Below, piece by piece: positions 1 to 64,000 of a DNA stretch of 64,000 nucleotides; within the stretch, counting starts at the first letter, position 1, and the number at the start of each line of letters is the position of its first letter. Under the pieces are notes generated by a model that saw only the letters and a program-made list of their open reading frames with translations, was not told the DNA's origin and did not search any database. The stretch spans positions 62,001-126,000 of the forward strand of contig JAJDCS010000014.1 in the NCBI GenBank assembly GCA_029260715.1, read 5' to 3'. This stretch comes from Phycisphaeraceae bacterium (GTDB lineage: Bacteria > Planctomycetota > Phycisphaerae > Phycisphaerales > Phycisphaeraceae). A program made the translations under genes and the position numbers.

Positions 1-2760
1 GCCGCCGCGGCCAAAGGCGGCCAGCAAGACGACGCTTGGCTGGCGGCCACCGCGCCGGTTATGTCAGACGCGACGGAAACCAACTGGACTTGGCCGCACA
101 TCACGAACCTCAATGGGATTTTTCTTACCAGTGTCCAAGACGGCAGCCTAACGAAACCCACGGAGGTCGTCGTTAATTACCAATCCGCTGACGAGAAAGA
201 CAGCGATGTTCGTTTCTTGACAAACGGTTCCAACAATACGCTGTTGGACAACGGCGACCTGGTCGACGCCGACGGCGACGGCATCGCCGACAGCCGCTGG
301 ACCTGGGCGCCAGTCCGCAAAGTCGGCGGTGTGGTGTACGTCATGGCTGTACGCATCATCGACAACAGCTCGCTGATCAACGCGAATGTCGCGCTGAGCA
401 CATTAGGTGATTATTCAGGGACATATAAATACGACGATTCCTCCAGCGGCGCAGACTCCCCACGCTGGTGGTCGCCGGCGGAATTGGACTTGGGGAATTT
501 TGTTTATAGCCATGCGGGCGTTTCAACAACAATTACAAACGAACTTAAAGCCCTTCTGGATGAGCGCGTCGGCACCGATGCGCTACCCACACCGTGGGGG
601 GAATCCAGCGGTCAGCGCCACCATTTCTGGCGAAACGGCCCGGCTATGTACGGCAACTTCGATTCAACCTACAAGCACCTGACCATCGACGATGAACTGG
701 AGCTTCGCTACCGCAACGGGCTCAACGACGACGGCACTGTGAGCGGCCTTGAATCGGTGATGCCGGATTTTCTCCGCGGCAGCGCTACTGGCGAGTATCG
801 ATACTCAAATGTCCCCGGCGTGCCTGACGCCTCGACGGCTACTTCTGACGTTGATGCGTATTTCGAGAAGAACCCGCGTCTGTGGATGACCGCTGTTAGC
901 GGTGCTGCGGTCTACGCGCCACCGTTCTCGGAGAACGGCGACGCGTCGTTGAGCCGGAAGACCGACTTGAATCAAGCAAACTTAACAACGCTCTCCAACG
1001 CTATACGCGACGTTCTTGACGCGGGTGCTGCGGCGTACCCCATCCCCGTCGCCTACGCGGATACAACCGAATTCGCCGACCAGTTCGCCGTGTGTATTAA
1101 GGATTACGCCGACACCGACAACAAGCTGACCGAGCACAACGGGCGATACGGCATGGAGGCGCTGCCGGCCATCGCCGAGGTGTATGCCCAAGGCCGGTAC
1201 GTGGCGACGTCGGCGTCGGCCTTGGCGTCTCCGCCCGCAGCGGCAAACAGTTGGGACGTCGATTGGGATCGGGTGGGCATTGCCGGTTTTGCGATTGAAA
1301 TCCGCAACCCGTTCCCCATGCCGATCAAGCTAACCGACGTGAATTTATGGGTGGGTGGAAGTGATTGGGGCTCACTGGACACGCTTGCCGGGCAGACGGA
1401 GCTAGATGTGGATGAGGTTTTGATCTTTTACCGCCATTCACGCGACACCAATTCAGGCGATGACAAGGTGGACTCGCTGTGGTCAAGCGGAAACATTACG
1501 CCCGTAGTGCTCACATCCCAAACCTGGCCGGACACAGATGGCGCGATCACCGTGGAGCTGCGCGTCAAAGACGACGGAGATAACGCCATGGTCAAGCCGT
1601 ATGCCGCGGCGGAGTCTGAGGGCTTGCCTATCCAGAAGACGCTGACAGAGGTGAGCCCCGTCGATCCAGCCGGCACCGTTGACTATTGGCAGATCACCGC
1701 GATCGGCAACGGCAACGGCCTAAACACACTGACGATTAAACCTGATGAGTTTGTACCGGGCGGGAAAAACCCAAGCCCCGTTCCCGCGCCTGTTAGGAAC
1801 GCAAGCTTCGTCGATCTTGGGGAGGCGATCAAGAGCAACGGCGCCGTTGATAAAATTAATTTAGCGACCAACCCCAGCCAGATCTTGATCAGCGATGAGG
1901 GCGACATCAACCAGGTCGGCGAGTTGGCGCACATCGCGATCATCGGGCCTGTGCCCGGCAGCAGTAAGACCGTGGCGGATGTGTGGGACACCGCATCCGA
2001 TGTGAAAGCTTTTATGCTCGACTTCGGCACGAACGTTCTCGTTGACGTCGGCAAAGACGCCCTGGCGGTCCCGCACGCTGTGTTGATGCTCGACCGGTTC
2101 ACCACGATGAGCCCAGCGGTCGACGGCAAGGACAACGACGGGGACGGCGTCAACGACAACCAAGAGGAGCAACTAATCCCCGGCACGATCAACCTGAACA
2201 CGGTGCCGGGGATTGAAGCCGTGGACGAGAACAATGACACACACTTGCTCCAGCGTGTGTTGCCGATCCAAGACCGGATTGTTCGGAGGGATGTCATCAA
2301 AGCCATCCTCAACTACCGCGATAAAGCAGCGCCGTATCATCAGACAAGCACCCGCGACCGTAATAACCCAGGCATCGCGTATATCGGTGAACTGATGAAG
2401 TGTGTGGCTGCCACAAGCCAGTCAATTGACGTGTTGGCAAACGGCACGCTATACCCCGGCGACACTTCGATTCTTTCAGACGGCAGCGACTACGTCGTGG
2501 ATTTCCTAAGCCCCGACAACGCCGCGGACGGCATCGCCGACGACCGCGAGGAAGAGGCCATGATCATGCGGTGGCTTGCACAGACCTGCTCCACGCGGAG
2601 CGATATCTTCACCGCCTACGTGGTGATCCAAGGCTTCCCAGCCGACGACTTCACAAAAGGGGCGGTCGAGTCGAGGCGGTTCTACGCGGTATTCGACCGC
2701 TCGCGGATCACAGGTAAGAACGACGTGGTGCGTGTGCTAGGCGTGCGCGAGCTGCATTAA
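1..2760 (+). CDS. GspK-like pseudopilin-associated protein, 5'-truncated by the window edge
   Basis: The frame is open from base 1, so the true start probably lies outside the window. The first in-window ATG, at 61, has no Shine-Dalgarno sequence. About 920 residues are visible. Near residue 709 (counted from 61) is a GTINLNTVP segment, followed about 60 residues later by IAYIGEL. This resembles the 'INVNTAP ... IGELL' pattern of GspK-type minor pseudopilins, which cap type II secretion pseudopili and carry a helix-hairpin-helix-like fold. Several DxDGDGxxDxxW-type acidic motifs (around residues 68-80 and 690) could bind calcium. The N-terminal prepilin segment would be upstream and cannot be checked. 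The GspK assignment rests on these short motifs only. A long non-coding region follows, so this is probably the last gene of its operon. Confidence 0.5.
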   Translation, partial: AAAAKGGQQDDAWLAATAPVMSDATETNWTWPHITNLNGIFLTSVQDGSLTKPTEVVVNYQSADEKDSDVRFLTNGSNNTLLDNGDLVDADGDGIADSRWTWAPVRKVGGVVYVMAVRIIDNSSLINANVALSTLGDYSGTYKYDDSSSGADSPRWWSPAELDLGNFVYSHAGVSTTITNELKALLDERVGTDALPTPWGESSGQRHHFWRNGPAMYGNFDSTYKHLTIDDELELRYRNGLNDDGTVSGLESVMPDFLRGSATGEYRYSNVPGVPDASTATSDVDAYFEKNPRLWMTAVSGAAVYAPPFSENGDASLSRKTDLNQANLTTLSNAIRDVLDAGAAAYPIPVAYADTTEFADQFAVCIKDYADTDNKLTEHNGRYGMEALPAIAEVYAQGRYVATSASALASPPAAANSWDVDWDRVGIAGFAIEIRNPFPMPIKLTDVNLWVGGSDWGSLDTLAGQTELDVDEVLIFYRHSRDTNSGDDKVDSLWSSGNITPVVLTSQTWPDTDGAITVELRVKDDGDNAMVKPYAAAESEGLPIQKTLTEVSPVDPAGTVDYWQITAIGNGNGLNTLTIKPDEFVPGGKNPSPVPAPVRNASFVDLGEAIKSNGAVDKINLATNPSQILISDEGDINQVGELAHIAIIGPVPGSSKTVADVWDTASDVKAFMLDFGTNVLVDVGKDALAVPHAVLMLDRFTTMSPAVDGKDNDGDGVNDNQEEQLIPGTINLNTVPGIEAVDENNDTHLLQRVLPIQDRIVRRDVIKAILNYRDKAAPYHQTSTRDRNNPGIAYIGELMKCVAATSQSIDVLANGTLYPGDTSILSDGSDYVVDFLSPDNAADGIADDREEEAMIMRWLAQTCSTRSDIFTAYVVIQGFPADDFTKGAVESRRFYAVFDRSRITGKNDVVRVLGVRELH

Positions 2761-3609
2761 ACGTCGCCATAAGCTCACATATCCATATAGATAGCGCCTT
2801 TAGCCCCTTTCGCTGAGGCGGGTTGCCGCCCCTGCACCTCGGGTTTCACCATGAATATGGGGGATTCCACCAGGCGTTAGGCCATTTTCTCGGGGAATCC
2901 CCTGGCCGGGATTCAGAATCTGCCTGATTCACACTCAGCCTGCAGTCTTGTCTAATGTAACCCATGAGATGAAGACAGCGTATCGGTCACGCAAGGCCGA
3001 CAGCCGTTTTTCCATAAGTTGTTAATACGAATGAAGAAATATGACGGGTGGTGGAAGGCTGATGGGAAGTCAATCGTGGAGAAGGGAAAGACAGAGAGTG
3101 GGGCCGGCGGGTGAAACCCCTTCCGGCTTCATGGCAAAAACAAGTGGTCAACGTCCACCGGGCCAGATTTCGTAAGCCTCTTCACAGGCGGCTCATATTG
3201 CTGTGCGTGAGCCGCCTGTACTTTTTTATTTTCAGGATGGGCAGGCCCCGTTTTTCGGTATAAACAGTTTAAATTAGGCAATTTGTGTGCAGTGGGCGCT
3301 TTGGCGGATTAATGAAAATAGGGGAATTAGTGGGCAGGTATCAAATATTTTGAGCCAAATACACAAAAAAGCATTGCTTGATTTCACTCAACGTATTATC
3401 ATGGTACATTAAGAAGGTAGGATTCTAGAGAAATAGCGCGATATTACCTCCTGGGGGAGGAGAGATTAACCGTACTTTAGACCTACGTTACGATGGTTGA
3501 TTGACTTTAGTGCGGTAGAATTGCACTTTTCGCAAGGTCGTAGTGAGGCACGAAGAAAGCTCTTTTGAAGCAATCCAAAAACCCATACCCAGCATGGAAG
3601 GGAACAACG
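2761..3609. other. 849-bp non-coding stretch, possibly containing an ncRNA
   Basis: No convincing reading frame is present. Features visible: an imperfect hairpin with 9-bp arms (2860-2868 and 2894-2902), a purine-rich segment at about 3040-3110, a GC-rich segment around 3100-3150, and a strong terminator at 3184-3227. Downstream of the terminator the DNA becomes AT-rich and contains TTGATT followed by TATTAT/TACATT, a possible promoter for the PEP-CTERM gene at 3610. I compared 2940-3226 by eye with RNase P, tmRNA, SRP, 6S and c-di-GMP-I riboswitch signatures and saw no match. Confidence 0.4.
3184..3227 (+). terminator. Rho-independent terminator
   Basis: A 12-bp perfect stem (3184-3195 pairing with 3208-3219) has a 12-nt loop and is followed within two bases by six T residues. 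It lies 420 bp past the nearest upstream gene, so it may end a separate non-coding transcript. Confidence 0.8.
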
Positions 3610-4362
3610 ATGAATAAGTGGTGCGCAATCGCGGTAGTAGCGATTTCAGCCTTTGCGGCGTCCGCCCAGGCCGAAGTGATCGTGCGTTTTATTGTCGATA
3701 TCGATACAGATGCGAAGAGCTTTAACATTTTTGTCGAAGACCTCGCCCCTGTGGCTACCATGTCAGGCCAACTAGGCAACGGCGGCATCGCCGGGTTCTC
3801 GATTAGCTTCGATCAGAAAATCAACACCCGGAGCAGCATCCTGATTGAGTCTTTGGAACTGGGAAGGCTCAGTGGCCAAGTCTTTGTACCCGGCCAAGGT
3901 TTTGTGGATACGGGATTTGAATTAGACAGCACGAGCGATGGTCACGACCTGGACCCGAACGATCCAGGCATGGACGCACCGAATATGTTCGCGATACAAC
4001 GCGACAGCCTGACGCTTTACCAGTTTGGTCAGATTGCGGGCGCGATCGACAACGACAACTTCGGGGCATTTCCCAATGACGGCCCGATTCCCTTCGGCCG
4101 GCCGGCCTTGGTTGGCAGCGGAACTTTTTCGAGTGCCTTGTCTGCCAGTGAGATAGTCGCACAATTTCCTGTAACCTCCATCGGGGCTACGGTTTTCAGC
4201 TTTGTTGGAGCGTCGGTGAGTGGGGACAACGTGGCCGATCTGACGGGTGATGAATTGGAGTTGGTGATCAACTCAAATGTCATACCCGAGCCGGCTTCGT
4301 TAGCCATGTTAGCCGTGGGTGCGGGCCTTGTGTTCACCGGGCGCAAGCGGGAAACCCTGTAG
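3610..4362 (+). CDS. Secreted PEP-CTERM sorting-domain protein
   Basis: This 250-residue exported protein starts at ATG 3610, which has a purine-rich GGAAGGGA ribosome site and directly precedes a signal peptide (MNKWCAIAVV... ending ASAQA). The frame stays open 15 codons upstream, but that extension precedes the signal peptide and is rejected. The mature part is rich in Asp, Gly and Ser and has no recognised enzyme fold. The C-terminus shows the full PEP-CTERM tripartite signal: VIPEPASLAM, a hydrophobic span, then the basic tail RKRETL. In other bacteria such tags are processed by an exosortase and linked to exopolysaccharide export. No exosortase gene is in the window. Function is unknown beyond surface or extracellular sorting. 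Confidence 0.9.
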   Translation: MNKWCAIAVVAISAFAASAQAEVIVRFIVDIDTDAKSFNIFVEDLAPVATMSGQLGNGGIAGFSISFDQKINTRSSILIESLELGRLSGQVFVPGQGFVDTGFELDSTSDGHDLDPNDPGMDAPNMFAIQRDSLTLYQFGQIAGAIDNDNFGAFPNDGPIPFGRPALVGSGTFSSALSASEIVAQFPVTSIGATVFSFVGASVSGDNVADLTGDELELVINSNVIPEPASLAMLAVGAGLVFTGRKRETL

Positions 4363-4404
4363 ACTTGGCTGCGGATCACCGCACACAAGAACACGATTTT
4401 ACAA

Positions 4405-4431
4405 GCCGCGGCACAACGCCGCGGTTTTTTT
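4405..4431 (+). terminator. Rho-independent terminator after PEP-CTERM gene
   Basis: A 7-bp all-GC stem CCGCGGC/GCCGCGG (4406-4412 and 4418-4424) with a 5-nt loop is followed by seven T residues, 43 bp after the stop codon. Confidence 0.85.
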
Positions 4432-4476
4432 ATGGCTTGGCCGGGGCGATGTGACGACTTGTCGGTGGGTAACGTT

Positions 4477-5304
4477 CTAATCCCCGGCCGTGTGGTTGTG
4501 CGACTGGGTGAGTGTCACGATATCGTTGTGGTAGGCTTCGATCGATTCGTGAGGGTTTTCGCCGTATTGATTGTTGAACCACTCGCCACAGAAATACCCG
4601 TCGAAGCCGAGGTCGAGTAGCCCTTGGAACATTTTTTGGATCGGCAGGTCTCCCTGCCCGATCGGCTTAACCACCACATTGTCGGGGCACTTGATCGCGT
4701 CGTGAAAGTGCGCGTGGCGGACCAAGCCGCGCAGGGCTTCAAAGGTTTTTTCCAGCGGCTCGCCGGTGCGGTAGGGGTTCATGTTGTCGTAGTTGATCCC
4801 CACGGCGGGGTGGTCGGCGATCCTCACCGCGGTGGCGGTGTCGGCTGCTTTGGAGAATAGCCCGTCCGTCTCGAGCCACAGTTCCACCCCGGCGTGCTGG
4901 GCCAGTTCCGCGGCTTGGTGCAGGTGCCAGGCTGTTTTTTCAATGGCGTCTTGCATCGGCAGGTCGCAGTCGCGGGGCGCGCCGAAAACCCTGATCGCCC
5001 GGCAGCCGATGTCGGCGGCCAACTCGATCCTGGCTTTGGCGTATTCAACCGCGTGGTCAGAGACAAACTGGATGCCGGTTGCCATGCAGCAGGGCTCAAC
5101 GCCGGCGGCGCTGAATAGGTGGTGGAATTCCATGCGATCACGCCCGGGGGCGGCCACCTCGATTCCGTGGCTGTGGCCCGCGTCGACGCGGACCTCAACG
5201 CCTTGGTAGCCGTGCAACACCGCCGCGTCGATGATCCGGTCCAGGTGCCAGGCCGGGCAGGCGAAGGTGGTGAAGCAGGTCTTGGGGGCTGGTTTCGCGA
5301 TCAT
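4477..5304 (-). CDS. Sugar phosphate isomerase/epimerase family TIM-barrel protein
   Basis: 275 residues. The sequence fits the xylose-isomerase-like TIM barrel (AP endonuclease 2) superfamily: GYQGVEVRVD near the N-terminus, LWLETDG in the middle, VGINYDNMN and then GYFCGEWF near the C-terminus supply the acidic metal ligands typical of these metal-dependent isomerases. The start is ATG 5304. The gene is divergent from ilvE, about 120 bp away. The substrate cannot be told from sequence; members act on inositol derivatives, hydroxypyruvate, tagatose/psicose and others. Confidence 0.8.
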   Translation of the reverse strand: MIAKPAPKTCFTTFACPAWHLDRIIDAAVLHGYQGVEVRVDAGHSHGIEVAAPGRDRMEFHHLFSAAGVEPCCMATGIQFVSDHAVEYAKARIELAADIGCRAIRVFGAPRDCDLPMQDAIEKTAWHLHQAAELAQHAGVELWLETDGLFSKAADTATAVRIADHPAVGINYDNMNPYRTGEPLEKTFEALRGLVRHAHFHDAIKCPDNVVVKPIGQGDLPIQKMFQGLLDLGFDGYFCGEWFNNQYGENPHESIEAYHNDIVTLTQSHNHTAGD

Positions 5305-5373
5305 GCAAAGGTTCTCGGACGTTGCGTGCGGCGTTGCCCGTCACACCGCTAGCAGCGGGGGCGGCGGTGCCGC

Positions 5374-5379
5374 TATAAT
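5374..5379 (+). promoter_or_regulatory. Probable -10 element of ilvE
   Basis: A perfect TATAAT lies 44 bp before the TTG start of ilvE. It would give a leader of about 35 nt that includes the CAGGAG ribosome site at 5411-5416. No clear -35 box is seen. Confidence 0.55.
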
Positions 5380-5423
5380 CCCCTCACGTGTTGGCATGAA
5401 CCCTCATCGACAGGAGCAAGGCG

Positions 5424-6320
5424 TTGCTGAAGCGGATCTGGTTCAACGGGCGGCTTGTTGAGCCTCAGGAGGCTGTGGTCAGTGTGTTTGATCACGGCTT
5501 GCTGTACGGGGACGGTGTGTTTGAGGGGATCCGCTGCTACAACGGCCGGGTGTTCAAGCTTGCCACGCACCTGCGGCGGTTGGATGAGTCGGCCCGCTCG
5601 ATCCGGTTGAAAATCCCTTACGCGATAGACGCGCTGGCCCAAGCGGTGCGGCAGACCGTCGAGGCGAACGAGAAGCGGAACGGCTACATCCGCCTGTGTG
5701 TGACGCGCGGGGTCGGCACACTGGGGCTCAACCCGCTGACGTGCAAAGACGCCAGCGTGTTTGTCATTGTGGACGACATCGGGCTGTACGCTGAAGAGAT
5801 GTACCGAGAGGGGATGCCGATCATCACCGCGTCGACGATCCGCAACCACCCGGCTGCGTTGTCGCCGCGCATCAAGAGCATGAACTACCTGAACAACATC
5901 TTGGCCAAGATGGAGGCGCTCGACGCCGGGGTGATGGAAGCGGTCATGCTCAACCACCAGGGGAACGTGGCTGAGTGCACGGGTGACAACATTTTCATCG
6001 TGCGTCGGCGTGGCGGCCTGGAAACGCCCAAGCCGGTGTTGATCACACCGCCGCTGCACGCGGGGGCGCTGGAGGGGGTGACCATGAACGTGGTGATCGA
6101 CCTGGCGGTTGCCGCGGGCCTGGATGTTGATAGAGTCGATCTAACCCGTCACGACCTGTACACCGCCGACGAGATGTTCCTGACAGGCACCGCCGCGGAG
6201 GTCATCCCGGTCACACGCGTGGACGGGCGGGTCATCGGAAGCGGCCAGCCGGGGGCGTGGACACGCAAACTGATGAAAGCGTTTCACGACCTGGTCAGCC
6301 AAGACGCACCGGAAGACTAG
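5424..6320 (+). CDS. ilvE: Branched-chain amino acid aminotransferase
   Basis: 298 residues, normal for class IV PLP aminotransferases. It transfers the amino group between glutamate and the 2-oxo acids of Leu, Ile and Val. FDHGLLYGDGVFEGIR near residues 22-37 is the family signature, and the PLP-binding lysine is K151 in SPRIKSMNYLNN. The 'GDNIF' and 'GTAAEV' motifs are in place. The start is a TTG at 5424, chosen because CAGGAG is 7 nt upstream and the protein begins correctly at the first beta strand. ilvD, of the same pathway, lies 42 kb away and is not linked. Confidence 0.93.
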   Translation: MLKRIWFNGRLVEPQEAVVSVFDHGLLYGDGVFEGIRCYNGRVFKLATHLRRLDESARSIRLKIPYAIDALAQAVRQTVEANEKRNGYIRLCVTRGVGTLGLNPLTCKDASVFVIVDDIGLYAEEMYREGMPIITASTIRNHPAALSPRIKSMNYLNNILAKMEALDAGVMEAVMLNHQGNVAECTGDNIFIVRRRGGLETPKPVLITPPLHAGALEGVTMNVVIDLAVAAGLDVDRVDLTRHDLYTADEMFLTGTAAEVIPVTRVDGRVIGSGQPGAWTRKLMKAFHDLVSQDAPED

Positions 6321-6411
6321 CAGCCGCCCGCCCAGTTCTGGGCTGGCGACGCCGGTGGATGCCAGCGGTCCCAATCGCGACTGACACAGCCACCGTTCAT
6401 GTGAGGCAAGG

Positions 6412-7737
6412 ATGCAAGGCACAATCGCCAAGGAGCAACTGGCCTATCTGACCACGGACCTGCCGGGGATCGGCGGGGCGATCAAGCACCGCCCCGAAGA
6501 CTTCCTCGTCGAAGAGCAGCCGCTGTACGAACCGACCGGCAGCGGCGAGCACTTGTTGATGTGCATCCAAAAGCAACTCCGCAGCACCAGCGACGTGGTG
6601 CGGCACCTTTCAAGTGTATTCCACGTCAGCAAGCGGGAGATCGGGTACGCGGGGTTGAAGGACAAGCACGCGGTTTCGACCCAGCACTTCACCGTGCGCC
6701 TGCCCGACCCCGGACGCGACAGCGAACTGCTCGACCAATTCAACCACACGCACTACAAGCTGCTGTGGGCCCAGCGCCACCTCAACAAGCTCAAGCGGGG
6801 ACACCTGGCGGGTAACCGTTTTGTGATCAAGATCCGCGAGGTGGACCCCATGGCAGCGGTGGATGTCCGACGCGTTGTGGACCGCCTGGTGGCGCACGGC
6901 GTGCCCAACTACGTGGGCTATCAGCGGTTCGGGTATAGAGCGGTGAACCACAAGATCGGCAGGCTCCTGCTGTTGGGCAAGTGGCAAGAGATGCTCGACC
7001 TCATGCTGGGCCACCCACACGAATCGGACCACCTGCCCACTCGTGCCGCTCGTGAGGCTTATCTAAAAAAAGACTACGCAGCCGCGTTGGCGCAGTTGCC
7101 CCGTCACCTGCACCACGACCGCCAGGCGCTCGACGCCCTGCGCCAGGGCAAGACCCCACAAGACGCGGTCATGACCATCAGCACCCAGCAGCGCACTTTT
7201 TTCATTAGCGCGTTGCAGTCGGCGGTGTTCAACCGCGTGTTGCATCACCGCTTGACGGACCCGAGTTCGCCTGGGATCGATCGGCTGACGGAGGGCGACT
7301 TGGCGTGGAAGCACGATAAACGCGCGGTCTTCGCAGTGGACCACGCAACAGCGGAGTTGGAGAATCAGCCCGACCAGCGTGTCAAGCGGCTGGAGGTATC
7401 GCCATCGGGGCCCATGTGGGGCGCCGGCATGCTCAAGGCCGACGGGGTGGTTGGCCAGTGGGAGGAACAGGCTTTAATCCAAGAGGGGTTGGCCGAGTCC
7501 GACCTGCAAGGCGGCCCGCACGCCAAAGCCCCCGGCGACCGCAGGCCCATGCGCGTGGTCATGAAAAACCCCGACGTGTCGGGCGGTGTTGATGAGCATG
7601 GGCCTTATATCCGTTTGGCGTTCGATCTGCCCCGCGGCAGCTTCGCTACCACCGTGTTGCGTGAGATCACCAAGAACACACTAAACCACACACAAAACTA
7701 CCATGCCCCCTCACCACAAGCCCCGGCTGCTGATTAG
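6412..7737 (+). CDS. truD: tRNA pseudouridine(13) synthase TruD
   Basis: 441 residues, longer than the roughly 350 of E. coli TruD. It isomerises U13 of tRNA(Glu) and related targets. The catalytic motif GYAGLKDKHAVSTQ gives D84 as the nucleophile. The N-terminal KHRPEDFLVEE and the central NYVGYQRFG motifs are typical of the family, and the TRUD insertion domain is present. Start ATG 6412. Its last 35 nt overlap mfnB in another frame, so the two genes are likely co-transcribed, although no shared function is known. Confidence 0.95.
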   Translation: MQGTIAKEQLAYLTTDLPGIGGAIKHRPEDFLVEEQPLYEPTGSGEHLLMCIQKQLRSTSDVVRHLSSVFHVSKREIGYAGLKDKHAVSTQHFTVRLPDPGRDSELLDQFNHTHYKLLWAQRHLNKLKRGHLAGNRFVIKIREVDPMAAVDVRRVVDRLVAHGVPNYVGYQRFGYRAVNHKIGRLLLLGKWQEMLDLMLGHPHESDHLPTRAAREAYLKKDYAAALAQLPRHLHHDRQALDALRQGKTPQDAVMTISTQQRTFFISALQSAVFNRVLHHRLTDPSSPGIDRLTEGDLAWKHDKRAVFAVDHATAELENQPDQRVKRLEVSPSGPMWGAGMLKADGVVGQWEEQALIQEGLAESDLQGGPHAKAPGDRRPMRVVMKNPDVSGGVDEHGPYIRLAFDLPRGSFATTVLREITKNTLNHTQNYHAPSPQAPAAD

Positions 7738-8554
7738 CGTGCGCACCGCTGCTGAGGCGGTCGAGGCATTGGCTGGCGGGGCGGACATTATTGATATCAA
7801 AGAACCGGCGAACGGCCCGCTGGGTCGAGCCGACGACGAGGTCTGGCGGCAGGTCGTTGAAACGGTCGGCTGTCGGGCGTCGGTTAGTGTCGCGCTTGGT
7901 GAGCTTGGGCAGGGGCCGCCGCCTCGGCTGCCTGAGAATATATGTGCGAAGTCTATAGAGACAAGTGAATCGGGTGCCACTGGCTGCTTGCCAGCCAGTG
8001 CGAATGCACCATCACGCCCGCACTGGCGGACCAGCCGCCAGTGGCACACCGCTTCTCACACATTTTCTGAGGGCATTGCTTTCGCCAAGGTCGGCTTGGC
8101 CGGGGCACCGCCCGATTGGGAACAGCGGCTATTAGATTATGCAAAGCGGTTGGGCGTGACGGGGTTTGTCCCGGTCGCCTACGCGGATGGCCGGTCGGTC
8201 GCGGCTCCGCCGGTGGAGTTGGTCTTGGCGTGGGCGTGTCGTTACCGCGCCGCCGCAGTGATGATCGACACAGCCAACAAGCGAGGCGGCGGCTTGTTTG
8301 ATTGGGTTACTCCCGACATGGTCGCGGGGTGGATCGCCAAAGCCCGGCGGGCGGGTGTGGCGATCGCGCTAGCGGGGTCGTTGCGGGACGACCGCTTGGC
8401 TCAGGCGATTGCGTTGATGCCCGATATCGTGGGCGTGCGCGGCGCTGCTTGTCAGGGTGGCGATCGCATGGCGGGGGTAAACGCTCAAAGCGTACGCGGC
8501 TTGGCTAATCTGCTTGCAACACGCACCGCGACGGCGGCTGCGCACGCAGGTTGA
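7703..8554 (+). CDS. mfnB: (5-formylfuran-3-yl)methyl phosphate synthase MfnB, with an in-frame inserted segment
   Basis: MfnB (formerly DUF556) makes the furan phosphate precursor of methanofuran from two glyceraldehyde-3-phosphate molecules. The (beta/alpha) barrel motifs are present: GGADIIDIKEP (Schiff-base-type lysine K33), FAKVGL (K129), MIDTANK (D189, K193), ALAGS and IVGVRGAAC. The ORF encodes 283 residues against about 235 for family members. The excess is residues 79-123, encoded by a repeat element (7937-8066 plus one copy of a 5-bp direct repeat). Without it the protein would read RLPE-GIAFAKVGL at 238 residues. All active-site lysines lie outside the insert. The 3' end overlaps the opposite-strand kinase gene by 50 bp. 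Whether the protein with its insert is active is unknown. Confidence 0.87.
   Translation: MPPHHKPRLLISVRTAAEAVEALAGGADIIDIKEPANGPLGRADDEVWRQVVETVGCRASVSVALGELGQGPPPRLPENICAKSIETSESGATGCLPASANAPSRPHWRTSRQWHTASHTFSEGIAFAKVGLAGAPPDWEQRLLDYAKRLGVTGFVPVAYADGRSVAAPPVELVLAWACRYRAAAVMIDTANKRGGGLFDWVTPDMVAGWIAKARRAGVAIALAGSLRDDRLAQAIALMPDIVGVRGAACQGGDRMAGVNAQSVRGLANLLATRTATAAAHAG
7937..8066. mobile_element. 130-bp MITE/REP-like palindromic element inserted in mfnB
   Basis: The element is bracketed by direct repeats CTGAG (7932-7936 and 8067-8071) that look like a target-site duplication. Its ends are imperfect inverted repeats (AATATATGTGCGAAG against AAAATGTGTGAGAAG). Inside are two hairpins: GTGCCACTGGCTG...CCAGCCAGTG (7974-8000) and CACTGGCGG/CCGCCAGTG (8021-8029 and 8035-8043). 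Element plus one direct repeat is 135 bp, exactly 45 codons, and starts on a codon boundary, so the frame is kept. The 27 nt at 7974-8000 are the exact reverse complement of 55955-55981. Confidence 0.8.
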
Positions 8555-9113
8555 CCAACTCGACGCGCGCCAGAGAGGCCGCGGCCACCTGAAAATCACC
8601 GTCGATAATGCCTTGCTCGCACGCCTGGGCCAGGCTCGGTGTGCCTTTGGGTAGGGCGGATTTGAGCAGGACGAGGCGATCGGCGTGCAGGCGCGTGGCG
8701 ATGTGCGCGGCGATCGAATCGCTGGTGAAGCTCCAGCGGTGGGGGGTGGTCACGCCTTGCCGGTGCTCGCTATCGAGCCAGGCCAGCGGATCGACCAAGG
8801 CCAACTCACCGGCTGCCCACGCGCCGGCACACTCGTCGGCGTTGGTCACGACGCGCGTGCGCCGCAGCACAGCCGCCATCATGTAGCAGTTGAGCTGCAT
8901 CGCCCGGACCGCCAGCCAATGCCCCGCCTCCTCGCCGAGGGTGTGCTGTTGGTCGAATTGCCGCACGTGCTCGGCTGCGCGCCCGCCCCCGACGAGGAGC
9001 ACGCCCTGATGGCTCATGTCAGACTCGCGGAACGCGTTGAATCGCGCTGGCAGTTCGGGCTGATCCAACAGGCTTCCGCCAAGCTTGACGACTTGTGGTT
9101 TAAACTGCGGCAT
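8505..9113 (-). CDS. Small amino-acid-kinase-fold protein of the H4MPT/methanofuran gene block
   Basis: 202 residues from ATG 9113; a TTG at 9125 is also possible. VVKLGGSLLD at the N-terminus is the Gly-rich phosphate loop of the amino acid kinase superfamily, GVLLVGGGRAAE is the second glycine motif, and TSDSIAAHIA near the C-terminus matches the nucleotide-binding part. In archaea MfnE, a kinase of this fold, phosphorylates the aminomethylfuran phosphate intermediate of methanofuran. Short homologs occur beside mch in bacteria with H4MPT-linked C1 metabolism. MfnE-like function is inferred from fold and context. The start overlaps the end of the upstream gene by 14 bp, suggesting translational coupling. 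Confidence 0.75.
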   Translation of the reverse strand: MPQFKPQVVKLGGSLLDQPELPARFNAFRESDMSHQGVLLVGGGRAAEHVRQFDQQHTLGEEAGHWLAVRAMQLNCYMMAAVLRRTRVVTNADECAGAWAAGELALVDPLAWLDSEHRQGVTTPHRWSFTSDSIAAHIATRLHADRLVLLKSALPKGTPSLAQACEQGIIDGDFQVAAASLARVELVNLRAQPPSRCVLQAD

Positions 9114-10131
9114 GGGCGGTATCAACTATGTGGGTAGGAGCGGTCGCGAGTTTGGCCACAGCGTAGGCGCACGCCGCGATTGAAGCCGCTTCGCCGATAG
9201 CATCTGCGAGCAAGACACGCGGCACACCCGGCAAAGCGAACTTGGCGGCTTGTTGAGCAAGGAAGCTCCCGCTACCGGTGATCAGCACGCGGTCAATAGT
9301 GTCAGCGCTTGCGATCCGCTTGATGCTGTCGCCGATGCGTCGGCGCATCACACCCGCGAACACACCGGCTAATTCGCGTGCGTCCTGGGCCGTGAGCGTT
9401 TCCAAGTCGGCCCCGATCATGCGCACGATTCTCACCGCGGCGTGGGTGCGTGTCTCGGGTCGGCCGTCGGGGGTGTCCGTGCATGCTGGGTCTTCGGGGA
9501 GATCACCGGTCAGCAGGAACACATCCGCGGTGGACGCGAACCAGTCGGCCGTGATAGCGGTGTCGCGGCCACGCCAGGGAATCGTCGGCCCAAGCGTAGC
9601 CAACGGCGTGTGCCGGGCTCCAATATAGACCAACTCACCGGTGGCCAGGCGCTGCGTGTCGGTCAGTCCGTCGGAATCAACACAGCCGTTGTCTAGTCGG
9701 ACAATGTCCGTGGTGGTAGAGCCGGTGTCGACCAGCAGCGTCAGCCCTTGGGGGTACAAACTTGCCGCGTAGGTGGCTAAGGCGTGCCAGTTGGCTGCGG
9801 CGACGTTGAGGGGCGTGCGACGCGCTTCATCGGGCGTGACGAATCGGCCTTGCGTCGACCACACGCCGATCGGCCTGCCATGGGCGATCATTTCAACGGC
9901 CGCCAACACGAGGCCCACGCCCTGACGCTTGGTCTCGAAACAATCGCACAACTCGGCGGTCATGGTGACAGCCAGTTGGTCGAACGCGCCCGCCAGCGCC
10001 GCGACGCTTGTGAGCTTCTCACATAACAGGCCGGGGTCTTCACACACCCGAAACGGCACCACCCACGCGCCGCCGCTGCCGTGCGCCGTTTTGATGTTCA
10101 CGCCGCCGATGTCCAGCCCCAGCACGCTCAC
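9100..10131 (-). CDS. Hydantoinase/oxoprolinase-fold protein of the H4MPT-linked C1 pathway
   Basis: 343 residues. It has an actin-like ATPase fold: GLDIGGVNIKTAH at the start is phosphate loop 1, LLVDTGSTTTDIV in the middle is phosphate loop 2, and VLITGSGSFLA is the adenosine motif. This matches the hydantoinase A/oxoprolinase-related family that accompanies H4MPT genes in methylotrophs and planctomycetes and is thought to act in H4MPT or methanofuran cofactor assembly. The exact reaction is not established to my knowledge. The GTG start at 10131 overlaps the mch stop codon as GTGA, so mch, this gene and the kinase form a tightly coupled operon. Confidence 0.82.
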   Translation of the reverse strand: MSVLGLDIGGVNIKTAHGSGGAWVVPFRVCEDPGLLCEKLTSVAALAGAFDQLAVTMTAELCDCFETKRQGVGLVLAAVEMIAHGRPIGVWSTQGRFVTPDEARRTPLNVAAANWHALATYAASLYPQGLTLLVDTGSTTTDIVRLDNGCVDSDGLTDTQRLATGELVYIGARHTPLATLGPTIPWRGRDTAITADWFASTADVFLLTGDLPEDPACTDTPDGRPETRTHAAVRIVRMIGADLETLTAQDARELAGVFAGVMRRRIGDSIKRIASADTIDRVLITGSGSFLAQQAAKFALPGVPRVLLADAIGEAASIAACAYAVAKLATAPTHIVDTAHAAV

Positions 10132-11054
10132 GGGTCTGTTTTCCCTTTAAGGATTTTGTGCAGCGGCAGGTGTATTTTCCCGAGCCTGCCGCCGTGGTCG
10201 CACGCGGTGATCGCGGTCACACCCTCGCCGCACGCAGCCGTGATGCCCACGCGCATGGCCTGCTCGACCGCTTGGCGCGTCAGCCCGTCAATCACAATCT
10301 CGTAGACACACTCAACCCCGTCGCGCAGCTTCGAGCGTACCTGTTCGCGTAGGGGGGGGCAGTACGACTCGTTGGTCGACGCGCCGACGTTGGGGGTTTT
10401 CGCGCCGACCTTTGACCCGCTGCGTACCACGCCGTTGGGGAACGGGGTGATCGCATCGGGCACGTGGGCGATCGCGTCAACGGCCCGGCACGCTGCCTGT
10501 AACGCCCTGGCCTGATCGCCGGCGCAGATCAAGAACTGCCCGCCACCCACAGCCGGAATCGCTCTAGCCGACGCCTCGACGACGAACCAGCCGTCCATGA
10601 CCGGTATGCGCAAGCAGGTGCGCCCGTGTGTCTCTGCCCGCTGCTCAAAACCGTCGCCGAAAACACTGATATTTTCACCGATCGGTATTCGCTGTGTTTG
10701 TGTGGGCAACAGGTCGCGAGGCGTGCCGTCGAATAAAGCCGTGGTCGGGCAGGTCAGCACGCACTGGCCCACGCGGTTGGTCGCCGCTCGGGCCAGATCA
10801 TCCACGGACCGTGTGAAGAACATCATGGCCACGCCCGCCCGGCGGTCGGGGGTTTGCGTGGCGTCGAGAACGCTGTCGATCCCCGCCTCCGCGTCGCAGC
10901 CGATGATCGACGCGCCGTACCCGGTCGCCTCCTGCGCCGCCGCCCGCGCCCACCGCCCGTCCACCGCCGTGACGATCAGCCGACACGCCCACATATCAAA
11001 CGCCTCTGCGTAAGTGTCTTCGATAATTGTTCCGCGCAGTTCCATACAGGACAT
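10128..11054 (-). CDS. mch: Methenyltetrahydromethanopterin cyclohydrolase
   Basis: 308 residues. Mch interconverts methenyl-H4MPT and formyl-H4MPT in C1 oxidation. The family is recognised by NVGASTNESYCPPLR, VECVYEIVIDGLT and the C-terminal HGGRLGKIHLPL; methylotroph Mch proteins commonly end in a similar glycine-lysine-leucine motif. Upstream FPNGVVRSGSKVGAK is also characteristic. First gene of a three-gene minus-strand operon. In non-methylotrophic planctomycetes the pathway is usually read as formaldehyde detoxification or C1 balance; that role here is inference. Formyltransferase (fhc) and methylene-H4MPT dehydrogenase genes are not in the window. Confidence 0.92.
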   Translation of the reverse strand: MSCMELRGTIIEDTYAEAFDMWACRLIVTAVDGRWARAAAQEATGYGASIIGCDAEAGIDSVLDATQTPDRRAGVAMMFFTRSVDDLARAATNRVGQCVLTCPTTALFDGTPRDLLPTQTQRIPIGENISVFGDGFEQRAETHGRTCLRIPVMDGWFVVEASARAIPAVGGGQFLICAGDQARALQAACRAVDAIAHVPDAITPFPNGVVRSGSKVGAKTPNVGASTNESYCPPLREQVRSKLRDGVECVYEIVIDGLTRQAVEQAMRVGITAACGEGVTAITACDHGGRLGKIHLPLHKILKGKTDP

Positions 11055-11069
11055 CCCGCTGCCAGGGGC

Positions 11070-11075
11070 TATAAT
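11070..11075 (+). promoter_or_regulatory. -10 element placed for a leaderless transcript
   Basis: A perfect TATAAT ends 7 bp before the ATG at 11083, so the usual start of transcription would fall on or next to the start codon. No Shine-Dalgarno sequence is present. No clear -35 box is seen. Confidence 0.5.
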
Positions 11076-11082
11076 TCACCCA

Positions 11083-11901
11083 ATGTCAAGGCCGACCACC
11101 ACCCAGCGTATGAGGATCGCCGCCATCCGCACACACACCAAATATATACTTTTTATGTGTTTACTGGTTGGCTCGGGCTGCTCGGGTCAGCCGGGCGTGC
11201 TTGAGATGATCACACCGTCCAGCCCCAGCCAGGTGGCGCGCGACGCGTTTAACCTCAACGACCCGGACCTGCGTCGTCGCAGCGTGGCTTTGCTAGCCGC
11301 GTCGAGCTTCGGCGGCGAAGCGCCGTATTTGCGTATGTACCGGCTGCTGCTGGACGACCCCGACCCCACGGTGCGCGCCGCGTGCATCAAAGCCATCGGC
11401 ATGCACGGGACCATGCAAGACGTCAAGGTTTTCACCACCCACCTCGACGATGAAGACCGCTTCGTGCGATGGGAAGCCGCCAAAGCCCTACAAAAATTCC
11501 ACGACCCGTCCGTCGCCGGCGAACTGATTCGCGTGCTGGGCAACGACGATGATTCGGACGTGCGCATGGCAGCCGCCTACGCCCTGGGCCAGTACCCTCA
11601 GCAGAGCGTGTTCCAAGCCCTCGTGGGCGCCCTCGACGACCGGTCATACAGCGTCGTCCAAACCAGCGGCCAATCGCTGCAAACACTCACCGGCTACGAC
11701 TTCGGCTACGACGGCAGTCTCTGGATGATGTGGTCCAAAAAACATAGCGACAAGATTTTTGAACACAGCCAACCCTACACCTGGCAGCCGTACGTGAAGC
11801 CGCGTGGGCTGATCAACAAGATGATGTTTTGGAGCAAGCCTACAGGGCCACAGCCTCGGGCGCCGAAAGCAGAGGATGGGCAGGAGCAGGTGACGGGGTA
11901 G
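11083..11901 (+). CDS. HEAT-repeat protein, probably membrane-anchored or lipidated
   Basis: 272 residues. The N-terminus has a basic stretch, a hydrophobic run ILFMCLLVG and then SGC, an imperfect lipobox. The rest consists of HEAT/PBS-lyase-like helical repeats, recognisable by DPDPTVRAACIKAIG, DRFVRWEAAKALQKF, DSDVRMAAAYALGQ and DRSYSVVQTSGQSL. Such repeats usually form protein-binding superhelices. The start is set at 11083 because of the adjacent TATAAT; an ATG at 11110 is the alternative. It diverges from mch with a very short gap. Binding partner unknown. Confidence 0.8.
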   Translation: MSRPTTTQRMRIAAIRTHTKYILFMCLLVGSGCSGQPGVLEMITPSSPSQVARDAFNLNDPDLRRRSVALLAASSFGGEAPYLRMYRLLLDDPDPTVRAACIKAIGMHGTMQDVKVFTTHLDDEDRFVRWEAAKALQKFHDPSVAGELIRVLGNDDDSDVRMAAAYALGQYPQQSVFQALVGALDDRSYSVVQTSGQSLQTLTGYDFGYDGSLWMMWSKKHSDKIFEHSQPYTWQPYVKPRGLINKMMFWSKPTGPQPRAPKAEDGQEQVTG

Positions 11902-11918
11902 ATAGTTTCGTAGAGTTG

Positions 11919-11957
11919 GGTGGCACTGGTCCGCCTTAGGCGGACCAGCCAGTGTGA
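11919..11957. repeat. REP-like palindrome
   Basis: The sequence GGTGGCACTGG followed by TCCGCC/GGCGGA arms and ending CCAGCCAGTGTGAT forms a near-perfect hairpin. Its CACTGG...CCAGTG core is shared with the element inside mfnB and with copies near 13.09 and 55.96 kb. It lies just past the HEAT gene and may also serve as its terminator-like structure. Confidence 0.65.
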
Positions 11958-12208
11958 TATCGTCCGTGTATTCCACGGGCGGGCAAGCCACCAACGGCAC
12001 CCGCACACGGTTGGGCATTAAATTGGCTAAGACAGTTGATCTTGCCTGCCTCAGGAGATTCGGATGGACCAAAATGATTGAAGAAAAATGTCTTGGTGAA
12101 GGTTGCTGTTGGTAGTACAATAATTACCAATACAACTTTGCCATTGTTGGCGGAGGTCATCTGGGAAATATCGGCCTATATATTCACAGCTTGAATAAGG
12201 TTAATTGC

Positions 12209-12883
12209 ATGTGTATTAAGTTGATTCAATCAGCTGTAGTTGTGGTAATTGGAATAACAATACTCCTGTTGGAACAACAAGTCTACGCCTCACAGATCTA
12301 TCCCGTGAACGGACATATAAAATCTGGAGGGGATATATTCATAGACGAACAGTTCATTTCAAGTGGCGAATTCACCACTGTCAATACTTTGTATGCCAGT
12401 ATTTTTGATGACGGCTTTCATGATCCATTCATGGTAGAGGTGGATGGGGCAGGCATTGTTACCTCAAATGAGGTTAGCGTTACTATGAACGCTACCACTG
12501 ACGGTCCAGGGGGTATGTTTTTTGCTATAGGCAAATACGAATTCGAGCTTGAATTTGACGTATTCACTACTGCTATTGCCTCGCTTGAGTGGCGATTATT
12601 AGAAGGATCATCAGTGGTGTCCTTGACTCACTCTTCAGGTGCAACACTCATTTTCGAGCATTCCAATTCAAGTATTGATCCCGTCATCAGTAACCATAGT
12701 TTTGACCCTCTTGTCGCGGGACGTTATACCCTTAAGGTATTCGGAGGGATTGAGCGTGCAGCGGGTACTGAAGTAGATTCTTCTGCAGAAGTGACGTTTA
12801 CAGTTATACCTGAACCTGGCACATTGGCTTGTTTTAACTGTATTGCAGCAGTTTTACTATCGCGACGTCGCGTCGCATACTGA
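12209..12883 (+). CDS. Low-GC PEP-CTERM protein
   Basis: 224 residues from ATG 12209, which has AAGG about 9 nt upstream; an in-frame TTG at 12191 is possible. A long hydrophobic signal (SAVVVVIGITILLL) is followed by a beta-rich region of no recognised family. The C-terminus has VIPEPGTLACFN, a hydrophobic span and the basic tail SRRRVAY, the PEP-CTERM tag. The gene is visibly AT-richer than its neighbours and uses many A/T-ending codons, consistent with recent transfer. It is flanked on both sides by palindromic repeats. Confidence 0.82.
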   Translation: MCIKLIQSAVVVVIGITILLLEQQVYASQIYPVNGHIKSGGDIFIDEQFISSGEFTTVNTLYASIFDDGFHDPFMVEVDGAGIVTSNEVSVTMNATTDGPGGMFFAIGKYEFELEFDVFTTAIASLEWRLLEGSSVVSLTHSSGATLIFEHSNSSIDPVISNHSFDPLVAGRYTLKVFGGIERAAGTEVDSSAEVTFTVIPEPGTLACFNCIAAVLLSRRRVAY

Positions 12884-12913
12884 TCCGTTACATTCATCCG
12901 CTAATTTTGACTA

Positions 12914-13089
12914 CGCCGGGCGCCTTGGCTAACTCGTGTAGACGGGTGCCACGGCCAACTAGTGCCGTAGGGTGTGCTTCAGCACACCACTTTTGGAACA
13001 CGGTTTTAATCGTGGTGTGCTGAAGCACACCCTACAAAAATTAACATCCAGGTAGGCCCGACAAGATTCCCCGACATACGGATGACGGG
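12914..13089 (-). pseudogene. Degraded DUF3179 gene fragment split by a hairpin element
   Basis: 12914-12941 matches 13317-13344 inside the intact DUF3179 gene in the same orientation at 26 of 28 bases, and on the minus strand it still reads LHELAKAPG. After an interruption, 13051-13060 matches 13347-13356 (GGTAGGCCCG) and the following bases resemble the gene down to GACGGG. The fragment therefore aligns collinearly with the gene but is interrupted at about 12946-13050. No intact reading frame remains. Confidence 0.65.
12967..13035. repeat. 69-bp palindromic element with perfect 24-bp arms
   Basis: Arms 12967-12990 and 13012-13035 are perfect inverted repeats (GTAGGGTGTGCTTCAGCAC... and its complement) around a 21-nt spacer. 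It interrupts the DUF3179 relic. A REP-type or MITE origin fits; no transposase is nearby. Confidence 0.75.
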
Positions 13090-13140
13090 CTGCTTGTCAG
13101 CCAGTGTGATTGACTTTCCCCGCGACTGCGTACTCTACAC

Positions 13141-14214
13141 TCACCGCGCCGCCCCATACTCATAAACCTCCGTCTCCGGATGAAAAGCCGCCCAGGCGAA
13201 CCAGTAAGTGTGGATCACCTGCGCGTGGTCGGGGGCTTTGATGACACGCACCACACCACGGCCTTGATCGACTTGGAACCGCACCGCCTGACCGCCAATC
13301 GTGTCAACCACGTGCCCGCCGGGCGCTTTGGCTAGCTCGTGTAGTGGGTAGGCCCGTGTGACGCCGCCGATCTTCAATCCGATCACGGGTGTTCTTAGCT
13401 TGAACCGCCTGTCGACCGACGCCACGGGGAACGCCAGCCCGTCCGACTCGAAATACGACTCGTACGGGTTGCGGTGGTAGTTGCGGTCGTAGCCGGTGTT
13501 GAAGGACACAACCGTGGAATCGGGGTGGCGTGCCTTCCACGCTTTGAATGTGGTCAGTTCCCAGTTGTCCAGGTGCCGCAGCGCCCGCCCCGCGTGAGGC
13601 CCGCTGATCGCCGTGAATCCGACCTGCGACCACAGCGCCTGGTCCGTGCGGTCGTACAGCAACACGTTGGAGTTAGCCAACAACCCGCTGACGCCGAATT
13701 CGTACGTTTTCCCATCCAGCCGCCGGTCGACCACGCTCACCGAGTCGCACAGCGGGCAATACACCACCGCGATCGGCACGCCGGCGCTACCCAGCACGCC
13801 GCCCAGCCGGTCGTTGATCACCTCGTGCCAGTTGAGCACGTCGATGGGGTACGCCCTGGCTTGGCCGTTGACGGTGATGCCCACGACGCGATCGCCGGGG
13901 TCCAAAAACCGTGCCCGGCTCACCGGCACAGTCTCCGGCTCGACCAGCGCGGGGACCGCGTCCTTAGGCGGACCGCCGGACACGATCTGATCACGCGGGA
14001 ACTTCAGGTTGTCCGTATTAAATAGCTCCAGCGGGGGCGGCTCAGACGCGGGCTGTGTCGTGGCGGGGCTCTCCGCGGCGCGTGCCGGTGGCGACGAAAA
14101 AATAAAATCCAGTGTTCCCGCGAAGCGATGTAGGCCCGCCACGCCCGTCACCAGAAACACAGCCACGACTACACCCAACCCAGCCGCGTTTATCATCCGG
14201 TATCGCATATCCAT
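13141..14214 (-). CDS. DUF3179 domain protein with N-terminal membrane anchor
   Basis: 357 residues from ATG 14214; the ATG at 14208 is also plausible because AGAG sits about 8 nt before it. The N-terminus holds one hydrophobic segment (GLGVVVAVFLVTGVAGL), then a Pro/Ala/Thr-rich linker and the DUF3179 domain. Recognisable motifs are AYPIDVLNWHEVIND, VVYCPLCDSVSVVDR and VVSFNTGYDRNY. The CPLC pair is typical of the family and could bind metal or be redox-active, but its function is not established. An eroded second copy of part of this gene lies immediately downstream (12914-13089). Divergent from the AddB-like gene. Confidence 0.85.
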   Translation of the reverse strand: MDMRYRMINAAGLGVVVAVFLVTGVAGLHRFAGTLDFIFSSPPARAAESPATTQPASEPPPLELFNTDNLKFPRDQIVSGGPPKDAVPALVEPETVPVSRARFLDPGDRVVGITVNGQARAYPIDVLNWHEVINDRLGGVLGSAGVPIAVVYCPLCDSVSVVDRRLDGKTYEFGVSGLLANSNVLLYDRTDQALWSQVGFTAISGPHAGRALRHLDNWELTTFKAWKARHPDSTVVSFNTGYDRNYHRNPYESYFESDGLAFPVASVDRRFKLRTPVIGLKIGGVTRAYPLHELAKAPGGHVVDTIGGQAVRFQVDQGRGVVRVIKAPDHAQVIHTYWFAWAAFHPETEVYEYGAAR

Positions 14215-14427
14215 ATCTCTTTGAGCATGTATCGGTCGTACGGGGGCAGGGGTTGGGTGGCGATTGGTGACACCGACGGAAAAACACGCTGTAAAATACT
14301 CCGCTACAAAGTCCAATCACCCAACCCACCGAGAACAGCGGTATATTCCCTATCGCCGGATTGTTTTGTAAGGCGTGCGTGTCGAGGCGGCGTCCGGCGT
14401 AGTGGTACAATTCCCCAACCGATTCTT

Positions 14428-17253
14428 ATGGCGATCCAGCGAGTCTTTTTGGGATGGGACAGCCCCTGCCTGCCTAGCGCGGCGGAGTGGCTGACCGATC
14501 GCTACTGCGACGGGCGGGGGTGCGACCTGAGCGGCGTGTTGGCGGTGGTGCCGGGGCGGCGGTCGGGGCGACGCCTGTTGGAACTGCTCGTTGAGAAAAA
14601 CCACGGCCGCGTGTTCGTCCCGCCCCTGATCAAAACAGCCGGTGAGCTGCCCGAACAGCTTTACAACTCAGACCCGCCGGCTGCCGATCCGCTGGGGGCG
14701 ACGCTCGCGCGCGTGTGCGCCCTCCAACAAGCGGATCGCGACCTGCTTCAAACCGTGGTGCCGTACCCGCCGGCCGACGGCGATTGGTTAGCCTGGGTGC
14801 GGTTGGCAGACGACCTGGCACAGATCGACGAGCAGCTCGCCGCGGACGCCGTGCCGATTGACCAAGCCGTGTCCCGTTGCGAAACGGGCATCGACTCTTT
14901 CGCGGACCAGGCGCGCTGGCAAGCACTGGCAGCCCTACGCCAAGCCTACGAAGCCCAACTCGCACAACAAGGCTACCAAGACCGCCACACCGCCAGACAC
15001 AGGGCAATGCAGAGCGAGCAGTGCAAGTGTGATTACGACGTTGTCCTCATCGCCACCGCCGATCTGCACCTGGTCACCCAGCGCATGCTCAAGCAGATCG
15101 ACCATCGCTCGGTGACCTCGCTGATCCACGCGCCGCCCGACGAAGCCGATAGCTTCGACGAACTAGGCTGCCTACGCGTCGATCAATGGGCCGACCGTCC
15201 GCTGGACCTGGACGCACAGCTTGTGCGCGTCGCCGATCAGCCGCGCGATCAGGCCCAAGCGGTATTGCGTGTGTTGCGAGAGACCGCGGCCGGCCAATTC
15301 ACCGCCGATCAGATCACCGTCGGCCTGGGCGACGAGGCCACCGGGTCCACCGTCCAGCGTGCGCTCGAGTTAGCCGGCGTGCCCGCCCGTTTGGCTGCGG
15401 ACAAGCCGGTGACACAGACCCGCCCCGCGATGCTGCTCGCCGCCATGGGGGGCTACTTCAAACACGCCGATCAGCCCCGTCTTGCCGATTTCGCTACGCT
15501 GCTTCGTCACCCGGACTTCGAGGCGTACCTTGCACAACTAGAGAGCAAGGCTTCAATCGCGCACCAAGGCATCGCCGATTGGCTCTCGCTCGTGGACCGT
15601 TACGCCACGGACCACCTCCAGTCCCGCATGGCCGAGCCTTGGCTTGGCGAACCGGAGCGTCGAGCCCGCTTGAAGGCGGTGCATGATCGCGTTCAAAAAT
15701 GGATCAGCCCCTTGGCCGGGCCGCCGCAGCCGCTGCCGACTTGGAGCGGGCCTATTGGGCAGGCTTTGAGTGAGGTCTACGGGCAAATCGAGTTGACTCG
15801 TCACAACAGCCGGCACGCCCAGCTTATCCGCGCCCTGCAGGCGATCGGCCAAGCCTTACGCGAGCAAGCCAAGCTCGACCCCCAACACCCCGTGACGCCC
15901 CGCCTGACCGGGGCCGAGGCGATCTCGCTAACACTTGCTCGGCTCGCCGGCCAGCAGGTTCCGTCGGAAGGCGGGCAGCCGGCGGTGGAGCTACTCGGTT
16001 GGCTGGAGTTGCAGCTCGACGACGCGCCGGTGCTCGTAATCACGGGCATGAACGAAGGGCTCATCCCACGCAGCGCCAACGCCGACGCGTTCTTGCCCGA
16101 CCACACCCGCCGTGTGCTGGGGATTGAGGACAACCGCCACCGCTACGCGCGTGACAAGATGATGCTCACGGCCATCCTACGCAGCCGTGCGCACGTCGTG
16201 CTCATCGCGGGGCGCCGCGCCGCCGACGGCAACCCGTTATCCCCCAGCCGTCTGCTCGTCGCGGGCGACGCCGATCAAGCAGTCGCCATGATCGAACGCT
16301 TCTATAGCGATGATGCGGGCGCTGCCCAGCGTCGTCCGCAACTGGCGGGCGCGGCGTCGGCGCGGTGGTCGGTTCCGCCGCCACTGCCGCCACGCGAGCC
16401 GATCAACGAACTGTCCGTCACGGCGTTCGGCGATTACCTGGCCTGCCCGTATCGCTTCTACCTCAAGCACGTGTTGAAGCTGGCCGTGCGGGACGACCAA
16501 GCGGTCGAGATGGATGGGCGCTTGTTCGGCACACTGGCACACGAGGCGCTCGGCGCATTTGGTCGCAGTGACGTGGCTCATTCCACCGACGCCAAAGCCA
16601 TCGAGCGGTACCTCTTTGAGCAGCTAGACGAGCTTGCAGCTGAGCGATTCGGCTCGCACAGCCCCGCGAGCGTGCGCATCCAGTGCGGGCTATTGCGCGG
16701 GCGGTTGACCGCCTTCGCCCACTGGCAAGCGGGACAGGCCCAAGAAGGCTGGCGCATCGTGCGTGAGCACGTGGAAAAAAAGCTTGAGCACGCGATGGAC
16801 ATCGACGGCTGGCCGTTCACCATCAAGGGCAGGATCGACCGTATCGACCGCCACCCCGAGCGCGGCTACCGCATCCTGGATTACAAGACGGGTGATTCAG
16901 CTAAGACACCGGATCAATCGCACCGCATAGGGCCAAAAAAGAAAAAGCAATGGACCAACCTCCAACTGCCGCTGTACCTCAAGCTGGCGGCGAGCGTGGG
17001 GATCGAAGGCGGCGTGGCGCTAGGGTTCGTGCAGTTGCCAAAAGACGCGCCGCGTTTCGACAAGGCGGATTGGTCGGACGCCGACCTTCAAGACGCGTTT
17101 GAGCAAGCGACGCGCGTCATCCGCAACATCCGCGAGGGTGTCTTCTGGCCGCCCGCCGACCCGCCGCCGAGGTTCGCCGAAGATTTCGCCCCCATCTGCA
17201 TGGACGGCTGCTTCGAGAGGCCGACGGTGTTGGGGCAAGGGGGGCGGTCGTGA
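14428..17253 (+). CDS. AddB-like PD-(D/E)XK nuclease/inactive helicase subunit
   Basis: 941 residues from ATG 14428; the open frame extends 69 codons upstream but without family-like sequence. The N-terminus (VLAVVPGRRSGRRLLELL) corresponds to the AddB helicase-like start, VLVITGMNEGLIPRS is the conserved mid-region, and ELSVTAFGDYLACPYRFYLKHVL opens the C-terminal nuclease domain. There GRIDRIDR and ILDYKTGD (around residues 800-820) give the D and D-x-K catalytic set. No intact Walker A was seen. It overlaps the helicase subunit by 4 bp (GTGA), so the two are co-translated. Expected role: processing double-strand DNA ends for RecA. A possible -10, TACAAT, is at 14406-14411. Confidence 0.82.
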   Translation: MAIQRVFLGWDSPCLPSAAEWLTDRYCDGRGCDLSGVLAVVPGRRSGRRLLELLVEKNHGRVFVPPLIKTAGELPEQLYNSDPPAADPLGATLARVCALQQADRDLLQTVVPYPPADGDWLAWVRLADDLAQIDEQLAADAVPIDQAVSRCETGIDSFADQARWQALAALRQAYEAQLAQQGYQDRHTARHRAMQSEQCKCDYDVVLIATADLHLVTQRMLKQIDHRSVTSLIHAPPDEADSFDELGCLRVDQWADRPLDLDAQLVRVADQPRDQAQAVLRVLRETAAGQFTADQITVGLGDEATGSTVQRALELAGVPARLAADKPVTQTRPAMLLAAMGGYFKHADQPRLADFATLLRHPDFEAYLAQLESKASIAHQGIADWLSLVDRYATDHLQSRMAEPWLGEPERRARLKAVHDRVQKWISPLAGPPQPLPTWSGPIGQALSEVYGQIELTRHNSRHAQLIRALQAIGQALREQAKLDPQHPVTPRLTGAEAISLTLARLAGQQVPSEGGQPAVELLGWLELQLDDAPVLVITGMNEGLIPRSANADAFLPDHTRRVLGIEDNRHRYARDKMMLTAILRSRAHVVLIAGRRAADGNPLSPSRLLVAGDADQAVAMIERFYSDDAGAAQRRPQLAGAASARWSVPPPLPPREPINELSVTAFGDYLACPYRFYLKHVLKLAVRDDQAVEMDGRLFGTLAHEALGAFGRSDVAHSTDAKAIERYLFEQLDELAAERFGSHSPASVRIQCGLLRGRLTAFAHWQAGQAQEGWRIVREHVEKKLEHAMDIDGWPFTIKGRIDRIDRHPERGYRILDYKTGDSAKTPDQSHRIGPKKKKQWTNLQLPLYLKLAASVGIEGGVALGFVQLPKDAPRFDKADWSDADLQDAFEQATRVIRNIREGVFWPPADPPPRFAEDFAPICMDGCFERPTVLGQGGRS

Positions 17254-20200
17254 GCACTACCACCGAGCACTCCGCGGAGCATAGCGAGCAGCCGTGGCCC
17301 CACGCCTTGGTACGCGCCTCAGCAGGTACGGGCAAGACGTACGACCTATCCACACGGTATTTGAAGCTGTTGTGTGGTGGAGCGGCTCCCGGCACGATCC
17401 TCGCTACCACGTTCACGCGCAAAGCCGCCGGCGAGATCCTCGAACGCGTGCTCTTGCGTCTGTGCGGAGCCGCCCATAGCAACAAAATAGCCCGTCAAGC
17501 ATTCGTCTCGCTGTGCTGCTCATTGCACCGCGTGTCGATCTGCACGCTCGATAGCTTCTTCCACCGCATGGCTGTGTGCTACCGCCACGAGCTGGCCCTG
17601 CCGCTGCGGTTCACGATCGTCGGCGAAGACGACCCGCAGGTTGCCCAGCTCCGCCGTCAAGCCGTGGACGCGATGCTCGCACAGGCTGTGCCCGATGACC
17701 AAGACTGGCAAACCCTTGTTGGCCTCATCCGCCGCATGAACCACGGGGACCACCCGCGCAGCGTCGCCGAATCCCTTGAAACGCTTTTCAGCGGCGGCCT
17801 CTACAAGACCTTCCGCCTGCACCCCCAGCGGGAATTGTGGTCCAAGCTCAAGGCGCCCCAAGCGCCGCTGGATAGGCCCGCTTTAGCCGAGGCGATCAAC
17901 GAGTTACGCGATTTAGCGGATGTATTGCCTCAAGATAAACGCTGGTTCACAGCCTGGAAGAAAAGCAGGCAGGCCGCTGAGCAGCGTGACTGGAAAACCT
18001 TTCTCGGCTCTGGCCTACCGAAAAAACTCCAGCAAGGCGAAGGGGAATATTATGGCAAACCCATTGAAGGCTGGGTACTGGATGCTTACCAGCCGCTCAT
18101 CTACCACGCCGAGGCCGCAATAATCGACCAGCTCGCCCAGCGCACCCAAGCCACGCACAGCCTGCTTGAGCGGTTCGACGAACACTTCAATCATCTGCGC
18201 CACGAGCAAGGCGTGCTGCTGTACGACGACATCCCGCTGTTTCTCGAACGCCTGTCCGAGTCAGACGGCGTCGATTTAGCCGACCTGTACTACCGCCTCG
18301 ACGCAGCCGTCACGCACCTGCTGCTCGACGAGTTCCAAGACACCAGCCTGGGGCAGTGGCGGCTGCTTGGGCCGTTCGCCCATGAGGTGTGTTCACACAG
18401 CGACGGCTCGCACACGTTCTATTGCGTGGGCGACGTGAAGCAGGCGATCTACGGCTGGCGGGGCGGGTGCGCCGAGCTATTCGACCAAATCGAAAACGAG
18501 TTGCACCTGCCAGCCGAGGCGCTGTCCACCAAGAGCGCCAGCTACCGCTCGTCGCAGGTGGTGCTCGACGCGGTCAACCGAGTGTTTGAGACGCTACCTG
18601 GCAACGAAGCTTTGGAGAAAGCGAACACACTAGGCTTAAGCGGGGCGGTGTCGGATTGGCTCAAGGGCTTTGAGCCGCACACGACGCACCTTGTTGAACA
18701 AAAGGGCTATGTGGAACTGGTCACCTCACTGCCCCTGGCACCAGGCGATGACGCACCGGGATCATACGAAGAAGAGGGCGATGACGCGGACGGCGCAGCG
18801 TCCACCACCGCCACGCGACACGAGCAATACACAGCCGATTATGTAGCCAAGCTCCACGCCGCCGCGCCTGGGCGTAGCATCGGTGTGCTGGTCAACAAAA
18901 ACGAGACGGTTGTGAAGCTGCTGGGCCTACTGCGCAAGCACAACCTGCCCGCCAGCGGCGAGGGCGGCAGCCCCATCAACGACGACCCAGCCGTGGAGGT
19001 CATCCTGTCAGCCCTGACGCTCGCCGACCACCCCAGCCACACCGTCGCCGCGTTTCACACGGCTCACTCACCGTTGGCCCAAACACTTGGCCTGCGGTGG
19101 GGCGATCCGCCCAGCGTAAACCGCGCCGGCCGCAAGGTGCGCCAGGCGTTACTGAACCAGGGCTACGCCGACTTGATTACCCAGTGGTCTAAGCAGCTTG
19201 CGCCGTTGTGTAGCGAACGCGGTGTGCGTCGGCTTGAGCAGTTGATCGAGCTAGCCGATCAGCACGACCGCCAAGCCACGCTGCGCCCGGGCGACTTCGT
19301 CCGGTGGGTCAACGCCGTTAAGGTCGAAGACCCCACCGCCGCGCCGATCCGTGTGATGACCATCAACAAAGCCAAGGGCCTGGAGTTCGACGCGGTGGTG
19401 CTGCCGGAATTGGATCGGGTCATGCTCACAGCCAACGGCGGCAACACCCAGCAAGCATGGGTCCACCGCGAAGGCACGCTGTTGGGCGTTGCAATAGGTG
19501 TATACCGGGCGGCTGACAAGACCACCTGTCAACTGGCCCCCGAACTGGAAGAAGCCCAACAGCAGCACCAATACAGCCAACTACTCGACGACCTGTCCAA
19601 GCTGTACGTCGCCATGACCCGCGCCAGACACGCGCTGCACATGGTCATCCCACCCTTGCAGCGGACATCGAAAGGCAAGACCTCCGCCCGAGGCTGGACC
19701 AGCCCCTCATTCGCCGCCATCCTCCGCCGTGCCCTATCCACCTTTGGCGAAGACGAAAGCCCCGACGGCGAGCAAACCCTTTACACCCACGGCCAACCCG
19801 ATTGGCACCGACACACCGAAACGCCCCAACCCGACGCGCGAACCGTTCAAGCGCCACCGACTCCCATCCAGATCGCCTTGCGTCAAACCGAACAACCGCT
19901 GCCCGCCCGGTCCTGGCCGCGGGTCACGCCGTCTTCGTTGGAATCCGATAGCCGTGTCAAAGCGGCGGACTTGCTGGCTATTGAGCAAAGCCCCGCCTTG
20001 CAACGCGGCAGCGTGATCCACGCGTGGCTAGCGCAAATCGAATGGCTCGATCCCCGCGACCCGCGTCTTGATATCGCTGACAACGACCTGCTAGCGATCG
20101 CCCAACAAGAGGCGCCCGACCAGGACAAAGCCTGGGCCGTCGCCCGGCTTGAAGAGTTCAAGCGGTTGTTAAGCCAGTCAGGCGTGGTCGGGGCGTTGTC

Positions 20201-20552
20201 GCTACCCGCCGTGACAGGCTCGGACACAGCCAAACCCGTGCTCTGGCGCGAGCGTGCCTTTGCCGTGCGCGTGGGTGATCGTCTGTTACAGGGCAAGTTC
20301 GACCGTGTGGTGGTCCACTATCAAAACGGCAAGCCCGCCCGCGCCGAGTTGATCGATTTCAAGACCGACCGGGTCACCCCTAACACCCCGGAAACGCTCG
20401 ACGACGTTGTCGGGCGGTACCGCCAGCAGGTCGAAGCCTACCGTGCGGCGTTGTCAGCCATGCTCGGGTTGCCACACGAGGCGATCCACGCCAGCCTGCT
20501 GTTTGTGCATTCGGGGCTTACCGTTGACATAACGCCGCAACCGCGGGCCTAA
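17250..20552 (+). CDS. addA: AddA-like UvrD/Rep-family helicase-nuclease
   Basis: 1100 residues. Superfamily 1A helicase motifs occur in order: ASAGTGKT (Walker A, about residues 22-29), ATTFTRKAAGEI (Ia), LLLDEFQDT (II, near 359), VGDVKQAIYGWRGG (III), MTINKAKGLEFDAVV (V) and LYVAMTRARHALH (VI). The C-terminus has a RecB-type nuclease domain with GKFDRV and ELIDFKTD near residue 1032. GTG start 17250 overlaps the AddB-like stop. Both subunits carry a nuclease motif, as in the two-nuclease AddAB layout of Bacillus rather than RecBCD; no recD is nearby. Confidence 0.9.
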   Translation: MSTTTEHSAEHSEQPWPHALVRASAGTGKTYDLSTRYLKLLCGGAAPGTILATTFTRKAAGEILERVLLRLCGAAHSNKIARQAFVSLCCSLHRVSICTLDSFFHRMAVCYRHELALPLRFTIVGEDDPQVAQLRRQAVDAMLAQAVPDDQDWQTLVGLIRRMNHGDHPRSVAESLETLFSGGLYKTFRLHPQRELWSKLKAPQAPLDRPALAEAINELRDLADVLPQDKRWFTAWKKSRQAAEQRDWKTFLGSGLPKKLQQGEGEYYGKPIEGWVLDAYQPLIYHAEAAIIDQLAQRTQATHSLLERFDEHFNHLRHEQGVLLYDDIPLFLERLSESDGVDLADLYYRLDAAVTHLLLDEFQDTSLGQWRLLGPFAHEVCSHSDGSHTFYCVGDVKQAIYGWRGGCAELFDQIENELHLPAEALSTKSASYRSSQVVLDAVNRVFETLPGNEALEKANTLGLSGAVSDWLKGFEPHTTHLVEQKGYVELVTSLPLAPGDDAPGSYEEEGDDADGAASTTATRHEQYTADYVAKLHAAAPGRSIGVLVNKNETVVKLLGLLRKHNLPASGEGGSPINDDPAVEVILSALTLADHPSHTVAAFHTAHSPLAQTLGLRWGDPPSVNRAGRKVRQALLNQGYADLITQWSKQLAPLCSERGVRRLEQLIELADQHDRQATLRPGDFVRWVNAVKVEDPTAAPIRVMTINKAKGLEFDAVVLPELDRVMLTANGGNTQQAWVHREGTLLGVAIGVYRAADKTTCQLAPELEEAQQQHQYSQLLDDLSKLYVAMTRARHALHMVIPPLQRTSKGKTSARGWTSPSFAAILRRALSTFGEDESPDGEQTLYTHGQPDWHRHTETPQPDARTVQAPPTPIQIALRQTEQPLPARSWPRVTPSSLESDSRVKAADLLAIEQSPALQRGSVIHAWLAQIEWLDPRDPRLDIADNDLLAIAQQEAPDQDKAWAVARLEEFKRLLSQSGVVGALSLPAVTGSDTAKPVLWRERAFAVRVGDRLLQGKFDRVVVHYQNGKPARAELIDFKTDRVTPNTPETLDDVVGRYRQQVEAYRAALSAMLGLPHEAIHASLLFVHSGLTVDITPQPRA

Positions 20553-20596
20553 CCCCGATACTCCACAAAAACCGCCATTGCGCGTATGCTATAGGC

Positions 20597-21244
20597 ATGG
20601 AACTCAACGACCGCATCGCGCAGTGGGAGAAGATGACCCAGGAGGCCCCGGACGACATGGCCTGGTTCAGCCTAGGCAGTGCCTACAAGGAGGCTGAGCG
20701 GCTAGACGACGCGGACCGGGCGCTAGCCAAGGCGATTGAGATGAACCCCGGCCTATCACGGGCTTATCAGCTCCGCGGGCAGGTGCTGATCGAGCTTGGC
20801 AGGGACGACGAGGCGGGGGGGGTGCTCACCGAGGGGTACACCGTCGCCACAAAGCGCGGCGACGCCATGCCCCAACGCGCCATCGCCTCGCTATTGGAAA
20901 AGAAGCTCAACCGACCGCTGCCCGAGGTGGCAGCCGCCAGCGAGCCGGCCGCACCGCTTTCGGGTGACACCGTCATGGACCGCCGCACCGGCCAGCCCGG
21001 CTCGCGCATGGCAGACCCACCGATGCGAGGCCCCCTGGGCAAGTTCATCCAGGACCACTACAGCCAAGAGACCTGGCGCCAGTGGATCGGCCAAGGCACT
21101 AAGGTCATCAACGAGCTTCGCCTGGATTTTTCGCTCGCCGAGCACCGCAAAGTCTACGACCAGCACATGATGGAGTGGCTTGGCGTCAGCGACCAGGAGG
21201 TCGAAGCCTACGCCGCCCAGGCCGGATCACCCGCCTCGGGCTGA
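20597..21244 (+). CDS. TPR protein fused to a Fe(2+)-trafficking (YggX-like) domain
   Basis: 215 residues. Residues 20-100 form TPR-like helices (WFSLGSAYKEAERLDDADRA, AYQLRGQVLIELGRDDEA). After a Pro/Ala linker, residues about 143-196 match the YggX/oxidative damage protection fold: GPLGKFI, ETWRQWIGQGTKVINE and AEHRKVYDQHMMEWL. Free-standing YggX in enterobacteria is about 90 residues and protects Fe-S proteins. Here its N-terminal cysteine segment (FCTF) is missing and is replaced by the TPR part. An iron-related role is inferred. TATGCT at 20585-20590 ends 6 bp before the ATG, another possibly leaderless start. Confidence 0.8.
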   Translation: MELNDRIAQWEKMTQEAPDDMAWFSLGSAYKEAERLDDADRALAKAIEMNPGLSRAYQLRGQVLIELGRDDEAGGVLTEGYTVATKRGDAMPQRAIASLLEKKLNRPLPEVAAASEPAAPLSGDTVMDRRTGQPGSRMADPPMRGPLGKFIQDHYSQETWRQWIGQGTKVINELRLDFSLAEHRKVYDQHMMEWLGVSDQEVEAYAAQAGSPASG

Positions 21245-21389
21245 CCCTGTGACCGATGCCCGGCTTGGGGGGGTATCACCCGATCGCGGCGGCAACCTAT
21301 TGCCAGCAGTGCGGTTTCATACTATCTTAATAGTCTTGCCGAAAATGGGCCTATCCTAGAACGCGCACCGCTTCAAAGAGACCACAACG

Positions 21390-22331
21390 ATGATGCAATC
21401 CCCTTCGAACTCAGTGATATTGGACGACAACGATGTCCGCGACACCGCCACCGCCCAGAAATACCTCGACGCCGGCCTAAAAGCCGAGCAAGAGGGCAAC
21501 CGCTACGGGGCGGTCGAAGCCTACGAAGCCGCGTACACCGCAGACCCGGATCACCCCGACGTCTGCTTCCGCCTGGCGTACAACCTGGACCTGTTCGGCG
21601 AAGAGGATGAAGCGATCCACCTCTACGAACAGTGTGCCCAGATGAAGTGCCCGCCGCTGTCTGCTTTGATGAACCTGGCTGTGCTCTACGAAGACCGCGG
21701 CCTGTACGCCAAAGCCGAGCGCTGCGTGCGCCAGGTTTTGTCGACCGACCCCAACCACCCCCGGGCCTGCCTGTATATCAAGGACATCATGGCCAGTAAG
21801 GCGATGGTGATCGACGACGACCTAGAGACCCGCGCCGAGAAGCACTCAGCCATGCTCGACACCCCGGTGACGGACTTCGATCTGTCGGTCCGTGCCCGCA
21901 ACTGCCTGCGCAAGATGAACATCCGCACGCTGGGCGACCTGCTCCGCGTTACCGAGGCCGAGCTACGCAGCTACAAGAATTTCGGTGAGTCGAGCCTCGA
22001 CGAGATCAAAGCCATGCTCGCCCAACGCGGCATGCGCCTGGGCCAGGCCGTGGAGGAGCAGCGGTCGGCTGTGAAGCAGGAAGTCTACGACCAGTTGATG
22101 AACACCTCCGGCTCCGACGACGAGACGCTCGCCCGCCCCGTCAACGAGCTGAATCTTTCGGTGCGTGCCCGCAAGGCGCTGGCCCTACTCAATATCCAAT
22201 CCATCGGCGACCTGTGCCTCCGCACGGAGGCCGAGTTGATGGGCGTGAAAAACTTCGGCATGACAAGCCTGGTTGAGATCAAAGAAAAGCTGACCGAAGC
22301 GGGCTTGTCGCTGCGCTCGCTTGAAGAGTAA
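21390..22331 (+). CDS. TPR protein with two RNA polymerase alpha-CTD-like domains
   Basis: 313 residues. Residues 20-135 are TPR-like (AVEAYEAAYTADPDHPDVCFRLAY and similar). Two helix-hairpin-helix domains of the RNA polymerase alpha C-terminal type follow, at about 159-216 (LSVRARNCLRKMNIRTLGDL ... NFGESSLDEIK) and 249-306 (LSVRARKALALLNIQSIGDL ... NFGMTSLVEIK). In RpoA this domain binds UP-element DNA and activators. No RpoA N-terminal assembly domain is present, so this is not a polymerase subunit. A DNA- or polymerase-binding adaptor role is inferred. Start ATG 21390; the second ATG (21393) is equally possible. Confidence 0.85.
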   Translation: MMQSPSNSVILDDNDVRDTATAQKYLDAGLKAEQEGNRYGAVEAYEAAYTADPDHPDVCFRLAYNLDLFGEEDEAIHLYEQCAQMKCPPLSALMNLAVLYEDRGLYAKAERCVRQVLSTDPNHPRACLYIKDIMASKAMVIDDDLETRAEKHSAMLDTPVTDFDLSVRARNCLRKMNIRTLGDLLRVTEAELRSYKNFGESSLDEIKAMLAQRGMRLGQAVEEQRSAVKQEVYDQLMNTSGSDDETLARPVNELNLSVRARKALALLNIQSIGDLCLRTEAELMGVKNFGMTSLVEIKEKLTEAGLSLRSLEE

Positions 22332-22372
22332 CCGGCGGTTTCGGCTGGCACGCGGCCCCCGTCTCATCTTTG

Positions 22373-23146
22373 CTAATCACGCTCTCCCCTGACGGCTTCA
22401 GCCACTTGCGCGTTATCGCGCAGGTGTTCGATATTGAACCCGCCCACCACCAGGCTCGCCACACCCGGGTTTCCCAGCACAAACCGGATCGCGTCGGCCG
22501 GGTCGAGCGTGCCCGACGCTAGCCCCTTTTTCACCACAACACCCACATTTTTCTCCGTGGCTTCTTGGATCACGCTTTCGTGCTCGCGGTCGTCCAGGTG
22601 GTACTGAACCATCACCACGTCCGCCCAACTCAATGCAGCGGCGGTGCCCTCGGGCGTCTTGCCCGACATGCCGATAGCCCGGACATAGCCTTCACTGCGC
22701 AGGGCATGGAGCGTGGATACCGCGTCGGTCTGGTTGAGGATATTCAGATCATCGCCGTTGGAGTGGATCAAAACGATATCAAGCGCGTCGGTGCGCAGGC
22801 GTTGGAGGCTACGCACGACGCTGGCGCGCACGGCCTTGGCGGAGTAGTCGTACGTGGAGCGGCCGCCCTCGAATGTCTCGCCGATTTTCGTAGACAGCAC
22901 ATACTCATTGCGGCGGTGGGCGACGGCGCTACCGATGCGTTCCTCGCTTAGCCCGTACGCCGGGGCCGTGTCGATGTAGTTGATCCCAAGGTCCAACACG
23001 GCGTTGAGCAGTCGCCCCACCTGGTCGGGGTCGGGCAGGTCGTAGCCGCTGGGGTATTTAATCCCCGTGTTGCGGCCGATCTTGAACGCGCCGAACCCGA
23101 TCGGAGTGACGGAAAAACCAGTCTTGCCTAGTCGTTGTCGAACCAT
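22373..23146 (-). CDS. Aldo/keto reductase
   Basis: 257 residues. The AKR catalytic tetrad is complete: D59 and Y64 in IDTAPAYG, K87 in STKIG and H128 in LIHSNG. The N-terminal LGKTGFSVTPIGFG is standard for the family. The protein is shorter than the typical 300-330 residues. The C-terminal NADPH-binding part includes VVGGFNIEHLRDN. It starts inside the end of the FAD oxidoreductase gene (19-bp overlap), suggesting an operon. Substrate unknown. Confidence 0.9.
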   Translation of the reverse strand: MVRQRLGKTGFSVTPIGFGAFKIGRNTGIKYPSGYDLPDPDQVGRLLNAVLDLGINYIDTAPAYGLSEERIGSAVAHRRNEYVLSTKIGETFEGGRSTYDYSAKAVRASVVRSLQRLRTDALDIVLIHSNGDDLNILNQTDAVSTLHALRSEGYVRAIGMSGKTPEGTAAALSWADVVMVQYHLDDREHESVIQEATEKNVGVVVKKGLASGTLDPADAIRFVLGNPGVASLVVGGFNIEHLRDNAQVAEAVRGERD

Positions 23147-24342
23147 TGGTCAGCGGTCTCCCAGGGTGGCGGTGCGACGCCGGGTCGTGGCCAGCGATCG
23201 GCGGCTATAGGTTGGTCGGGTGTTTGCGGTGTCGGTGACGGCAACAGCGCCGCGATGCGCTCAACCAAAGCCGGCACCAAGGCCAGCTTCGTCGGCCACG
23301 CCGTGATCACGTTCCCTTCGTGCAGCACCTGCGCCGCATCGGGGCGCACACCGCTGTGGGTGGCCGCTTCGGCGCGGTCAACGCGGTAAGTCGCCCACTG
23401 GCAGGCGCCCGTGTCGAGCTTGCCCAGCGCCGCGGCGAGTTGGGCTTGTGTGTGCGTGATGAGTTGTTGGGGCGTCATGTTCACACCGTCTTCAGCGACC
23501 TGCCCGCCGATCTGCCAGACGGTGCGCCCGCCCGAGTCGGTGTCGCTGGTAATGGTCACGCTCGTGCGGCTGCCGTCGATGCAGTGCCCGTTGAACGGCT
23601 CCAGCTCACCCCGGGCCATGACCATGTGCAGCGGGCGGCGTTGCATGGCCTGCGGCGACAGCCCTGCGCGTTGACGCAGTTCGGCGTTGCCTTGCCCGGC
23701 GGTGAAGACCACCACGGCGGGACGCAGTTCCATCGGATCACCACCGCTTATGTCACTCAGACGCACCGTTTGCACTTGGCCGGGGCTGGCGGTTTCCAGA
23801 GCCAAGCCGCGTTCGGTGTCGATTCTTAAAATTTGCCCTTCGTGCTGTTGGGCTAACGATTGAATAAAGCTCACCGGGCTGATGACCTGCTCATCAAGTT
23901 TGTACACCTTGCCGGCGCAGGCTTGCAGCGGCTGGGGCCAGTCTCGCTTGTCTAGCGGCGTGGGCTTAACCGCGAGCATTGACTTGGCGCCCAGCATGCC
24001 GGCTATGGACGTGATCGACCGCGTGTGCCAGAGGTAAACATACGGCGAACGCACCTTGGTGGCGGTGAGGTCGGGCGGTTGTTGGCCTTCAATGCAGCGC
24101 CGCCAGATGCCGGGCATGGCTTTGATCGCGTCGGCGGATGGCGTGAACAGGCCTTTGAGGGTGTATTTCAATCCGCCGTGGATAATGCCCTGCGAGGCGA
24201 CGGTCTGCCCACTGCCCATGGCGTGGGCTTCTAAGAGCAATGCGCGGTAGCCCCTGCGGTGTAGGTCGTCGAGCAGCCACAGCCCCGCGGCGCCCGCCCC
24301 GAAGATCAATACGTCGAGCTTGATGGTTGCCGAGTTGGGCAT
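23128..24342 (-). CDS. FAD-dependent oxidoreductase (DAO/glycerol-3-phosphate dehydrogenase-like)
   Basis: 404 residues. VLIFGAGAAGLWLLDDLHRRGY is a Rossmann FAD-binding motif with GxGxxG, and GSGQTVASQGIIHGGLKY follows as in GlpD/DAO-type enzymes. A later VVVFTAGQGNAEL is the second FAD-contact motif. Substrate is not evident. First gene of a pair with the aldo/keto reductase. Confidence 0.82.
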   Translation of the reverse strand: MPNSATIKLDVLIFGAGAAGLWLLDDLHRRGYRALLLEAHAMGSGQTVASQGIIHGGLKYTLKGLFTPSADAIKAMPGIWRRCIEGQQPPDLTATKVRSPYVYLWHTRSITSIAGMLGAKSMLAVKPTPLDKRDWPQPLQACAGKVYKLDEQVISPVSFIQSLAQQHEGQILRIDTERGLALETASPGQVQTVRLSDISGGDPMELRPAVVVFTAGQGNAELRQRAGLSPQAMQRRPLHMVMARGELEPFNGHCIDGSRTSVTITSDTDSGGRTVWQIGGQVAEDGVNMTPQQLITHTQAQLAAALGKLDTGACQWATYRVDRAEAATHSGVRPDAAQVLHEGNVITAWPTKLALVPALVERIAALLPSPTPQTPDQPIAADRWPRPGVAPPPWETADQWFDND

Positions 24343-24416
24343 GGACAGATGTTCAGTGCTGCCGGGTCGCGGGTCAAGCCGTGCGCTGCGTGTCGGTGGT
24401 GGTGTGTCAGCCGTGG

Positions 24417-25460
24417 TTACTGGGCTGGGATGAACTGAGGTGGGATATCAAGCACCTGCCCGACGGTCAGCCGATCAGGGTCCGGGCCGATCAGGTCACG
24501 GTTGTGATCGTAAATGGCACGCCACAAGCTTGAGTCGTGGTAATACTGCTTGGCGATGCTCGATAACGAATCATCCGGACGCACTTTGTGTGTGACCTGC
24601 GACCCTTGATCAGCAAGCGGCGGCGATTCGCCCGCGGGTTCGAGGATGTCTTCGGGTGCGGGCAGCCGTATCGTCTGGCCGATCTGGAGACGCTTGGGGT
24701 CCACAAACGGGTTGGCGATGGCGATGTCCAGCCAGTACGCCTCCGAGCCGTAGAGCTTCACGGCGATGGTCGTGAACGTGTCGCCGGGCTGGATCGCGTA
24801 CGTCTTAGGGAAGTCGCCACGGATTTTGATCCGTGGGTGGCGCACCGGGTCTTCTTTTTGTGGCGTCACTCGATCAGTCATATTTTCCTTGAGCGCTCTT
24901 GTGTCGCCAAGCGTGTCGCCCGCAAGCACCACACCGCTTGGGTTGTCTGATGACGGAGTCGGCTCGGGCGGCGGTGCGGTGTTTGTAATCAGCGTGCGCG
25001 TCCGGGTCGGTAGCGCCGTCTCCGTGTCGGCTTTGTCTGGCTCAGGCGATATCACGGCAACACTAGGAGCCGCAGTGACTGGTGTGTCAACCACCGGCGG
25101 AGGCGCGGCCGCGACATCGGGCTTGATCGGGTTGTCTAGCTTTTGCGGTTGTTGAGCCGGGCTAGGTACGGGCTCAGCCACGGGCGCAGCGGCTGTCTTG
25201 GGCAAAGGCTTGGCGTCATCGGGGGTTTGATCGATCGTATCGATGTGCCCGCGGATGCGCGACATCAGGTCGCCGATGCCGACACGCTCGTCGTCTGGAT
25301 TAACGGTGCGGTTGGGCTTTTGTCGTGGGGTGTCTTTGCTGGAGGCTGAGACCGCCGGCACGGATTCATCCGAGCCGTTGGACTGGATCATGTGGTAAGC
25401 CACGACCGCACCGCCGAACAGGGCCGCGAGAAGCGTGGCTATTTTGATAGGTTTGCTCAT
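24417..25460 (-). CDS. Membrane-anchored protein with two C-terminal LysM domains
   Basis: 347 residues. One N-terminal hydrophobic helix (IATLLAALFGGAVVAYHMI) is followed by a long Pro/Ala/Thr-rich linker (about 40-210) and two LysM motifs, at 221-267 (YAIQPGDTFTTIAVKLYG) and 291-341 (HKVRPDDSLSSIAKQYYH). LysM binds N-acetylglucosamine glycans, so a periplasmic peptidoglycan-binding role with a flexible tether is likely. No enzymatic domain is seen. Confidence 0.87.
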   Translation of the reverse strand: MSKPIKIATLLAALFGGAVVAYHMIQSNGSDESVPAVSASSKDTPRQKPNRTVNPDDERVGIGDLMSRIRGHIDTIDQTPDDAKPLPKTAAAPVAEPVPSPAQQPQKLDNPIKPDVAAAPPPVVDTPVTAAPSVAVISPEPDKADTETALPTRTRTLITNTAPPPEPTPSSDNPSGVVLAGDTLGDTRALKENMTDRVTPQKEDPVRHPRIKIRGDFPKTYAIQPGDTFTTIAVKLYGSEAYWLDIAIANPFVDPKRLQIGQTIRLPAPEDILEPAGESPPLADQGSQVTHKVRPDDSLSSIAKQYYHDSSLWRAIYDHNRDLIGPDPDRLTVGQVLDIPPQFIPAQ

Positions 25461-25602
25461 GGTCTACAGCCTTGGGAGACACCGGCGTGAGGCAGTGATG
25501 TGCCTTAGTTTACCGCCCATTGATATGTTCGGCTATATCCGGCTGCGAAGCTAGACCCGCTGCCTGCGACCCGAAGCGCTGCTCAGCCACAGCCGTTTGA
25601 GT

Positions 25603-25632
25603 TTGGCTTTACACGCAGCGGGGTTTTAGACT
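25603..25632 (+). promoter_or_regulatory. Probable promoter of the GT2 gene
   Basis: TTGGCT (25603-25608) and TAGACT (25627-25632) are separated by 18 bp. The -10 ends 6 bp before the ATG at 25639, implying a leaderless or nearly leaderless transcript. A similar TAGACT precedes cysS. Confidence 0.5.
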
Positions 25633-25638
25633 GTGGGG

Positions 25639-26481
25639 ATGGCTAAGATGTCCGTGGTGATCTGCTGTGCGAACGCCGCCGATACGCTTGAGCGGGCGTG
25701 CCGCTCCGCAAAGTGGGCCGACGAATTGGTCGTCGTGGATTCAGGCTCCAACGACGCCACCGGTCAGATCGCTCAAGACTTGGCAGACCGCTATGTCCAG
25801 GAGCCCTGGCGCGGCTACACACAACAAAAGAAATTCGGTGCCCAGCAGTGCAGCCACGACTGGGTGTTCGTGCTCGACGGCGACGAGGCGTTCTCTCCGC
25901 AGCTCGTCGAGCAATTACGCGGGTTGACAGACGCGGACCTGGACCGGCGCGATGTCTTTATGGTCAGGCGGCGCAACTATGTCATGGGGCGGGCGGTGCG
26001 GGCTTGGTGGCCGGATTGGCAGTCAAGGCTGATCCACCGGGGACGCTGCATCTGGCCCGAAGAGGCCTTGCACGAAACCCGCCTACCGTCACACCCGTCG
26101 CGTCAGGGACGGCTCAACGGCTGGATAGAGCACAAAGAGCATAGCCAAGCAGGGTTTAACGATTATTTCAGCGGCCGCCGTCTGGACGAGCGGCTAATTA
26201 TGGTGGCCCAACAAATGCATGATCGCGGTAAGCGGTGTAAATGGACGGATTTAGTGTTTCGGCCCTGGCTGGCGTTCCTCAAGTTTTACGTGGTGAAACG
26301 CGGGTTTCTCGAAGGCGTATTCGGCTTGCTGATGGCCCAAAAAGCGGCTGTCAGCACACAGCTTAAGTACGCTGCCCTGTGGGCGGTTCAGCAGCAATCG
26401 TGCGTGGGGCCCACCTCAGACACGGATCGGGTTGCCCCAGGCCAGGCCGCTCAGCCAAGCACGGAGCCATCAAAAAAGTAA
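25639..26481 (+). CDS. Family 2 glycosyltransferase (WaaE/KdtX-like)
   Basis: 280 residues from ATG 25639; the frame is open from a GTG at 25633. It has the GT-A fold start SVVICCANAADTLERACRSAKWADELVVVDSGSND and the metal-binding DGDEAF motif, with NYVMGRAVRAWWPDWQ downstream. This arrangement is typical of lipopolysaccharide core beta-glucosyltransferases of the WaaE type. Hydrophobic segments near the C-terminus may associate with the membrane. Exact sugar and acceptor unknown. Confidence 0.85.
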   Translation: MAKMSVVICCANAADTLERACRSAKWADELVVVDSGSNDATGQIAQDLADRYVQEPWRGYTQQKKFGAQQCSHDWVFVLDGDEAFSPQLVEQLRGLTDADLDRRDVFMVRRRNYVMGRAVRAWWPDWQSRLIHRGRCIWPEEALHETRLPSHPSRQGRLNGWIEHKEHSQAGFNDYFSGRRLDERLIMVAQQMHDRGKRCKWTDLVFRPWLAFLKFYVVKRGFLEGVFGLLMAQKAAVSTQLKYAALWAVQQQSCVGPTSDTDRVAPGQAAQPSTEPSKK

Positions 26482-26615
26482 AAAATCTGATGCGGATTGG
26501 CTTTGTAGCCGATAAGAATATATAAAAACTACTCTTATGATTTTCCTTGACACATTGGCGAACCAATTTTACAGTTCAAACAGGTACCGAAACAACCCAT
26601 AGAGGAGGCCTTGGT

Positions 26616-26975
26616 GTGGATACACAGGAATCACGCCTTTCGATTGCGGATGATAACGGGGTCACACGCGTGGAGTTTCTTGATCGAAACATCCTCGAGG
26701 AGGCCTACATCCAGACCATCGGCACGGAGATCGGCCAACTGATTGACAAGTCGGCCAACCCCAAGATCCTGATCTCATTCAGGAACGTCGAGCATCTTTC
26801 TTCAGCGGCGTTGGGGACATTGATCACCATCAACAATAAGATCAAGGAAAAGGGCGGTCAGTTGAGGCTCTCGGACATCGACGCCCGGGTGTACGAAATA
26901 TTCCTGATCACAAAGCTGAATATGCTATTCCAGATCCACGACAACACCGAACTGGCCATGGCGAGCTTTCAATAA
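26616..26975 (+). CDS. STAS-domain anti-sigma factor antagonist
   Basis: 119 residues from GTG 26616, chosen because AGAGGAGG lies 7 nt upstream (26601-26608); an in-frame ATG at 26547 lacks such a site. The STAS core is present with KILISFRNVEHLSSAALGTLI, where the serine pair before AALG is the usual kinase-phosphorylated position. The downstream gene encodes a matching ATPase/kinase, giving an RsbV/RsbW or SpoIIAA/AB-like switch pair. Confidence 0.87.
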   Translation: MDTQESRLSIADDNGVTRVEFLDRNILEEAYIQTIGTEIGQLIDKSANPKILISFRNVEHLSSAALGTLITINNKIKEKGGQLRLSDIDARVYEIFLITKLNMLFQIHDNTELAMASFQ

Positions 26976-27034
26976 GCGATCCCGGCGGGGCGTTAGGGGG
27001 CGGTGTTGTGGTCGGAGAGTCGCGGAGACTTCCA

Positions 27035-27469
27035 ATGGGGCTTTCACCTAGCAAGAGGCTGGTATTCCCAAACAAACCCGGTGAGATCCCCAAAGTGATG
27101 CGGACGATCTTGGCTGATATCGAGGCCGGCGGCTTCAGTTCCGACGTGGCGTTTGCCATCCGGCTGTCGCTCGACGAGGCGCTGAGCAATGCCGTGCGAC
27201 ACGGCAACTGCGGCGACCCAACCAAACGCGTGATTGTCGACTACACCATCACCGACGAGGCTTTCCAAGTATCGGTCACCGACGAGGGGTGCGGGTTTGT
27301 CCCCGAGCAAGTCCCCGACCCGACGGATCAAAAAAACCTGGAGAGGCCTTGCGGACGCGGCGTGATGCTCATGAAAGCCTACATGAGCCACGTCAGCTAC
27401 AACGAGCAGGGCAATTGCGTGACCCTCATCAAGAACCGCGATTGCCCGCTGCCCGCACGCGCCAAATAA
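27035..27469 (+). CDS. Anti-sigma regulatory factor, GHKL serine kinase (RsbW/SpoIIAB-like)
   Basis: 144 residues from ATG 27035, with GGAG 7 nt upstream; GTG 27008 is an alternative. The GHKL ATPase boxes are visible: N box SLDEALSNAVRHGN, G1 box VTDEGCGF and G2 box GRGVMLMKAYMSHV. With the preceding STAS protein it should form a partner-switching module controlling a sigma factor or other effector. Neither a sigma factor nor a PP2C phosphatase is encoded nearby. Confidence 0.87.
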   Translation: MGLSPSKRLVFPNKPGEIPKVMRTILADIEAGGFSSDVAFAIRLSLDEALSNAVRHGNCGDPTKRVIVDYTITDEAFQVSVTDEGCGFVPEQVPDPTDQKNLERPCGRGVMLMKAYMSHVSYNEQGNCVTLIKNRDCPLPARAK

Positions 27470-27641
27470 TGACGCCACAAGCCTTTTACCATCACGGTGT
27501 TTGGCGGTGGTCAGCGGCGGGCCTACACTATAACGAGCCCCACAGTGACAAGCCGGTGAACCGGAGAGCTTTGGGGTTACCCGAAGCAGAGGACTAGAGG
27601 AACACCAAGAAGACCAACGGCTGGCAAACCAGCGGATCACA

Positions 27642-28256
27642 ATGAGCCATCTCTATTCAGCGCCCAGCACCCCATCGCCCATTAATGAAATAGGCGGCGA
27701 TACCGACTCAGCTGAGAACCTAAACAGCGATACCGGCGACAGCGGCGCCTCAGACGACCAGCCCGATGAACGCACCGGCCTACGCGTCGAGATTACGCAT
27801 CAGGGCTGTCAACTCGATCCATCACACGCATATTGGCTGCGAGCGGAACTGCTCCGCTTGGCGGGGCTATTGGGCATCGACACCGGGAGCATCAACGTGG
27901 CGGTGGTCGGCGATCAGCGGATGGCCGCCCTGCACGAGCAATACAAAAACGTGCCCGGCACCACCGACGTTTTAACCTTCGACTTGCGCGACAACCCCGT
28001 CGACGCGATCGAAGCGGACATCGCGGTCTGCTGGGACGAGGCCGTGCGCCAAGTTGAGGCCCGCCCACACGACGCGCCCTACGAGGCGCTGCTCTACACC
28101 CTGCACGGATTGTTGCACCTGCTCGGCTACGACGATCACGACCCCGCCGCCGCCGCCGCCATGCACCGCAAAGAAGACGAAGTGTTAACCGCCGCTGGTT
28201 TCGGAGCGGTCTACAGCGGCGGCCGCAACAACCATCAGAGGGGGGGGCGGCTGTGA
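27642..28256 (+). CDS. ybeY: Endoribonuclease YbeY (rRNA maturation)
   Basis: 204 residues. The metal motif H-x3-H-x5-H is present as HGLLHLLGYDDH, and PGTTDVLTFDL is the conserved preceding segment. YbeY acts in 16S rRNA 3'-end processing and ribosome quality control. A hydrophilic Asp/Ser-rich N-terminal extension of about 40 residues is unusual. The next gene (CorC-like) overlaps by 4 bp, an arrangement common for ybeY. Confidence 0.93.
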   Translation: MSHLYSAPSTPSPINEIGGDTDSAENLNSDTGDSGASDDQPDERTGLRVEITHQGCQLDPSHAYWLRAELLRLAGLLGIDTGSINVAVVGDQRMAALHEQYKNVPGTTDVLTFDLRDNPVDAIEADIAVCWDEAVRQVEARPHDAPYEALLYTLHGLLHLLGYDDHDPAAAAAMHRKEDEVLTAAGFGAVYSGGRNNHQRGGRL

Positions 28257-29578
28257 CCCCAAGCGACGCCTCAATCTGGATCGCCTTGGCAGCCTGTTTC
28301 ATCAGCGCTTATTTCGCGGCCTGCAACATCGCGCTCAAAACACTTAGCCGCGCCAGACTCTCGGAGATACTCGAAAGCCGTGGCCAAGAGGAACGGCTTG
28401 ACCCATTTGTAAATCACAAAGCCCAGTTGCTCTTGATGACCGGCACGGTGCGCACGTGCCTGGGCTTGGCGGTGCTGCTGGTAACCGTACACTACGTCGA
28501 GCACGCCTACACGGGCGTCCGTGGGGTCTCGCGTTTCCTGATCGCGTTCCTGGTAGCGGGCATCGTGGTGTCGCTGTTTAACGTGGCAATCCCCGCGAGC
28601 GTGGCAAGGCACCTGGGCGAACGCCTCCTGGCTAGGTCGATCCCACTGTTGAATTTTTGCCTCGCGCTGTTCAGGCCGGTGACAGTCCTGTTGGGGTTGG
28701 TCGACCCGGTCATCCGTCGCCTGTTCGATGCCGGTGAAAACGACAGCGACGACAACCACCTCAGCGAAGAGATCCTCTCCGTGGTCGAGCGGCACGACGA
28801 GGGCGGCGTCGTCGACGAGGGTCAAAAGGAGATGCTCGAAGCCGTCGTCGAGTTCCCCACCACCACGGTTGGGCAGATCATGACGCCCCGTACCGACGTG
28901 CACGGCATTGAGATCACCAGCACGCTCGAGCAGGTCCGCGAAGCCATCCGCCAAGAGGGCCACAGCCGTATCCCCGTCTACGAAGACAGCCTCGACCACA
29001 TCGTGGGGATCCTCTACGTCAAAGACCTGATCGATCTGGTGGGCACGGATCAGCCGTTCAAGCTGCGTCCACTCTTGCGACACGCGCTGATGGTCCCCGA
29101 GAGCAAATCGGTGCGAGAGCTGCTCGCCGAGTTCAAAGCCAGAAAGGTCCACATCGCCATCGTCTTGGACGAATACGGCGGCACAGCCGGGCTCGTCACG
29201 ATCGAGGACATCGTCGAGGAAATAGTCGGCGAGATCCACGACGAGTACGAGCCTACGGAAGAAACCCCGCGCGTGCGCAGGCTAAGCGACCATAGCGTCG
29301 AGGTTGACGGCCGCTTTTACATCGACGACCTCAACGACGAGCTCGACATGGACCTGCCCGAAGACAAAGACTTCGACACGGTAGGCGGCTTCGTCTTCGC
29401 AACCCTGGGGCACATCCCCGAGGCCGGCGAGCGGTTCGAGTTCGACGGGGCGGTGTTCACCGTCGCCGCCGCCGAACGCACCAAGGTGATCGCTGTGCGC
29501 ATCGATATGGTGCAGCAAGCCCAGCAGGCGGCGGGTCGGATCGCCCCCGATCAAACCGAGCCCCAGCAAGCCGGGTAG
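28253..29578 (+). CDS. HlyC/CorC-family CBS-domain membrane protein
   Basis: 441 residues with GTG start 28253 overlapping ybeY. An N-terminal DUF21/CNNM membrane domain with several hydrophobic helices is followed by two CBS domains (IMTPRTDVHGIEITSTLEQV..., and KARKVHIAIVLDEYGGTAGLVTIEDI) and the C-terminal CorC_HlyC domain (VDGRFYIDDLNDEL...DTVGGFVFATLG). Members of this family act in divalent cation (Mg/Co) transport or efflux. The haemolysin name is historical. Confidence 0.92.
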   Translation: MTPSDASIWIALAACFISAYFAACNIALKTLSRARLSEILESRGQEERLDPFVNHKAQLLLMTGTVRTCLGLAVLLVTVHYVEHAYTGVRGVSRFLIAFLVAGIVVSLFNVAIPASVARHLGERLLARSIPLLNFCLALFRPVTVLLGLVDPVIRRLFDAGENDSDDNHLSEEILSVVERHDEGGVVDEGQKEMLEAVVEFPTTTVGQIMTPRTDVHGIEITSTLEQVREAIRQEGHSRIPVYEDSLDHIVGILYVKDLIDLVGTDQPFKLRPLLRHALMVPESKSVRELLAEFKARKVHIAIVLDEYGGTAGLVTIEDIVEEIVGEIHDEYEPTEETPRVRRLSDHSVEVDGRFYIDDLNDELDMDLPEDKDFDTVGGFVFATLGHIPEAGERFEFDGAVFTVAAAERTKVIAVRIDMVQQAQQAAGRIAPDQTEPQQAG

Positions 29579-29640
29579 GGAACAAACACCGCGGCGGGCG
29601 GGTTTACAAGACACAGAGCTGTTTTTTCAGGAGCAAACCC

Positions 29641-30645
29641 ATGGCGTACGCGATGAGAGGTGTCTTTTTAATCGGTGCTGTGAGGCGACCCAAACGGACG
29701 ATCGCACTGGGACGCCTAGCTGTGGTGTTGGTGACGCTGGGGTGGTTTGCCTGCTTGCCCACTGCCGCCGCCGACCCCACCTTTGAAAACTACTGGCAAG
29801 ACGGCCACGCCGAGCTAAGCGGATACGCCTGGACCGTCACACGCTACGGCCAGCCCCGCAACGGCTGGGCCGTCGCGATCTACGTTACCGAGCCATTCAG
29901 CAAGTCCAAACAAGTTAAAGCCGACAACCCCACGCGCAAGCCCGCCGACACCTTCGAAGCCTTCAAGCTCAACCTCGCACGCGATTTTCAGACCGGGGTC
30001 TACGACTACAACACCATGGCTTCGGTGTTCGTCGATAGCGCCCGCTTCTCGCCGGTGAAAGAGACCTTCACCAGCGCCGAGTGGTGCGGCCACGTCTACG
30101 AAGAGATGCTCTTCGCCCCCGGCCGCATCAGCCAACAGGTGTTCAGCTACTTCGAAGGCGAGTCCGCCTCGCAAACACTCAAGCCCATGGCCGACGGTGT
30201 GATCGAAGACAACCTGTTCATCCTCCTGCGCGGCCTGCGCGGGGAGTTCCTCAAACCCGGCGAAAAAAAATCAGTGCCGTTCCTGCCCAGCCCGTTCTAC
30301 CGCAGGCTCACGCACCAGCCGATTAGCTGGACGGCCGCCCAGATTCACCGCCTGCACAAGTCCGAGAACGTCGAAATCCCCGCCGGCGTGTTTGACGCGG
30401 ACGTGTACGTCGTCAAAACAACCAAGGGCCGCGAAGGGCGGTTCCACGTCGAGCGGGCCTACCCGCACCGCATCGTGAAGTGGTCCTGGAAGCCCGCACC
30501 CGGCAAGAATACCCCCAACGAAGCGCTCGACACCGGCCAACTCACCGGCACCGCCCGCCTCAAATACTGGCAGCTACACGGCAACGGCCATGAGAAGCAT
30601 CTGGAGAGGCTAGGGCTCCCAACGGCGGCGCTGCGGCGTGAATAA
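29641..30645 (+). CDS. Secreted protein of unknown function
   Basis: 334 residues from ATG 29641, with CAGGAG 8 nt upstream. A basic N-terminus and hydrophobic stretch LAVVLVTLGWFACLPTAAA predict a cleavable signal peptide. The mature protein is rich in aromatic residues and has two cysteines at most. I recognise no family. Motifs such as FENYWQDGHAELSGYAW and GHVYEEMLFAPG may help a search. It sits between the CorC-like gene and cysS on the same strand. Confidence 0.72.
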   Translation: MAYAMRGVFLIGAVRRPKRTIALGRLAVVLVTLGWFACLPTAAADPTFENYWQDGHAELSGYAWTVTRYGQPRNGWAVAIYVTEPFSKSKQVKADNPTRKPADTFEAFKLNLARDFQTGVYDYNTMASVFVDSARFSPVKETFTSAEWCGHVYEEMLFAPGRISQQVFSYFEGESASQTLKPMADGVIEDNLFILLRGLRGEFLKPGEKKSVPFLPSPFYRRLTHQPISWTAAQIHRLHKSENVEIPAGVFDADVYVVKTTKGREGRFHVERAYPHRIVKWSWKPAPGKNTPNEALDTGQLTGTARLKYWQLHGNGHEKHLERLGLPTAALRRE

Positions 30646-30726
30646 TCGATCGAGCCAGCGTGTCGGTTCGATTAATTCACACAAGAAGTGGTCAGCGGTG
30701 GGGCGGTCCGCTAGACTCACACCGCT

Positions 30727-32310
30727 GTGGAAATCCGTTTTTACAACACGCTCACGCACCGGCTAGAGACGTTCGAGCCGCTCAGCAAGCCCGATGTGTA
30801 CATGTACAACTGCGGGCCCACCGTCTACGACTACGCACACATCGGCAACTTCCGCGCGTTCGTCTTCGCCGACGTTTTGCGGCGGTTCTTGGAGCTTACC
30901 GGGCACAACGTGCATCAGGTGATGAACCTGACCGACGTGGGCCACATGACCGAAGACGCCTTGGCAGACGGCGGCGGGCAGGACAAGATGCAGGTCGCCA
31001 TCGACCGCATGAAAGCGGCCAAGAAGTCAGGCCAAGTCCCCGACAACGCGGTGGGCGACCCGAACAACCCCTACGACGTTGCCCAGTATTTCATCGACGC
31101 CTTCCTGAAAGACGCCCGCGATCTGAGGCTGAAGATCGCCGACGAATACCCCGGCCAGATGCCCCGCGCCACCAAGCACGTCGAGCACATGCAGGGGCTC
31201 ATCAAAAAGCTCATCAAACGCGACCACGCCTACGTCGCCGACGACGGGGCTGTGTATTACAGCGTCCAAAGCTTCCCCGACTACGGCCGACTCAGCGGCA
31301 ACACGCTCGACAAGCTCCGCGGCGGCGCCGGCGGGCGCGTCCAAGACCAGCACCAAGCCAACAAGCGCCACCCCGGCGACTTCCTGCTCTGGAAGCCCGA
31401 CCCGTCGCACATGATGAAGTGGGACTCGCCCTGGGGCACCGGCTACCCCGGCTGGCACATCGAGTGCTCCGCCATGGCCAGGGCCGTGCTCGGCAGAGAC
31501 ACCATCGACATCCACACCGGCGGCGAAGACAACATCTTCCCCCACCACGAGTGCGAAATCGCCCAATCCACCGGCGCCACCGGCAAGCCCTTCGCCAATT
31601 TCTGGATGCACACCCGGTTCCTACTCGTCGAAGGCGAGAAGATGTCAAAGTCAAAAGGCAACTTCTACACGGTACGGGATGTGCTGGAGGGGAAGGTGAC
31701 AGGCCGCCCGGTCGACCCAGCGGTGTTGCGGTATGAACTGCTCAAGACCCACTACCGATCTAATATGAACTTTACGGCTGAAGGGCTGAAGGCTTCCGGC
31801 CAAGCGGTGCAGCAGTTGCGTGATACATGGCTTAAGTCTGTTTCAGCTTCACGGCCGAAAGCTGAAACGATTCACACGAACATCGATCATAGTGTTATAG
31901 AAGATTTCAAAGGGATTTTAGCGGACGACCTGAATGTTAGTGGCGCATTGGGTGTAGTGTTTACTTGGTTGAAAAGCACTCCGATCGATTCACCCAAAAC
32001 AGAAGATACTCTTAGAAAACTTGATAAGGTGATAGGTTTTCGTGGCCGAGTTAAAGGGCTTGACACGGCTATGAATCTTGCGGCGTCGCACGGGGGATAC
32101 GACGAGCAAGGACGCTTGAAGGTATGGATTGAAGCCATTGAAACCAATCCTGATGCTCTTGATCCTCAAGAGATATCTGCACAGATTGATTACGCTCGCG
32201 CGGCCAAAGATTACGCGAAATCCGATGCACTGCGGAAGCAGTTAGAAGAAGCTGGATACATTGTTGAGAGTACACGACAAGGCACAGTCGCACGTAAGAA
32301 GCTGGTGTGA
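30727..32310 (+). CDS. cysS: Cysteinyl-tRNA synthetase
   Basis: 527 residues, longer than the usual 460-490 because of extra segments around residues 78-115. It charges tRNA(Cys). The zinc ligand C29 lies in [16 protein letters not shown] (HIGN is the HIGH-type motif), [10 protein letters not shown] and HHECEIAQ give the remaining zinc site, and KMSKS is at 305-309. GTG start at 30727; TAGACT at 30712-30717 ends 9 bp upstream, so the mRNA may be leaderless. From about 31740 (residue 338) to the end, the DNA changes abruptly to low GC and A/T-ending codons (31861-31920 is 35% GC against 65% for 31561-31620), suggesting recombination of the 3' part encoding the anticodon-binding region. Confidence 0.95.
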
Positions 32311-32325
32311 GTGGTGGTGCTTTTT

Positions 32326-32437
32326 ATGAGACCGCTCCCTTACGGTCGCGGCTCGTAGCGGGGCGTCATACTCACACCGATCTAGATTAATTCATGCGTG
32401 ACCACAACGAGCCGCGACCGTAAGGGAGCGGTCCTCA
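32326..32437. repeat. Large REP-type inverted repeat between cysS and pgsA
   Basis: Perfect 27-bp arms lie at 32330-32356 and 32407-32433 (GACCGCTCCCTTACGGTCGC... and its complement), extendable by about 4 bp with one gap, around a 50-nt loop. It sits between the convergent ends of cysS and pgsA and could stop transcription from both sides. A diverged single copy is at 33261-33299. Confidence 0.75.
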
Positions 32438-32475
32438 TTGCTAGCTTAATACGCATGTATTAATCCTCATCCGTG

Positions 32476-33129
32476 TCACTCCCCCCCGCGCATCGACGGC
32501 ATCGCTGTCGTCACATAGGGCAGCCCGCTAACCACCGTCACGATGACGGTCGTATAAACCAGCACATCCCGCGCCATACCTAGCCATTCATGCCCAGCCG
32601 CCAAAGGGTCGAGCCACACAATGAACAGGATCACCGGCACGCCCACCGACTGGAGGACCATTTTCAGTTTGCCCGACAAGCTTGCCCCGAAGTGCGTGCC
32701 CGTGCTCTCTAGCTCGCCGCGGATGCCCGTGACCAGCAACTCCCGTGCCAGCATGACCGCCACCATCCAGGGGTAAACCCCCGTGACCATATTGAAAAAC
32801 TCCCCGCGTTCAGCCGCGGGGCCGATTACGAACCGCGGGCCCGCCAGGTAGATGAACGCCCCGATGATCAGCACCTTGTCGCAGAACGGGTCCATGATCC
32901 TGCCGAACGCGCTCTCCGCGTGCCACCGCCTCGCCAGGTACCCGTCGAGCATGTCCGTCAGCGCCGCCAAGCAAAACACCACGATCGCCGCCAACAGCCA
33001 CCCATCAAGGTGCGCCCCGCCGGAGTAGCGGTACTGGTTGAGCACCAGGAAAAACACACCGGCCAACACGAGCCGCAGCATGGTCAGTTGGTTGGGCAGC
33101 CGGGTGTAAAGGGTGGTGTTGTCTGGCAT
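32476..33129 (-). CDS. pgsA: CDP-diacylglycerol--glycerol-3-phosphate 3-phosphatidyltransferase
   Basis: 217 residues from ATG 33129; the upstream open frame (to 33216) is not family-like. The CDP-alcohol phosphatidyltransferase motif D-x2-D-G-x2-A-R-x8-G-x3-D-x3-D is complete in DMLDGYLARR...GRIMDPFCDK. Several transmembrane helices are evident. It makes phosphatidylglycerolphosphate in the cytoplasmic membrane. Confidence 0.92.
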   Translation of the reverse strand: MPDNTTLYTRLPNQLTMLRLVLAGVFFLVLNQYRYSGGAHLDGWLLAAIVVFCLAALTDMLDGYLARRWHAESAFGRIMDPFCDKVLIIGAFIYLAGPRFVIGPAAERGEFFNMVTGVYPWMVAVMLARELLVTGIRGELESTGTHFGASLSGKLKMVLQSVGVPVILFIVWLDPLAAGHEWLGMARDVLVYTTVIVTVVSGLPYVTTAMPSMRGGE

Positions 33130-33260
33130 CAAAGCGGCTCGGTTGCGGGACGGCGCATGAGCAAAATTGCAAAACCATCCTATCAATACTCTGTGATAAT
33201 GACAGTACCGAACCATCGTTTCAAATGGCTGGTGTGGCGATGTGAATCATGAGTCGTCCG

Positions 33261-33299
33261 CTACGAGCCGAGAGACCGTCAGGTAGCGGTCTCTTCTCG
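33261..33299. repeat. Diverged REP copy
   Basis: The reverse complement reads GAGACCGCTACCTGACGGTC then CTCGGCTCGTAG, matching the left arm of the 32.33-kb repeat with a few changes. The GAGACCG/CGGTCTC arms form a hairpin downstream of rpsA that may act as a terminator-like structure. Confidence 0.6.
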
Positions 33300-33344
33300 T
33301 ATGCATATCAACTTTCCAGAACCGTATGACACGGGCATGCCCGC

Positions 33345-34856
33345 TCACTCGATCCCGCCCTTAAGCGGCTTGGACGGCTTCCTGCGTACGGGCTTGGCCG
33401 GCGCCTGCGTCTGGGTGGGCGGCGGGGCGTGGACCGCTTTGAGCGATACGCGGATGCGCCGCTGCTCCTCGTCCACGTCCAGCACGCGGAACTGGTGCTT
33501 CTGGCCCACCTGCAGCACGTCTTCCACACGGTCGACGCGTCGGTCAGATAACTCCGAGATATGCACCAGCCCCTCCACGCCTTGCTCAAGCTCCACGAAC
33601 GCGCCGAAATCGGTAATGCTCTGCACCGTCGCCTCGGCGAGGCTGTGTTTCTCGTATTTTCGCTCGGCCCCGATCCAAGGGTCGCCCTTGGCCTGCTTCA
33701 GGCTCAGCGAGACCCGGTTTTTTTCCGCGTCAACAGCCAACACTTTAAGCTGAATCACGTCGCCTTCTTGAACGACCTCGGTGGGTTTGTGGATACGCTT
33801 CCAGCTTAATTCGCTGACGGGCACGAGCCCCTCGACGCCCGGCTCGACCTCGACAAACGCGCCGAAGTCCATCGTGCGCACCACGCGGGCCGAGAGGTTG
33901 TCGCCCACTTTGAGCCGATCGGCGATGCCGTCCCACGGGTCGGGCTCGATCTGTTTCATGCCCAGCCCGACGCGCTGCTTGTCCCGGTCGATCGAGATCA
34001 CTTTCACTTGCACCGTCTGCCCGGCTTTGACCACGTCGGCTGGCTTGTCCACGCGCGTGTAGCTCATGTCGCTGACGTGTACCAGCCCGTCTAGCCCGCC
34101 GATGTCCACAAACGCCCCATAATCCGTCACGCTGCTAACCGTGCCCTGGCGCACCTGGCCAAGCTCGATCTCTTTCCACAGCTTGGCTTGGTCGGCCTTC
34201 TGCTGGACTTCGAGGTACTGGCGACGGCTCAGCACTAGCCGCTTGGGGCTGTGGCTGATCTCCTGCACCCGCGCGCGGAGCTTCTGACCCGAGAATTGAT
34301 CCAGGTCTTCGACAAAGTGCATGTCAACTTGGCTGGCGGGCATGAACGCGCGGATGCCGCCGGCGACTTCGAGCTCCAGCCCGCCCTTGTTGGAGCCCAC
34401 CACACGCGCTTCGACCACGCTGCCTCGGGTGAGCTGGTCCCAGGCCGTTCTCGTGACCGCGCCCTCACGGGATAAATGGATCAGCCCTTCGGCCGGGTCG
34501 TGGCGGCCGACGACAAAGTCCATAATGCTGCCCACGCGCGGCGGGCGCTCGAACTGTCCCAGCGGGACAATACCCTGGTTCTTCGCGTCGTACCCGGTCA
34601 TGTCGACCAGCACGTCTTCGCCACGCACCTCGGCGATGCGCCCGCGAACCATCTGGTGCGCCACCTGCGGGGCTTGCGGTGTGGCGGCGGCGTTCGTGGG
34701 GGGGGCGTCGCCGTCGGGTGTTGCCGCCGGGGGCGGAGCGGCAGCTTGGGACATCAGCTGTTCCATGTCCTGGCCCTCTAACATCTGGGCCATCTCCTGC
34801 TCGACTTGTTCGTTGAGTTGTTCGGGACTGTCGCCGCCACTAGTTTCTGTGTTCAT
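33345..34856 (-). CDS. rpsA: 30S ribosomal protein S1 homolog
   Basis: 503 residues with five S1 (OB-fold) RNA-binding domains at about 68-131, 143-211, 233-302, 316-387 and 404-473. Three carry the TDYGAFVDIGGLDGLVHVSDM-type core. An acidic, Gln-rich N-terminal region and a basic C-terminal tail flank them. It recruits mRNA to the 30S subunit. E. coli S1 has six domains. ATG 34856 has GGGAG 4 nt upstream. S1 matters here because several start sites in the window lack Shine-Dalgarno sequences. Confidence 0.92.
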   Translation of the reverse strand: MNTETSGGDSPEQLNEQVEQEMAQMLEGQDMEQLMSQAAAPPPAATPDGDAPPTNAAATPQAPQVAHQMVRGRIAEVRGEDVLVDMTGYDAKNQGIVPLGQFERPPRVGSIMDFVVGRHDPAEGLIHLSREGAVTRTAWDQLTRGSVVEARVVGSNKGGLELEVAGGIRAFMPASQVDMHFVEDLDQFSGQKLRARVQEISHSPKRLVLSRRQYLEVQQKADQAKLWKEIELGQVRQGTVSSVTDYGAFVDIGGLDGLVHVSDMSYTRVDKPADVVKAGQTVQVKVISIDRDKQRVGLGMKQIEPDPWDGIADRLKVGDNLSARVVRTMDFGAFVEVEPGVEGLVPVSELSWKRIHKPTEVVQEGDVIQLKVLAVDAEKNRVSLSLKQAKGDPWIGAERKYEKHSLAEATVQSITDFGAFVELEQGVEGLVHISELSDRRVDRVEDVLQVGQKHQFRVLDVDEEQRRIRVSLKAVHAPPPTQTQAPAKPVRRKPSKPLKGGIE

Positions 34857-35018
34857 GCCGCTCCCAAGCCTTTCATCGCCGTTCGTATCCTTCTAGTTTA
34901 CTCTTACTAGGCCCGCTCTCCAAAGATGAAACCGGCGGTGCCGAGATCGCGTGTGGGGTCTGCGTGGCGTTCATAAAAGGTGGGCCGAGTTTAGCCTTTT
35001 GGGCAGGTGATTTTAGGC

Positions 35019-35048
35019 TTGGCGTTGCGGTGATCGCTGGCTTATACT
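35019..35048 (+). promoter_or_regulatory. Promoter of the EF-G paralog
   Basis: TTGGCG (35019-35024) and TATACT (35043-35048) are spaced by 18 bp. The leader of about 58 nt contains AGGAGG at 35100-35105, 7 nt before the ATG. Confidence 0.6.
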
Positions 35049-35112
35049 GATTAATCTGTTCCTAACACCGCACGCACCGCGACCCTTCACATAAGCGTCA
35101 GGAGGCACGTGT

Positions 35113-37188
35113 ATGCCCAGTTACACCACCGCTGACATCCGCAACATCGCGCTGGTCGGGCACGGCGGGGTCGGCAAGACCTGCCTGGCTGAGGCGCTGC
35201 TCTTCAAAGCGGGTGCCATCCACAGCATCGGCCAAGTCGACAAGGGCGCCTCCGCCAGCGACTTCACCGACGAAGAAAAAGACCACGGGCACAGCCTGTT
35301 CAGCTCAATGCTCCACGCTGACTATCAGGGCAAGCACATCAACCTGATCGACACGCCCGGCTACCCGGACTTTATCGGCCAGGCGCTGTGCGTGCTTCCG
35401 GCTGTCGAGACCGTAGCGGTGGTTATCAGCGCCGCGGCTGGGATCGAGTCCATGGCCCGCCGCATGATGGAACGCGCCCAGCGGCGGAACCTCTGCCGCA
35501 TGATCGTGATCAATAAGATCGACCACGAGAATATCGACCTCCAAGCCCTGCTCGATCAGATCAAAGACACGTTCGGCAGCCAGTGCCTGCCCATCAACCT
35601 GCCCGCCCAGGGCGGCAAAGCCGTGATCGATTGTTTCTTAAACGCCTCGGGCGACAGCGACCTGGGGCCAGTGAAAGACGCCCACACCGCCATCGTTGAT
35701 CAGGTGGTCGAAGTCGACGAAGACCTGATGGCTGTTTACTTAGAGCAAGGCGAGGTCACCCCCGAGCAGCTTCACGAGCCGTTCGAGAAGGCCCTGCGCG
35801 AGGGCCACCTTGTGCCCATCTGCTTCACCGCAGCCCGGCCTCACGACAACCACGAATCGCCCATCGGCGTCTCGGAACTGCTGGACATGATCGTGAAACT
35901 CGGGCCAAGCCCGTTGGAGGGCAACCCGCGGCCTTTCTATAAAGACGGCGACCCCCAGAAGGAACTGCACGGCAAACCCGACCCCGCCATGCACTGCATC
36001 GCCCATGTGTTCCAGGTCCGCATCGACCCGTTCATGGGCAAGCTCTGCGCGTTCCGGGTGCATCAGGGCACGGTCAAATCCGGGGCCCAGCTATACGTCA
36101 GCGACGCCGACGGGTCCGACAGCAAGAAGCCGCTCAAGCTCAGCCACATCTTCAAAATGCAGGGCAACGACCATGTTGAGGTCGACGCGGCCATCCCGGG
36201 CGATATCGCCGCGGTGGCCAAGGTCGACCCGCTGCACCGCGACGCCGTGCTGCACGATTCCCACGACGAAGACAGCCTGCACCTCAAGCCGATCCAATAC
36301 CCACAACCGATGTCGGGGTTGGCGGTCTCCTCCAAGCGACGCGGCGATGAGCAGAAAATCGGCGACGCCCTAGCGAAAATGGTCGAGGAAGACCCCACGT
36401 TCAAAGTAACGCGCGATTCGAGCACCCACGAGACGATCATCCACGGCATGGGCGACCTGCACCTGCGTGTCAGCCTGGAGAAGCTCAAGAACCGCTTCCA
36501 CGTCGAGGTTGACACCAAGCCTCCCAAGATTGCCTACCGCGAGACGGTCACCGCCAAAGCCGAGGGCCACCACCGCCACAAAAAACAGACCGGCGGCGCC
36601 GGGCAGTTCGGCGAGGTATTCCTCCGTATCGAGCCGCTCGAACGCGGCGCCGGGTTCGAGTATTCCAACGACATCTTCGGCGGCTCCATCCCAGGTCAGT
36701 TCATCCCCGCTGTGGAAAAGGGCGTCCGACAGGTTCTGGCCGACGGCGCGATCGCCGGCTACCCCATGCAAGACGTCAAGGTCTCTATCTACGACGGCAA
36801 GCACCACCCGGTGGACTCGAAAGAGGTCGCGTTCGTCACAGCCGGCAAGCGGGCGTTTATGGACGCCATCCAAAAAGCCAAGCCCGTTCTCCTAGAACCC
36901 TGTGTACACATTGAGGTGACCGTGCCCAACCAGCACGTCGGCGACATCACCGGCGATTTATCGGGCAAGCGCGGCCGCATCCAAGGCACCGACATACTCG
37001 GCGGCGATCAGGCTGTCATCACCGCGCTGGTACCACTCAGCGAGGTCAGCAACTACCAGAGTCAACTCAAGAGCGTCACCGGCGGGCAGGGCACATTCAC
37101 CATGGAATTCAGCCATTACGAGCCCGTCCCTTCACACGTCCAGCAGCAGATTATCGACCAATACAAGCCCAAAGCGGACGAAGATTAA
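35113..37188 (+). CDS. EF-G-like translational GTPase (EF-G2 type)
   Basis: 691 residues with the EF-G domain order (G domain, domain II, III, IV with TGGAGQFGEVFLRIEP, and V). The G motifs differ from canonical EF-G: G1 is GHGGVGKT (16-23) instead of GHVDHGKT, and G3 is DTPGYPDF (80-87), where Y84 replaces the usual catalytic histidine of DTPGHVDF. NKID is at 134-137. This pattern fits EF-G2-type paralogs rather than the main elongation factor, which must be encoded elsewhere. A strong AGGAGG ribosome site precedes ATG 35113. Confidence 0.88.
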   Translation: MPSYTTADIRNIALVGHGGVGKTCLAEALLFKAGAIHSIGQVDKGASASDFTDEEKDHGHSLFSSMLHADYQGKHINLIDTPGYPDFIGQALCVLPAVETVAVVISAAAGIESMARRMMERAQRRNLCRMIVINKIDHENIDLQALLDQIKDTFGSQCLPINLPAQGGKAVIDCFLNASGDSDLGPVKDAHTAIVDQVVEVDEDLMAVYLEQGEVTPEQLHEPFEKALREGHLVPICFTAARPHDNHESPIGVSELLDMIVKLGPSPLEGNPRPFYKDGDPQKELHGKPDPAMHCIAHVFQVRIDPFMGKLCAFRVHQGTVKSGAQLYVSDADGSDSKKPLKLSHIFKMQGNDHVEVDAAIPGDIAAVAKVDPLHRDAVLHDSHDEDSLHLKPIQYPQPMSGLAVSSKRRGDEQKIGDALAKMVEEDPTFKVTRDSSTHETIIHGMGDLHLRVSLEKLKNRFHVEVDTKPPKIAYRETVTAKAEGHHRHKKQTGGAGQFGEVFLRIEPLERGAGFEYSNDIFGGSIPGQFIPAVEKGVRQVLADGAIAGYPMQDVKVSIYDGKHHPVDSKEVAFVTAGKRAFMDAIQKAKPVLLEPCVHIEVTVPNQHVGDITGDLSGKRGRIQGTDILGGDQAVITALVPLSEVSNYQSQLKSVTGGQGTFTMEFSHYEPVPSHVQQQIIDQYKPKADED

Positions 37189-37647
37189 GACCGAACCAGC
37201 CTGAAGAACCCGCCCATCCGCCACGCCCGCCGGGGTGTTTGCGCCCGCTGTGCGTCACGCCAGACGCCCAACGCGGCGATCGACGCGGCTGAAAACATCG
37301 CGCCGATTCGTCTCCGTTTTCATGAAACGGGTTGGGCCGCGATATCAAAAAACGCGCGACGCCGCGCGTGGCGGCCGAGTTGATCACCGCTCAATCCTTT
37401 CGTGTGGACGCCACCGTTTTCAATACCGCTCGGTTCGTTTTACTCCGCTTCGTCACACCGACAACCGCGCTTCAACGCGAGGCGTCAATAAAACACCCGA
37501 CAGAAAAGGTAAAGGTTCACTAAAGCGGACACGCCGTCACTGCCGATAAGAATTTTGTTTCGATTTCGGCGGATGTTTGTTGACATCCGACTTGGTTCAA
37601 AGGTAAAGTTGTTACACGCTCCGAGGCTAACTGAAAGGAAAGCAGCC
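37189..37647. other. 459-bp non-coding region upstream of the histone-like gene
   Basis: No supported reading frame. Contains a CCGTTTT/AAACGG hairpin at about 37314-37330 without a T run, and the promoter and dyad of the histone-like gene near its right end. Confidence 0.4.
37571..37609 (+). promoter_or_regulatory. Promoter of the lysine-rich protein, with a dyad over the -35 box
   Basis: TTGACA (37580-37585) and TAAAGT (37604-37609) are 18 bp apart. GGATGT (37571-37576) and ACATCC (37583-37588) form an inverted repeat covering the -35 box, a position suited to a repressor. Confidence 0.55.
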
Positions 37648-37863
37648 ATGGCTAAGAAGAAGAAGGCTAAGAAGAAGGCTACCAAGAAGAGAAAGGCAGC
37701 CAAGAAGACGACCAGAAAGAAGTCAACTAGAAAGAAGGCCACAAAGAAGAAGGCCAAGAAGAAGAAGGCTAAGAAAAAGGCTACTAAGAAGAAGGCCAAG
37801 AAGAAGACTACTAAGAAGAAGAAGAAAGCTAAGAAGCGGAAGAAAGCTACGAAGCGGAAATAG
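37648..37863 (+). CDS. Lysine-rich histone H1-like DNA-binding protein
   Basis: 71 residues, almost entirely Lys, Ala, Thr and Arg in KKKA/TKKK-type repeats with no acidic residue. This matches the C-terminal-domain-like histone H1 proteins of planctomycetes and chlamydiae, which coat or condense DNA through charge. ATG 37648 is preceded by AAAGGAAAG; the frame is open upstream to 37555 but without similar composition. Own promoter and terminator, so it is monocistronic. The repetitive AAG codons make this locus prone to length change. Confidence 0.85.
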   Translation: MAKKKKAKKKATKKRKAAKKTTRKKSTRKKATKKKAKKKKAKKKATKKKAKKKTTKKKKKAKKRKKATKRK

Positions 37864-37979
37864 TCTGACGCTCGTCAGACCAGGTGGCAAAACGAACGCC
37901 ACCGCTCGGATCGAAATCGGCCTGCGGCTCCGAATTGACAAGCAGGCCCAAATCAGAAAAAGCCTCAGAGCGAATCTCG

Positions 37980-38008
37980 AAAAGGCGTCCGTATACGGAC
38001 GCCTTTTT
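37980..38008 (+). terminator. Rho-independent terminator of the lysine-rich protein gene
   Basis: A perfect 14-bp palindrome AAAAGGCGTCCGTA/TACGGACGCCTTTT followed by one more T. The A and T runs make it bidirectional, so it could also stop lpxB transcription arriving from the right. A second small hairpin (GTCTGACG/CGTCAGAC, 37863-37880) lies closer to the stop codon. Confidence 0.85.
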
Positions 38009-38123
38009 CTATGGCACGAAGGTGTACTGTCGGGCCAGTGCTGTTTAGGGGCATTGACGGGCCGTCACAGCGGCGGACGCCCCCCGTGCGGCGCAATTGC
38101 GGCGATTGTAATGGGTTTTAAAA

Positions 38124-39323
38124 TCAGCGATTACGGCGATAGGGGGCGGCGTTGAGCAGCATGCCCGCGGCAGTGTCACTGAAAGGCTGATCGGCATAAA
38201 ACCCGGCGATCCGATCGAAGGCTTCGGCCTGTCGCTGACGAGATTCGACGCTCTCAATCAGGTGGCACACCGCTTCGGCCACTGGGCGCGCGGCGCCGAA
38301 GTGCGGGACGAACTCGGGCACGGGCAACGCTCCACCGTTATCAACGCCAACCGCGATCAGATTCGGCAGCGTGAACACCCGCGTGGACACCACCCACCTG
38401 CCGAACAGGTGCCACACCCCTCGGCTAACGTTGAACAACGCGACCATCGGCTTGCGGTGGGCGGCAACCTGGAGCGTCGCCGTGCCCGACACGACCAACA
38501 CGAAGTCCGCCCAAGCGAGCACCGCATCGGTTTGGCCCGTGGCGATGCTCAGCGATCCCTCAATCCGCCCACCAGCCGAATCATTTTCTTCCCACCCGGC
38601 CTCTCGTACCCAACCCACCCGCAGTTCGTCAGCCGCCGCGACCACGCCACGCACGTCCGGATATTTTTTTTTCAGTATCTCGAATACCCCTAGCATGGTC
38701 GGCCAATTCGTTTGAACCTCACCCTGGCGAGACCCGGGCAGCAGCGCGATTTTGGGTGAACCGCCGCCGGGTAGAGCTGCGGCCGTCTCCGCTAGGTGGG
38801 TCTGACCCGGCGGTGAGTCGAACAGGGGGTGCCCCACAAACGTCGCCGCCACACCCCGCGCTTTGAACCACTCAGGCTCGAACGGCAGCAGGCACAAGAC
38901 GTGATCGGTCAGCCGCCGCAGCTTCCGTATCCGCCACGATGCCCACGCCCACAGTTGCGGCGCGGCCAGGTGCATGATTTTCGTGTCAGGCAGCTTCCGC
39001 CGTACGAGCTTGCAGACCGACCAATTTGCAGCAGGGCTGTCCACCGGCACTACCACGGCTGGCTGGTGCTTATCGAGCCATTGTTCGAGCCGTTTTACGC
39101 GTCGGCGGTGGTTAAAAACCTGTGCCCCGGCCTTTAGCAGCATGACCGCGTGCTGCGTGGTTTGTTCCAATAACTCAGCACCCGCGGCTTGCATCTTCGG
39201 CCCACCCAACGCCCAGATTTTTAGATCGGGCTTGTCACGCTTCAGCCGCTCAATTACCGCCGCCGCCAGCGCGTCGCCACTGGGTTCGAATGCGGTAAAC
39301 AAGATGCCTGCGGGCTTGGCCAT
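38124..39323 (-). CDS. lpxB: Lipid-A-disaccharide synthase
   Basis: 399 residues. LpxB condenses UDP-2,3-diacylglucosamine with lipid X in lipid A assembly. Recognised by the N-terminal AFEPSGD (the usual motif is GExSGD), IWALGGPKMQAAGAEL, HLAAPQLWAWASWRIRKLRRLTDHVLCLLPFEP and VGHPLFDSP, plus the GSRQGEV nucleotide-sugar motif. Presence implies a lipid A-bearing outer membrane. The neighbouring YpdA-like gene lies 10 bp upstream on the same strand. Confidence 0.92.
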   Translation of the reverse strand: MAKPAGILFTAFEPSGDALAAAVIERLKRDKPDLKIWALGGPKMQAAGAELLEQTTQHAVMLLKAGAQVFNHRRRVKRLEQWLDKHQPAVVVPVDSPAANWSVCKLVRRKLPDTKIMHLAAPQLWAWASWRIRKLRRLTDHVLCLLPFEPEWFKARGVAATFVGHPLFDSPPGQTHLAETAAALPGGGSPKIALLPGSRQGEVQTNWPTMLGVFEILKKKYPDVRGVVAAADELRVGWVREAGWEENDSAGGRIEGSLSIATGQTDAVLAWADFVLVVSGTATLQVAAHRKPMVALFNVSRGVWHLFGRWVVSTRVFTLPNLIAVGVDNGGALPVPEFVPHFGAARPVAEAVCHLIESVESRQRQAEAFDRIAGFYADQPFSDTAAGMLLNAAPYRRNR

Positions 39324-39333
39324 GGGGTGCGGA

Positions 39334-40380
39334 TCAGCTTTCAGGGATCTGGTGGGGCGGTGCTTGGTCGGGCATTTCGTCCGGCGGGGCCTGGCCCGTC
39401 AACGCAGCCACGATCCGCGGCACGTGGATGTGGCAGTTCTCGATGAACAGCTTGAAGCTCACCTGCGTCCCCGCCGCGCTCGTTCCGGCAACATAGACCC
39501 CCGGCACGTTCGTCCGCATTGTGCGCGGGTCGAACACCGGCGAGGTGTTCTCACCCTCCAACGCCACGCCCAGCATCTTGAATAGCGTCGTGTCCATCAC
39601 GTACCCGGTCAGCAGCAGCACAAAGTCCGCGTCCACTTTCACCGCCGGGCCTTGACCCTCTCCGGTCGGACGCAGCGTCACCTCCGTCGCCGTGATCTGA
39701 GCAGGCAGGGTCGAAGGGTAATACTTGATTTTCTTGGCTTTGATCAGTGCCTCGACCTCCGGCAGCAGCCAATACTTGATCCGCTGTGGGTCGAGGGCGG
39801 CTTGCCGATAACTCAGCGAGACTTCCGCCCCCGCGTGGTGGCAGCGCACCGCCGCCTCGATCGCAGAGTTCTTCCCGCCTACGATCAGCAACCGCTTGCG
39901 GAAGTAGCGGTGCGGCTCATCAAAGTCGTGGCTCACGTGCCCCATATCCTCGCCCGGGATGTGCAATAGCCGGGGGAACGACATATCACCCGTCGCCAGC
40001 ACAATATTCCGCACGCGGTGTCGCTGGACCTCCCCCTGGTGATCGGTTTGGAGCGTAAACCCCTCGTCGCTTTTTTCGATTTCGGTCACCCTGTGGTACG
40101 TGAGGATTTCCAGGTCAAATTGCGTCACGATGCCCCGCAGGTAAGCCAGGTATTCCTCCCGCGAGGCCTTGGACTGGTCGGCCGTCACCAGCGGCACCCC
40201 GCACAGCGCGATACGCGATGCCGAGCTGAAGAATCGCGTCATCTTGGGGTACCGCGACACGGTTTGCCCGATCTGTCCGCCCTCGAAGTGCAGATAATCC
40301 ACCCCGGCTTGCTTGAGCGCCGCGGCCAGCTCCAGCCCAATCGGCCCCGCCCCGATAATTGCAACAGTCGCCTCTGACAT
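39334..40380 (-). CDS. YpdA-like FAD/NAD(P)-dependent oxidoreductase
   Basis: 348 residues from ATG 40380. VAIIGAGPIGLELAAALKQAG is the FAD-binding Rossmann motif and LLIVGGKNSAIEAAVRCHHAG the NAD(P)-binding one. The layout, lacking the CxxC redox pair of thioredoxin reductase, resembles YpdA, the putative bacillithiol disulfide reductase. No bacillithiol biosynthesis gene is seen here, so the electron acceptor is uncertain. Confidence 0.82.
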   Translation of the reverse strand: MSEATVAIIGAGPIGLELAAALKQAGVDYLHFEGGQIGQTVSRYPKMTRFFSSASRIALCGVPLVTADQSKASREEYLAYLRGIVTQFDLEILTYHRVTEIEKSDEGFTLQTDHQGEVQRHRVRNIVLATGDMSFPRLLHIPGEDMGHVSHDFDEPHRYFRKRLLIVGGKNSAIEAAVRCHHAGAEVSLSYRQAALDPQRIKYWLLPEVEALIKAKKIKYYPSTLPAQITATEVTLRPTGEGQGPAVKVDADFVLLLTGYVMDTTLFKMLGVALEGENTSPVFDPRTMRTNVPGVYVAGTSAAGTQVSFKLFIENCHIHVPRIVAALTGQAPPDEMPDQAPPHQIPES

Positions 40381-40484
40381 GCCCAAGAGTGTAAACCGTC
40401 AAGCCAACCCGGCCAATACCACAGCCGCACACGCCTGCGTCTTATCCCCCACGCCCATGCTCGCTATTAAAGTTGAAACCCCGC

Positions 40485-42098
40485 CTACTCCCACTCAATC
40501 GTGGCGGGCGGCTTGCTCGAAATGTCGTACACCACGCGGTTCACACCGCGCACCTCGTTAATAATCCTGCTGCTGATCTTCGCCAGCACGTCGTACGGCA
40601 GCCTCGCCCAGTCAGCCGTCATGAAGTCCTGCGACTCGACCGCCCGCACCGCGATCACATGCTCGTACGTCCGCCCGTCGCCCATCACACCCACCGCCTT
40701 GACCGGCAGCAGCACCGCGAACACCTGGGCTGTCTTCCGGTACAGGTTGTTCGCCACGATTTCTTCAAGCAGAATTTCGTCGGCTTCGCGCAGCAGGTCC
40801 AGTTTTTCCTTCGTGATCGCTCCCAGCACACGCACCGCCAACCCAGGCCCGGGGAACGGGTGCCGCCACACCATCTGCTCGGGTAGCCCCAACACCTCGC
40901 CCAGCTTGCGAACCTCGTCCTTGAACAAGCTGCGTAGCGGCTCAATCAACTCAAAGCCCAATTCCTCGGGCAGCCCGCCTACGTTGTGGTGCAGCTTAAT
41001 ATTGGCCGCCGTGCCCGCGTGCCCGTGGCCCGACTCGATCACGTCCGGGTAAAGCGTGCCCTGGGCTAGGAACCGCGCGTCGGGGATATCCGCACTTGCC
41101 TCCTTGAACACCTCAATAAACCGGTGCCCGATCCGCCTGCGTTTCTCTTGCGGGTCGTCGATCCCCGCCAGATCAGCCAAAAACTGCTCGCCGGCATCGA
41201 CCACGCGCAGGTCCACGTCGAAGTGGTCGCGGAAAGTATTCTCCACCAACTCTCGCTCGTTTTTACGGAGCAACCCGTTGTCCACAAAGATGCACGTGAG
41301 CTGCTTGTCGATCGCTTTGGCCAGCAACGCCGCCACCACCGACGAGTCCACCCCGCCAGACAACCCACACACCACGCGCCCCTTGCCCACCTGATCTCGC
41401 ACCAGCCGCACCTGCGATTCTAAAAAGTCCGCCATGCGCCACGTCGGGCGGCACCCACACGCCTGGAATAAGAAATTGCTGAGGATATCGACCCCGTGTG
41501 GCGTGTGCGTCACCTCGGGGTGGAACTGAATCCCGTAAAAGCCCATCTGCTTGTGCCGCACCGCCGCGTTGAGGCAGGTGGGTGTGGTGGCTAAGCGGGT
41601 GAACCCGTCGGGAAGGTCATCCACCTGATCGCCGTGGCTCATCCACACCGTGGTGTTATCAGGCAGCCCCGCCAGCAGGTCGGTGCGGTCCTCCACCTTC
41701 AGCGTCGCCTGGCCGTATTCGTGAGCCGTGGTCCGCCGTACCTCCGCGCCCAGCAGCTTGCACCCGATCTGCATGCCGTAGCAGATGCCCAACACGGGCA
41801 CGCCCAACTCAAACAGCCGTGGGTCGCAGGCCGGGGCGTTTTTTTCATACACGCTCGACGGCCCGCCCGACAGGATCAGCCCGCAAGGCTTCATCGCCGC
41901 CAGTTGCTCCAACGGCGTGTCGGGCGCCACAAGCAAGCTGAACACACCCGCCTCGCGCACCCGCCGCGCGATCAACTGCACATACTGTGAGCCGAAATCG
42001 AGGATCGGCACCACCTGGCCTCGCATCTGCTCGGGCATGTCGATCTTCGGCATCGTCGGTTCGGTCGCTTGGGGTTGGGTCGTCGCGGTGTTGGGCAT
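40485..42098 (-). CDS. guaA: GMP synthase (glutamine-hydrolysing)
   Basis: 537 residues. An N-terminal class I glutamine amidotransferase domain (nucleophile C106 in GICYGMQ; His/Glu in QFHPEVTHT) is followed by an ATP-pyrophosphatase domain (P-loop [10 protein letters not shown]) and the C-terminal dimerisation domain ([15 protein letters not shown]...[10 protein letters not shown]). It converts XMP to GMP. The first 20 or so residues, rich in Thr and Pro, may not be native; ATG starts within them are possible. Confidence 0.95.
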
Positions 42099-42189
42099 AC
42101 ACGGTGTCCTGAAGGGTCAATCATAGCAGGGTTGTCACGCCGGGTGGTGCTCGGAAGAGCCGTATGCGCCGTCTTTCTGCCGCGCCCTG

Positions 42190-42216
42190 GCGGCGTCGGT
42201 CTACCAGACCGAGGCG
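42190..42216. repeat. Small REP-like hairpin
   Basis: CGGTCT (42197-42202) and AGACCG (42206-42211) with flanking GGCG/GCGCC form a compact hairpin between the divergent guaA and lipoprotein genes; a related CAGACCGG follows at about 42232. It does not end in T residues. Confidence 0.4.
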
Positions 42217-42265
42217 CCCGTCTTGAACCGACAGACCGGTCCCTTTATCCTCATCATTCAACCAT

Positions 42266-42814
42266 ATGAACTTAGAGCCTTTTACGATCAGTCGCCGTCA
42301 GTTGATTTGGGCAGCAGCGTTGGTGTTCCTAACCAGCGGGTGCGCCTGGAAGGGGGGCGGCGGGGCTCCGCAACGCGGGCTACGCACCGGGGCGTCGTGG
42401 CACCCGACACCGGTGAGCATGCGTGTGTACCCATCGACGAGGTTCGTTCAAGAAAAAAAAGGGTCCGCACTCGAAGCCAGGGTTGAGCTGACCGACGAGA
42501 TGGGCGACCCCGTCAAAGCGGTGGGTGCATTTCGGCTGGAATTGTTCGCCATCGAGCGCGCCGGCGAGCCGGGCATCGGCAGACGTCTCTATAGCTGGGA
42601 CGCCTCCACCCTCACACTCGACGAGCAACACAGCTACTACGACTCCATCACCCGCGCGTACCTATTCCGCCTGAAGCTCGAAGAAGCCACCACGCCCGAC
42701 CACGACACACTCCTGCAAGTCATGTTCACCGCCGCCGACGGCCGACGCCTCGAAGCACAAGCGACCCTGCCCATCGATTTTAAGAAACTCGGAGCCTACC
42801 GAGCGGGCAAGTAG
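42266..42814 (+). CDS. Lipoprotein of unknown function
   Basis: 182 residues. The signal RRQLIWAAALVFLTSGC has a good lipobox (LTSG-C26), with a twin-arginine-like RR upstream. The mature domain, with MRVYPSTRFV and ARVELTDEMGDPVKAVGAFRLELF, looks like a beta-sandwich. No family recognised. Divergent from guaA and convergent with glmM. Confidence 0.75.
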   Translation: MNLEPFTISRRQLIWAAALVFLTSGCAWKGGGGAPQRGLRTGASWHPTPVSMRVYPSTRFVQEKKGSALEARVELTDEMGDPVKAVGAFRLELFAIERAGEPGIGRRLYSWDASTLTLDEQHSYYDSITRAYLFRLKLEEATTPDHDTLLQVMFTAADGRRLEAQATLPIDFKKLGAYRAGK

Positions 42815-42859
42815 GGGTCATTGGCCGGAGACAGGGGGGGGATACCAAAAGCAATCTTA

Positions 42860-44242
42860 TTAATCAGCACCCATCGCTTCGCGTGTCTCGCGGATCAACT
42901 GTTTCGCCGCAGCCTCCGTGTCGGCTTCGGCGATGATCCGCATGATCGGCTCCGTGTTGCTGGGGCGTACGTGTACCCACCGCCCGTCCCAGTCGATGCG
43001 GATGCCGTCTTGCAGGTCGACTTTTTCATTGCCGAACCGCTGCTTGAGCGCGGCGATGCTCTTTTCAGCCATGCCGGGCTTGATCTCGATTTTGTCCTTC
43101 ACAATCGCGTACCGCGGGATGCGGTCCACAATCGCGCTAAGCGGCTGCTTCTCTTGAGCGAGCAACTCCAGCAGCAGCCCGATCCCCGCGATGCTGTCGC
43201 GCACGTGGATCACAGGCGGCCATATCACGCCGCCGTTGCCTTCGCCGCCGATCGCCGCTTGGTGGCTGCGGATCGCCGCGGCTACGTTCGCTTCGCCCAC
43301 CGCTGTGCGGATTACTTTGGCGCCAGCCTTGGCTGCGATGTCGTCGATCATCCTGCTGGTCGAAAGGTTCGCCGCCACCACGGCACCAGCCGGGGTGCCG
43401 TTCCGGCTTAACACGTGCTGAGCCGTCAGGGCCAGGGTGTATTCCTCACCGATGTACCGACCCTGGTCGTCCACCACAGCCAGCCGGTCCGCGTCGGGGT
43501 CTTGGGCGAACCCGATGTCGGCCTTGTGTTGGCGAACCGCGTCGCACAACTCGGTCAGGTTTTCGCGCGTCGGCTCAGGCGGGTGGGGGAATTGCCCGGT
43601 GGGCTGGGCGTACAGATGGACCAGCTCAACACCCAATTCACGCAGCAGCGCCGCCGCCTCGTCACCGCCGGCGCCGTGTACGCTGTCCACCACGACCTTC
43701 AGCTTGCTACCCCGGATCGCCTCGGCGTTGATCTGCGCCATCACCCGGTCCGTGTGCACGCGCACCGCCGTGTCATCCGTCGCCAGGGGCACAAGCCCCT
43801 TCACCGGTGCGTAAGTCACATCGTCTTGCTTGTACCGGTCGATAATCTGCTGGGCTTGACCCGGGTCGGGCGCCACGCCGTCCGACCGAAGCGCCTTGAT
43901 GCCGTTCCAGATAATCGGGTTGTGGCTAGCGGTGATGACCATGCCGCCGTCGGCGTCAAGGTGTTCAACCATAATCGCCACGCCGGGCGTGCTCACAACC
44001 CCCACATTCGTCACCCGGCAACCCACAGCCACAAGCCCCGCACATGCCGCCATCTCAAACATACTCCCCGACGGTCGGCTGTCGCGCCCGATCACCACGT
44101 GCGGCGCGGGTTTGTCGGGGTATTGCCCCTTGAGCCACTGCCCAAACGCCGCCGCGTAGCGCGCAGCCACAGGCGGGGTCAGCGACCGACCCACCAGCCC
44201 CCGCAAGCCACTCACACTAAGCATCAGCGGCGCATCGCCCAT
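42860..44242 (-). CDS. glmM: Phosphoglucosamine mutase
   Basis: 460 residues of the alpha-D-phosphohexomutase family. The phosphoserine is S106 in TASHNP, the metal loop is DPDADR and the phosphate-binding motif near the C-terminus is RPSNTEP. It converts glucosamine-6-phosphate to glucosamine-1-phosphate for UDP-GlcNAc synthesis. GlmM is favoured over phosphoglucomutase/phosphomannomutase from overall pattern, but specificity in this family is hard to read. Confidence 0.85.
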   Translation of the reverse strand: MGDAPLMLSVSGLRGLVGRSLTPPVAARYAAAFGQWLKGQYPDKPAPHVVIGRDSRPSGSMFEMAACAGLVAVGCRVTNVGVVSTPGVAIMVEHLDADGGMVITASHNPIIWNGIKALRSDGVAPDPGQAQQIIDRYKQDDVTYAPVKGLVPLATDDTAVRVHTDRVMAQINAEAIRGSKLKVVVDSVHGAGGDEAAALLRELGVELVHLYAQPTGQFPHPPEPTRENLTELCDAVRQHKADIGFAQDPDADRLAVVDDQGRYIGEEYTLALTAQHVLSRNGTPAGAVVAANLSTSRMIDDIAAKAGAKVIRTAVGEANVAAAIRSHQAAIGGEGNGGVIWPPVIHVRDSIAGIGLLLELLAQEKQPLSAIVDRIPRYAIVKDKIEIKPGMAEKSIAALKQRFGNEKVDLQDGIRIDWDGRWVHVRPSNTEPIMRIIAEADTEAAAKQLIRETREAMGAD

Positions 44243-44439
44243 GGCTACTCCTTTTGATCCACATGAACACGGTATCGCAAGATACTGTGCTCATGCATCG
44301 TAGAACGATCAACCGGAACTCTCAACACTCAATGGATTTGGGTTGGGGATAGGGGAAAAGACACCGCCACGCGGCCCGCTATTTCACGTTGCTAATCGTC
44401 CCAGAAGGCTTATCAAATACCTTCTAAATTTTTTGCATT

Positions 44440-45561
44440 TTAGAATTCGCGGCGCCTAACTGTTAGGTGTAACCCTATTGCGCCGAAGAGTAAGCCACAG
44501 GTGCCTGGCTCGGGGATTACCGCGATCCAACCTTCCGTCAACCCATCCGGGTTGACCCCGGAGCCGACAATAGTCAGCCCGTCGTTAGAGACGCCCGTGG
44601 CTGCGGTGAGCGTCCAGCCGGTCAAATCCAGCCCGTGGTCATCTTCCAGCAATGACAGCAGACTGCGATGACCGTTGAGGGCGTCCCAAATAAACGCGGC
44701 ATCTCCTGTGTCGTACCCGACGATGACCGAACCATCCCCCGATACGTCCAGGGCTATACCATTCAACCCTAGAAGATGGATGGAATCTTCCTGGTCCCAC
44801 CGCACAGCCCTGGGCGTGCCAAAGACGTTGCCAGACCTGTTTTCACCCACAATCACAGAACCGTCGGCTGAGATGGCCGTAGCTTGCATGAACCCCCCGC
44901 CTTGTAAAACGGTGAAGCCTTCGTTTTCCGTCCACCGAAATGGGGAGACATTATTCAAAGAGACCTCACCAGTCAGGTTGGTCCACCCCACTACAACTGA
45001 ACCGTCAGCAGAGGTTGCTTCCGCGAAGCTCCGCAGAGGCGCGATGATTTCCATCCCCGTTTCGGCTGTCCAACGGAACGCTTCGTCATCAAAATTCTGG
45101 AATAGGCCTTTATAGCCAACGACTACAGAACCATCCGCTGAAACGCTGGTAGCCACTTTGGTGCCAATTTGCACCATCCCTTCAGCGGCGGTCCAGCGGA
45201 ACGCGTTTTGAGCAGGAAAAAACAGCGGAGAAGCTGATACGCCCTTTCCAACACCGACAATCGTAGACCCATCAGCCGACACCCCAAGAGCTGAACTCGA
45301 AAAAAAGCCGGCGCTTGTTCCCGGAAGGTCGCCCAGCCCGACCATGCCTTCAGAAGCGTTCCATCGAAACGCTTCGCCCCCGTTCGCCGAACTGCTACCG
45401 CCCACAACCACCTGCCCATCAGCCGACACGTCTTGTGCCAGGCTCTCAAAATCCCCGCCCGGAAGGTCGCCCAGGCCTTGGAAAGACGGCGTGGCTTGGG
45501 CATAGACGCAGAGTGAGCTAACCACGGAAACGGTGATCCACAAAGTCTTAGGTCTAGCCAT
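44440..45561 (-). CDS. HAF-repeat PEP-CTERM protein (third gene of the operon)
   Basis: 373 residues. The signal peptide ends at VYAQA, then PSFQGLGDLPGG opens a series of about 30-residue HAF-type repeats of the form 'xAxxVSADGSVVVG...FRWTxxxGMxxLGDLPG'. The C-terminus VIPEPGTCGLLFGAIG...RRREF is a PEP-CTERM tag. The repeats should fold as a beta-propeller-like or solenoid domain; function unknown. ATG 45561 has AAGGTG close upstream. It lies 19 bp after the second paralog. Confidence 0.88.
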   Translation of the reverse strand: MARPKTLWITVSVVSSLCVYAQATPSFQGLGDLPGGDFESLAQDVSADGQVVVGGSSSANGGEAFRWNASEGMVGLGDLPGTSAGFFSSSALGVSADGSTIVGVGKGVSASPLFFPAQNAFRWTAAEGMVQIGTKVATSVSADGSVVVGYKGLFQNFDDEAFRWTAETGMEIIAPLRSFAEATSADGSVVVGWTNLTGEVSLNNVSPFRWTENEGFTVLQGGGFMQATAISADGSVIVGENRSGNVFGTPRAVRWDQEDSIHLLGLNGIALDVSGDGSVIVGYDTGDAAFIWDALNGHRSLLSLLEDDHGLDLTGWTLTAATGVSNDGLTIVGSGVNPDGLTEGWIAVIPEPGTCGLLFGAIGLHLTVRRREF

Positions 45562-45580
45562 GGTTTCACCTTCTTACATC

Positions 45581-46777
45581 TTAATCAAAGTGGTTGTCGC
45601 GCGTGTTTCTTCTATTCAGTAGGCCGCCCACGACTAGCAGACACGCCGCAGCGCCCGGCTCCGGGACCACCGCAATCCAGCCTTCGGTGAAGCCGTCGGG
45701 GTTGATGCCGTTGCCGACAATGGTCAGCCCATCGGCGGAGATACCGTTGGCTTGGAGCAGCGTCCAATCGGTCAGGTCCAAGCCGAAGTCGGCTTCAAGC
45801 ACTCCTTTTAAGTTTCTCATGCCGTTCGCTTCGTCCCAGATGAAAGCCTCGCTGTCGTTTTCAGTGGTGCCTCTGCCGACGATGACCGACCCGTCGGCGG
45901 TAACGGCGAATGCCCAGCTATTAAGTATGCCTCCCGGCAGATCGCCCAAGCTCTCCATGCCGACGCCTTCGGTCCACCGGAACGCTTCGCCCGTGCCGCC
46001 CGTTCGGTTGCCGCTGCCGACGACAACACCCCCGTCCGCGGAGACGTCGAAAGCTTGACTGGCCTCTGTGGCGCCGCCGGGTATGTCTCCCAGACTCACC
46101 ATGCCGCTGGCTTGTGTCCACCGGTAGGCTTTTGATACGGCTCCAGAATCGCTATTCCCCACCACCACTGCCCCGTCGGCGGAGACGGCGGTTGCGGTGC
46201 TTCCAAAAGCAGAATTTGGCAACACGCCTAGGGCGATTAACCCTTCGGATACCGACCACCGGGCGGCTTCAAAGTCTGACCCCACCGGCCCCGAGCCGAC
46301 CACAACTAGCTCGGACCCGGTAATGGCTAAATCGCTTGCATTGATGCCGTCAAGAAAGTGTTGGGTGCTGGGGATGACGTCTTTTACATCAGACATGCTG
46401 TTTTGTGACCAGAGGAATGTGCTGCCGTTTGAGCCATACCCAAGAACGGTTGAGCCGTCAGCCGATACCGCGGTAGCGCTGCTTGCGATGTTTGCCGCGC
46501 TTGAAGGCAGGTCGCCTAGCCCCACCATCCCCCCGTCGCGCGTCCACCGAAAAGCCTCGCGCCCGGTAGGGGAGGGTTTATTCGGTCCGTCAAAGGGGGA
46601 ATCGGACTCGCTTTCACCGACAACGACTCTGCCATCGGCTGACACCGCGTTGGCTTGGCTGAAGAAGTACGGCCCAGGCAGATCGCCCAGCCCTTGAAAA
46701 GACGGCCCGGCGTAGGCGGAAACACCCAACGAACTGATTGCGGAAATAGCGACCCAAAAGGTTGTGAACCTGACCAT
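45581..46777 (-). CDS. HAF-repeat PEP-CTERM protein (second gene of the operon)
   Basis: 398 residues from ATG 46777, chosen for AAGGA about 9 nt upstream and the signal peptide MVRFTTFWVAISAISS...AYA that follows; the frame is open to 46867 but that part overlaps the upstream gene. The mature start PSFQGLGDLPG is nearly identical to the third paralog. HAF repeats run to the PEP-CTERM tag VVPEPGAAACLLVVGG...NRRNTRDN. Paralogous to both neighbours. Confidence 0.88.
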   Translation of the reverse strand: MVRFTTFWVAISAISSLGVSAYAGPSFQGLGDLPGPYFFSQANAVSADGRVVVGESESDSPFDGPNKPSPTGREAFRWTRDGGMVGLGDLPSSAANIASSATAVSADGSTVLGYGSNGSTFLWSQNSMSDVKDVIPSTQHFLDGINASDLAITGSELVVVGSGPVGSDFEAARWSVSEGLIALGVLPNSAFGSTATAVSADGAVVVGNSDSGAVSKAYRWTQASGMVSLGDIPGGATEASQAFDVSADGGVVVGSGNRTGGTGEAFRWTEGVGMESLGDLPGGILNSWAFAVTADGSVIVGRGTTENDSEAFIWDEANGMRNLKGVLEADFGLDLTDWTLLQANGISADGLTIVGNGINPDGFTEGWIAVVPEPGAAACLLVVGGLLNRRNTRDNHFD

Positions 46778-46796
46778 GTCTTTATCCTTGATTAAG

Positions 46797-47930
46797 TTAA
46801 TGAGAACGGCGGCGCGGTGCTGCACGCCACAGCAGGGCACCCGCAGCCAGCAGGCCCGCCGCGGCACCCGGCTCGGGGACTAGATGCGCCCGCCAAGCTT
46901 CGATATCGCCGTTAGGATTCAGGCCCAATCCCACAACCGTCAATCCATCGGCTGAGATGGCCGTGGCTGACTGCAGGGTCCAGCCTGACAGCGGCGCCCC
47001 CAACCCGAAATCAGTCACAAGGACATCCTTAAGGGAGCGCATGCCGCGTGACTGGTCCCAGATAAAAGCCTCGTCGCCCAACTCAGTAGCCCCTACCCCT
47101 ACGACGATGGAGCCATCGCCGGAAACGCCTTTGGCCTCACTCCTAAAGTCACCTCCGGGCAGGTCGCCCAGTGGAACAATGCTGCCGCTGTTATGGGTTG
47201 TCCACCAAAAAGCCTCATCGAGCGACGCCCCAACCGCAACCGAGCCGTCGGCAGAAACGCCATTGGCTCTACCAAGGGTGATTGTCATAACACTGCTACC
47301 CTCCCATCGAACCGCCAAGTCCCCCTGCAGCGCATCCCTATGAAACCCGACCACAACATCGCCATCTTGAGATATGGCAGAGGCCACGGTAGTCGGCGAA
47401 GTTAGGCTGCCCGCGGTAGGGCCGAACAAGTCACTGCGCCCACCGCCGCTGGTCCATCGAAAGGCAAAGGAACTCGAAGCAAAAGCAGCCGACCTAAAAT
47501 TACCCGATACAACAGCCCCCGTCCCCGAAACACCCGTGGCATGACTGCCCAAGCCCCCCGCAATGCCCAAGCTGGAAATGCCCCCGCCGGTCGTCCACCG
47601 AACCGCATCGCCGCGAGAAGGGGAACGGCTTGTCCCAACCACCACCGCGCCATCCGCGGAAACACCAGCCGCAAAGCTGCTAATACCACCCGGCAACGCC
47701 CCTAAGCCGACCATTCCCGTTTCTTTTGTCCACCGGAACGCTTCAAAATCCGATTCGGAACTGCCTGTCCCCACGATGACGGAGCCATCCCCGGAGACGC
47801 CAGAAGCCTGGCTGTTGAAATCACCGCCCGGCAGGTCGCCCAGCCCTTGAAACAGCGCCGCCGCTTGAAGAGGAGACACCACCCACAGCGACACCGATAC
47901 CGCGATCGCGACGCACGTTGGTCGAACCAT
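46797..47930 (-). CDS. HAF-repeat PEP-CTERM protein (first gene of the operon)
   Basis: 377 residues. Signal MVRPTCVAIAVSVSLWVVSPLQA, mature ALFQGLGDLPGG, HAF repeats ('VSGDGSVIVG', 'VSADGAVVVG') and a C-terminal LVPEPGAAAGLLAAGA...RRRSH tag. ATG 47930 is preceded by GAAAGGGATAAGGG. It leads the three-gene operon; the two intergenic gaps are both exactly 19 bp, as expected from tandem duplication of a gene with its ribosome site. Confidence 0.88.
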   Translation of the reverse strand: MVRPTCVAIAVSVSLWVVSPLQAAALFQGLGDLPGGDFNSQASGVSGDGSVIVGTGSSESDFEAFRWTKETGMVGLGALPGGISSFAAGVSADGAVVVGTSRSPSRGDAVRWTTGGGISSLGIAGGLGSHATGVSGTGAVVSGNFRSAAFASSSFAFRWTSGGGRSDLFGPTAGSLTSPTTVASAISQDGDVVVGFHRDALQGDLAVRWEGSSVMTITLGRANGVSADGSVAVGASLDEAFWWTTHNSGSIVPLGDLPGGDFRSEAKGVSGDGSIVVGVGATELGDEAFIWDQSRGMRSLKDVLVTDFGLGAPLSGWTLQSATAISADGLTVVGLGLNPNGDIEAWRAHLVPEPGAAAGLLAAGALLWRAAPRRRSH

Positions 47931-48130
47931 CCCTTATCCCTTTCAAAAAAATAAACTTCTGGACCCCGGACAACGCTTTCATCACCTGCCGGCTAGGAGG
48001 CTAACAAGCAGTACCATCGAACACAATAATACTTAAATAACTATTCAACGCAAGGAAAAATTTTCTTCAGGGAGCAGCGGTCTGTTACGCAGCACGGGCC
48101 GTCAGCGGTTCAATCCGTTGTCACCGCCCG

Positions 48131-48139
48131 TGCTACAAT
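48131..48139 (+). promoter_or_regulatory. Extended -10 promoter of ilvD
   Basis: TGCTACAAT combines an extended TG motif with a TACAAT hexamer (48134-48139). The leader is about 28 nt and contains AAAGGAA 9 nt before the ATG. A matching -35 was not clear. Confidence 0.5.
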
Positions 48140-48173
48140 AACCCATTCGCTAACGCACTAAAGGAACACCCTT

Positions 48174-49886
<1,713 letters not shown>

Positions 49887-49888
49887 AT

Positions 49889-50004
49889 TTCGTAGGGCGG
49901 GTCATTGACCCGCCACGTTGTTGATGTGTTGATGATTGCCGGTAAGTCGGTCAGCTATACTGGAATCGCACACAGCAGCCTAAGGTGTGCTGTGTGGCAC
50001 CCGG
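49889..50004 (-). repeat. RAYT-type palindromic element, left copy (inverted)
   Basis: The hairpin CACACAGCA/TGCTGTGTG (49969-49977 and 49988-49996) ends in GGCACCCGG. Its reverse complement matches 51879-51926 next to the transposase relic. At the outer side, TTTCGTAGGG (49889-49898) matches the outer part of the right copy, with an unrelated REP hairpin (GGCGGGTCA/TGACCCGCC) and other bases between. The GGGTGCC end points inward toward the OLD-family gene. Confidence 0.65.
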
Positions 50005-50026
50005 CTCTAAGAAACCTCAGGAGGCA

Positions 50027-50050
50027 ATGCGTCTAGCTGTAATCTGGTAA
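50027..50050 (+). CDS. Possible 7-residue leader peptide upstream of the OLD-family gene
   Basis: ATG at 50027 has a perfect AGGAGG at 50019-50024 and opens MRLAVIW followed by TAA, 11 bp before the OLD-family ATG, which has no ribosome site of its own. It may couple or attenuate translation, or be a remnant of a start displaced by the repeat. Alternatively TAAAAT (50048-50053) is a -10 for a leaderless mRNA starting at 50062. Confidence 0.3.
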   Translation: MRLAVIW

Positions 50051-50061
50051 AATATCAGCAG

Positions 50062-51909
50062 ATGGTGATCGAAGAACTTAAGTTGACGCAATTCAAGGGT
50101 TTCCGTGAGTTCACGCTTGCGTGTTCACCTTTTACCTGTCTTGTTGGTCTCAATAGCCAAGGCAAGACGAGTATTCTGCAGGCGATCCGATTGTTGCATG
50201 ACATCATCAACTTCGCATTTCAGGATAAAGAACAGCCCGACTTCAGCAATCCTCAGTGGCAATCTGACCCATCACGGGGGATCAAACGCCTCAACTTCGG
50301 CGATCCTGATGCGATATGGCTTGATAAGAGGACATCGGAACCCTGTAGGATCGCGGCCAAATACACCGAACACGTCGAGGTACAATTGGAGATAACAGGG
50401 CGGAACCGTTACGACCTAGATATTTTGGCTAATGGTAAATCGATCAAAAGTGGAATCGACGACGATGCCAACAAGCAGATTATTAGGGATATCGTCTCTC
50501 TTCAGCCTGCCTATATGCCCCCAGTAGGGACCGTATCTCCTACTGAAAATCTATTACATTACCCACAATTCACGCAACAGATAGACATGGGTCGCTACTC
50601 CGAGTGCTGGAGGTCTCGCCTTTATTGGCTCTGGAACGATGGCGACAAAGCAGCATTCAACGATTTGATGTGGTTGGTCCAACAATACCTACCAGATGCA
50701 ACTATCCTTCCACCTAGTCTCACCCATGACCAACCGCCGAAAGTACTCATCGAGTTCGAAGAAGGTGGAACAAAGTTTGATATCAGCACAAGTGGGGGAG
50801 GCCTTCGAACACTACTCAACCTGGCAATAGTGCTCAAATTTTCGCCAGCGAAGTGCATTCTTTGCGATGAACCTGATTCTCATCTCCATGGGAATCTGCA
50901 GAAAGCAATCGCTCGAATGCTCTTGGATTTTTCTATTGAAACTGACCGACAAATATTTGTCGCAACACACGCGCCGGATTTCATTGCGGAAGTGTCGATC
51001 GATAGTATTTCATGGGTTGACCGAAAGCAGAGAGAGGGTCGGCGTTGCAATGACATAGGGCGAGTGCTTGCTGATTTAGGGGCCGTGTCAAAGGCGGACG
51101 CGGTTCGGGCGTGTGGAGCGGACAAGGTGCTGTTTATTGAAGGTTCGGTTGACCGTGAAGTCTTACGATTTCTCATTTCATTAACGGGCGGCCAAAACCC
51201 ATTCAATGACGAGTCGGTCATTGTCGGGCATCTTCCAAATGGCAAAGGAGATGCCTCGCACCTTGCAGTATTTGCTGATTTGTTACGGAGTACATTCAAA
51301 CTCGATGTGGCCATAGCCTGTCTTATAGACAACGATTACGAATCGTCTGTATCAGATACGAACAATGGATCATTAGGTGCTAATCCGCTGCTGCTGCCAT
51401 TGGGCCGCAAGGAGATTGAGAATTATCTGTTAGAGCCTAAAGTGCTTGCGAAGGCTGCCGAGGCCGCCGCAGAGCGAAGAAAGGAGAGATCGAACACATC
51501 AATTATTCCACCTGATCATGACGCTTTCTACAACAAACTCGAAGAGATATTTAAAGAGACAGAAATTAGAGATGAGGTACGCCTGCAACTTGTGCCTCGT
51601 TATCGCGCATCACTTGATCAGAAAAATGATTCGTCAACGCGTGAAAGAAATGCGGAGCAGTGGTTTCAAGAAAAATGGAACGACGAGCAATGGCGGATCA
51701 GGAACTGTCCAGGCAAGGCTGTGTTAAAAAAGATCAGGGGGTGGTGTCAGAATGATTATGGAATAACACTGACTACAAAAAGCCTTGTTGATGCTGTTGT
51801 CGAATGCCCGCCCGACATCGCTGACATAGCCCAAAAACTCGAAGAATTCTTTTACAAAAGCAAAAATGGAACACGAATCGGGTGCCGGGTGCCACACAGC
51901 ACGCCGTAG
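50062..51909 (+). CDS. OLD-family ATP-dependent endonuclease (AAA ATPase + TOPRIM)
   Basis: 615 residues. An N-terminal ABC-type ATPase has Walker A GLNSQGKT (29-36), signature STSGGGLRT (about 242-250), Walker B ILCDE (266-270) and the histidine loop ATHAPDF (301-307). A TOPRIM domain follows with E360 in LFIEGSVD, D423/D425 in LIDND and GRKEIENYLL at about 448-456. This is the layout of OLD nucleases and of GajA in Gabija anti-phage defence. No UvrD-like GajB partner is adjacent, so a single-gene (class 1) OLD nuclease is more likely. GC content is below that of neighbours. The last residues (IGCRVPHSTP) and the stop codon are encoded by the adjoining repeat, so the native C-terminus may have been replaced. 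Confidence 0.88.
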   Translation: MVIEELKLTQFKGFREFTLACSPFTCLVGLNSQGKTSILQAIRLLHDIINFAFQDKEQPDFSNPQWQSDPSRGIKRLNFGDPDAIWLDKRTSEPCRIAAKYTEHVEVQLEITGRNRYDLDILANGKSIKSGIDDDANKQIIRDIVSLQPAYMPPVGTVSPTENLLHYPQFTQQIDMGRYSECWRSRLYWLWNDGDKAAFNDLMWLVQQYLPDATILPPSLTHDQPPKVLIEFEEGGTKFDISTSGGGLRTLLNLAIVLKFSPAKCILCDEPDSHLHGNLQKAIARMLLDFSIETDRQIFVATHAPDFIAEVSIDSISWVDRKQREGRRCNDIGRVLADLGAVSKADAVRACGADKVLFIEGSVDREVLRFLISLTGGQNPFNDESVIVGHLPNGKGDASHLAVFADLLRSTFKLDVAIACLIDNDYESSVSDTNNGSLGANPLLLPLGRKEIENYLLEPKVLAKAAEAAAERRKERSNTSIIPPDHDAFYNKLEEIFKETEIRDEVRLQLVPRYRASLDQKNDSSTRERNAEQWFQEKWNDEQWRIRNCPGKAVLKKIRGWCQNDYGITLTTKSLVDAVVECPPDIADIAQKLEEFFYKSKNGTRIGCRVPHSTP

Positions 51910-51985
51910 GCTGCTGTGTGCGGATTCACAGCGACCCTACGAAAACCTTGTCAATACCGATACCTCGGTGCGGCCCGCCTTCATA
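51879..51985 (+). repeat. RAYT-type palindromic element, right copy
   Basis: Begins CGGGTGCC, contains the hairpin CACACAGCA/TGCTGTGTG (51893-51901 and 51912-51920) and continues CAGCGACCCTACGAAAACC into the transposase relic. It is the inverted partner of the copy at 49889-50004, and related copies occur at 53141 and 55489. Confidence 0.7.
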
Positions 51986-52081
51986 CGCTCCGGCTGACGA
52001 CCATTTCCAATCCACCGCGCACTTCACCAACCCTCGTCGCACAGGGTTGACGTGGATGTAGTCGATTTTTTCCACCAACAC
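51926..52081 (-). pseudogene. C-terminal relic of a REP-associated tyrosine transposase (RAYT)
   Basis: On the minus strand the frame reads [17 protein letters not shown], then [13 protein letters not shown]. This is the conserved C-terminal segment of IS200-like Y1 transposases of the RAYT type ([12 protein letters not shown]...WxWSSA). Only about 50 codons remain. The HUH and catalytic tyrosine region is absent, because glutaminase occupies the upstream side. RAYTs mobilise REP palindromes, and the relic is joined directly to such a palindrome. Confidence 0.82.
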
Positions 52082-52089
52082 CCCGGCCG

Positions 52090-53013
52090 TTAGACAAACA
52101 CCGACCAACCCGTGATCTTGACTAGCGATTCCAGGGCAATGCCGCCGACCATTGATGTGCCCGCTTTATTGAGGCCCGGCGACCAGACGGCGACGGCGCC
52201 GTACCGCGGCGCGACGACCAGGACGCCGCCGCCCACGCCGCTCTTGCCGGGAAGGCCGATGCGGTAGGTGAAGTCGCCGCTGTTGTCGTAGTGGCCACAG
52301 GAAATCATGACCGCGTTGATCCTGCGACACGCTTGGCTGGTGACCATCTGCTCCCCGCTGATCGGGTCGCGCCCGTCAAAGGCCAGGAACAGGGCGGCGC
52401 GGGCCAGTTGGCGGCAGGTCATGGCGATCGCACAGTGTGAAAAGTAGGCGGCGAGGGTGTCTTCAACCGGGTTGCGCAGGTTGCCGAATGACTGCATGAA
52501 ATGAGCCATTGCCCGGTTGCGAGCCCCGGCGCGGGATTCCGACGCGGCCACGACCTGATCGACGTCGATGGTGTCGTCGCCGGACAGCACCCGCAAGCGG
52601 CGAAGCAATTCCGTGATCATGGGCCCCGATCCGACCTGGTCGACCAGGTGATCGGTGACCACAATGGCCCCCGCGTTGATCAGCGGGTTACGCGGGATGC
52701 CGTGTTCATGCTCGAGTTGGACGATCGAATTGAAGGCCGAGCCCGACGGCTCACGCCCCACGCGATCCCACAGCGCATCACCCACTTTGCGTAGCGCCAT
52801 CGACAGCGTGAATACTTTGGAAATGCTCTGGATCGAAAACCGCTCGTCGGCATCGCCCAGGCAGTGCGTGTCGCCGTTGCCCAGCGCGACGGCAAAGCCA
52901 AACTTCATCGGATCGACAGCCGCCAGCGCGGGGATGTAATCGGCGACGTGTCCCTCGCCGCGGTGTGGCGCGACCGCCGCTTCGATGACAGCGATAATTT
53001 CATCCCAGTTCAT
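52090..53013 (-). CDS. glsA: Glutaminase A
   Basis: 307 residues from ATG 53013 (GGAGACG just upstream). Serine-dependent beta-lactamase-like fold: the S63-x-x-K66 motif lies in [10 protein letters not shown], and NPLINAGAI and [19 protein letters not shown] match the active-site loops of the family. It hydrolyses glutamine to glutamate and ammonia. Its 3' end abuts the RAYT relic, so the gene may have been an insertion boundary. Confidence 0.93.
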
Positions 53014-53140
53014 GGATCGTCTCCAAAGCCACACCCGCCCCGAGTCGGCAAGACCAACCGTCCGTTCCCTATTGAAAATCTCGTAGCCATTCGATGGCTG
53101 GGTATCTGGCGGCCTATATCGCGATCAACCTGGGTGGCCC

Positions 53141-53265
53141 GATGCCACACAGAGCGCCGAAGGTCGTAGATCCGCCTCCGGCGGGCCGCTGTGTGCGGAA
53201 TCGCAACGACCCTGCGAAAACTTTATCAATATCGGGGCTTGAGTGCGATCCGGCTGACGCCCACC
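53141..53265. repeat. RAYT-type element remnant between glsA and the response regulator
   Basis: Contains GATGCCACACAGAGCGCC, a CCGCCTCCGGCGGGCC stem, CGCTGTGTGCGGAATCGCAACG, CCTGCGAAAACTTTATCAATA and CCGGCTGACG in the same order as the copy at 51879-52020. Truncated before the coding relic. Confidence 0.65.
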
Positions 53266-53308
53266 ATCCGTGGAGAAGGTCGCACGGTTGGCGGGCCTGA
53301 GTTACCCG

Positions 53309-53761
53309 TTACGACGATGGCAGCGTGACGACGTCAAACCAGTATTGCTTGAATAGGCCGAAGATCCGGATCAGGTCGTCATGATTAACAGGCTTGGTGA
53401 TGAAGCTGCTGGCGCCGGCTTGGTAGCAGCGTCTGATGTCTTCGGGGTCGGCGGAGATCGTCATCATCAGCACCGGTATGGAATTCAGCCGAGGGTCGGA
53501 CTTGAGTTTCTGCAGCGTTTCCAAGCCGTTTAGCCGGGGCATGTTCAGGTCGAGGAGGATAAGGTCGGGCCGCTTCGCTGGGGGATTGGATGCGTAGCCG
53601 CCGCGTGAATAAAGATAATCCAGGCACACCTCGCCGTCTTCTGCCCGTACAAACTCACAAGGCAGCTGAGCCTCCTCGATGGCTAATTGGCACAGGGAAT
53701 AGTAATCTTCGTCGTCTTCAGCCATCAAGATTGTCAATTTTTGTTGTGCTAGCATGATCAT
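53309..53761 (-). CDS. Single-domain response regulator (Rcp1-like)
   Basis: 150 residues, receiver domain only. LMAEDDEDYY supplies the acidic pair, DLILLDLNMPRLNG the phospho-acceptor Asp (second D of LLDLNMP), and SSFITKPVNHDDL the conserved lysine. The expanded loop (YSRGGYASNPPAKRPDLILLD) is typical of Rcp1/phytochrome-associated regulators. No output domain. It overlaps the histidine kinase gene by 4 bp, so they are an evident two-component pair. Confidence 0.9.
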   Translation of the reverse strand: MIMLAQQKLTILMAEDDEDYYSLCQLAIEEAQLPCEFVRAEDGEVCLDYLYSRGGYASNPPAKRPDLILLDLNMPRLNGLETLQKLKSDPRLNSIPVLMMTISADPEDIRRCYQAGASSFITKPVNHDDLIRIFGLFKQYWFDVVTLPSS

Positions 53762-55470
53762 TTCAAGGTAATTTTTCTATCGGGGATGGTCAATATAACG
53801 GTGCAGCCCTCGCCCGGCGGGCTTTGGACGGAGATGCTCCCGCCGTGCCGCGTGGCGATCCTGCTACAGATGGCAAGACCGATACCGTTACCGGGGTAAA
53901 CCTGGCGTGTGTGCAGGCGCTGAAACGGCTTGAACAAGCGGTCGCGGTGCTTTTCATCAAAGCCGACGCCCCGGTCTTGTACCGTGATACGCCAATACCG
54001 CTTGCCGTCCGCTTTGATCGGCCTGCAGGTGATCTTGATGTCCGGCGGCTCGTCGGGCTGATGGAACTTCAACGCGTTGTCGATCAGGTGCAGGAACAAC
54101 TGCTGCATCTGTGAGCGGTCGGCAGCCACGGTGGGCAAGTCGTCGCGATCGATCCGAGCCTGGGTCTGCAGAACCCGGGGCTGAAGGTCCGCCAGCACCG
54201 CCTGAACCGTGTGGTTCAGGTCCACCGCCTCGAATTCATTACCACCCGAAGAAATCCGAGCCAACTCGCGCAGCTGCACCATCATCGCCCGTAGCCGATG
54301 CGCCGACTCCTGAACGCGTTGCAATATTTCAGGCTGATTGTCCCTGCGTTTCTCCGCGGTCTGGTGCTTGAGAAGGTCGCAGAGGGTGATCACCTTGTGC
54401 AGCGGTTCCTGAAGGTCGTGGGTAGCGGCAAACGCGAACATCTCCATCTGCTCGGACTCCGCCTGGGCAAGCACGAGTTGTTTCTCTTTTTTGTGGACTT
54501 TTTCCGTCAGCAGCACCAGGCCGTGCGCCAAGGCCAATGCGGATACGAGGATCACCCCGCTGAGAGTCAGCCCCGCGGTCACCGTGGCTGTCCGCGGGCC
54601 AAAAGCCGATTCTGGGTCTTCCTGGAATACCACCGCCCACCCGTAAGGCGACAGGGGTTCGTACGCCACAAGAACGTTAGCCTTGGTCACCGGGTTGTAG
54701 GAGACCAACACCCCCCGTTCCCCACGCAGCGAGTGCTCGACCGAGGGGACCGTTGAAAAATCCACGAGTTGTTTATCGAGATCAAAATCCGGGTGAGCCG
54801 CAAGCCGCCCCTTGGCGTCCGTCACATAAATCAACCCTTCGTCATCGGACTCTAAGGCGGGGTTCAACCTCATGAGCGTGTTGAGCGGGACTTGCAGCAC
54901 AAGGATCCCCAGAACCTCACCGCCGTCCGCACGGATGGGCACCGCCACCGCGACCACGTTATGACGGGGTTCAGCCGTGCGCGTGTAAACGTTAGAAATG
55001 TACGGCCGCCAGCCGCTGCTGACCTGCTTATACCAGTCCCGGAAGGCAAAGTTCTTCCCACGGACGCCTGGCAGAGCGGGCGTATCGGCCCGCAACACCC
55101 CCGACGGGTCAACCAGAAACACCCGTTCGACCCACGACCATATCTTGGGCACGTTCTGGAGTATCTCGATGGCCTGCTCCCAGTTTCCTTCGCGGATAAG
55201 CTTCCTGAACCGCACCCGGTCTGCCAAGGAAAGCGCCACGTCTTCGGCCTTTTCCAACTGCTGTCCCAGTGATCGCGTCGCAAGTTGGACGATGGCTTGA
55301 CGGCGGGCGATGACCAGCCCCGTCAAACTCTGGTGAGTCTGGACGAGAAAATAAATCGAGATCAGGAGGATCGGGACTACGGCCAGCAGGTAGATGACCC
55401 ATCGCCACCCGACAACGTGGCGTCGAATACGGGCTGGCTTGCCTATCCTTGTTGGGGTGCGTTCGGGCAT
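53758..55470 (-). CDS. Membrane sensor histidine kinase with periplasmic dCache-type domain
   Basis: 570 residues from ATG 55470. One N-terminal transmembrane helix (VIYLLAVVPILLISIYFLV), a periplasmic sensor region of about 260 residues with the dCache-like segment DWYKQVSSGWRPYISNVYT, and a second helix (GLTLSGVILVSALALAHGLVLL). The HisKA phospho-acceptor is in FAATHDLQEPLHKV. HATPase motifs NALKFH, VQDRGVGFDE and GNGIGLAICSRIATRHGG are intact. The HDLQEPL box and C-terminus resemble phytochrome-type kinases, fitting the Rcp1-like partner. The frame extends upstream into a repeat copy, which is not taken as coding. Confidence 0.9.
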   Translation of the reverse strand: MPERTPTRIGKPARIRRHVVGWRWVIYLLAVVPILLISIYFLVQTHQSLTGLVIARRQAIVQLATRSLGQQLEKAEDVALSLADRVRFRKLIREGNWEQAIEILQNVPKIWSWVERVFLVDPSGVLRADTPALPGVRGKNFAFRDWYKQVSSGWRPYISNVYTRTAEPRHNVVAVAVPIRADGGEVLGILVLQVPLNTLMRLNPALESDDEGLIYVTDAKGRLAAHPDFDLDKQLVDFSTVPSVEHSLRGERGVLVSYNPVTKANVLVAYEPLSPYGWAVVFQEDPESAFGPRTATVTAGLTLSGVILVSALALAHGLVLLTEKVHKKEKQLVLAQAESEQMEMFAFAATHDLQEPLHKVITLCDLLKHQTAEKRRDNQPEILQRVQESAHRLRAMMVQLRELARISSGGNEFEAVDLNHTVQAVLADLQPRVLQTQARIDRDDLPTVAADRSQMQQLFLHLIDNALKFHQPDEPPDIKITCRPIKADGKRYWRITVQDRGVGFDEKHRDRLFKPFQRLHTRQVYPGNGIGLAICSRIATRHGGSISVQSPPGEGCTVILTIPDRKITLK

Positions 55471-55488
55471 AGGCAGACTGTCACTGAG

Positions 55489-55696
55489 CGGGTGCCACAA
55501 AGCACGCCGCGGGTCATAGATCCGCCTCAGGCGGGCCGCTGTGTGTGTTCACAGTAGCCCGACAAAAACTTTGTCAATACCAGAGCATTGACACAATTCG
55601 TTTTTACGATCCGCTGGCGATCACCTTAATACGCTGCACATTCCACCAACTGTCGCCGCACAACGTAGGCGTGGAGGCAATCAATTTTTGTATCGA
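55489..55696. repeat. RAYT-type element with eroded transposase end
   Basis: GCGGGTGCCACAAAGCACGCC, CCGCCTCAGGCGGGCC, CGCTGTGTG and CAAAAACTTTGTCAATACC parallel the copies at 51.9 and 53.1 kb. The distal part (55606-55696) still aligns with the coding end of the RAYT relic, including GCACATTCCACCAAC and the CAATTTTTG...TCGAC end, but is riddled with changes and has no open frame. Confidence 0.68.
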
Positions 55697-55881
55697 CTCT
55701 CAGTCCGTGACAATATTACTGTTTTATTCTTCGCTATGTGGCAAGCGATGCGTTTCACAGCGTTTACCCAGCCCTAATTAAGGATTTTGGAATTCCTTCT
55801 TTTTGTCGCTCGATCACGCTTTTGTGGCATTGCGACTTAAGACGGCGGTGCAACCGCATGGTGGCGATACAGCTCGGTTTG

Positions 55882-56020
55882 CTAGAAGCCATCCCAAAAC
55901 CCCAAACGGCAGATCACCGGCAACGGTCGGTCCGTTGCAAACCTCCGCCATTTACACTGGCTGGCAAGCAGCCAGTGGCACACAATTCAACCTCATCAGG
56001 GGTTTTGGGATAGCTTCTAG
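55882..56020. mobile_element. 139-bp MITE-like element
   Basis: Terminal inverted repeats of 22 bp (55882-55903 and 55999-56020; CTAGAAGCCATCCCAAAACC... with one mismatch) enclose a core that contains CACTGGCTGGCAAGC...GTGGCAC (55955-55981), an exact 27-nt reverse complement of part of the mfnB insert. No coding capacity. The terminal repeats differ from those of the mfnB element although the core is shared. Confidence 0.75.
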
Positions 56021-56151
56021 ATACACCAAGCAAATCTTTCAGGGGCTTGCCGCGTGTCACTCTCGCTTGGCTATATCATCACATGCTGATAAAGAGCCCG
56101 CCGTCTCATCGGCAGGGTTCGTGTGTGGGCGCTGCTCCGGTAGTGGGCGCT

Positions 56152-58056
56152 CTAGCTCGCTGACATTTTGGTCTTGAACCGTCCCACCAGTGTCTGGAGC
56201 TGTTCGGCTTTGCCGGATAGTTGCGACGCTGCGGCGGCCGCTTGGCTTACGCTTTCGGTCGACTGGCGTGTGACTTCTGACACCGCTTGGACGTTCCTGC
56301 TGACTTCTTCGCTCGCCGCGGATTGCTGCTCGGCCGCCGCCGCGATGGATTGGATCATCCCCGCGACATCCTGGGCATTCGCCACGATCTTCTGCAAGCT
56401 TTGGCCCGCCTCGGTGGTCCGCTTGACGCCCACGGTGACGTGCTCGGTGCCCGCGTTCATCCGCTGGACAGCTTCGCCCGTCTCTTTCTGGATCGCCTGG
56501 ATGGATTGGCCGATCTCGTCGGTGGCTTTTGTGGTGCGGTCTGCGAGCTTACGCACCTCGTCAGCCACCACCGCGAACCCACGCCCGTGTTCACCGGCGC
56601 GCGCCGCCTCGATCGCCGCGTTCAGCGCCAACAGGTTGGTTTGGTCCGCGATGTCATTAATCACATCAATAATCTGCCCGATCTGCTCGCCCCGTTTGCC
56701 CAGTTCCATCACGCTGGCGGCCCCGGCGGACACCGTGTCGCGGATGACCTGCATGCCCTCGATCGTCTGGTTGACGACCTCGCTGCCCTCTTGGGCGACC
56801 TTGCCCGATTCGCTGGCGTTGTTGGCTGCCTCGCCGCTCTTGCGGGCGACTTCGATCACCGAAGACGACATCTGCTCGATCGCCGATGAGATCTGAAATA
56901 CCTGTTGGTTCTGCTGCTCCATGCCATGGGTTGTTTCCCGGCTTGAAGTGGTGATCTCCGCGGCGGCGCTTGCCACTTCTCGGGCCGCGGCGTTTACGTC
57001 CACGATCACGTCGTGGAGTGTTTCCACAAACGTATCAAACCGATTAGCCAAATCGCCAATCTCGTCTTTAGACCCGGCGTTGATTCGCTGCGTTAGGTCG
57101 TTGCTTTCCTGTATCTCTGAGATGCGATGCACAATGGCGGCCAGCGGCCGGGTGATCGAGCGGCTGGTAAACACCGCGACAAATAGGCCGATCAATACCG
57201 CAACCACGAGCACGCCCGCCAACAACGATTGGGCCTGGGCTAGCTTGTGCGCCAACTCCTCTTCGGCTTCGGCAATGTTCTGGGAAGCGGCTTCGCTTAT
57301 GGCGACAGTCGACAGCACCAACTCGTCATAAATCTGGTTGAACTGTTGTTTTTCGGCGTCGATTTTTTTCCCGATTTCCACGATCGACGCCATGCCGCTG
57401 TAATAGTTTTGCCAGAGGCCGCGGATTTCCGTTTGCTCGTCTGAAGGGATGCCGAACTCTTCCATCTGCTCGCTGAATTCCTCGATCCGCTGAGCGATCT
57501 TCGCCAAGTACTTTTCGTCGCCACGAAGCAAAAAGTCTTTCTCATGGCGCCGGCTCATGAGCAGGAGCACGGTCAACTCCGCCAGGCCCTGTTTCTCGAT
57601 CTTCTCCTCAATGGCGTGCACGGATTTTCGTAGGTTCCCTTCCAAGCCCTCTTTGTGAGTGAGCCCACGCTGGGTACGCAGATCGACAACTTCGCGAAAC
57701 AGCGAGCGATACGCATCAATTTTTTGCAAGGCTTGGGCCGCGGCCTGGCGCCGTCCTTCGTTGGCACTAATACGCTCAATGTTTTGAAGCGAGGTCTCTG
57801 CCTTTTCAATATACCCATCAACGCGGGCCACATGCCCCAGGTCCGGCGTCAATAAGAACGCCTTGCCCGCGTCGCCCGCGGCGACAATATAGGCATGGGC
57901 GCTTTGGGCGGCCGCCTGTTCGGTCACGTCCACCTCGACCATCCGTTTTGTGTCTGTGGATGTCTGACCCGCCAGCACCCAGCCGATGCCTGTGCCCATT
58001 GCGGTGAGCAGGACCATACCCAGAAAACCCGCCCACAGTTTCGTGCTGATCTTCAT
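56152..58056 (-). CDS. Methyl-accepting chemotaxis protein with helical bimodular-type sensor
   Basis: 634 residues from ATG 58056 (GGAGTGAGG upstream). First membrane helix [23 protein letters not shown], an all-helical periplasmic domain of about 250 residues that resembles helical bimodular (HBM) sensors, second helix [20 protein letters not shown], a HAMP domain ([18 protein letters not shown]) and a long coiled-coil signalling domain. The CheA/CheW-binding hairpin is [40 protein letters not shown]. No C-terminal CheR-binding pentapeptide is seen. No other chemotaxis gene is nearby. Confidence 0.93.
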
Positions 58057-58991
58057 TTGCCTCACTCCATACGGCCAACAGTTTGTGGGTTGTTATGTAT
58101 GCGTATTTATTACGCGGTATTGGAAATCATTTAATGCATGGCGGTCTGCTGTGCCGCTTCGCCGCCCACGGGAACGAACCCGGCTTGGCCGATGTCATCG
58201 TCAGCGCAGCGACGACCGATAACAGGACACAAGATTTCTGCATGGTGATTTCTCCCGTCACAAGTGATAAAGCCTAGATTCCTCCCGCCAAGTACATCAC
58301 GCACCACAACAAAGAAATTCGACTATTTGCATGACAATCTTTAAGCACTTGTGCCCACGCAATTTTATCTCTAACCGCATGTATAAGCGGAAGTTGAAGT
58401 GCTGTTTTATCAGATTGTTAAAAAGTTATGATCTGATTAGTCGTGTAGTGTCGGCGATTTGTGGGCCGAAGATACGCGGACCTAGACACGACTGGCGCAG
58501 CGGCGGAGCCTACACCTCGTTGCATCTCCGCACTTAAACCTCACACTCGTTTTTGCGAAGTAATACCGGCGAATTCTCCCCAAACTATCACTTCAAAAAC
58601 AATCAAGTGAAAAGTAGAAAGCAAGCAGAAAGTCTTGCTTCGTTGACACGCCTCTGTTTATCGATCCGTTTGGCGGCGCCACCACACGGTAGCAATATCA
58701 TGCGGCGCATTTATCGTATGCCACAACTTTTTTTAGGAACGTGCTGTACGTTACCAAGCCGGCACTCGTGGCCTGAATTACGGGCCGTGTGGTGAAAATC
58801 ATTTGCATTAACGGTGAAATGCGGTATTATTTATGTAAAGCCGCCTTGGCTTCTGTGTGAGTAGTTGGCCAAGGTTGTCGACCGATGTACTTCCGAATCG
58901 GACCTGCCGACGATGGGCTATTTGAAACAAAAAAGACTGTTTTGACGATATACAAGGGGGTGTCATTACGGGCTGAAAAGGGGGACAACGC
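58057..58991. other. 935-bp low-GC non-coding region with structured segment
   Basis: No supported gene. A possible RNA structure lies at 58439-58493: outer arms AGTCGTGT/ACACGACT (58439-58446 and 58486-58493) with an inner TCGGC/GCCGA pair. Just before it ATCAGAT/ATCTGAT arms (58409-58415 and 58431-58437) enclose an A/T-rich loop. A GCGGAG/CTCCGC pair follows. No T-tailed terminator was found, and no known RNA family was recognised. Confidence 0.35.
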
Positions 58992-59324
58992 ATGGGTCAC
59001 CGATATTTATTCATATGTCTATTGGTTGTTGTGGTGGGCACAGTAACCTACGCGGTACGTAGCGCCTCAAATCAGCAACCCTCGGTTGAGTATTACCCCG
59101 AAGTCATTTATTTCGCCCGGCACATCAACGCCCGGCTGGACGACACCACGTTCCGCCGCCGGGGTTGGGGGATGAAGCGGTTACAAGAAGAGGTGCGGCA
59201 GATGGAGGTTGTTTTCCAAACTTCAAACCGACACGAAGACCTGCTCAAAGAAGCGGTCGACGTGGCGGTCGCGGCGATGATGGCTGCACACGAAGAAGGC
59301 CGCAAGCAGCGTATCACGGAATAA
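58992..59324 (+). CDS. Small membrane-anchored or secreted protein
   Basis: 110 residues. One N-terminal hydrophobic helix (YLFICLLVVVVGTVTYAV) is followed by a charged helical domain rich in Glu, Arg and Met (GMKRLQEEVRQMEVVF, EDLLKEAVDVAVAAMMAAHEEG). No family recognised. ATG 58992 is preceded by GGGGGACAACGC, a plausible ribosome site. Confidence 0.65.
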   Translation: MGHRYLFICLLVVVVGTVTYAVRSASNQQPSVEYYPEVIYFARHINARLDDTTFRRRGWGMKRLQEEVRQMEVVFQTSNRHEDLLKEAVDVAVAAMMAAHEEGRKQRITE

Positions 59325-59445
59325 TCGATCACTAATCAGGTCACACCGCCCGGTTGCGACGCGTTACGCGCCGCCGCAAGCACCGGCAGTTGCTAAGTAC
59401 ACGCAGCCTCATACGGATCATAATAAGTGACGTCGCAACAGGTGT

Positions 59446-59515
59446 GTCGCGGGTTGCTTGCAACCCGTGTTGTATTTTGCGTTCTTTACACAGCTTGCAA
59501 GCAAGCTGTGCCACC
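59446..59515. repeat. Twin REP-like palindromes
   Basis: CGGGTTGC-TT-GCAACCCG (59450-59467) and CACAGCTTGC-AA-GCAAGCTGTG (59489-59510) are perfect hairpins, flanked by GGTGTGTCGC and GCCACCCG. The GTGCCACCC end recalls the other palindromic families in this window. Confidence 0.6.
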
Positions 59516-59560
59516 CGATGCGATCTTAATTGAACGCCAAAACTTTTTATGATCCGTATC

Positions 59561-59587
59561 AAACCGCGCGATCAGCCGAGCGGTTTT
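59561..59587. terminator. Possible bidirectional terminator
   Basis: AAACCGC (59561-59567) and GCGGTTT (59580-59586) form a 7-bp stem with A/T ends, just past the lexA stop codon on the minus strand and after the small membrane protein on the plus strand. The T runs are short. Confidence 0.45.
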
Positions 59588-59593
59588 GCTTGT

Positions 59594-60205
59594 TCAGTAC
59601 GTCCGTATGACACCCACCACCACGCCCTGCACCTTGCAGTCTTTCACATGGATCGGTTCGTAGTTGGGATTGGCCGGCTGGAGACGGATGCCCTGGCGCT
59701 CGCGGTAAAACTTTTTAAGCGTGGCTTCGCCGCTGTCCAGTAGCGCCACCACGGTCTGCCCGTTGCGCACCGAGTGGCGGGGCTCGACCACCACATAATC
59801 GCCGTCGCGGATCTGCTCGTCGATCATCGAGTCGCCCCGCACCTGTAAAACAAACGTCGGGCCCTTGCCGGGCCGGGCGGGGAAGAGCTCTTCCAGATCA
59901 AGGTGTTCGCGGTCTTCCACCGCGTCGATGGGGCTGCCCGCGGCGATCGTGCCCACCAGGGGCAGGCGGGTGCGGCGCTCTTCATCGGGCAACTGAATAC
60001 GCGGGCTGATCTCCAAAGAGCGTGCCTTGTTGGCTTGCCGCAGCAACGCGCCTTTTTTGATTAAAGCCTCGACGTGCTCGAACACCGTTACCTTGCTGAC
60101 GCCCAGTTCGTCGGCTAGCTCTTGCATCGTCGGCGAATAGCCACGCGCTGTGCGCAGGTCGCGGATGCGTGTGAGGATGTGCAACTGCTTGGGTGTGAGG
60201 TTCAT
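59594..60205 (-). CDS. lexA: SOS repressor LexA
   Basis: 203 residues from ATG 60205, preceded by CAGGAGCG. The winged-helix DNA-binding domain includes GYSPTMQELADELGVSKVTVFEHVEAL. The autocleavage site is A89-G90 in TIAAGSPI. The serine-lysine dyad is S126 (RGDSMIDEQI) and K164 (GEATLKKF). The recognition helix (SKVTVFEHV) differs from that of E. coli, so the operator should differ too. About 224 bp of its 5' end overlaps another open frame. Confidence 0.95.
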   Translation of the reverse strand: MNLTPKQLHILTRIRDLRTARGYSPTMQELADELGVSKVTVFEHVEALIKKGALLRQANKARSLEISPRIQLPDEERRTRLPLVGTIAAGSPIDAVEDREHLDLEELFPARPGKGPTFVLQVRGDSMIDEQIRDGDYVVVEPRHSVRNGQTVVALLDSGEATLKKFYRERQGIRLQPANPNYEPIHVKDCKVQGVVVGVIRTY

Positions 60206-60725
60206 GTTGACGCTCCTGGTCTGTGTGGTCTTGCGCAGCCGCCACGGGTGGCGCCCCAGCCTGCGACGCGGCGTATGGGTTCGCACCGGGGGCTGCGGGC
60301 CTGTCTGATTTCAGGCGCGCTTCCCATAGCTGCATCAGCCCTTGACGCTGGGTGTTGAGCCATGCCAGCGCCGCCATGAACAGCGGGCCTTGATGGGGTT
60401 GGCCGGTTGCCGTCGGCTGGCTTTGCCCGTGTGCGTTGTACAGGCCCACGATTTGGCACGGCGCGGTGTGCTCGAATGAGTCGGTCGGTTGAGCCAGGCC
60501 CCCTTCGGCCTGGCTCAACGCCCACCCATCGGCCTGCTCCGCATCCCCCCGGCTGCGTTTGCGCCGACGGAAAGCAGGGCCATAGCCCGAATAACCGCCC
60601 GCGGACTCTGAGTCCGATGAGTGGCCTTGGAGCGCGCCCTTGGCTCGCAGTAGTTTGGTTCCATGGGCTTCGATACGGCTGACGTAATCGCCACCGGGCC
60701 CTAGCATGACAAGCGGCATAGACAT
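59982..60725 (-). CDS. Hypothetical protein overlapping the 5' end of lexA
   Basis: 247 residues from ATG 60725, chosen because AAGGGAGG lies 7-8 nt upstream. The first 170 residues look protein-like, with VMLGPGGDYVSRIEAHGTKLL, SAGGYSGYGPAF and an amphipathic FMAALAWLNTQRQGLMQLW. The last 75 or so lie inside lexA in another frame and are low-complexity, so the native end is uncertain. No family recognised. Its position between the dyad promoter at 60850-60887 and lexA suggests co-transcription with lexA. Confidence 0.5.
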   Translation of the reverse strand: MSMPLVMLGPGGDYVSRIEAHGTKLLRAKGALQGHSSDSESAGGYSGYGPAFRRRKRSRGDAEQADGWALSQAEGGLAQPTDSFEHTAPCQIVGLYNAHGQSQPTATGQPHQGPLFMAALAWLNTQRQGLMQLWEARLKSDRPAAPGANPYAASQAGAPPVAAAQDHTDQERQHEPHTQAVAHPHTHPRPAHSAWLFADDARASRRTGRQQGNGVRARRGFNQKRRVAAASQQGTLFGDQPAYSVAR

Positions 60726-60849
60726 CTCGGCGTAGCCTCCCTTGTGGGTTTGGGGCAAGCACTGCCCCAAATATTGGGCGTGGTTCACGCCCGCCCGCTT
60801 GTGATTCGACTAGATCAATCATGGTGCTTGAAACTTTCACGCCACATTT

Positions 60850-60887
60850 GTTCGGATAATGTTAACCTAAATTCATCCGAACGTCAA
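60850..60887 (-). promoter_or_regulatory. Promoter of the lexA operon with an overlapping dyad operator
   Basis: On the minus strand TTGACG (60882-60887) and TAACAT (60859-60864) are exactly 17 bp apart. The arms GTTCGGAT and ATCCGAAC (60850-60857 and 60875-60882) form a perfect 8-bp inverted repeat with a 17-bp spacer enclosing the -10 box. LexA autoregulation is the obvious hypothesis; another repressor is possible. Confidence 0.65.
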
Positions 60888-60996
60888 GCGTGATAGTTAA
60901 TGCGTCACGCGTGCGGCAGTTGCGCTCAAAAAAAAGCGCGCGTGTGGTTATGGGGCGGAAAAATTATCGGGCCTTGAGGCGGTGAAGGCGGGGCGG

Positions 60997-61545
60997 TTAG
61001 CTGATTTTTAATTCGGATGCGGGGTCGGACCACTGGTCTTTGTCTTTCCGGAAGCGGCGGGTGGGGTCGACCTGGATCTGTCTGCCAGAGTCGGTGGGCA
61101 CCAGGCTCAGGGCGCAGCGCTCCAGCGGGCGCTTGGCTTTGGCGCCGTCTTGCTGGATGCCGTTGTAGTCAAATGTGCTCTTGTGGCAGGGGCAGTAGAA
61201 GATTTGGCGGTCTTGGTCGAGTTTGGTCATGCAGGCCAGGTGTGTGCAGACGCCGCTTAGGGCGGTGATGGTTTTCCCGTCGCTGACGACAAAGACGCCT
61301 TGGGTGTCTCTGTGCTGGGCGTAAACGCCGGGCTGGCGGTAGCCGCTGATTGGGCCGATCAGGAACGGCTCGGTGGCGAGCTTTGGCTTCTTTTCTTTCC
61401 CTTCGTCTTTGGTTTCGTTGTTGGCTGCTGCGGACGGTTCCGTTTGATTGTTGCCTTGGTCGGCCTGGCTGTCGCAGCCGGCTGCGGCGAGGGTGACGAT
61501 AGACGCGGTAGCGAACGTGAATTCACGGCGGGTCAGGTGGTGCAT
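60997..61545 (-). CDS. Rieske [2Fe-2S] protein, exported
   Basis: 182 residues. The N-terminus TRREFTF followed by a hydrophobic run and LAAAGC combines a twin-arginine-like motif with a lipobox. A charged linker rich in Asn, Glu and Lys leads to the Rieske fold with CTHLAC and CPCHKSTF, giving the two Cys and two His ligands. Likely a periplasmic electron carrier, perhaps a cytochrome bc-type Rieske subunit, but no cytochrome b or c gene is adjacent. Confidence 0.9.
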   Translation of the reverse strand: MHHLTRREFTFATASIVTLAAAGCDSQADQGNNQTEPSAAANNETKDEGKEKKPKLATEPFLIGPISGYRQPGVYAQHRDTQGVFVVSDGKTITALSGVCTHLACMTKLDQDRQIFYCPCHKSTFDYNGIQQDGAKAKRPLERCALSLVPTDSGRQIQVDPTRRFRKDKDQWSDPASELKIS

Positions 61546-61679
61546 GTCTCAAACGCCTTCTTAAATCGATTGACAAGGGATTTGCGGGGCATTCTAGCAA
61601 ACACGCAAGCGGTGTTCTCTGTGAGATAGGCGGCGAGAGGGTAGCCTGCTACGGCGTTTCGCAAAAATGTTCGGGCGGT

Positions 61680-63062
61680 TCACATCCCCATGGCCGCTTG
61701 GGCGGATTCGTACACGCGGCGGCACTTCTCGGCGGAGTCTTCCCAGGTGAGTTGGCGGACTTCCAGGTCGGCGTGTTCACGCAGGGTGTTGCTCAGCGGG
61801 GGGTGCTTGAGCACGGCTAGGATCTTGTTGGCGATCTCGTGGGTGTCCCAGAAATCGACCTTTAGGGCGTGCTTGAGCACCTCGGCGACGCCGGAGGTCT
61901 TGGAGATGATCACCGGCACGTCGTGGCTGATGGCTTCGAGCGGGGCGATGCCGAACGGCTCGCTGACGCTGGGCATAACGTAGACATCAGCCATCTTAAA
62001 CACACGCTCCACGTCCTCGCCGCGTAAGAAGCCGGTGAAGATGACCTTCCTGCTGATGCCGTGGGTCATGGCCAGGTCCATCACCTGGGGCGCCATGTCA
62101 CCGGCGCCGGCGACGACGAATTTCACCTTGTCGAACTTTTCGAGCACCTTCTTGGCGGCTTCGATGAAATACTCAGGGCCTTTCTGCATGGTGATGCGCC
62201 CGAGGAACAGGACGATCTTGTCGGTCTTTTTGATCGTGGGCGGTGGGGCGGTGTCTGGCTGCTGGGGTTCACGTTTTTTCACGTCGATGCCGTTGTAGAC
62301 CACGTCGATCTTGGCTGGGTCGACGCCGTACCGCTTCTGGACAATGGACTTGGTCATAAAGCTGACGGCGACGACGCGCATGGCCGCGTGCATGCCGCGG
62401 CGTTCGATGTCGTACACGCCTTGGTGGACGTGCTCGCCGGCGCGGTCGAATTCGGTGGAGTGGACGTGGACGACCAGTGGCTTGCTGGTGGCGGCGGCCA
62501 GGGCCATGCCCGCGGGGAAGGTCATCCAGTCGTGGGCGTGGATCACATCGAACCGCACGCCGCGTGACACTTCCAGGCACAGTTGGGCGTAACGGTAAGC
62601 CTCTGTGAGGATATCGCCTTCGTACCCGGACCCGGCGCCGCCTGGGCTGCCTGGGATGTGGGTCTCATAAGACACGGTCCCACCGGGCTGGGTGGTGGTC
62701 GTCGTCCAGTGGTCGACCTGTTCTGAATGTAACTGACCCCCCGAAGATTGGTAGGGACTATACATCGCCCCGGCCTGCACGGATTTGAAAGTGACGGTTG
62801 AGAATTCGCCCGTTTGTTTGGTTTCTTCCAACTGGAAGGTGTTGACCACGCTCGACCCGGGGCGGCCGCCCCCGTCGGCTTGGCGGGACTGGGGCGACAG
62901 CAACTGGACGTGGCTGGTGTACTCCGTGCCGGAGCCCTTGGGCAGGACGAAGGTAATCTGCACGCCCAGGCGGCTCAGCGCTTTGGTTAGCCCGTAACAG
63001 GCTGTGCCCAAACCACCTGCGATGTACGGCGGGAACTCCCAGCCGAGCATAAAGACGTGCAT
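61680..63062 (-). CDS. Family 4/5 glycosyltransferase (glycogen synthase-like)
   Basis: 460 residues from ATG 63062. HVFMLGWEFPPYIAGGLGTACYGLTKAL is the N-terminal GT-B start common to starch/glycogen synthases and related GT4 enzymes; VDVVYNGID, KIVLFLGRITMQKGPEYFIEA and the E-x7-E motif SEPFGIAPLEA are the nucleotide-sugar site. A Ser/Gln/Thr-rich insert of about 90 residues near positions 60-150 is unusual. Acceptor unknown; glycogen or exopolysaccharide synthesis are candidates. Confidence 0.87.
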   Translation of the reverse strand: MHVFMLGWEFPPYIAGGLGTACYGLTKALSRLGVQITFVLPKGSGTEYTSHVQLLSPQSRQADGGGRPGSSVVNTFQLEETKQTGEFSTVTFKSVQAGAMYSPYQSSGGQLHSEQVDHWTTTTTQPGGTVSYETHIPGSPGGAGSGYEGDILTEAYRYAQLCLEVSRGVRFDVIHAHDWMTFPAGMALAAATSKPLVVHVHSTEFDRAGEHVHQGVYDIERRGMHAAMRVVAVSFMTKSIVQKRYGVDPAKIDVVYNGIDVKKREPQQPDTAPPPTIKKTDKIVLFLGRITMQKGPEYFIEAAKKVLEKFDKVKFVVAGAGDMAPQVMDLAMTHGISRKVIFTGFLRGEDVERVFKMADVYVMPSVSEPFGIAPLEAISHDVPVIISKTSGVAEVLKHALKVDFWDTHEIANKILAVLKHPPLSNTLREHADLEVRQLTWEDSAEKCRRVYESAQAAMGM

Positions 63063-63133
63063 TGCGATCATCCCTGGCGGTAAACGCCCTTAGTGCCAAC
63101 TAGTTAATATCGTACCCGCATTTTGGGTGAAAG

Positions 63134-63164
63134 AAAAAAAGACTCGGTTGCTGTGGTCACACCG
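63134..63164 (-). terminator. Probable terminator of the methyltransferase gene
   Basis: On the minus strand an imperfect stem CGGTGTG...CAGCAACCG is followed by a run of seven T residues (63134-63140 on the plus strand are A). Confidence 0.6.
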
Positions 63165-64000
63165 ATAACCCCGTCACCCGTCGTTGTCGTACAGCTTCGA
63201 ACAGCAACACCGCCGCCGCGACCGAGGCATTGAGCGAGTCTACCGCGCCGCTGAGCATAGGGATAGACACCCGCTCGATTGGATTGGTCACTGCGGTGTT
63301 AAGAGGCGACGCCCGACCCGCTTGCTCACTGGGAGACGACCAAAAGCTATCCAGACCGCGGTCCTCGGCCCCAATCACGATCGCCAAAGGGCCGGTTAGA
63401 GCCGTGTCTGTATAAGCCGTCGGTGCGTCTGGCAGGGCGGCGACCACTCTCACTGCGTGTTGTCGGATAAACGCCAGGGTTTGTTGAGTCGTAGCGGCCA
63501 CAATCGGCAGGGTGAACACCGCGCCGGTGCTGGCACGGATGGCGTTGGGGTTAAAGGCGTCGACGACGCCTTCGCACACGCATAATCCGTTAGCCCCGGC
63601 CGCCTCGGCGCTTCGGGCCATGGCGCCTAGGTTCCCGGGTTTTTGTGTGCCAGCGGCGATAAGCCACAGCCCAGTCTCGTCCCGCCCCTGGCCCAGGCGC
63701 CCGGCGTCAGCCAGGGTCCACGCGGGCTGCTCGAAAACACCCACCACCCCTTCCGGGTTTTCGCGGTAGGCCAATTTGCTTAGTAGCTCCGGGGTCACGG
63801 TGAACCGCTGGGCTGTCGGCTGGCGGTCAATCCGTTCCAGCACGCCGCCACGGTTTGCCCCGAGCACTTCCGGGCACCAGTACAACTCACAGCAAGTCAG
63901 CCCGGCGGTCAGTGCGCGGGTCACCTCGCGTGTGCCCTCGGCGATGAACAGCCCCGTTTGTTGGCGGTGCCGCTGCTGGCGCAGGCGTCGGGCGGCTTTG
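63157..64000 (-). CDS. SpoU/TrmH-family RNA 2'-O-methyltransferase, 5'-truncated by the window edge
   Basis: The frame remains open to base 64000, and its upstream codons (TGLFIAEGTREVTRAL) match the substrate-binding N-terminal domain of the family, so the start lies outside the window. About 281 residues are visible. The SPOUT knot motifs are NLGAMARSAEAAGANGLCV, ATGA/STGAVFTLPIV, IVIGAEDRGL and VSIPMLSGAVDSLNASVAAAVLLFEA. It probably methylates a ribose in rRNA (RlmB/TsnR-like) or tRNA. Confidence 0.9.
   Translation of the reverse strand, partial: KAARRLRQQRHRQQTGLFIAEGTREVTRALTAGLTCCELYWCPEVLGANRGGVLERIDRQPTAQRFTVTPELLSKLAYRENPEGVVGVFEQPAWTLADAGRLGQGRDETGLWLIAAGTQKPGNLGAMARSAEAAGANGLCVCEGVVDAFNPNAIRASTGAVFTLPIVAATTQQTLAFIRQHAVRVVAALPDAPTAYTDTALTGPLAIVIGAEDRGLDSFWSSPSEQAGRASPLNTAVTNPIERVSIPMLSGAVDSLNASVAAAVLLFEAVRQRRVTGLSV

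Follow-up and report, generated by a model that had tools for sequence, protein, structure and literature searches.

The mfnB locus

The window, the whole stretch of 64,000 nucleotides that was analysed, comes from a Phycisphaeraceae genome (G000) and carries an mfnB gene that is interrupted in frame by a short palindromic element and lies beside genes resembling others of the same pathway. The features of the locus are as follows.

7703–8554, plus strand: mfnB, (5-formylfuran-3-yl)methyl phosphate synthase, interrupted in frame; 283 codons; PF04476, E 3.5e-51
7933–7935, plus strand: target-site duplication TGA, left
7936–8067, plus strand: MITE-like element of 132 bp, adding 45 codons together with the 3-bp duplication; inverted ends, TGA duplication, second copy
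7936–7951, plus strand: left terminal inverted repeat, 13/16 to the right end
7974–8001, plus strand: REP palindrome 1, with its own 9-bp hairpin
8020–8047, minus strand: REP palindrome 2, with its own 9-bp hairpin; its opposite orientation makes the pair a doublet
8052–8067, minus strand: right terminal inverted repeat; when extended by one base, 16/17 to the end GAAAGTGTGTGAGAAGC of genome G026
8068–8070, plus strand: target-site duplication TGA, right
8505–9125, minus strand: mfnE-like amino acid kinase, pathway neighbour; NF040622 below cut-off
9100–10131, minus strand: mfnF-like/H4MPT-linked C1 protein, pathway neighbour; TIGR03123 above cut-off, MfnF model below
10128–11051, minus strand: ftr, formylmethanofuran–H4MPT formyltransferase; PF01913, PF02741

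The Pfam match to the window MfnB is split into two stretches, and the MfnB-type models of NCBIfam also match the protein, every one under its own cut-off. Its closest solved fold is MJ1099 (4rc1/4u9p), the MfnB of M. jannaschii, which has the same barrel (TM 0.81–0.82 by target length), about 240 residues, and 32 fewer residues than the window protein between the two matched stretches. The nearest MfnBs in named genomes are those of Phycisphaeraceae and other Planctomycetota. Pfam returned no intein match in MfnB, and the insert has only 45 residues. The mfnB and mfnE-like genes converge and overlap by 50 bp at their 3′ ends (window 8505–8554).

The earlier note had described a MITE-like insertion between CTGAG repeats, and this description holds. 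The repeats lie at 7932 and 8067, 135 bp apart, the insert begins at the start of codon 79 (7937, in the reading frame that opens at 7703), and deletion of 135 bp joins ...RLPE to GIAFAKVGL... and yields a normal MfnB of 238 residues. The insert is stop-free in the mfnB frame and adds 45 codons, and ENICAKSIETSESGATGC... forms part of the peptide it is predicted to encode. The extent of the element had to be refined from the 5-bp CTGAG repeats to 132 bp with a TGA duplication (TGA|GAATATATGTGCGAAG ... CTTCTCACACATTTTC|TGA), because a 3-bp TNA duplication gives the exact register of the ends in both copies of the element and in 12 elements of G026 described below. The outer C and G of CTGAG are attributed to fortuitous agreement of the host sequence with the element ends.

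The terminal inverted repeats, imperfect as had been proposed, pair at 13 of 16 positions, and the two internal hairpins are both perfect over 9 bp and nested in a 29-bp inverted pair (86%). When 63,860 positions of the window were tested at this element length, a 4-bp repeat at a distance of 135 was present at 543 and ends matching at 13 or more of 16 bases at one; position 7933 is the sole one that combines both. The core of the element contains two opposed palindromes, the arrangement that defines a REP doublet or REPIN, and the REP has the form GGGTGCCACTGGC...GCCAGTG. This core recurs in the window, as had been claimed, at 55949–55989 (90% over 41 bp), 13085–13112 (86%) and 11966–12003 (79%).

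A second copy in the same phase

The expectation of further copies was borne out by a second full copy at G000:C13:114019–114158 (91% identical by BLAST within the own genome, the match covering 114022–114158), located in a gene for a DUF2169 protein; an element-specific 25-mer (≤3 mismatches) occurs at two places in the genome, mfnB and the DUF2169 gene. The edges of this copy, TAA|GAATGTGTGTCAGAAG ... CTTCTCACACACTTTC|TAA, again enclose 132 bp and add 135 bp in total. The host gene has 543 codons and its domain is matched in two stretches, compared with one in the paralog on contig C32; this paralog and the counterparts in G046 and G060 are without a stretch of about 63 residues, 45 of which derive from the element. 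The element shows three hallmarks of a MITE: terminal inverted repeats (13/16 in mfnB, 14/16 in DUF2169), a target-site duplication (TGA and TAA, respectively) and several copies, two of them full copies in G000, with no transposase of their own since 132 bp is too short to encode one.

Both copies have the identical strand and phase relative to their gene. The three plus-strand frames contain 1, 3 and 0 stops in either copy, and the minus-strand frames 1, 1 and 1 in the mfnB copy and 1, 2 and 1 in the DUF2169 copy; one of the six frames is open in both, and both genes use that frame. A shared orientation and the use of the sole open frame are the pattern expected once selection has removed broken genes, and imply no benefit from the insert. 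The copies differ at 13 of 135 positions (6, 2 and 5 by codon position), with dN 0.088 and dS 0.154, values that derive from 13 differences only and resemble those at one of two other frame offsets. Although the genome is a draft in 44 contigs, several of them ending in repeats, these differences, and the fact that flanks and target duplication are particular to each copy, make an assembly artefact a practically negligible explanation.

The sense-strand RNA of the insert is predicted to fold at −65.4 kcal/mol (z −7.0 relative to shuffled sequences), and the search for known RNA families produced only a sub-threshold match to isrG (E 0.47). A hairpin of this kind could slow ribosomes or, given the matched flanking codons, permit skipping. 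If ribosomes bypassed the insert between the duplicated codons, GAG–GAG in mfnB and AAG–AAG in DUF2169, this would agree with a strong hairpin set between identical codons, which the duplication and a length divisible by three place on either side. However, bypassing needs neither such a length nor an open frame, whereas both copies use only the frame that is open in both, which favours plain translation. We consider bypassing extremely improbable.

Tolerance at the insertion site

Relatives of MfnB were represented by 12 proteins extracted from 18 loci and by 35 aligned out of 80 loci, two overlapping sets, and none of the 12 or the 35 has a segment matching the insert. The empty site that had been anticipated is thus present, in more distant relatives: the nearest ones share only 36–51% protein identity with the window MfnB (35 aligned). 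Neither a conserved segment in relatives nor a lack of other copies, the two findings named beforehand as telling against an insertion, was encountered. At the same site the MfnB of genome G023 (L076, identical to L002) carries a segment of about 27 residues that is unrelated to the insert, and several other relatives have shorter unrelated expansions at or near it, which indicates that the site is tolerant of changes in length.

An AlphaFold2 model of the window MfnB (36 input sequences) has a mean pLDDT of 86.5; 209 of its 283 residues score at least 90, residues 82–121 fall below 50 and most other ten-residue blocks exceed 90. The barrel is thus confidently modelled and the insert, positioned between strands 60–67 and 127–131, is predicted to be disordered. 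In the alignment, all 15 columns that are invariant across 36 rows are shared by the window protein, including K33, K129, D189 and K193. The catalytic residue of archaeal MfnB is given as Lys155 in the available text of the structural literature (PMC11365854), and K193 is taken to be its counterpart on the basis of the alignment. Activity of the insert-bearing protein is likely, though unproven, since the protein search of the own genome found a single MfnB gene among the matches listed and mfnE-, mfnF- and ftr-like genes adjoin it.

The gene could alternatively have been damaged by the insertion and be on its way to loss, the open frame merely reflecting a recent arrival. The rarity of REPs in recognisable genes (4 of 32 loci, see below) would be in line with such damage, but mfnB has no stop and no frameshift, the family-invariant residues are kept, the pathway neighbours are present and the barrel model is confident, so that we hold this scenario to be quite unlikely. 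The opposite possibility is that the insert has been domesticated, for instance as a contact surface or as an RNA hairpin that tunes translation. The earlier note had offered both tolerance and domestication; tolerance is supported, and domestication had the open frame as its sole support. The very stable predicted hairpin could be cited in its favour, as could the coded peptides of the two copies, which show 6 differences over 44 element positions. Yet hairpin and peptide both follow from the REP sequence, the two target genes are unrelated and the loop is predicted to be disordered; domestication strikes us as highly improbable.

Related elements in a second genus

Protein searches with MfnB and DUF2169 led to tens of REP doublets in G023 and G026 among the matches listed. 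The 32 stretches of G026, a genome of another genus, were fetched via protein matches and are therefore a biased sample. In 13 of them a GAAAGYGTGTGAGAAGC-like end pair (≤2 substitutions) surrounds the REP doublet, and 19 are without such a pair. Identical 3-bp flanks (TAA, TCA, TTA or ACA) accompany 12 of the 13 end pairs; eleven of these 12 complete elements measure 144 bp and one 143 bp, and the pair that lacks identical flanks also spans 144 bp. At its right end the mfnB element agrees with the G026 type of end (GAAAGYGTGTGAGAAGC) in 16 of 17 positions. The ends, the duplication and the REP cargo thus belong to a single transposon family that spans at least two genera. Five of the 12 G026 copies have spanning frames (six in all), for which Pfam yielded no match above cut-off, the best being one weak sub-cut-off match to DDE_3; the other seven copies have no spanning frame.

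These relatives were reached through the REP doublets rather than through the left-arm 25-mer (≤3 mismatches), which among 51 genomes of the family occurs in the own genome only. Across the phylum two of 392 genomes match this 25-mer; the second, G328, was judged a chance match on an estimate of about two such matches at the scale of 392 genomes, and a reversed control also matched once (G150).

End patterns revealed no autonomous partner with the same ends in the 96.5% complete draft genome, and the fetched stretches showed no kilobase-scale element bounded by both ends. The end pattern matches 13 times versus twice for its reversed control, meaning that chance accounts for some of the weaker ends. 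Additional isolated ends lie at C43:166838, C43:12160 and elsewhere in the own genome. A shorter end pair at C9:76516 encloses 120 bp with a TAA duplication, ends at 11/17 and a different internal palindrome, and another at C9:133513 spans 239 bp (13/17) without a matching duplication. The complete elements, at 120, 132 and 144 bp, are spaced by 12 in length. At L184, L188, L190 and L191 in G000, ends of the same type adjoin a second palindrome family (ACGAGCCGCGACCGTAAGGGAGCGGTC); the genes downstream of some of them are, we presume from their appearance, uvrB and ispH.

REPs and other MITE families in the genome

The REP pattern occurs as 36 units in the genome, against none for the reversed control, and these were counted as 32 loci. 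Four loci fall in genes (mfnB, DUF2169, the SMC hinge and murJ), where recognition as a gene required an open frame of 150 codons or more across the REP and a Pfam match around it, in place of a full gene call; for copies at contig ends the gene context is not judgeable. Two further REPs (C28:48857 and C13:122763) lie in spanning frames that have no Pfam match, and the remaining loci have no such frame. At L042 a weaker REP-like match in an open frame lies upstream of a lipase domain and probably precedes the true lipase start.

The SMC gene (L053, G000:C44:103200–107250, ORF 21–3920 on the minus strand) has a single in-frame REP in its hinge domain, read in the same frame as in mfnB, and murJ (L051, G000:C5:54860–58890, ORF 388–2682 on the plus strand) has a single antisense REP, in frame, in a loop. 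Against the REP-coded core, 18 of 23 SMC relatives have no residue and five have 2–7, and 19 of 22 MurJ relatives have none and three have 3–6 (L270 was left out of the MurJ alignment by the length or stop filter), so both loops vary in length among relatives. In G049, a member of another family, mnmG contains an in-frame REP doublet (L166, 1501–1605) that codes AGATGGSPASA...EHWRTSRQWH in the same frame as in mfnB; this MnmG has 90 residues between matched regions versus 56 in a solved MnmG.

The REP doublet in mfnB could have been inserted by a RAYT-type (Y1) transposase, with the ends and the duplication around it being incidental. The genome encodes three Y1_Tnp-like proteins, two of them above cut-off, no such ends were noted around the single REPs in SMC and murJ, and on C29, the contig of a Y1 gene, the sole REP is followed directly by CTAC, the complement of the GTAG tag. 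On the other hand, no Y1 gene is directly flanked by a REP of the mfnB type, the nearest being that on C29 at about 1.6 kb, and the ends and duplication sit in exact register in both copies, while 12 elements of G026 show the same ends with a 3-bp duplication. We therefore judge a RAYT origin very unlikely. A GTAG/CGTC tag within 8 nt of the hairpin is present in 4 of 31 distinct units, with neither mfnB unit among them.

Other MITE families also carry REPs. Family A (131 bp, one copy 130 bp, CTAG-like flanks) occupies 15 places in the fetched stretches, and window 55886–56016, which includes the core recurrence at 55949–55989, is one of its copies; several copies sit at contig ends and probably broke the assembly. 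Family B (128–129 bp, no clear duplication) was seen at four places and family C (132 bp) at one. Element E at window 59412–59558 measures 147 bp and has a TCA duplication, ends at 15/16 and its own pair of REP-like palindromes. A blind scan of the fetched stretches for inverted ends with a 3-bp repeat gave mostly noise beyond the named families.

A probable transposon tolerated as a protein loop

Based on the above, we propose that the insert is very probably a non-autonomous transposon, presumably moved by a transposase that makes 3-bp duplications, and tolerated as a flexible loop in MfnB. A short transposon, bounded by inverted repeats and holding a REP pair at its centre, would have been mobilised in trans, entered mfnB and duplicated 3 bp of its target. 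A copy in the right phase and direction would leave the gene readable, because element and duplication total 135 bp and one of the six frames is stop-free. The ribosome would then translate the insert into a flexible loop of 45 residues just before a core barrel strand, at a place where the MfnB family already varies in length, so that the fold would be kept and activity probably as well. Copies landing in any other phase or direction would cut the protein short and be eliminated.

A further-reaching proposal is that these elements form a transposon family shaped for survival inside genes, spreading as portable loops through the proteins of the phylum. In 14 of the 15 elements that have ends of this type and a 3-bp duplication, the length with duplication is divisible by three (120+3 once, 132+3 twice and 144+3 eleven times, the exception being that of 143 bp), element E (147+3) is also a multiple of three, a single frame is open in both gene copies of G000, and the small, flexible cargo peptide GATGxxPAS...HWRTSRQWH recurs in MfnB, DUF2169 and the G049 MnmG (REP doublet, same frame). 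Family C, whose length is no multiple of three once a TA or CTAG duplication is added, counts against this proposal, which we regard as unlikely.

Relation to known systems

NCBIfam includes models for Rickettsia palindromic elements (RPEs), and none matched the MfnB protein at E ≤ 0.001. RPEs are described, in the available text, as mobile palindromes of ~150 bp, some of which lie in frame within genes for unrelated proteins, where they encode a conserved peptide (PMC10969869). The planctomycete element is alike in its in-frame insertion in unrelated protein genes (mfnB, DUF2169), but its host belongs to a different phylum; it also combines inverted ends with a 3-bp duplication and carries a REP pair, a comparison drawn with the published description of RPEs only. 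REP singles and dimers are also reported within ORFs, possibly neutral in linkers or loops, in the accessible portion of one study (PMC3733652). Some of the planctomycete REPs likewise lie inside ORFs as singles and dimers, but differ from the GTAG/CGTC superfamilies in having no consistent tag and, in mfnB, in being carried by a larger transposon-like unit. Short non-autonomous bacterial MITEs sometimes fuse in frame, as stated in the consulted passages for QMITE of Coxiella and for ERIC/RU (PMC5896051, PMC2759123). The in-frame cases given there concern hypothetical proteins and a gene end, whereas the present element is located mid-domain in two conserved domains, in the same frame.

Within the portions of the literature covered, in-frame palindromes (Rickettsia), intragenic REPs (several species and phyla) and in-frame MITEs (Coxiella) are therefore already known, and none of the matches listed names this element. 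The combination not met in the literature covered is that of a planctomycete transposon with readable ends, a 3-bp duplication and a REP pair, inserted in the same phase in two conserved domains, with related elements outside recognisable genes. In-frame palindromic elements of such a size are best known from Rickettsia, and another phylum now shows the same outcome. Its readable ends, duplication, empty sites and elements outside recognisable genes make the conversion of selfish DNA into protein directly testable, and MfnB offers a simple enzyme assay for that question.
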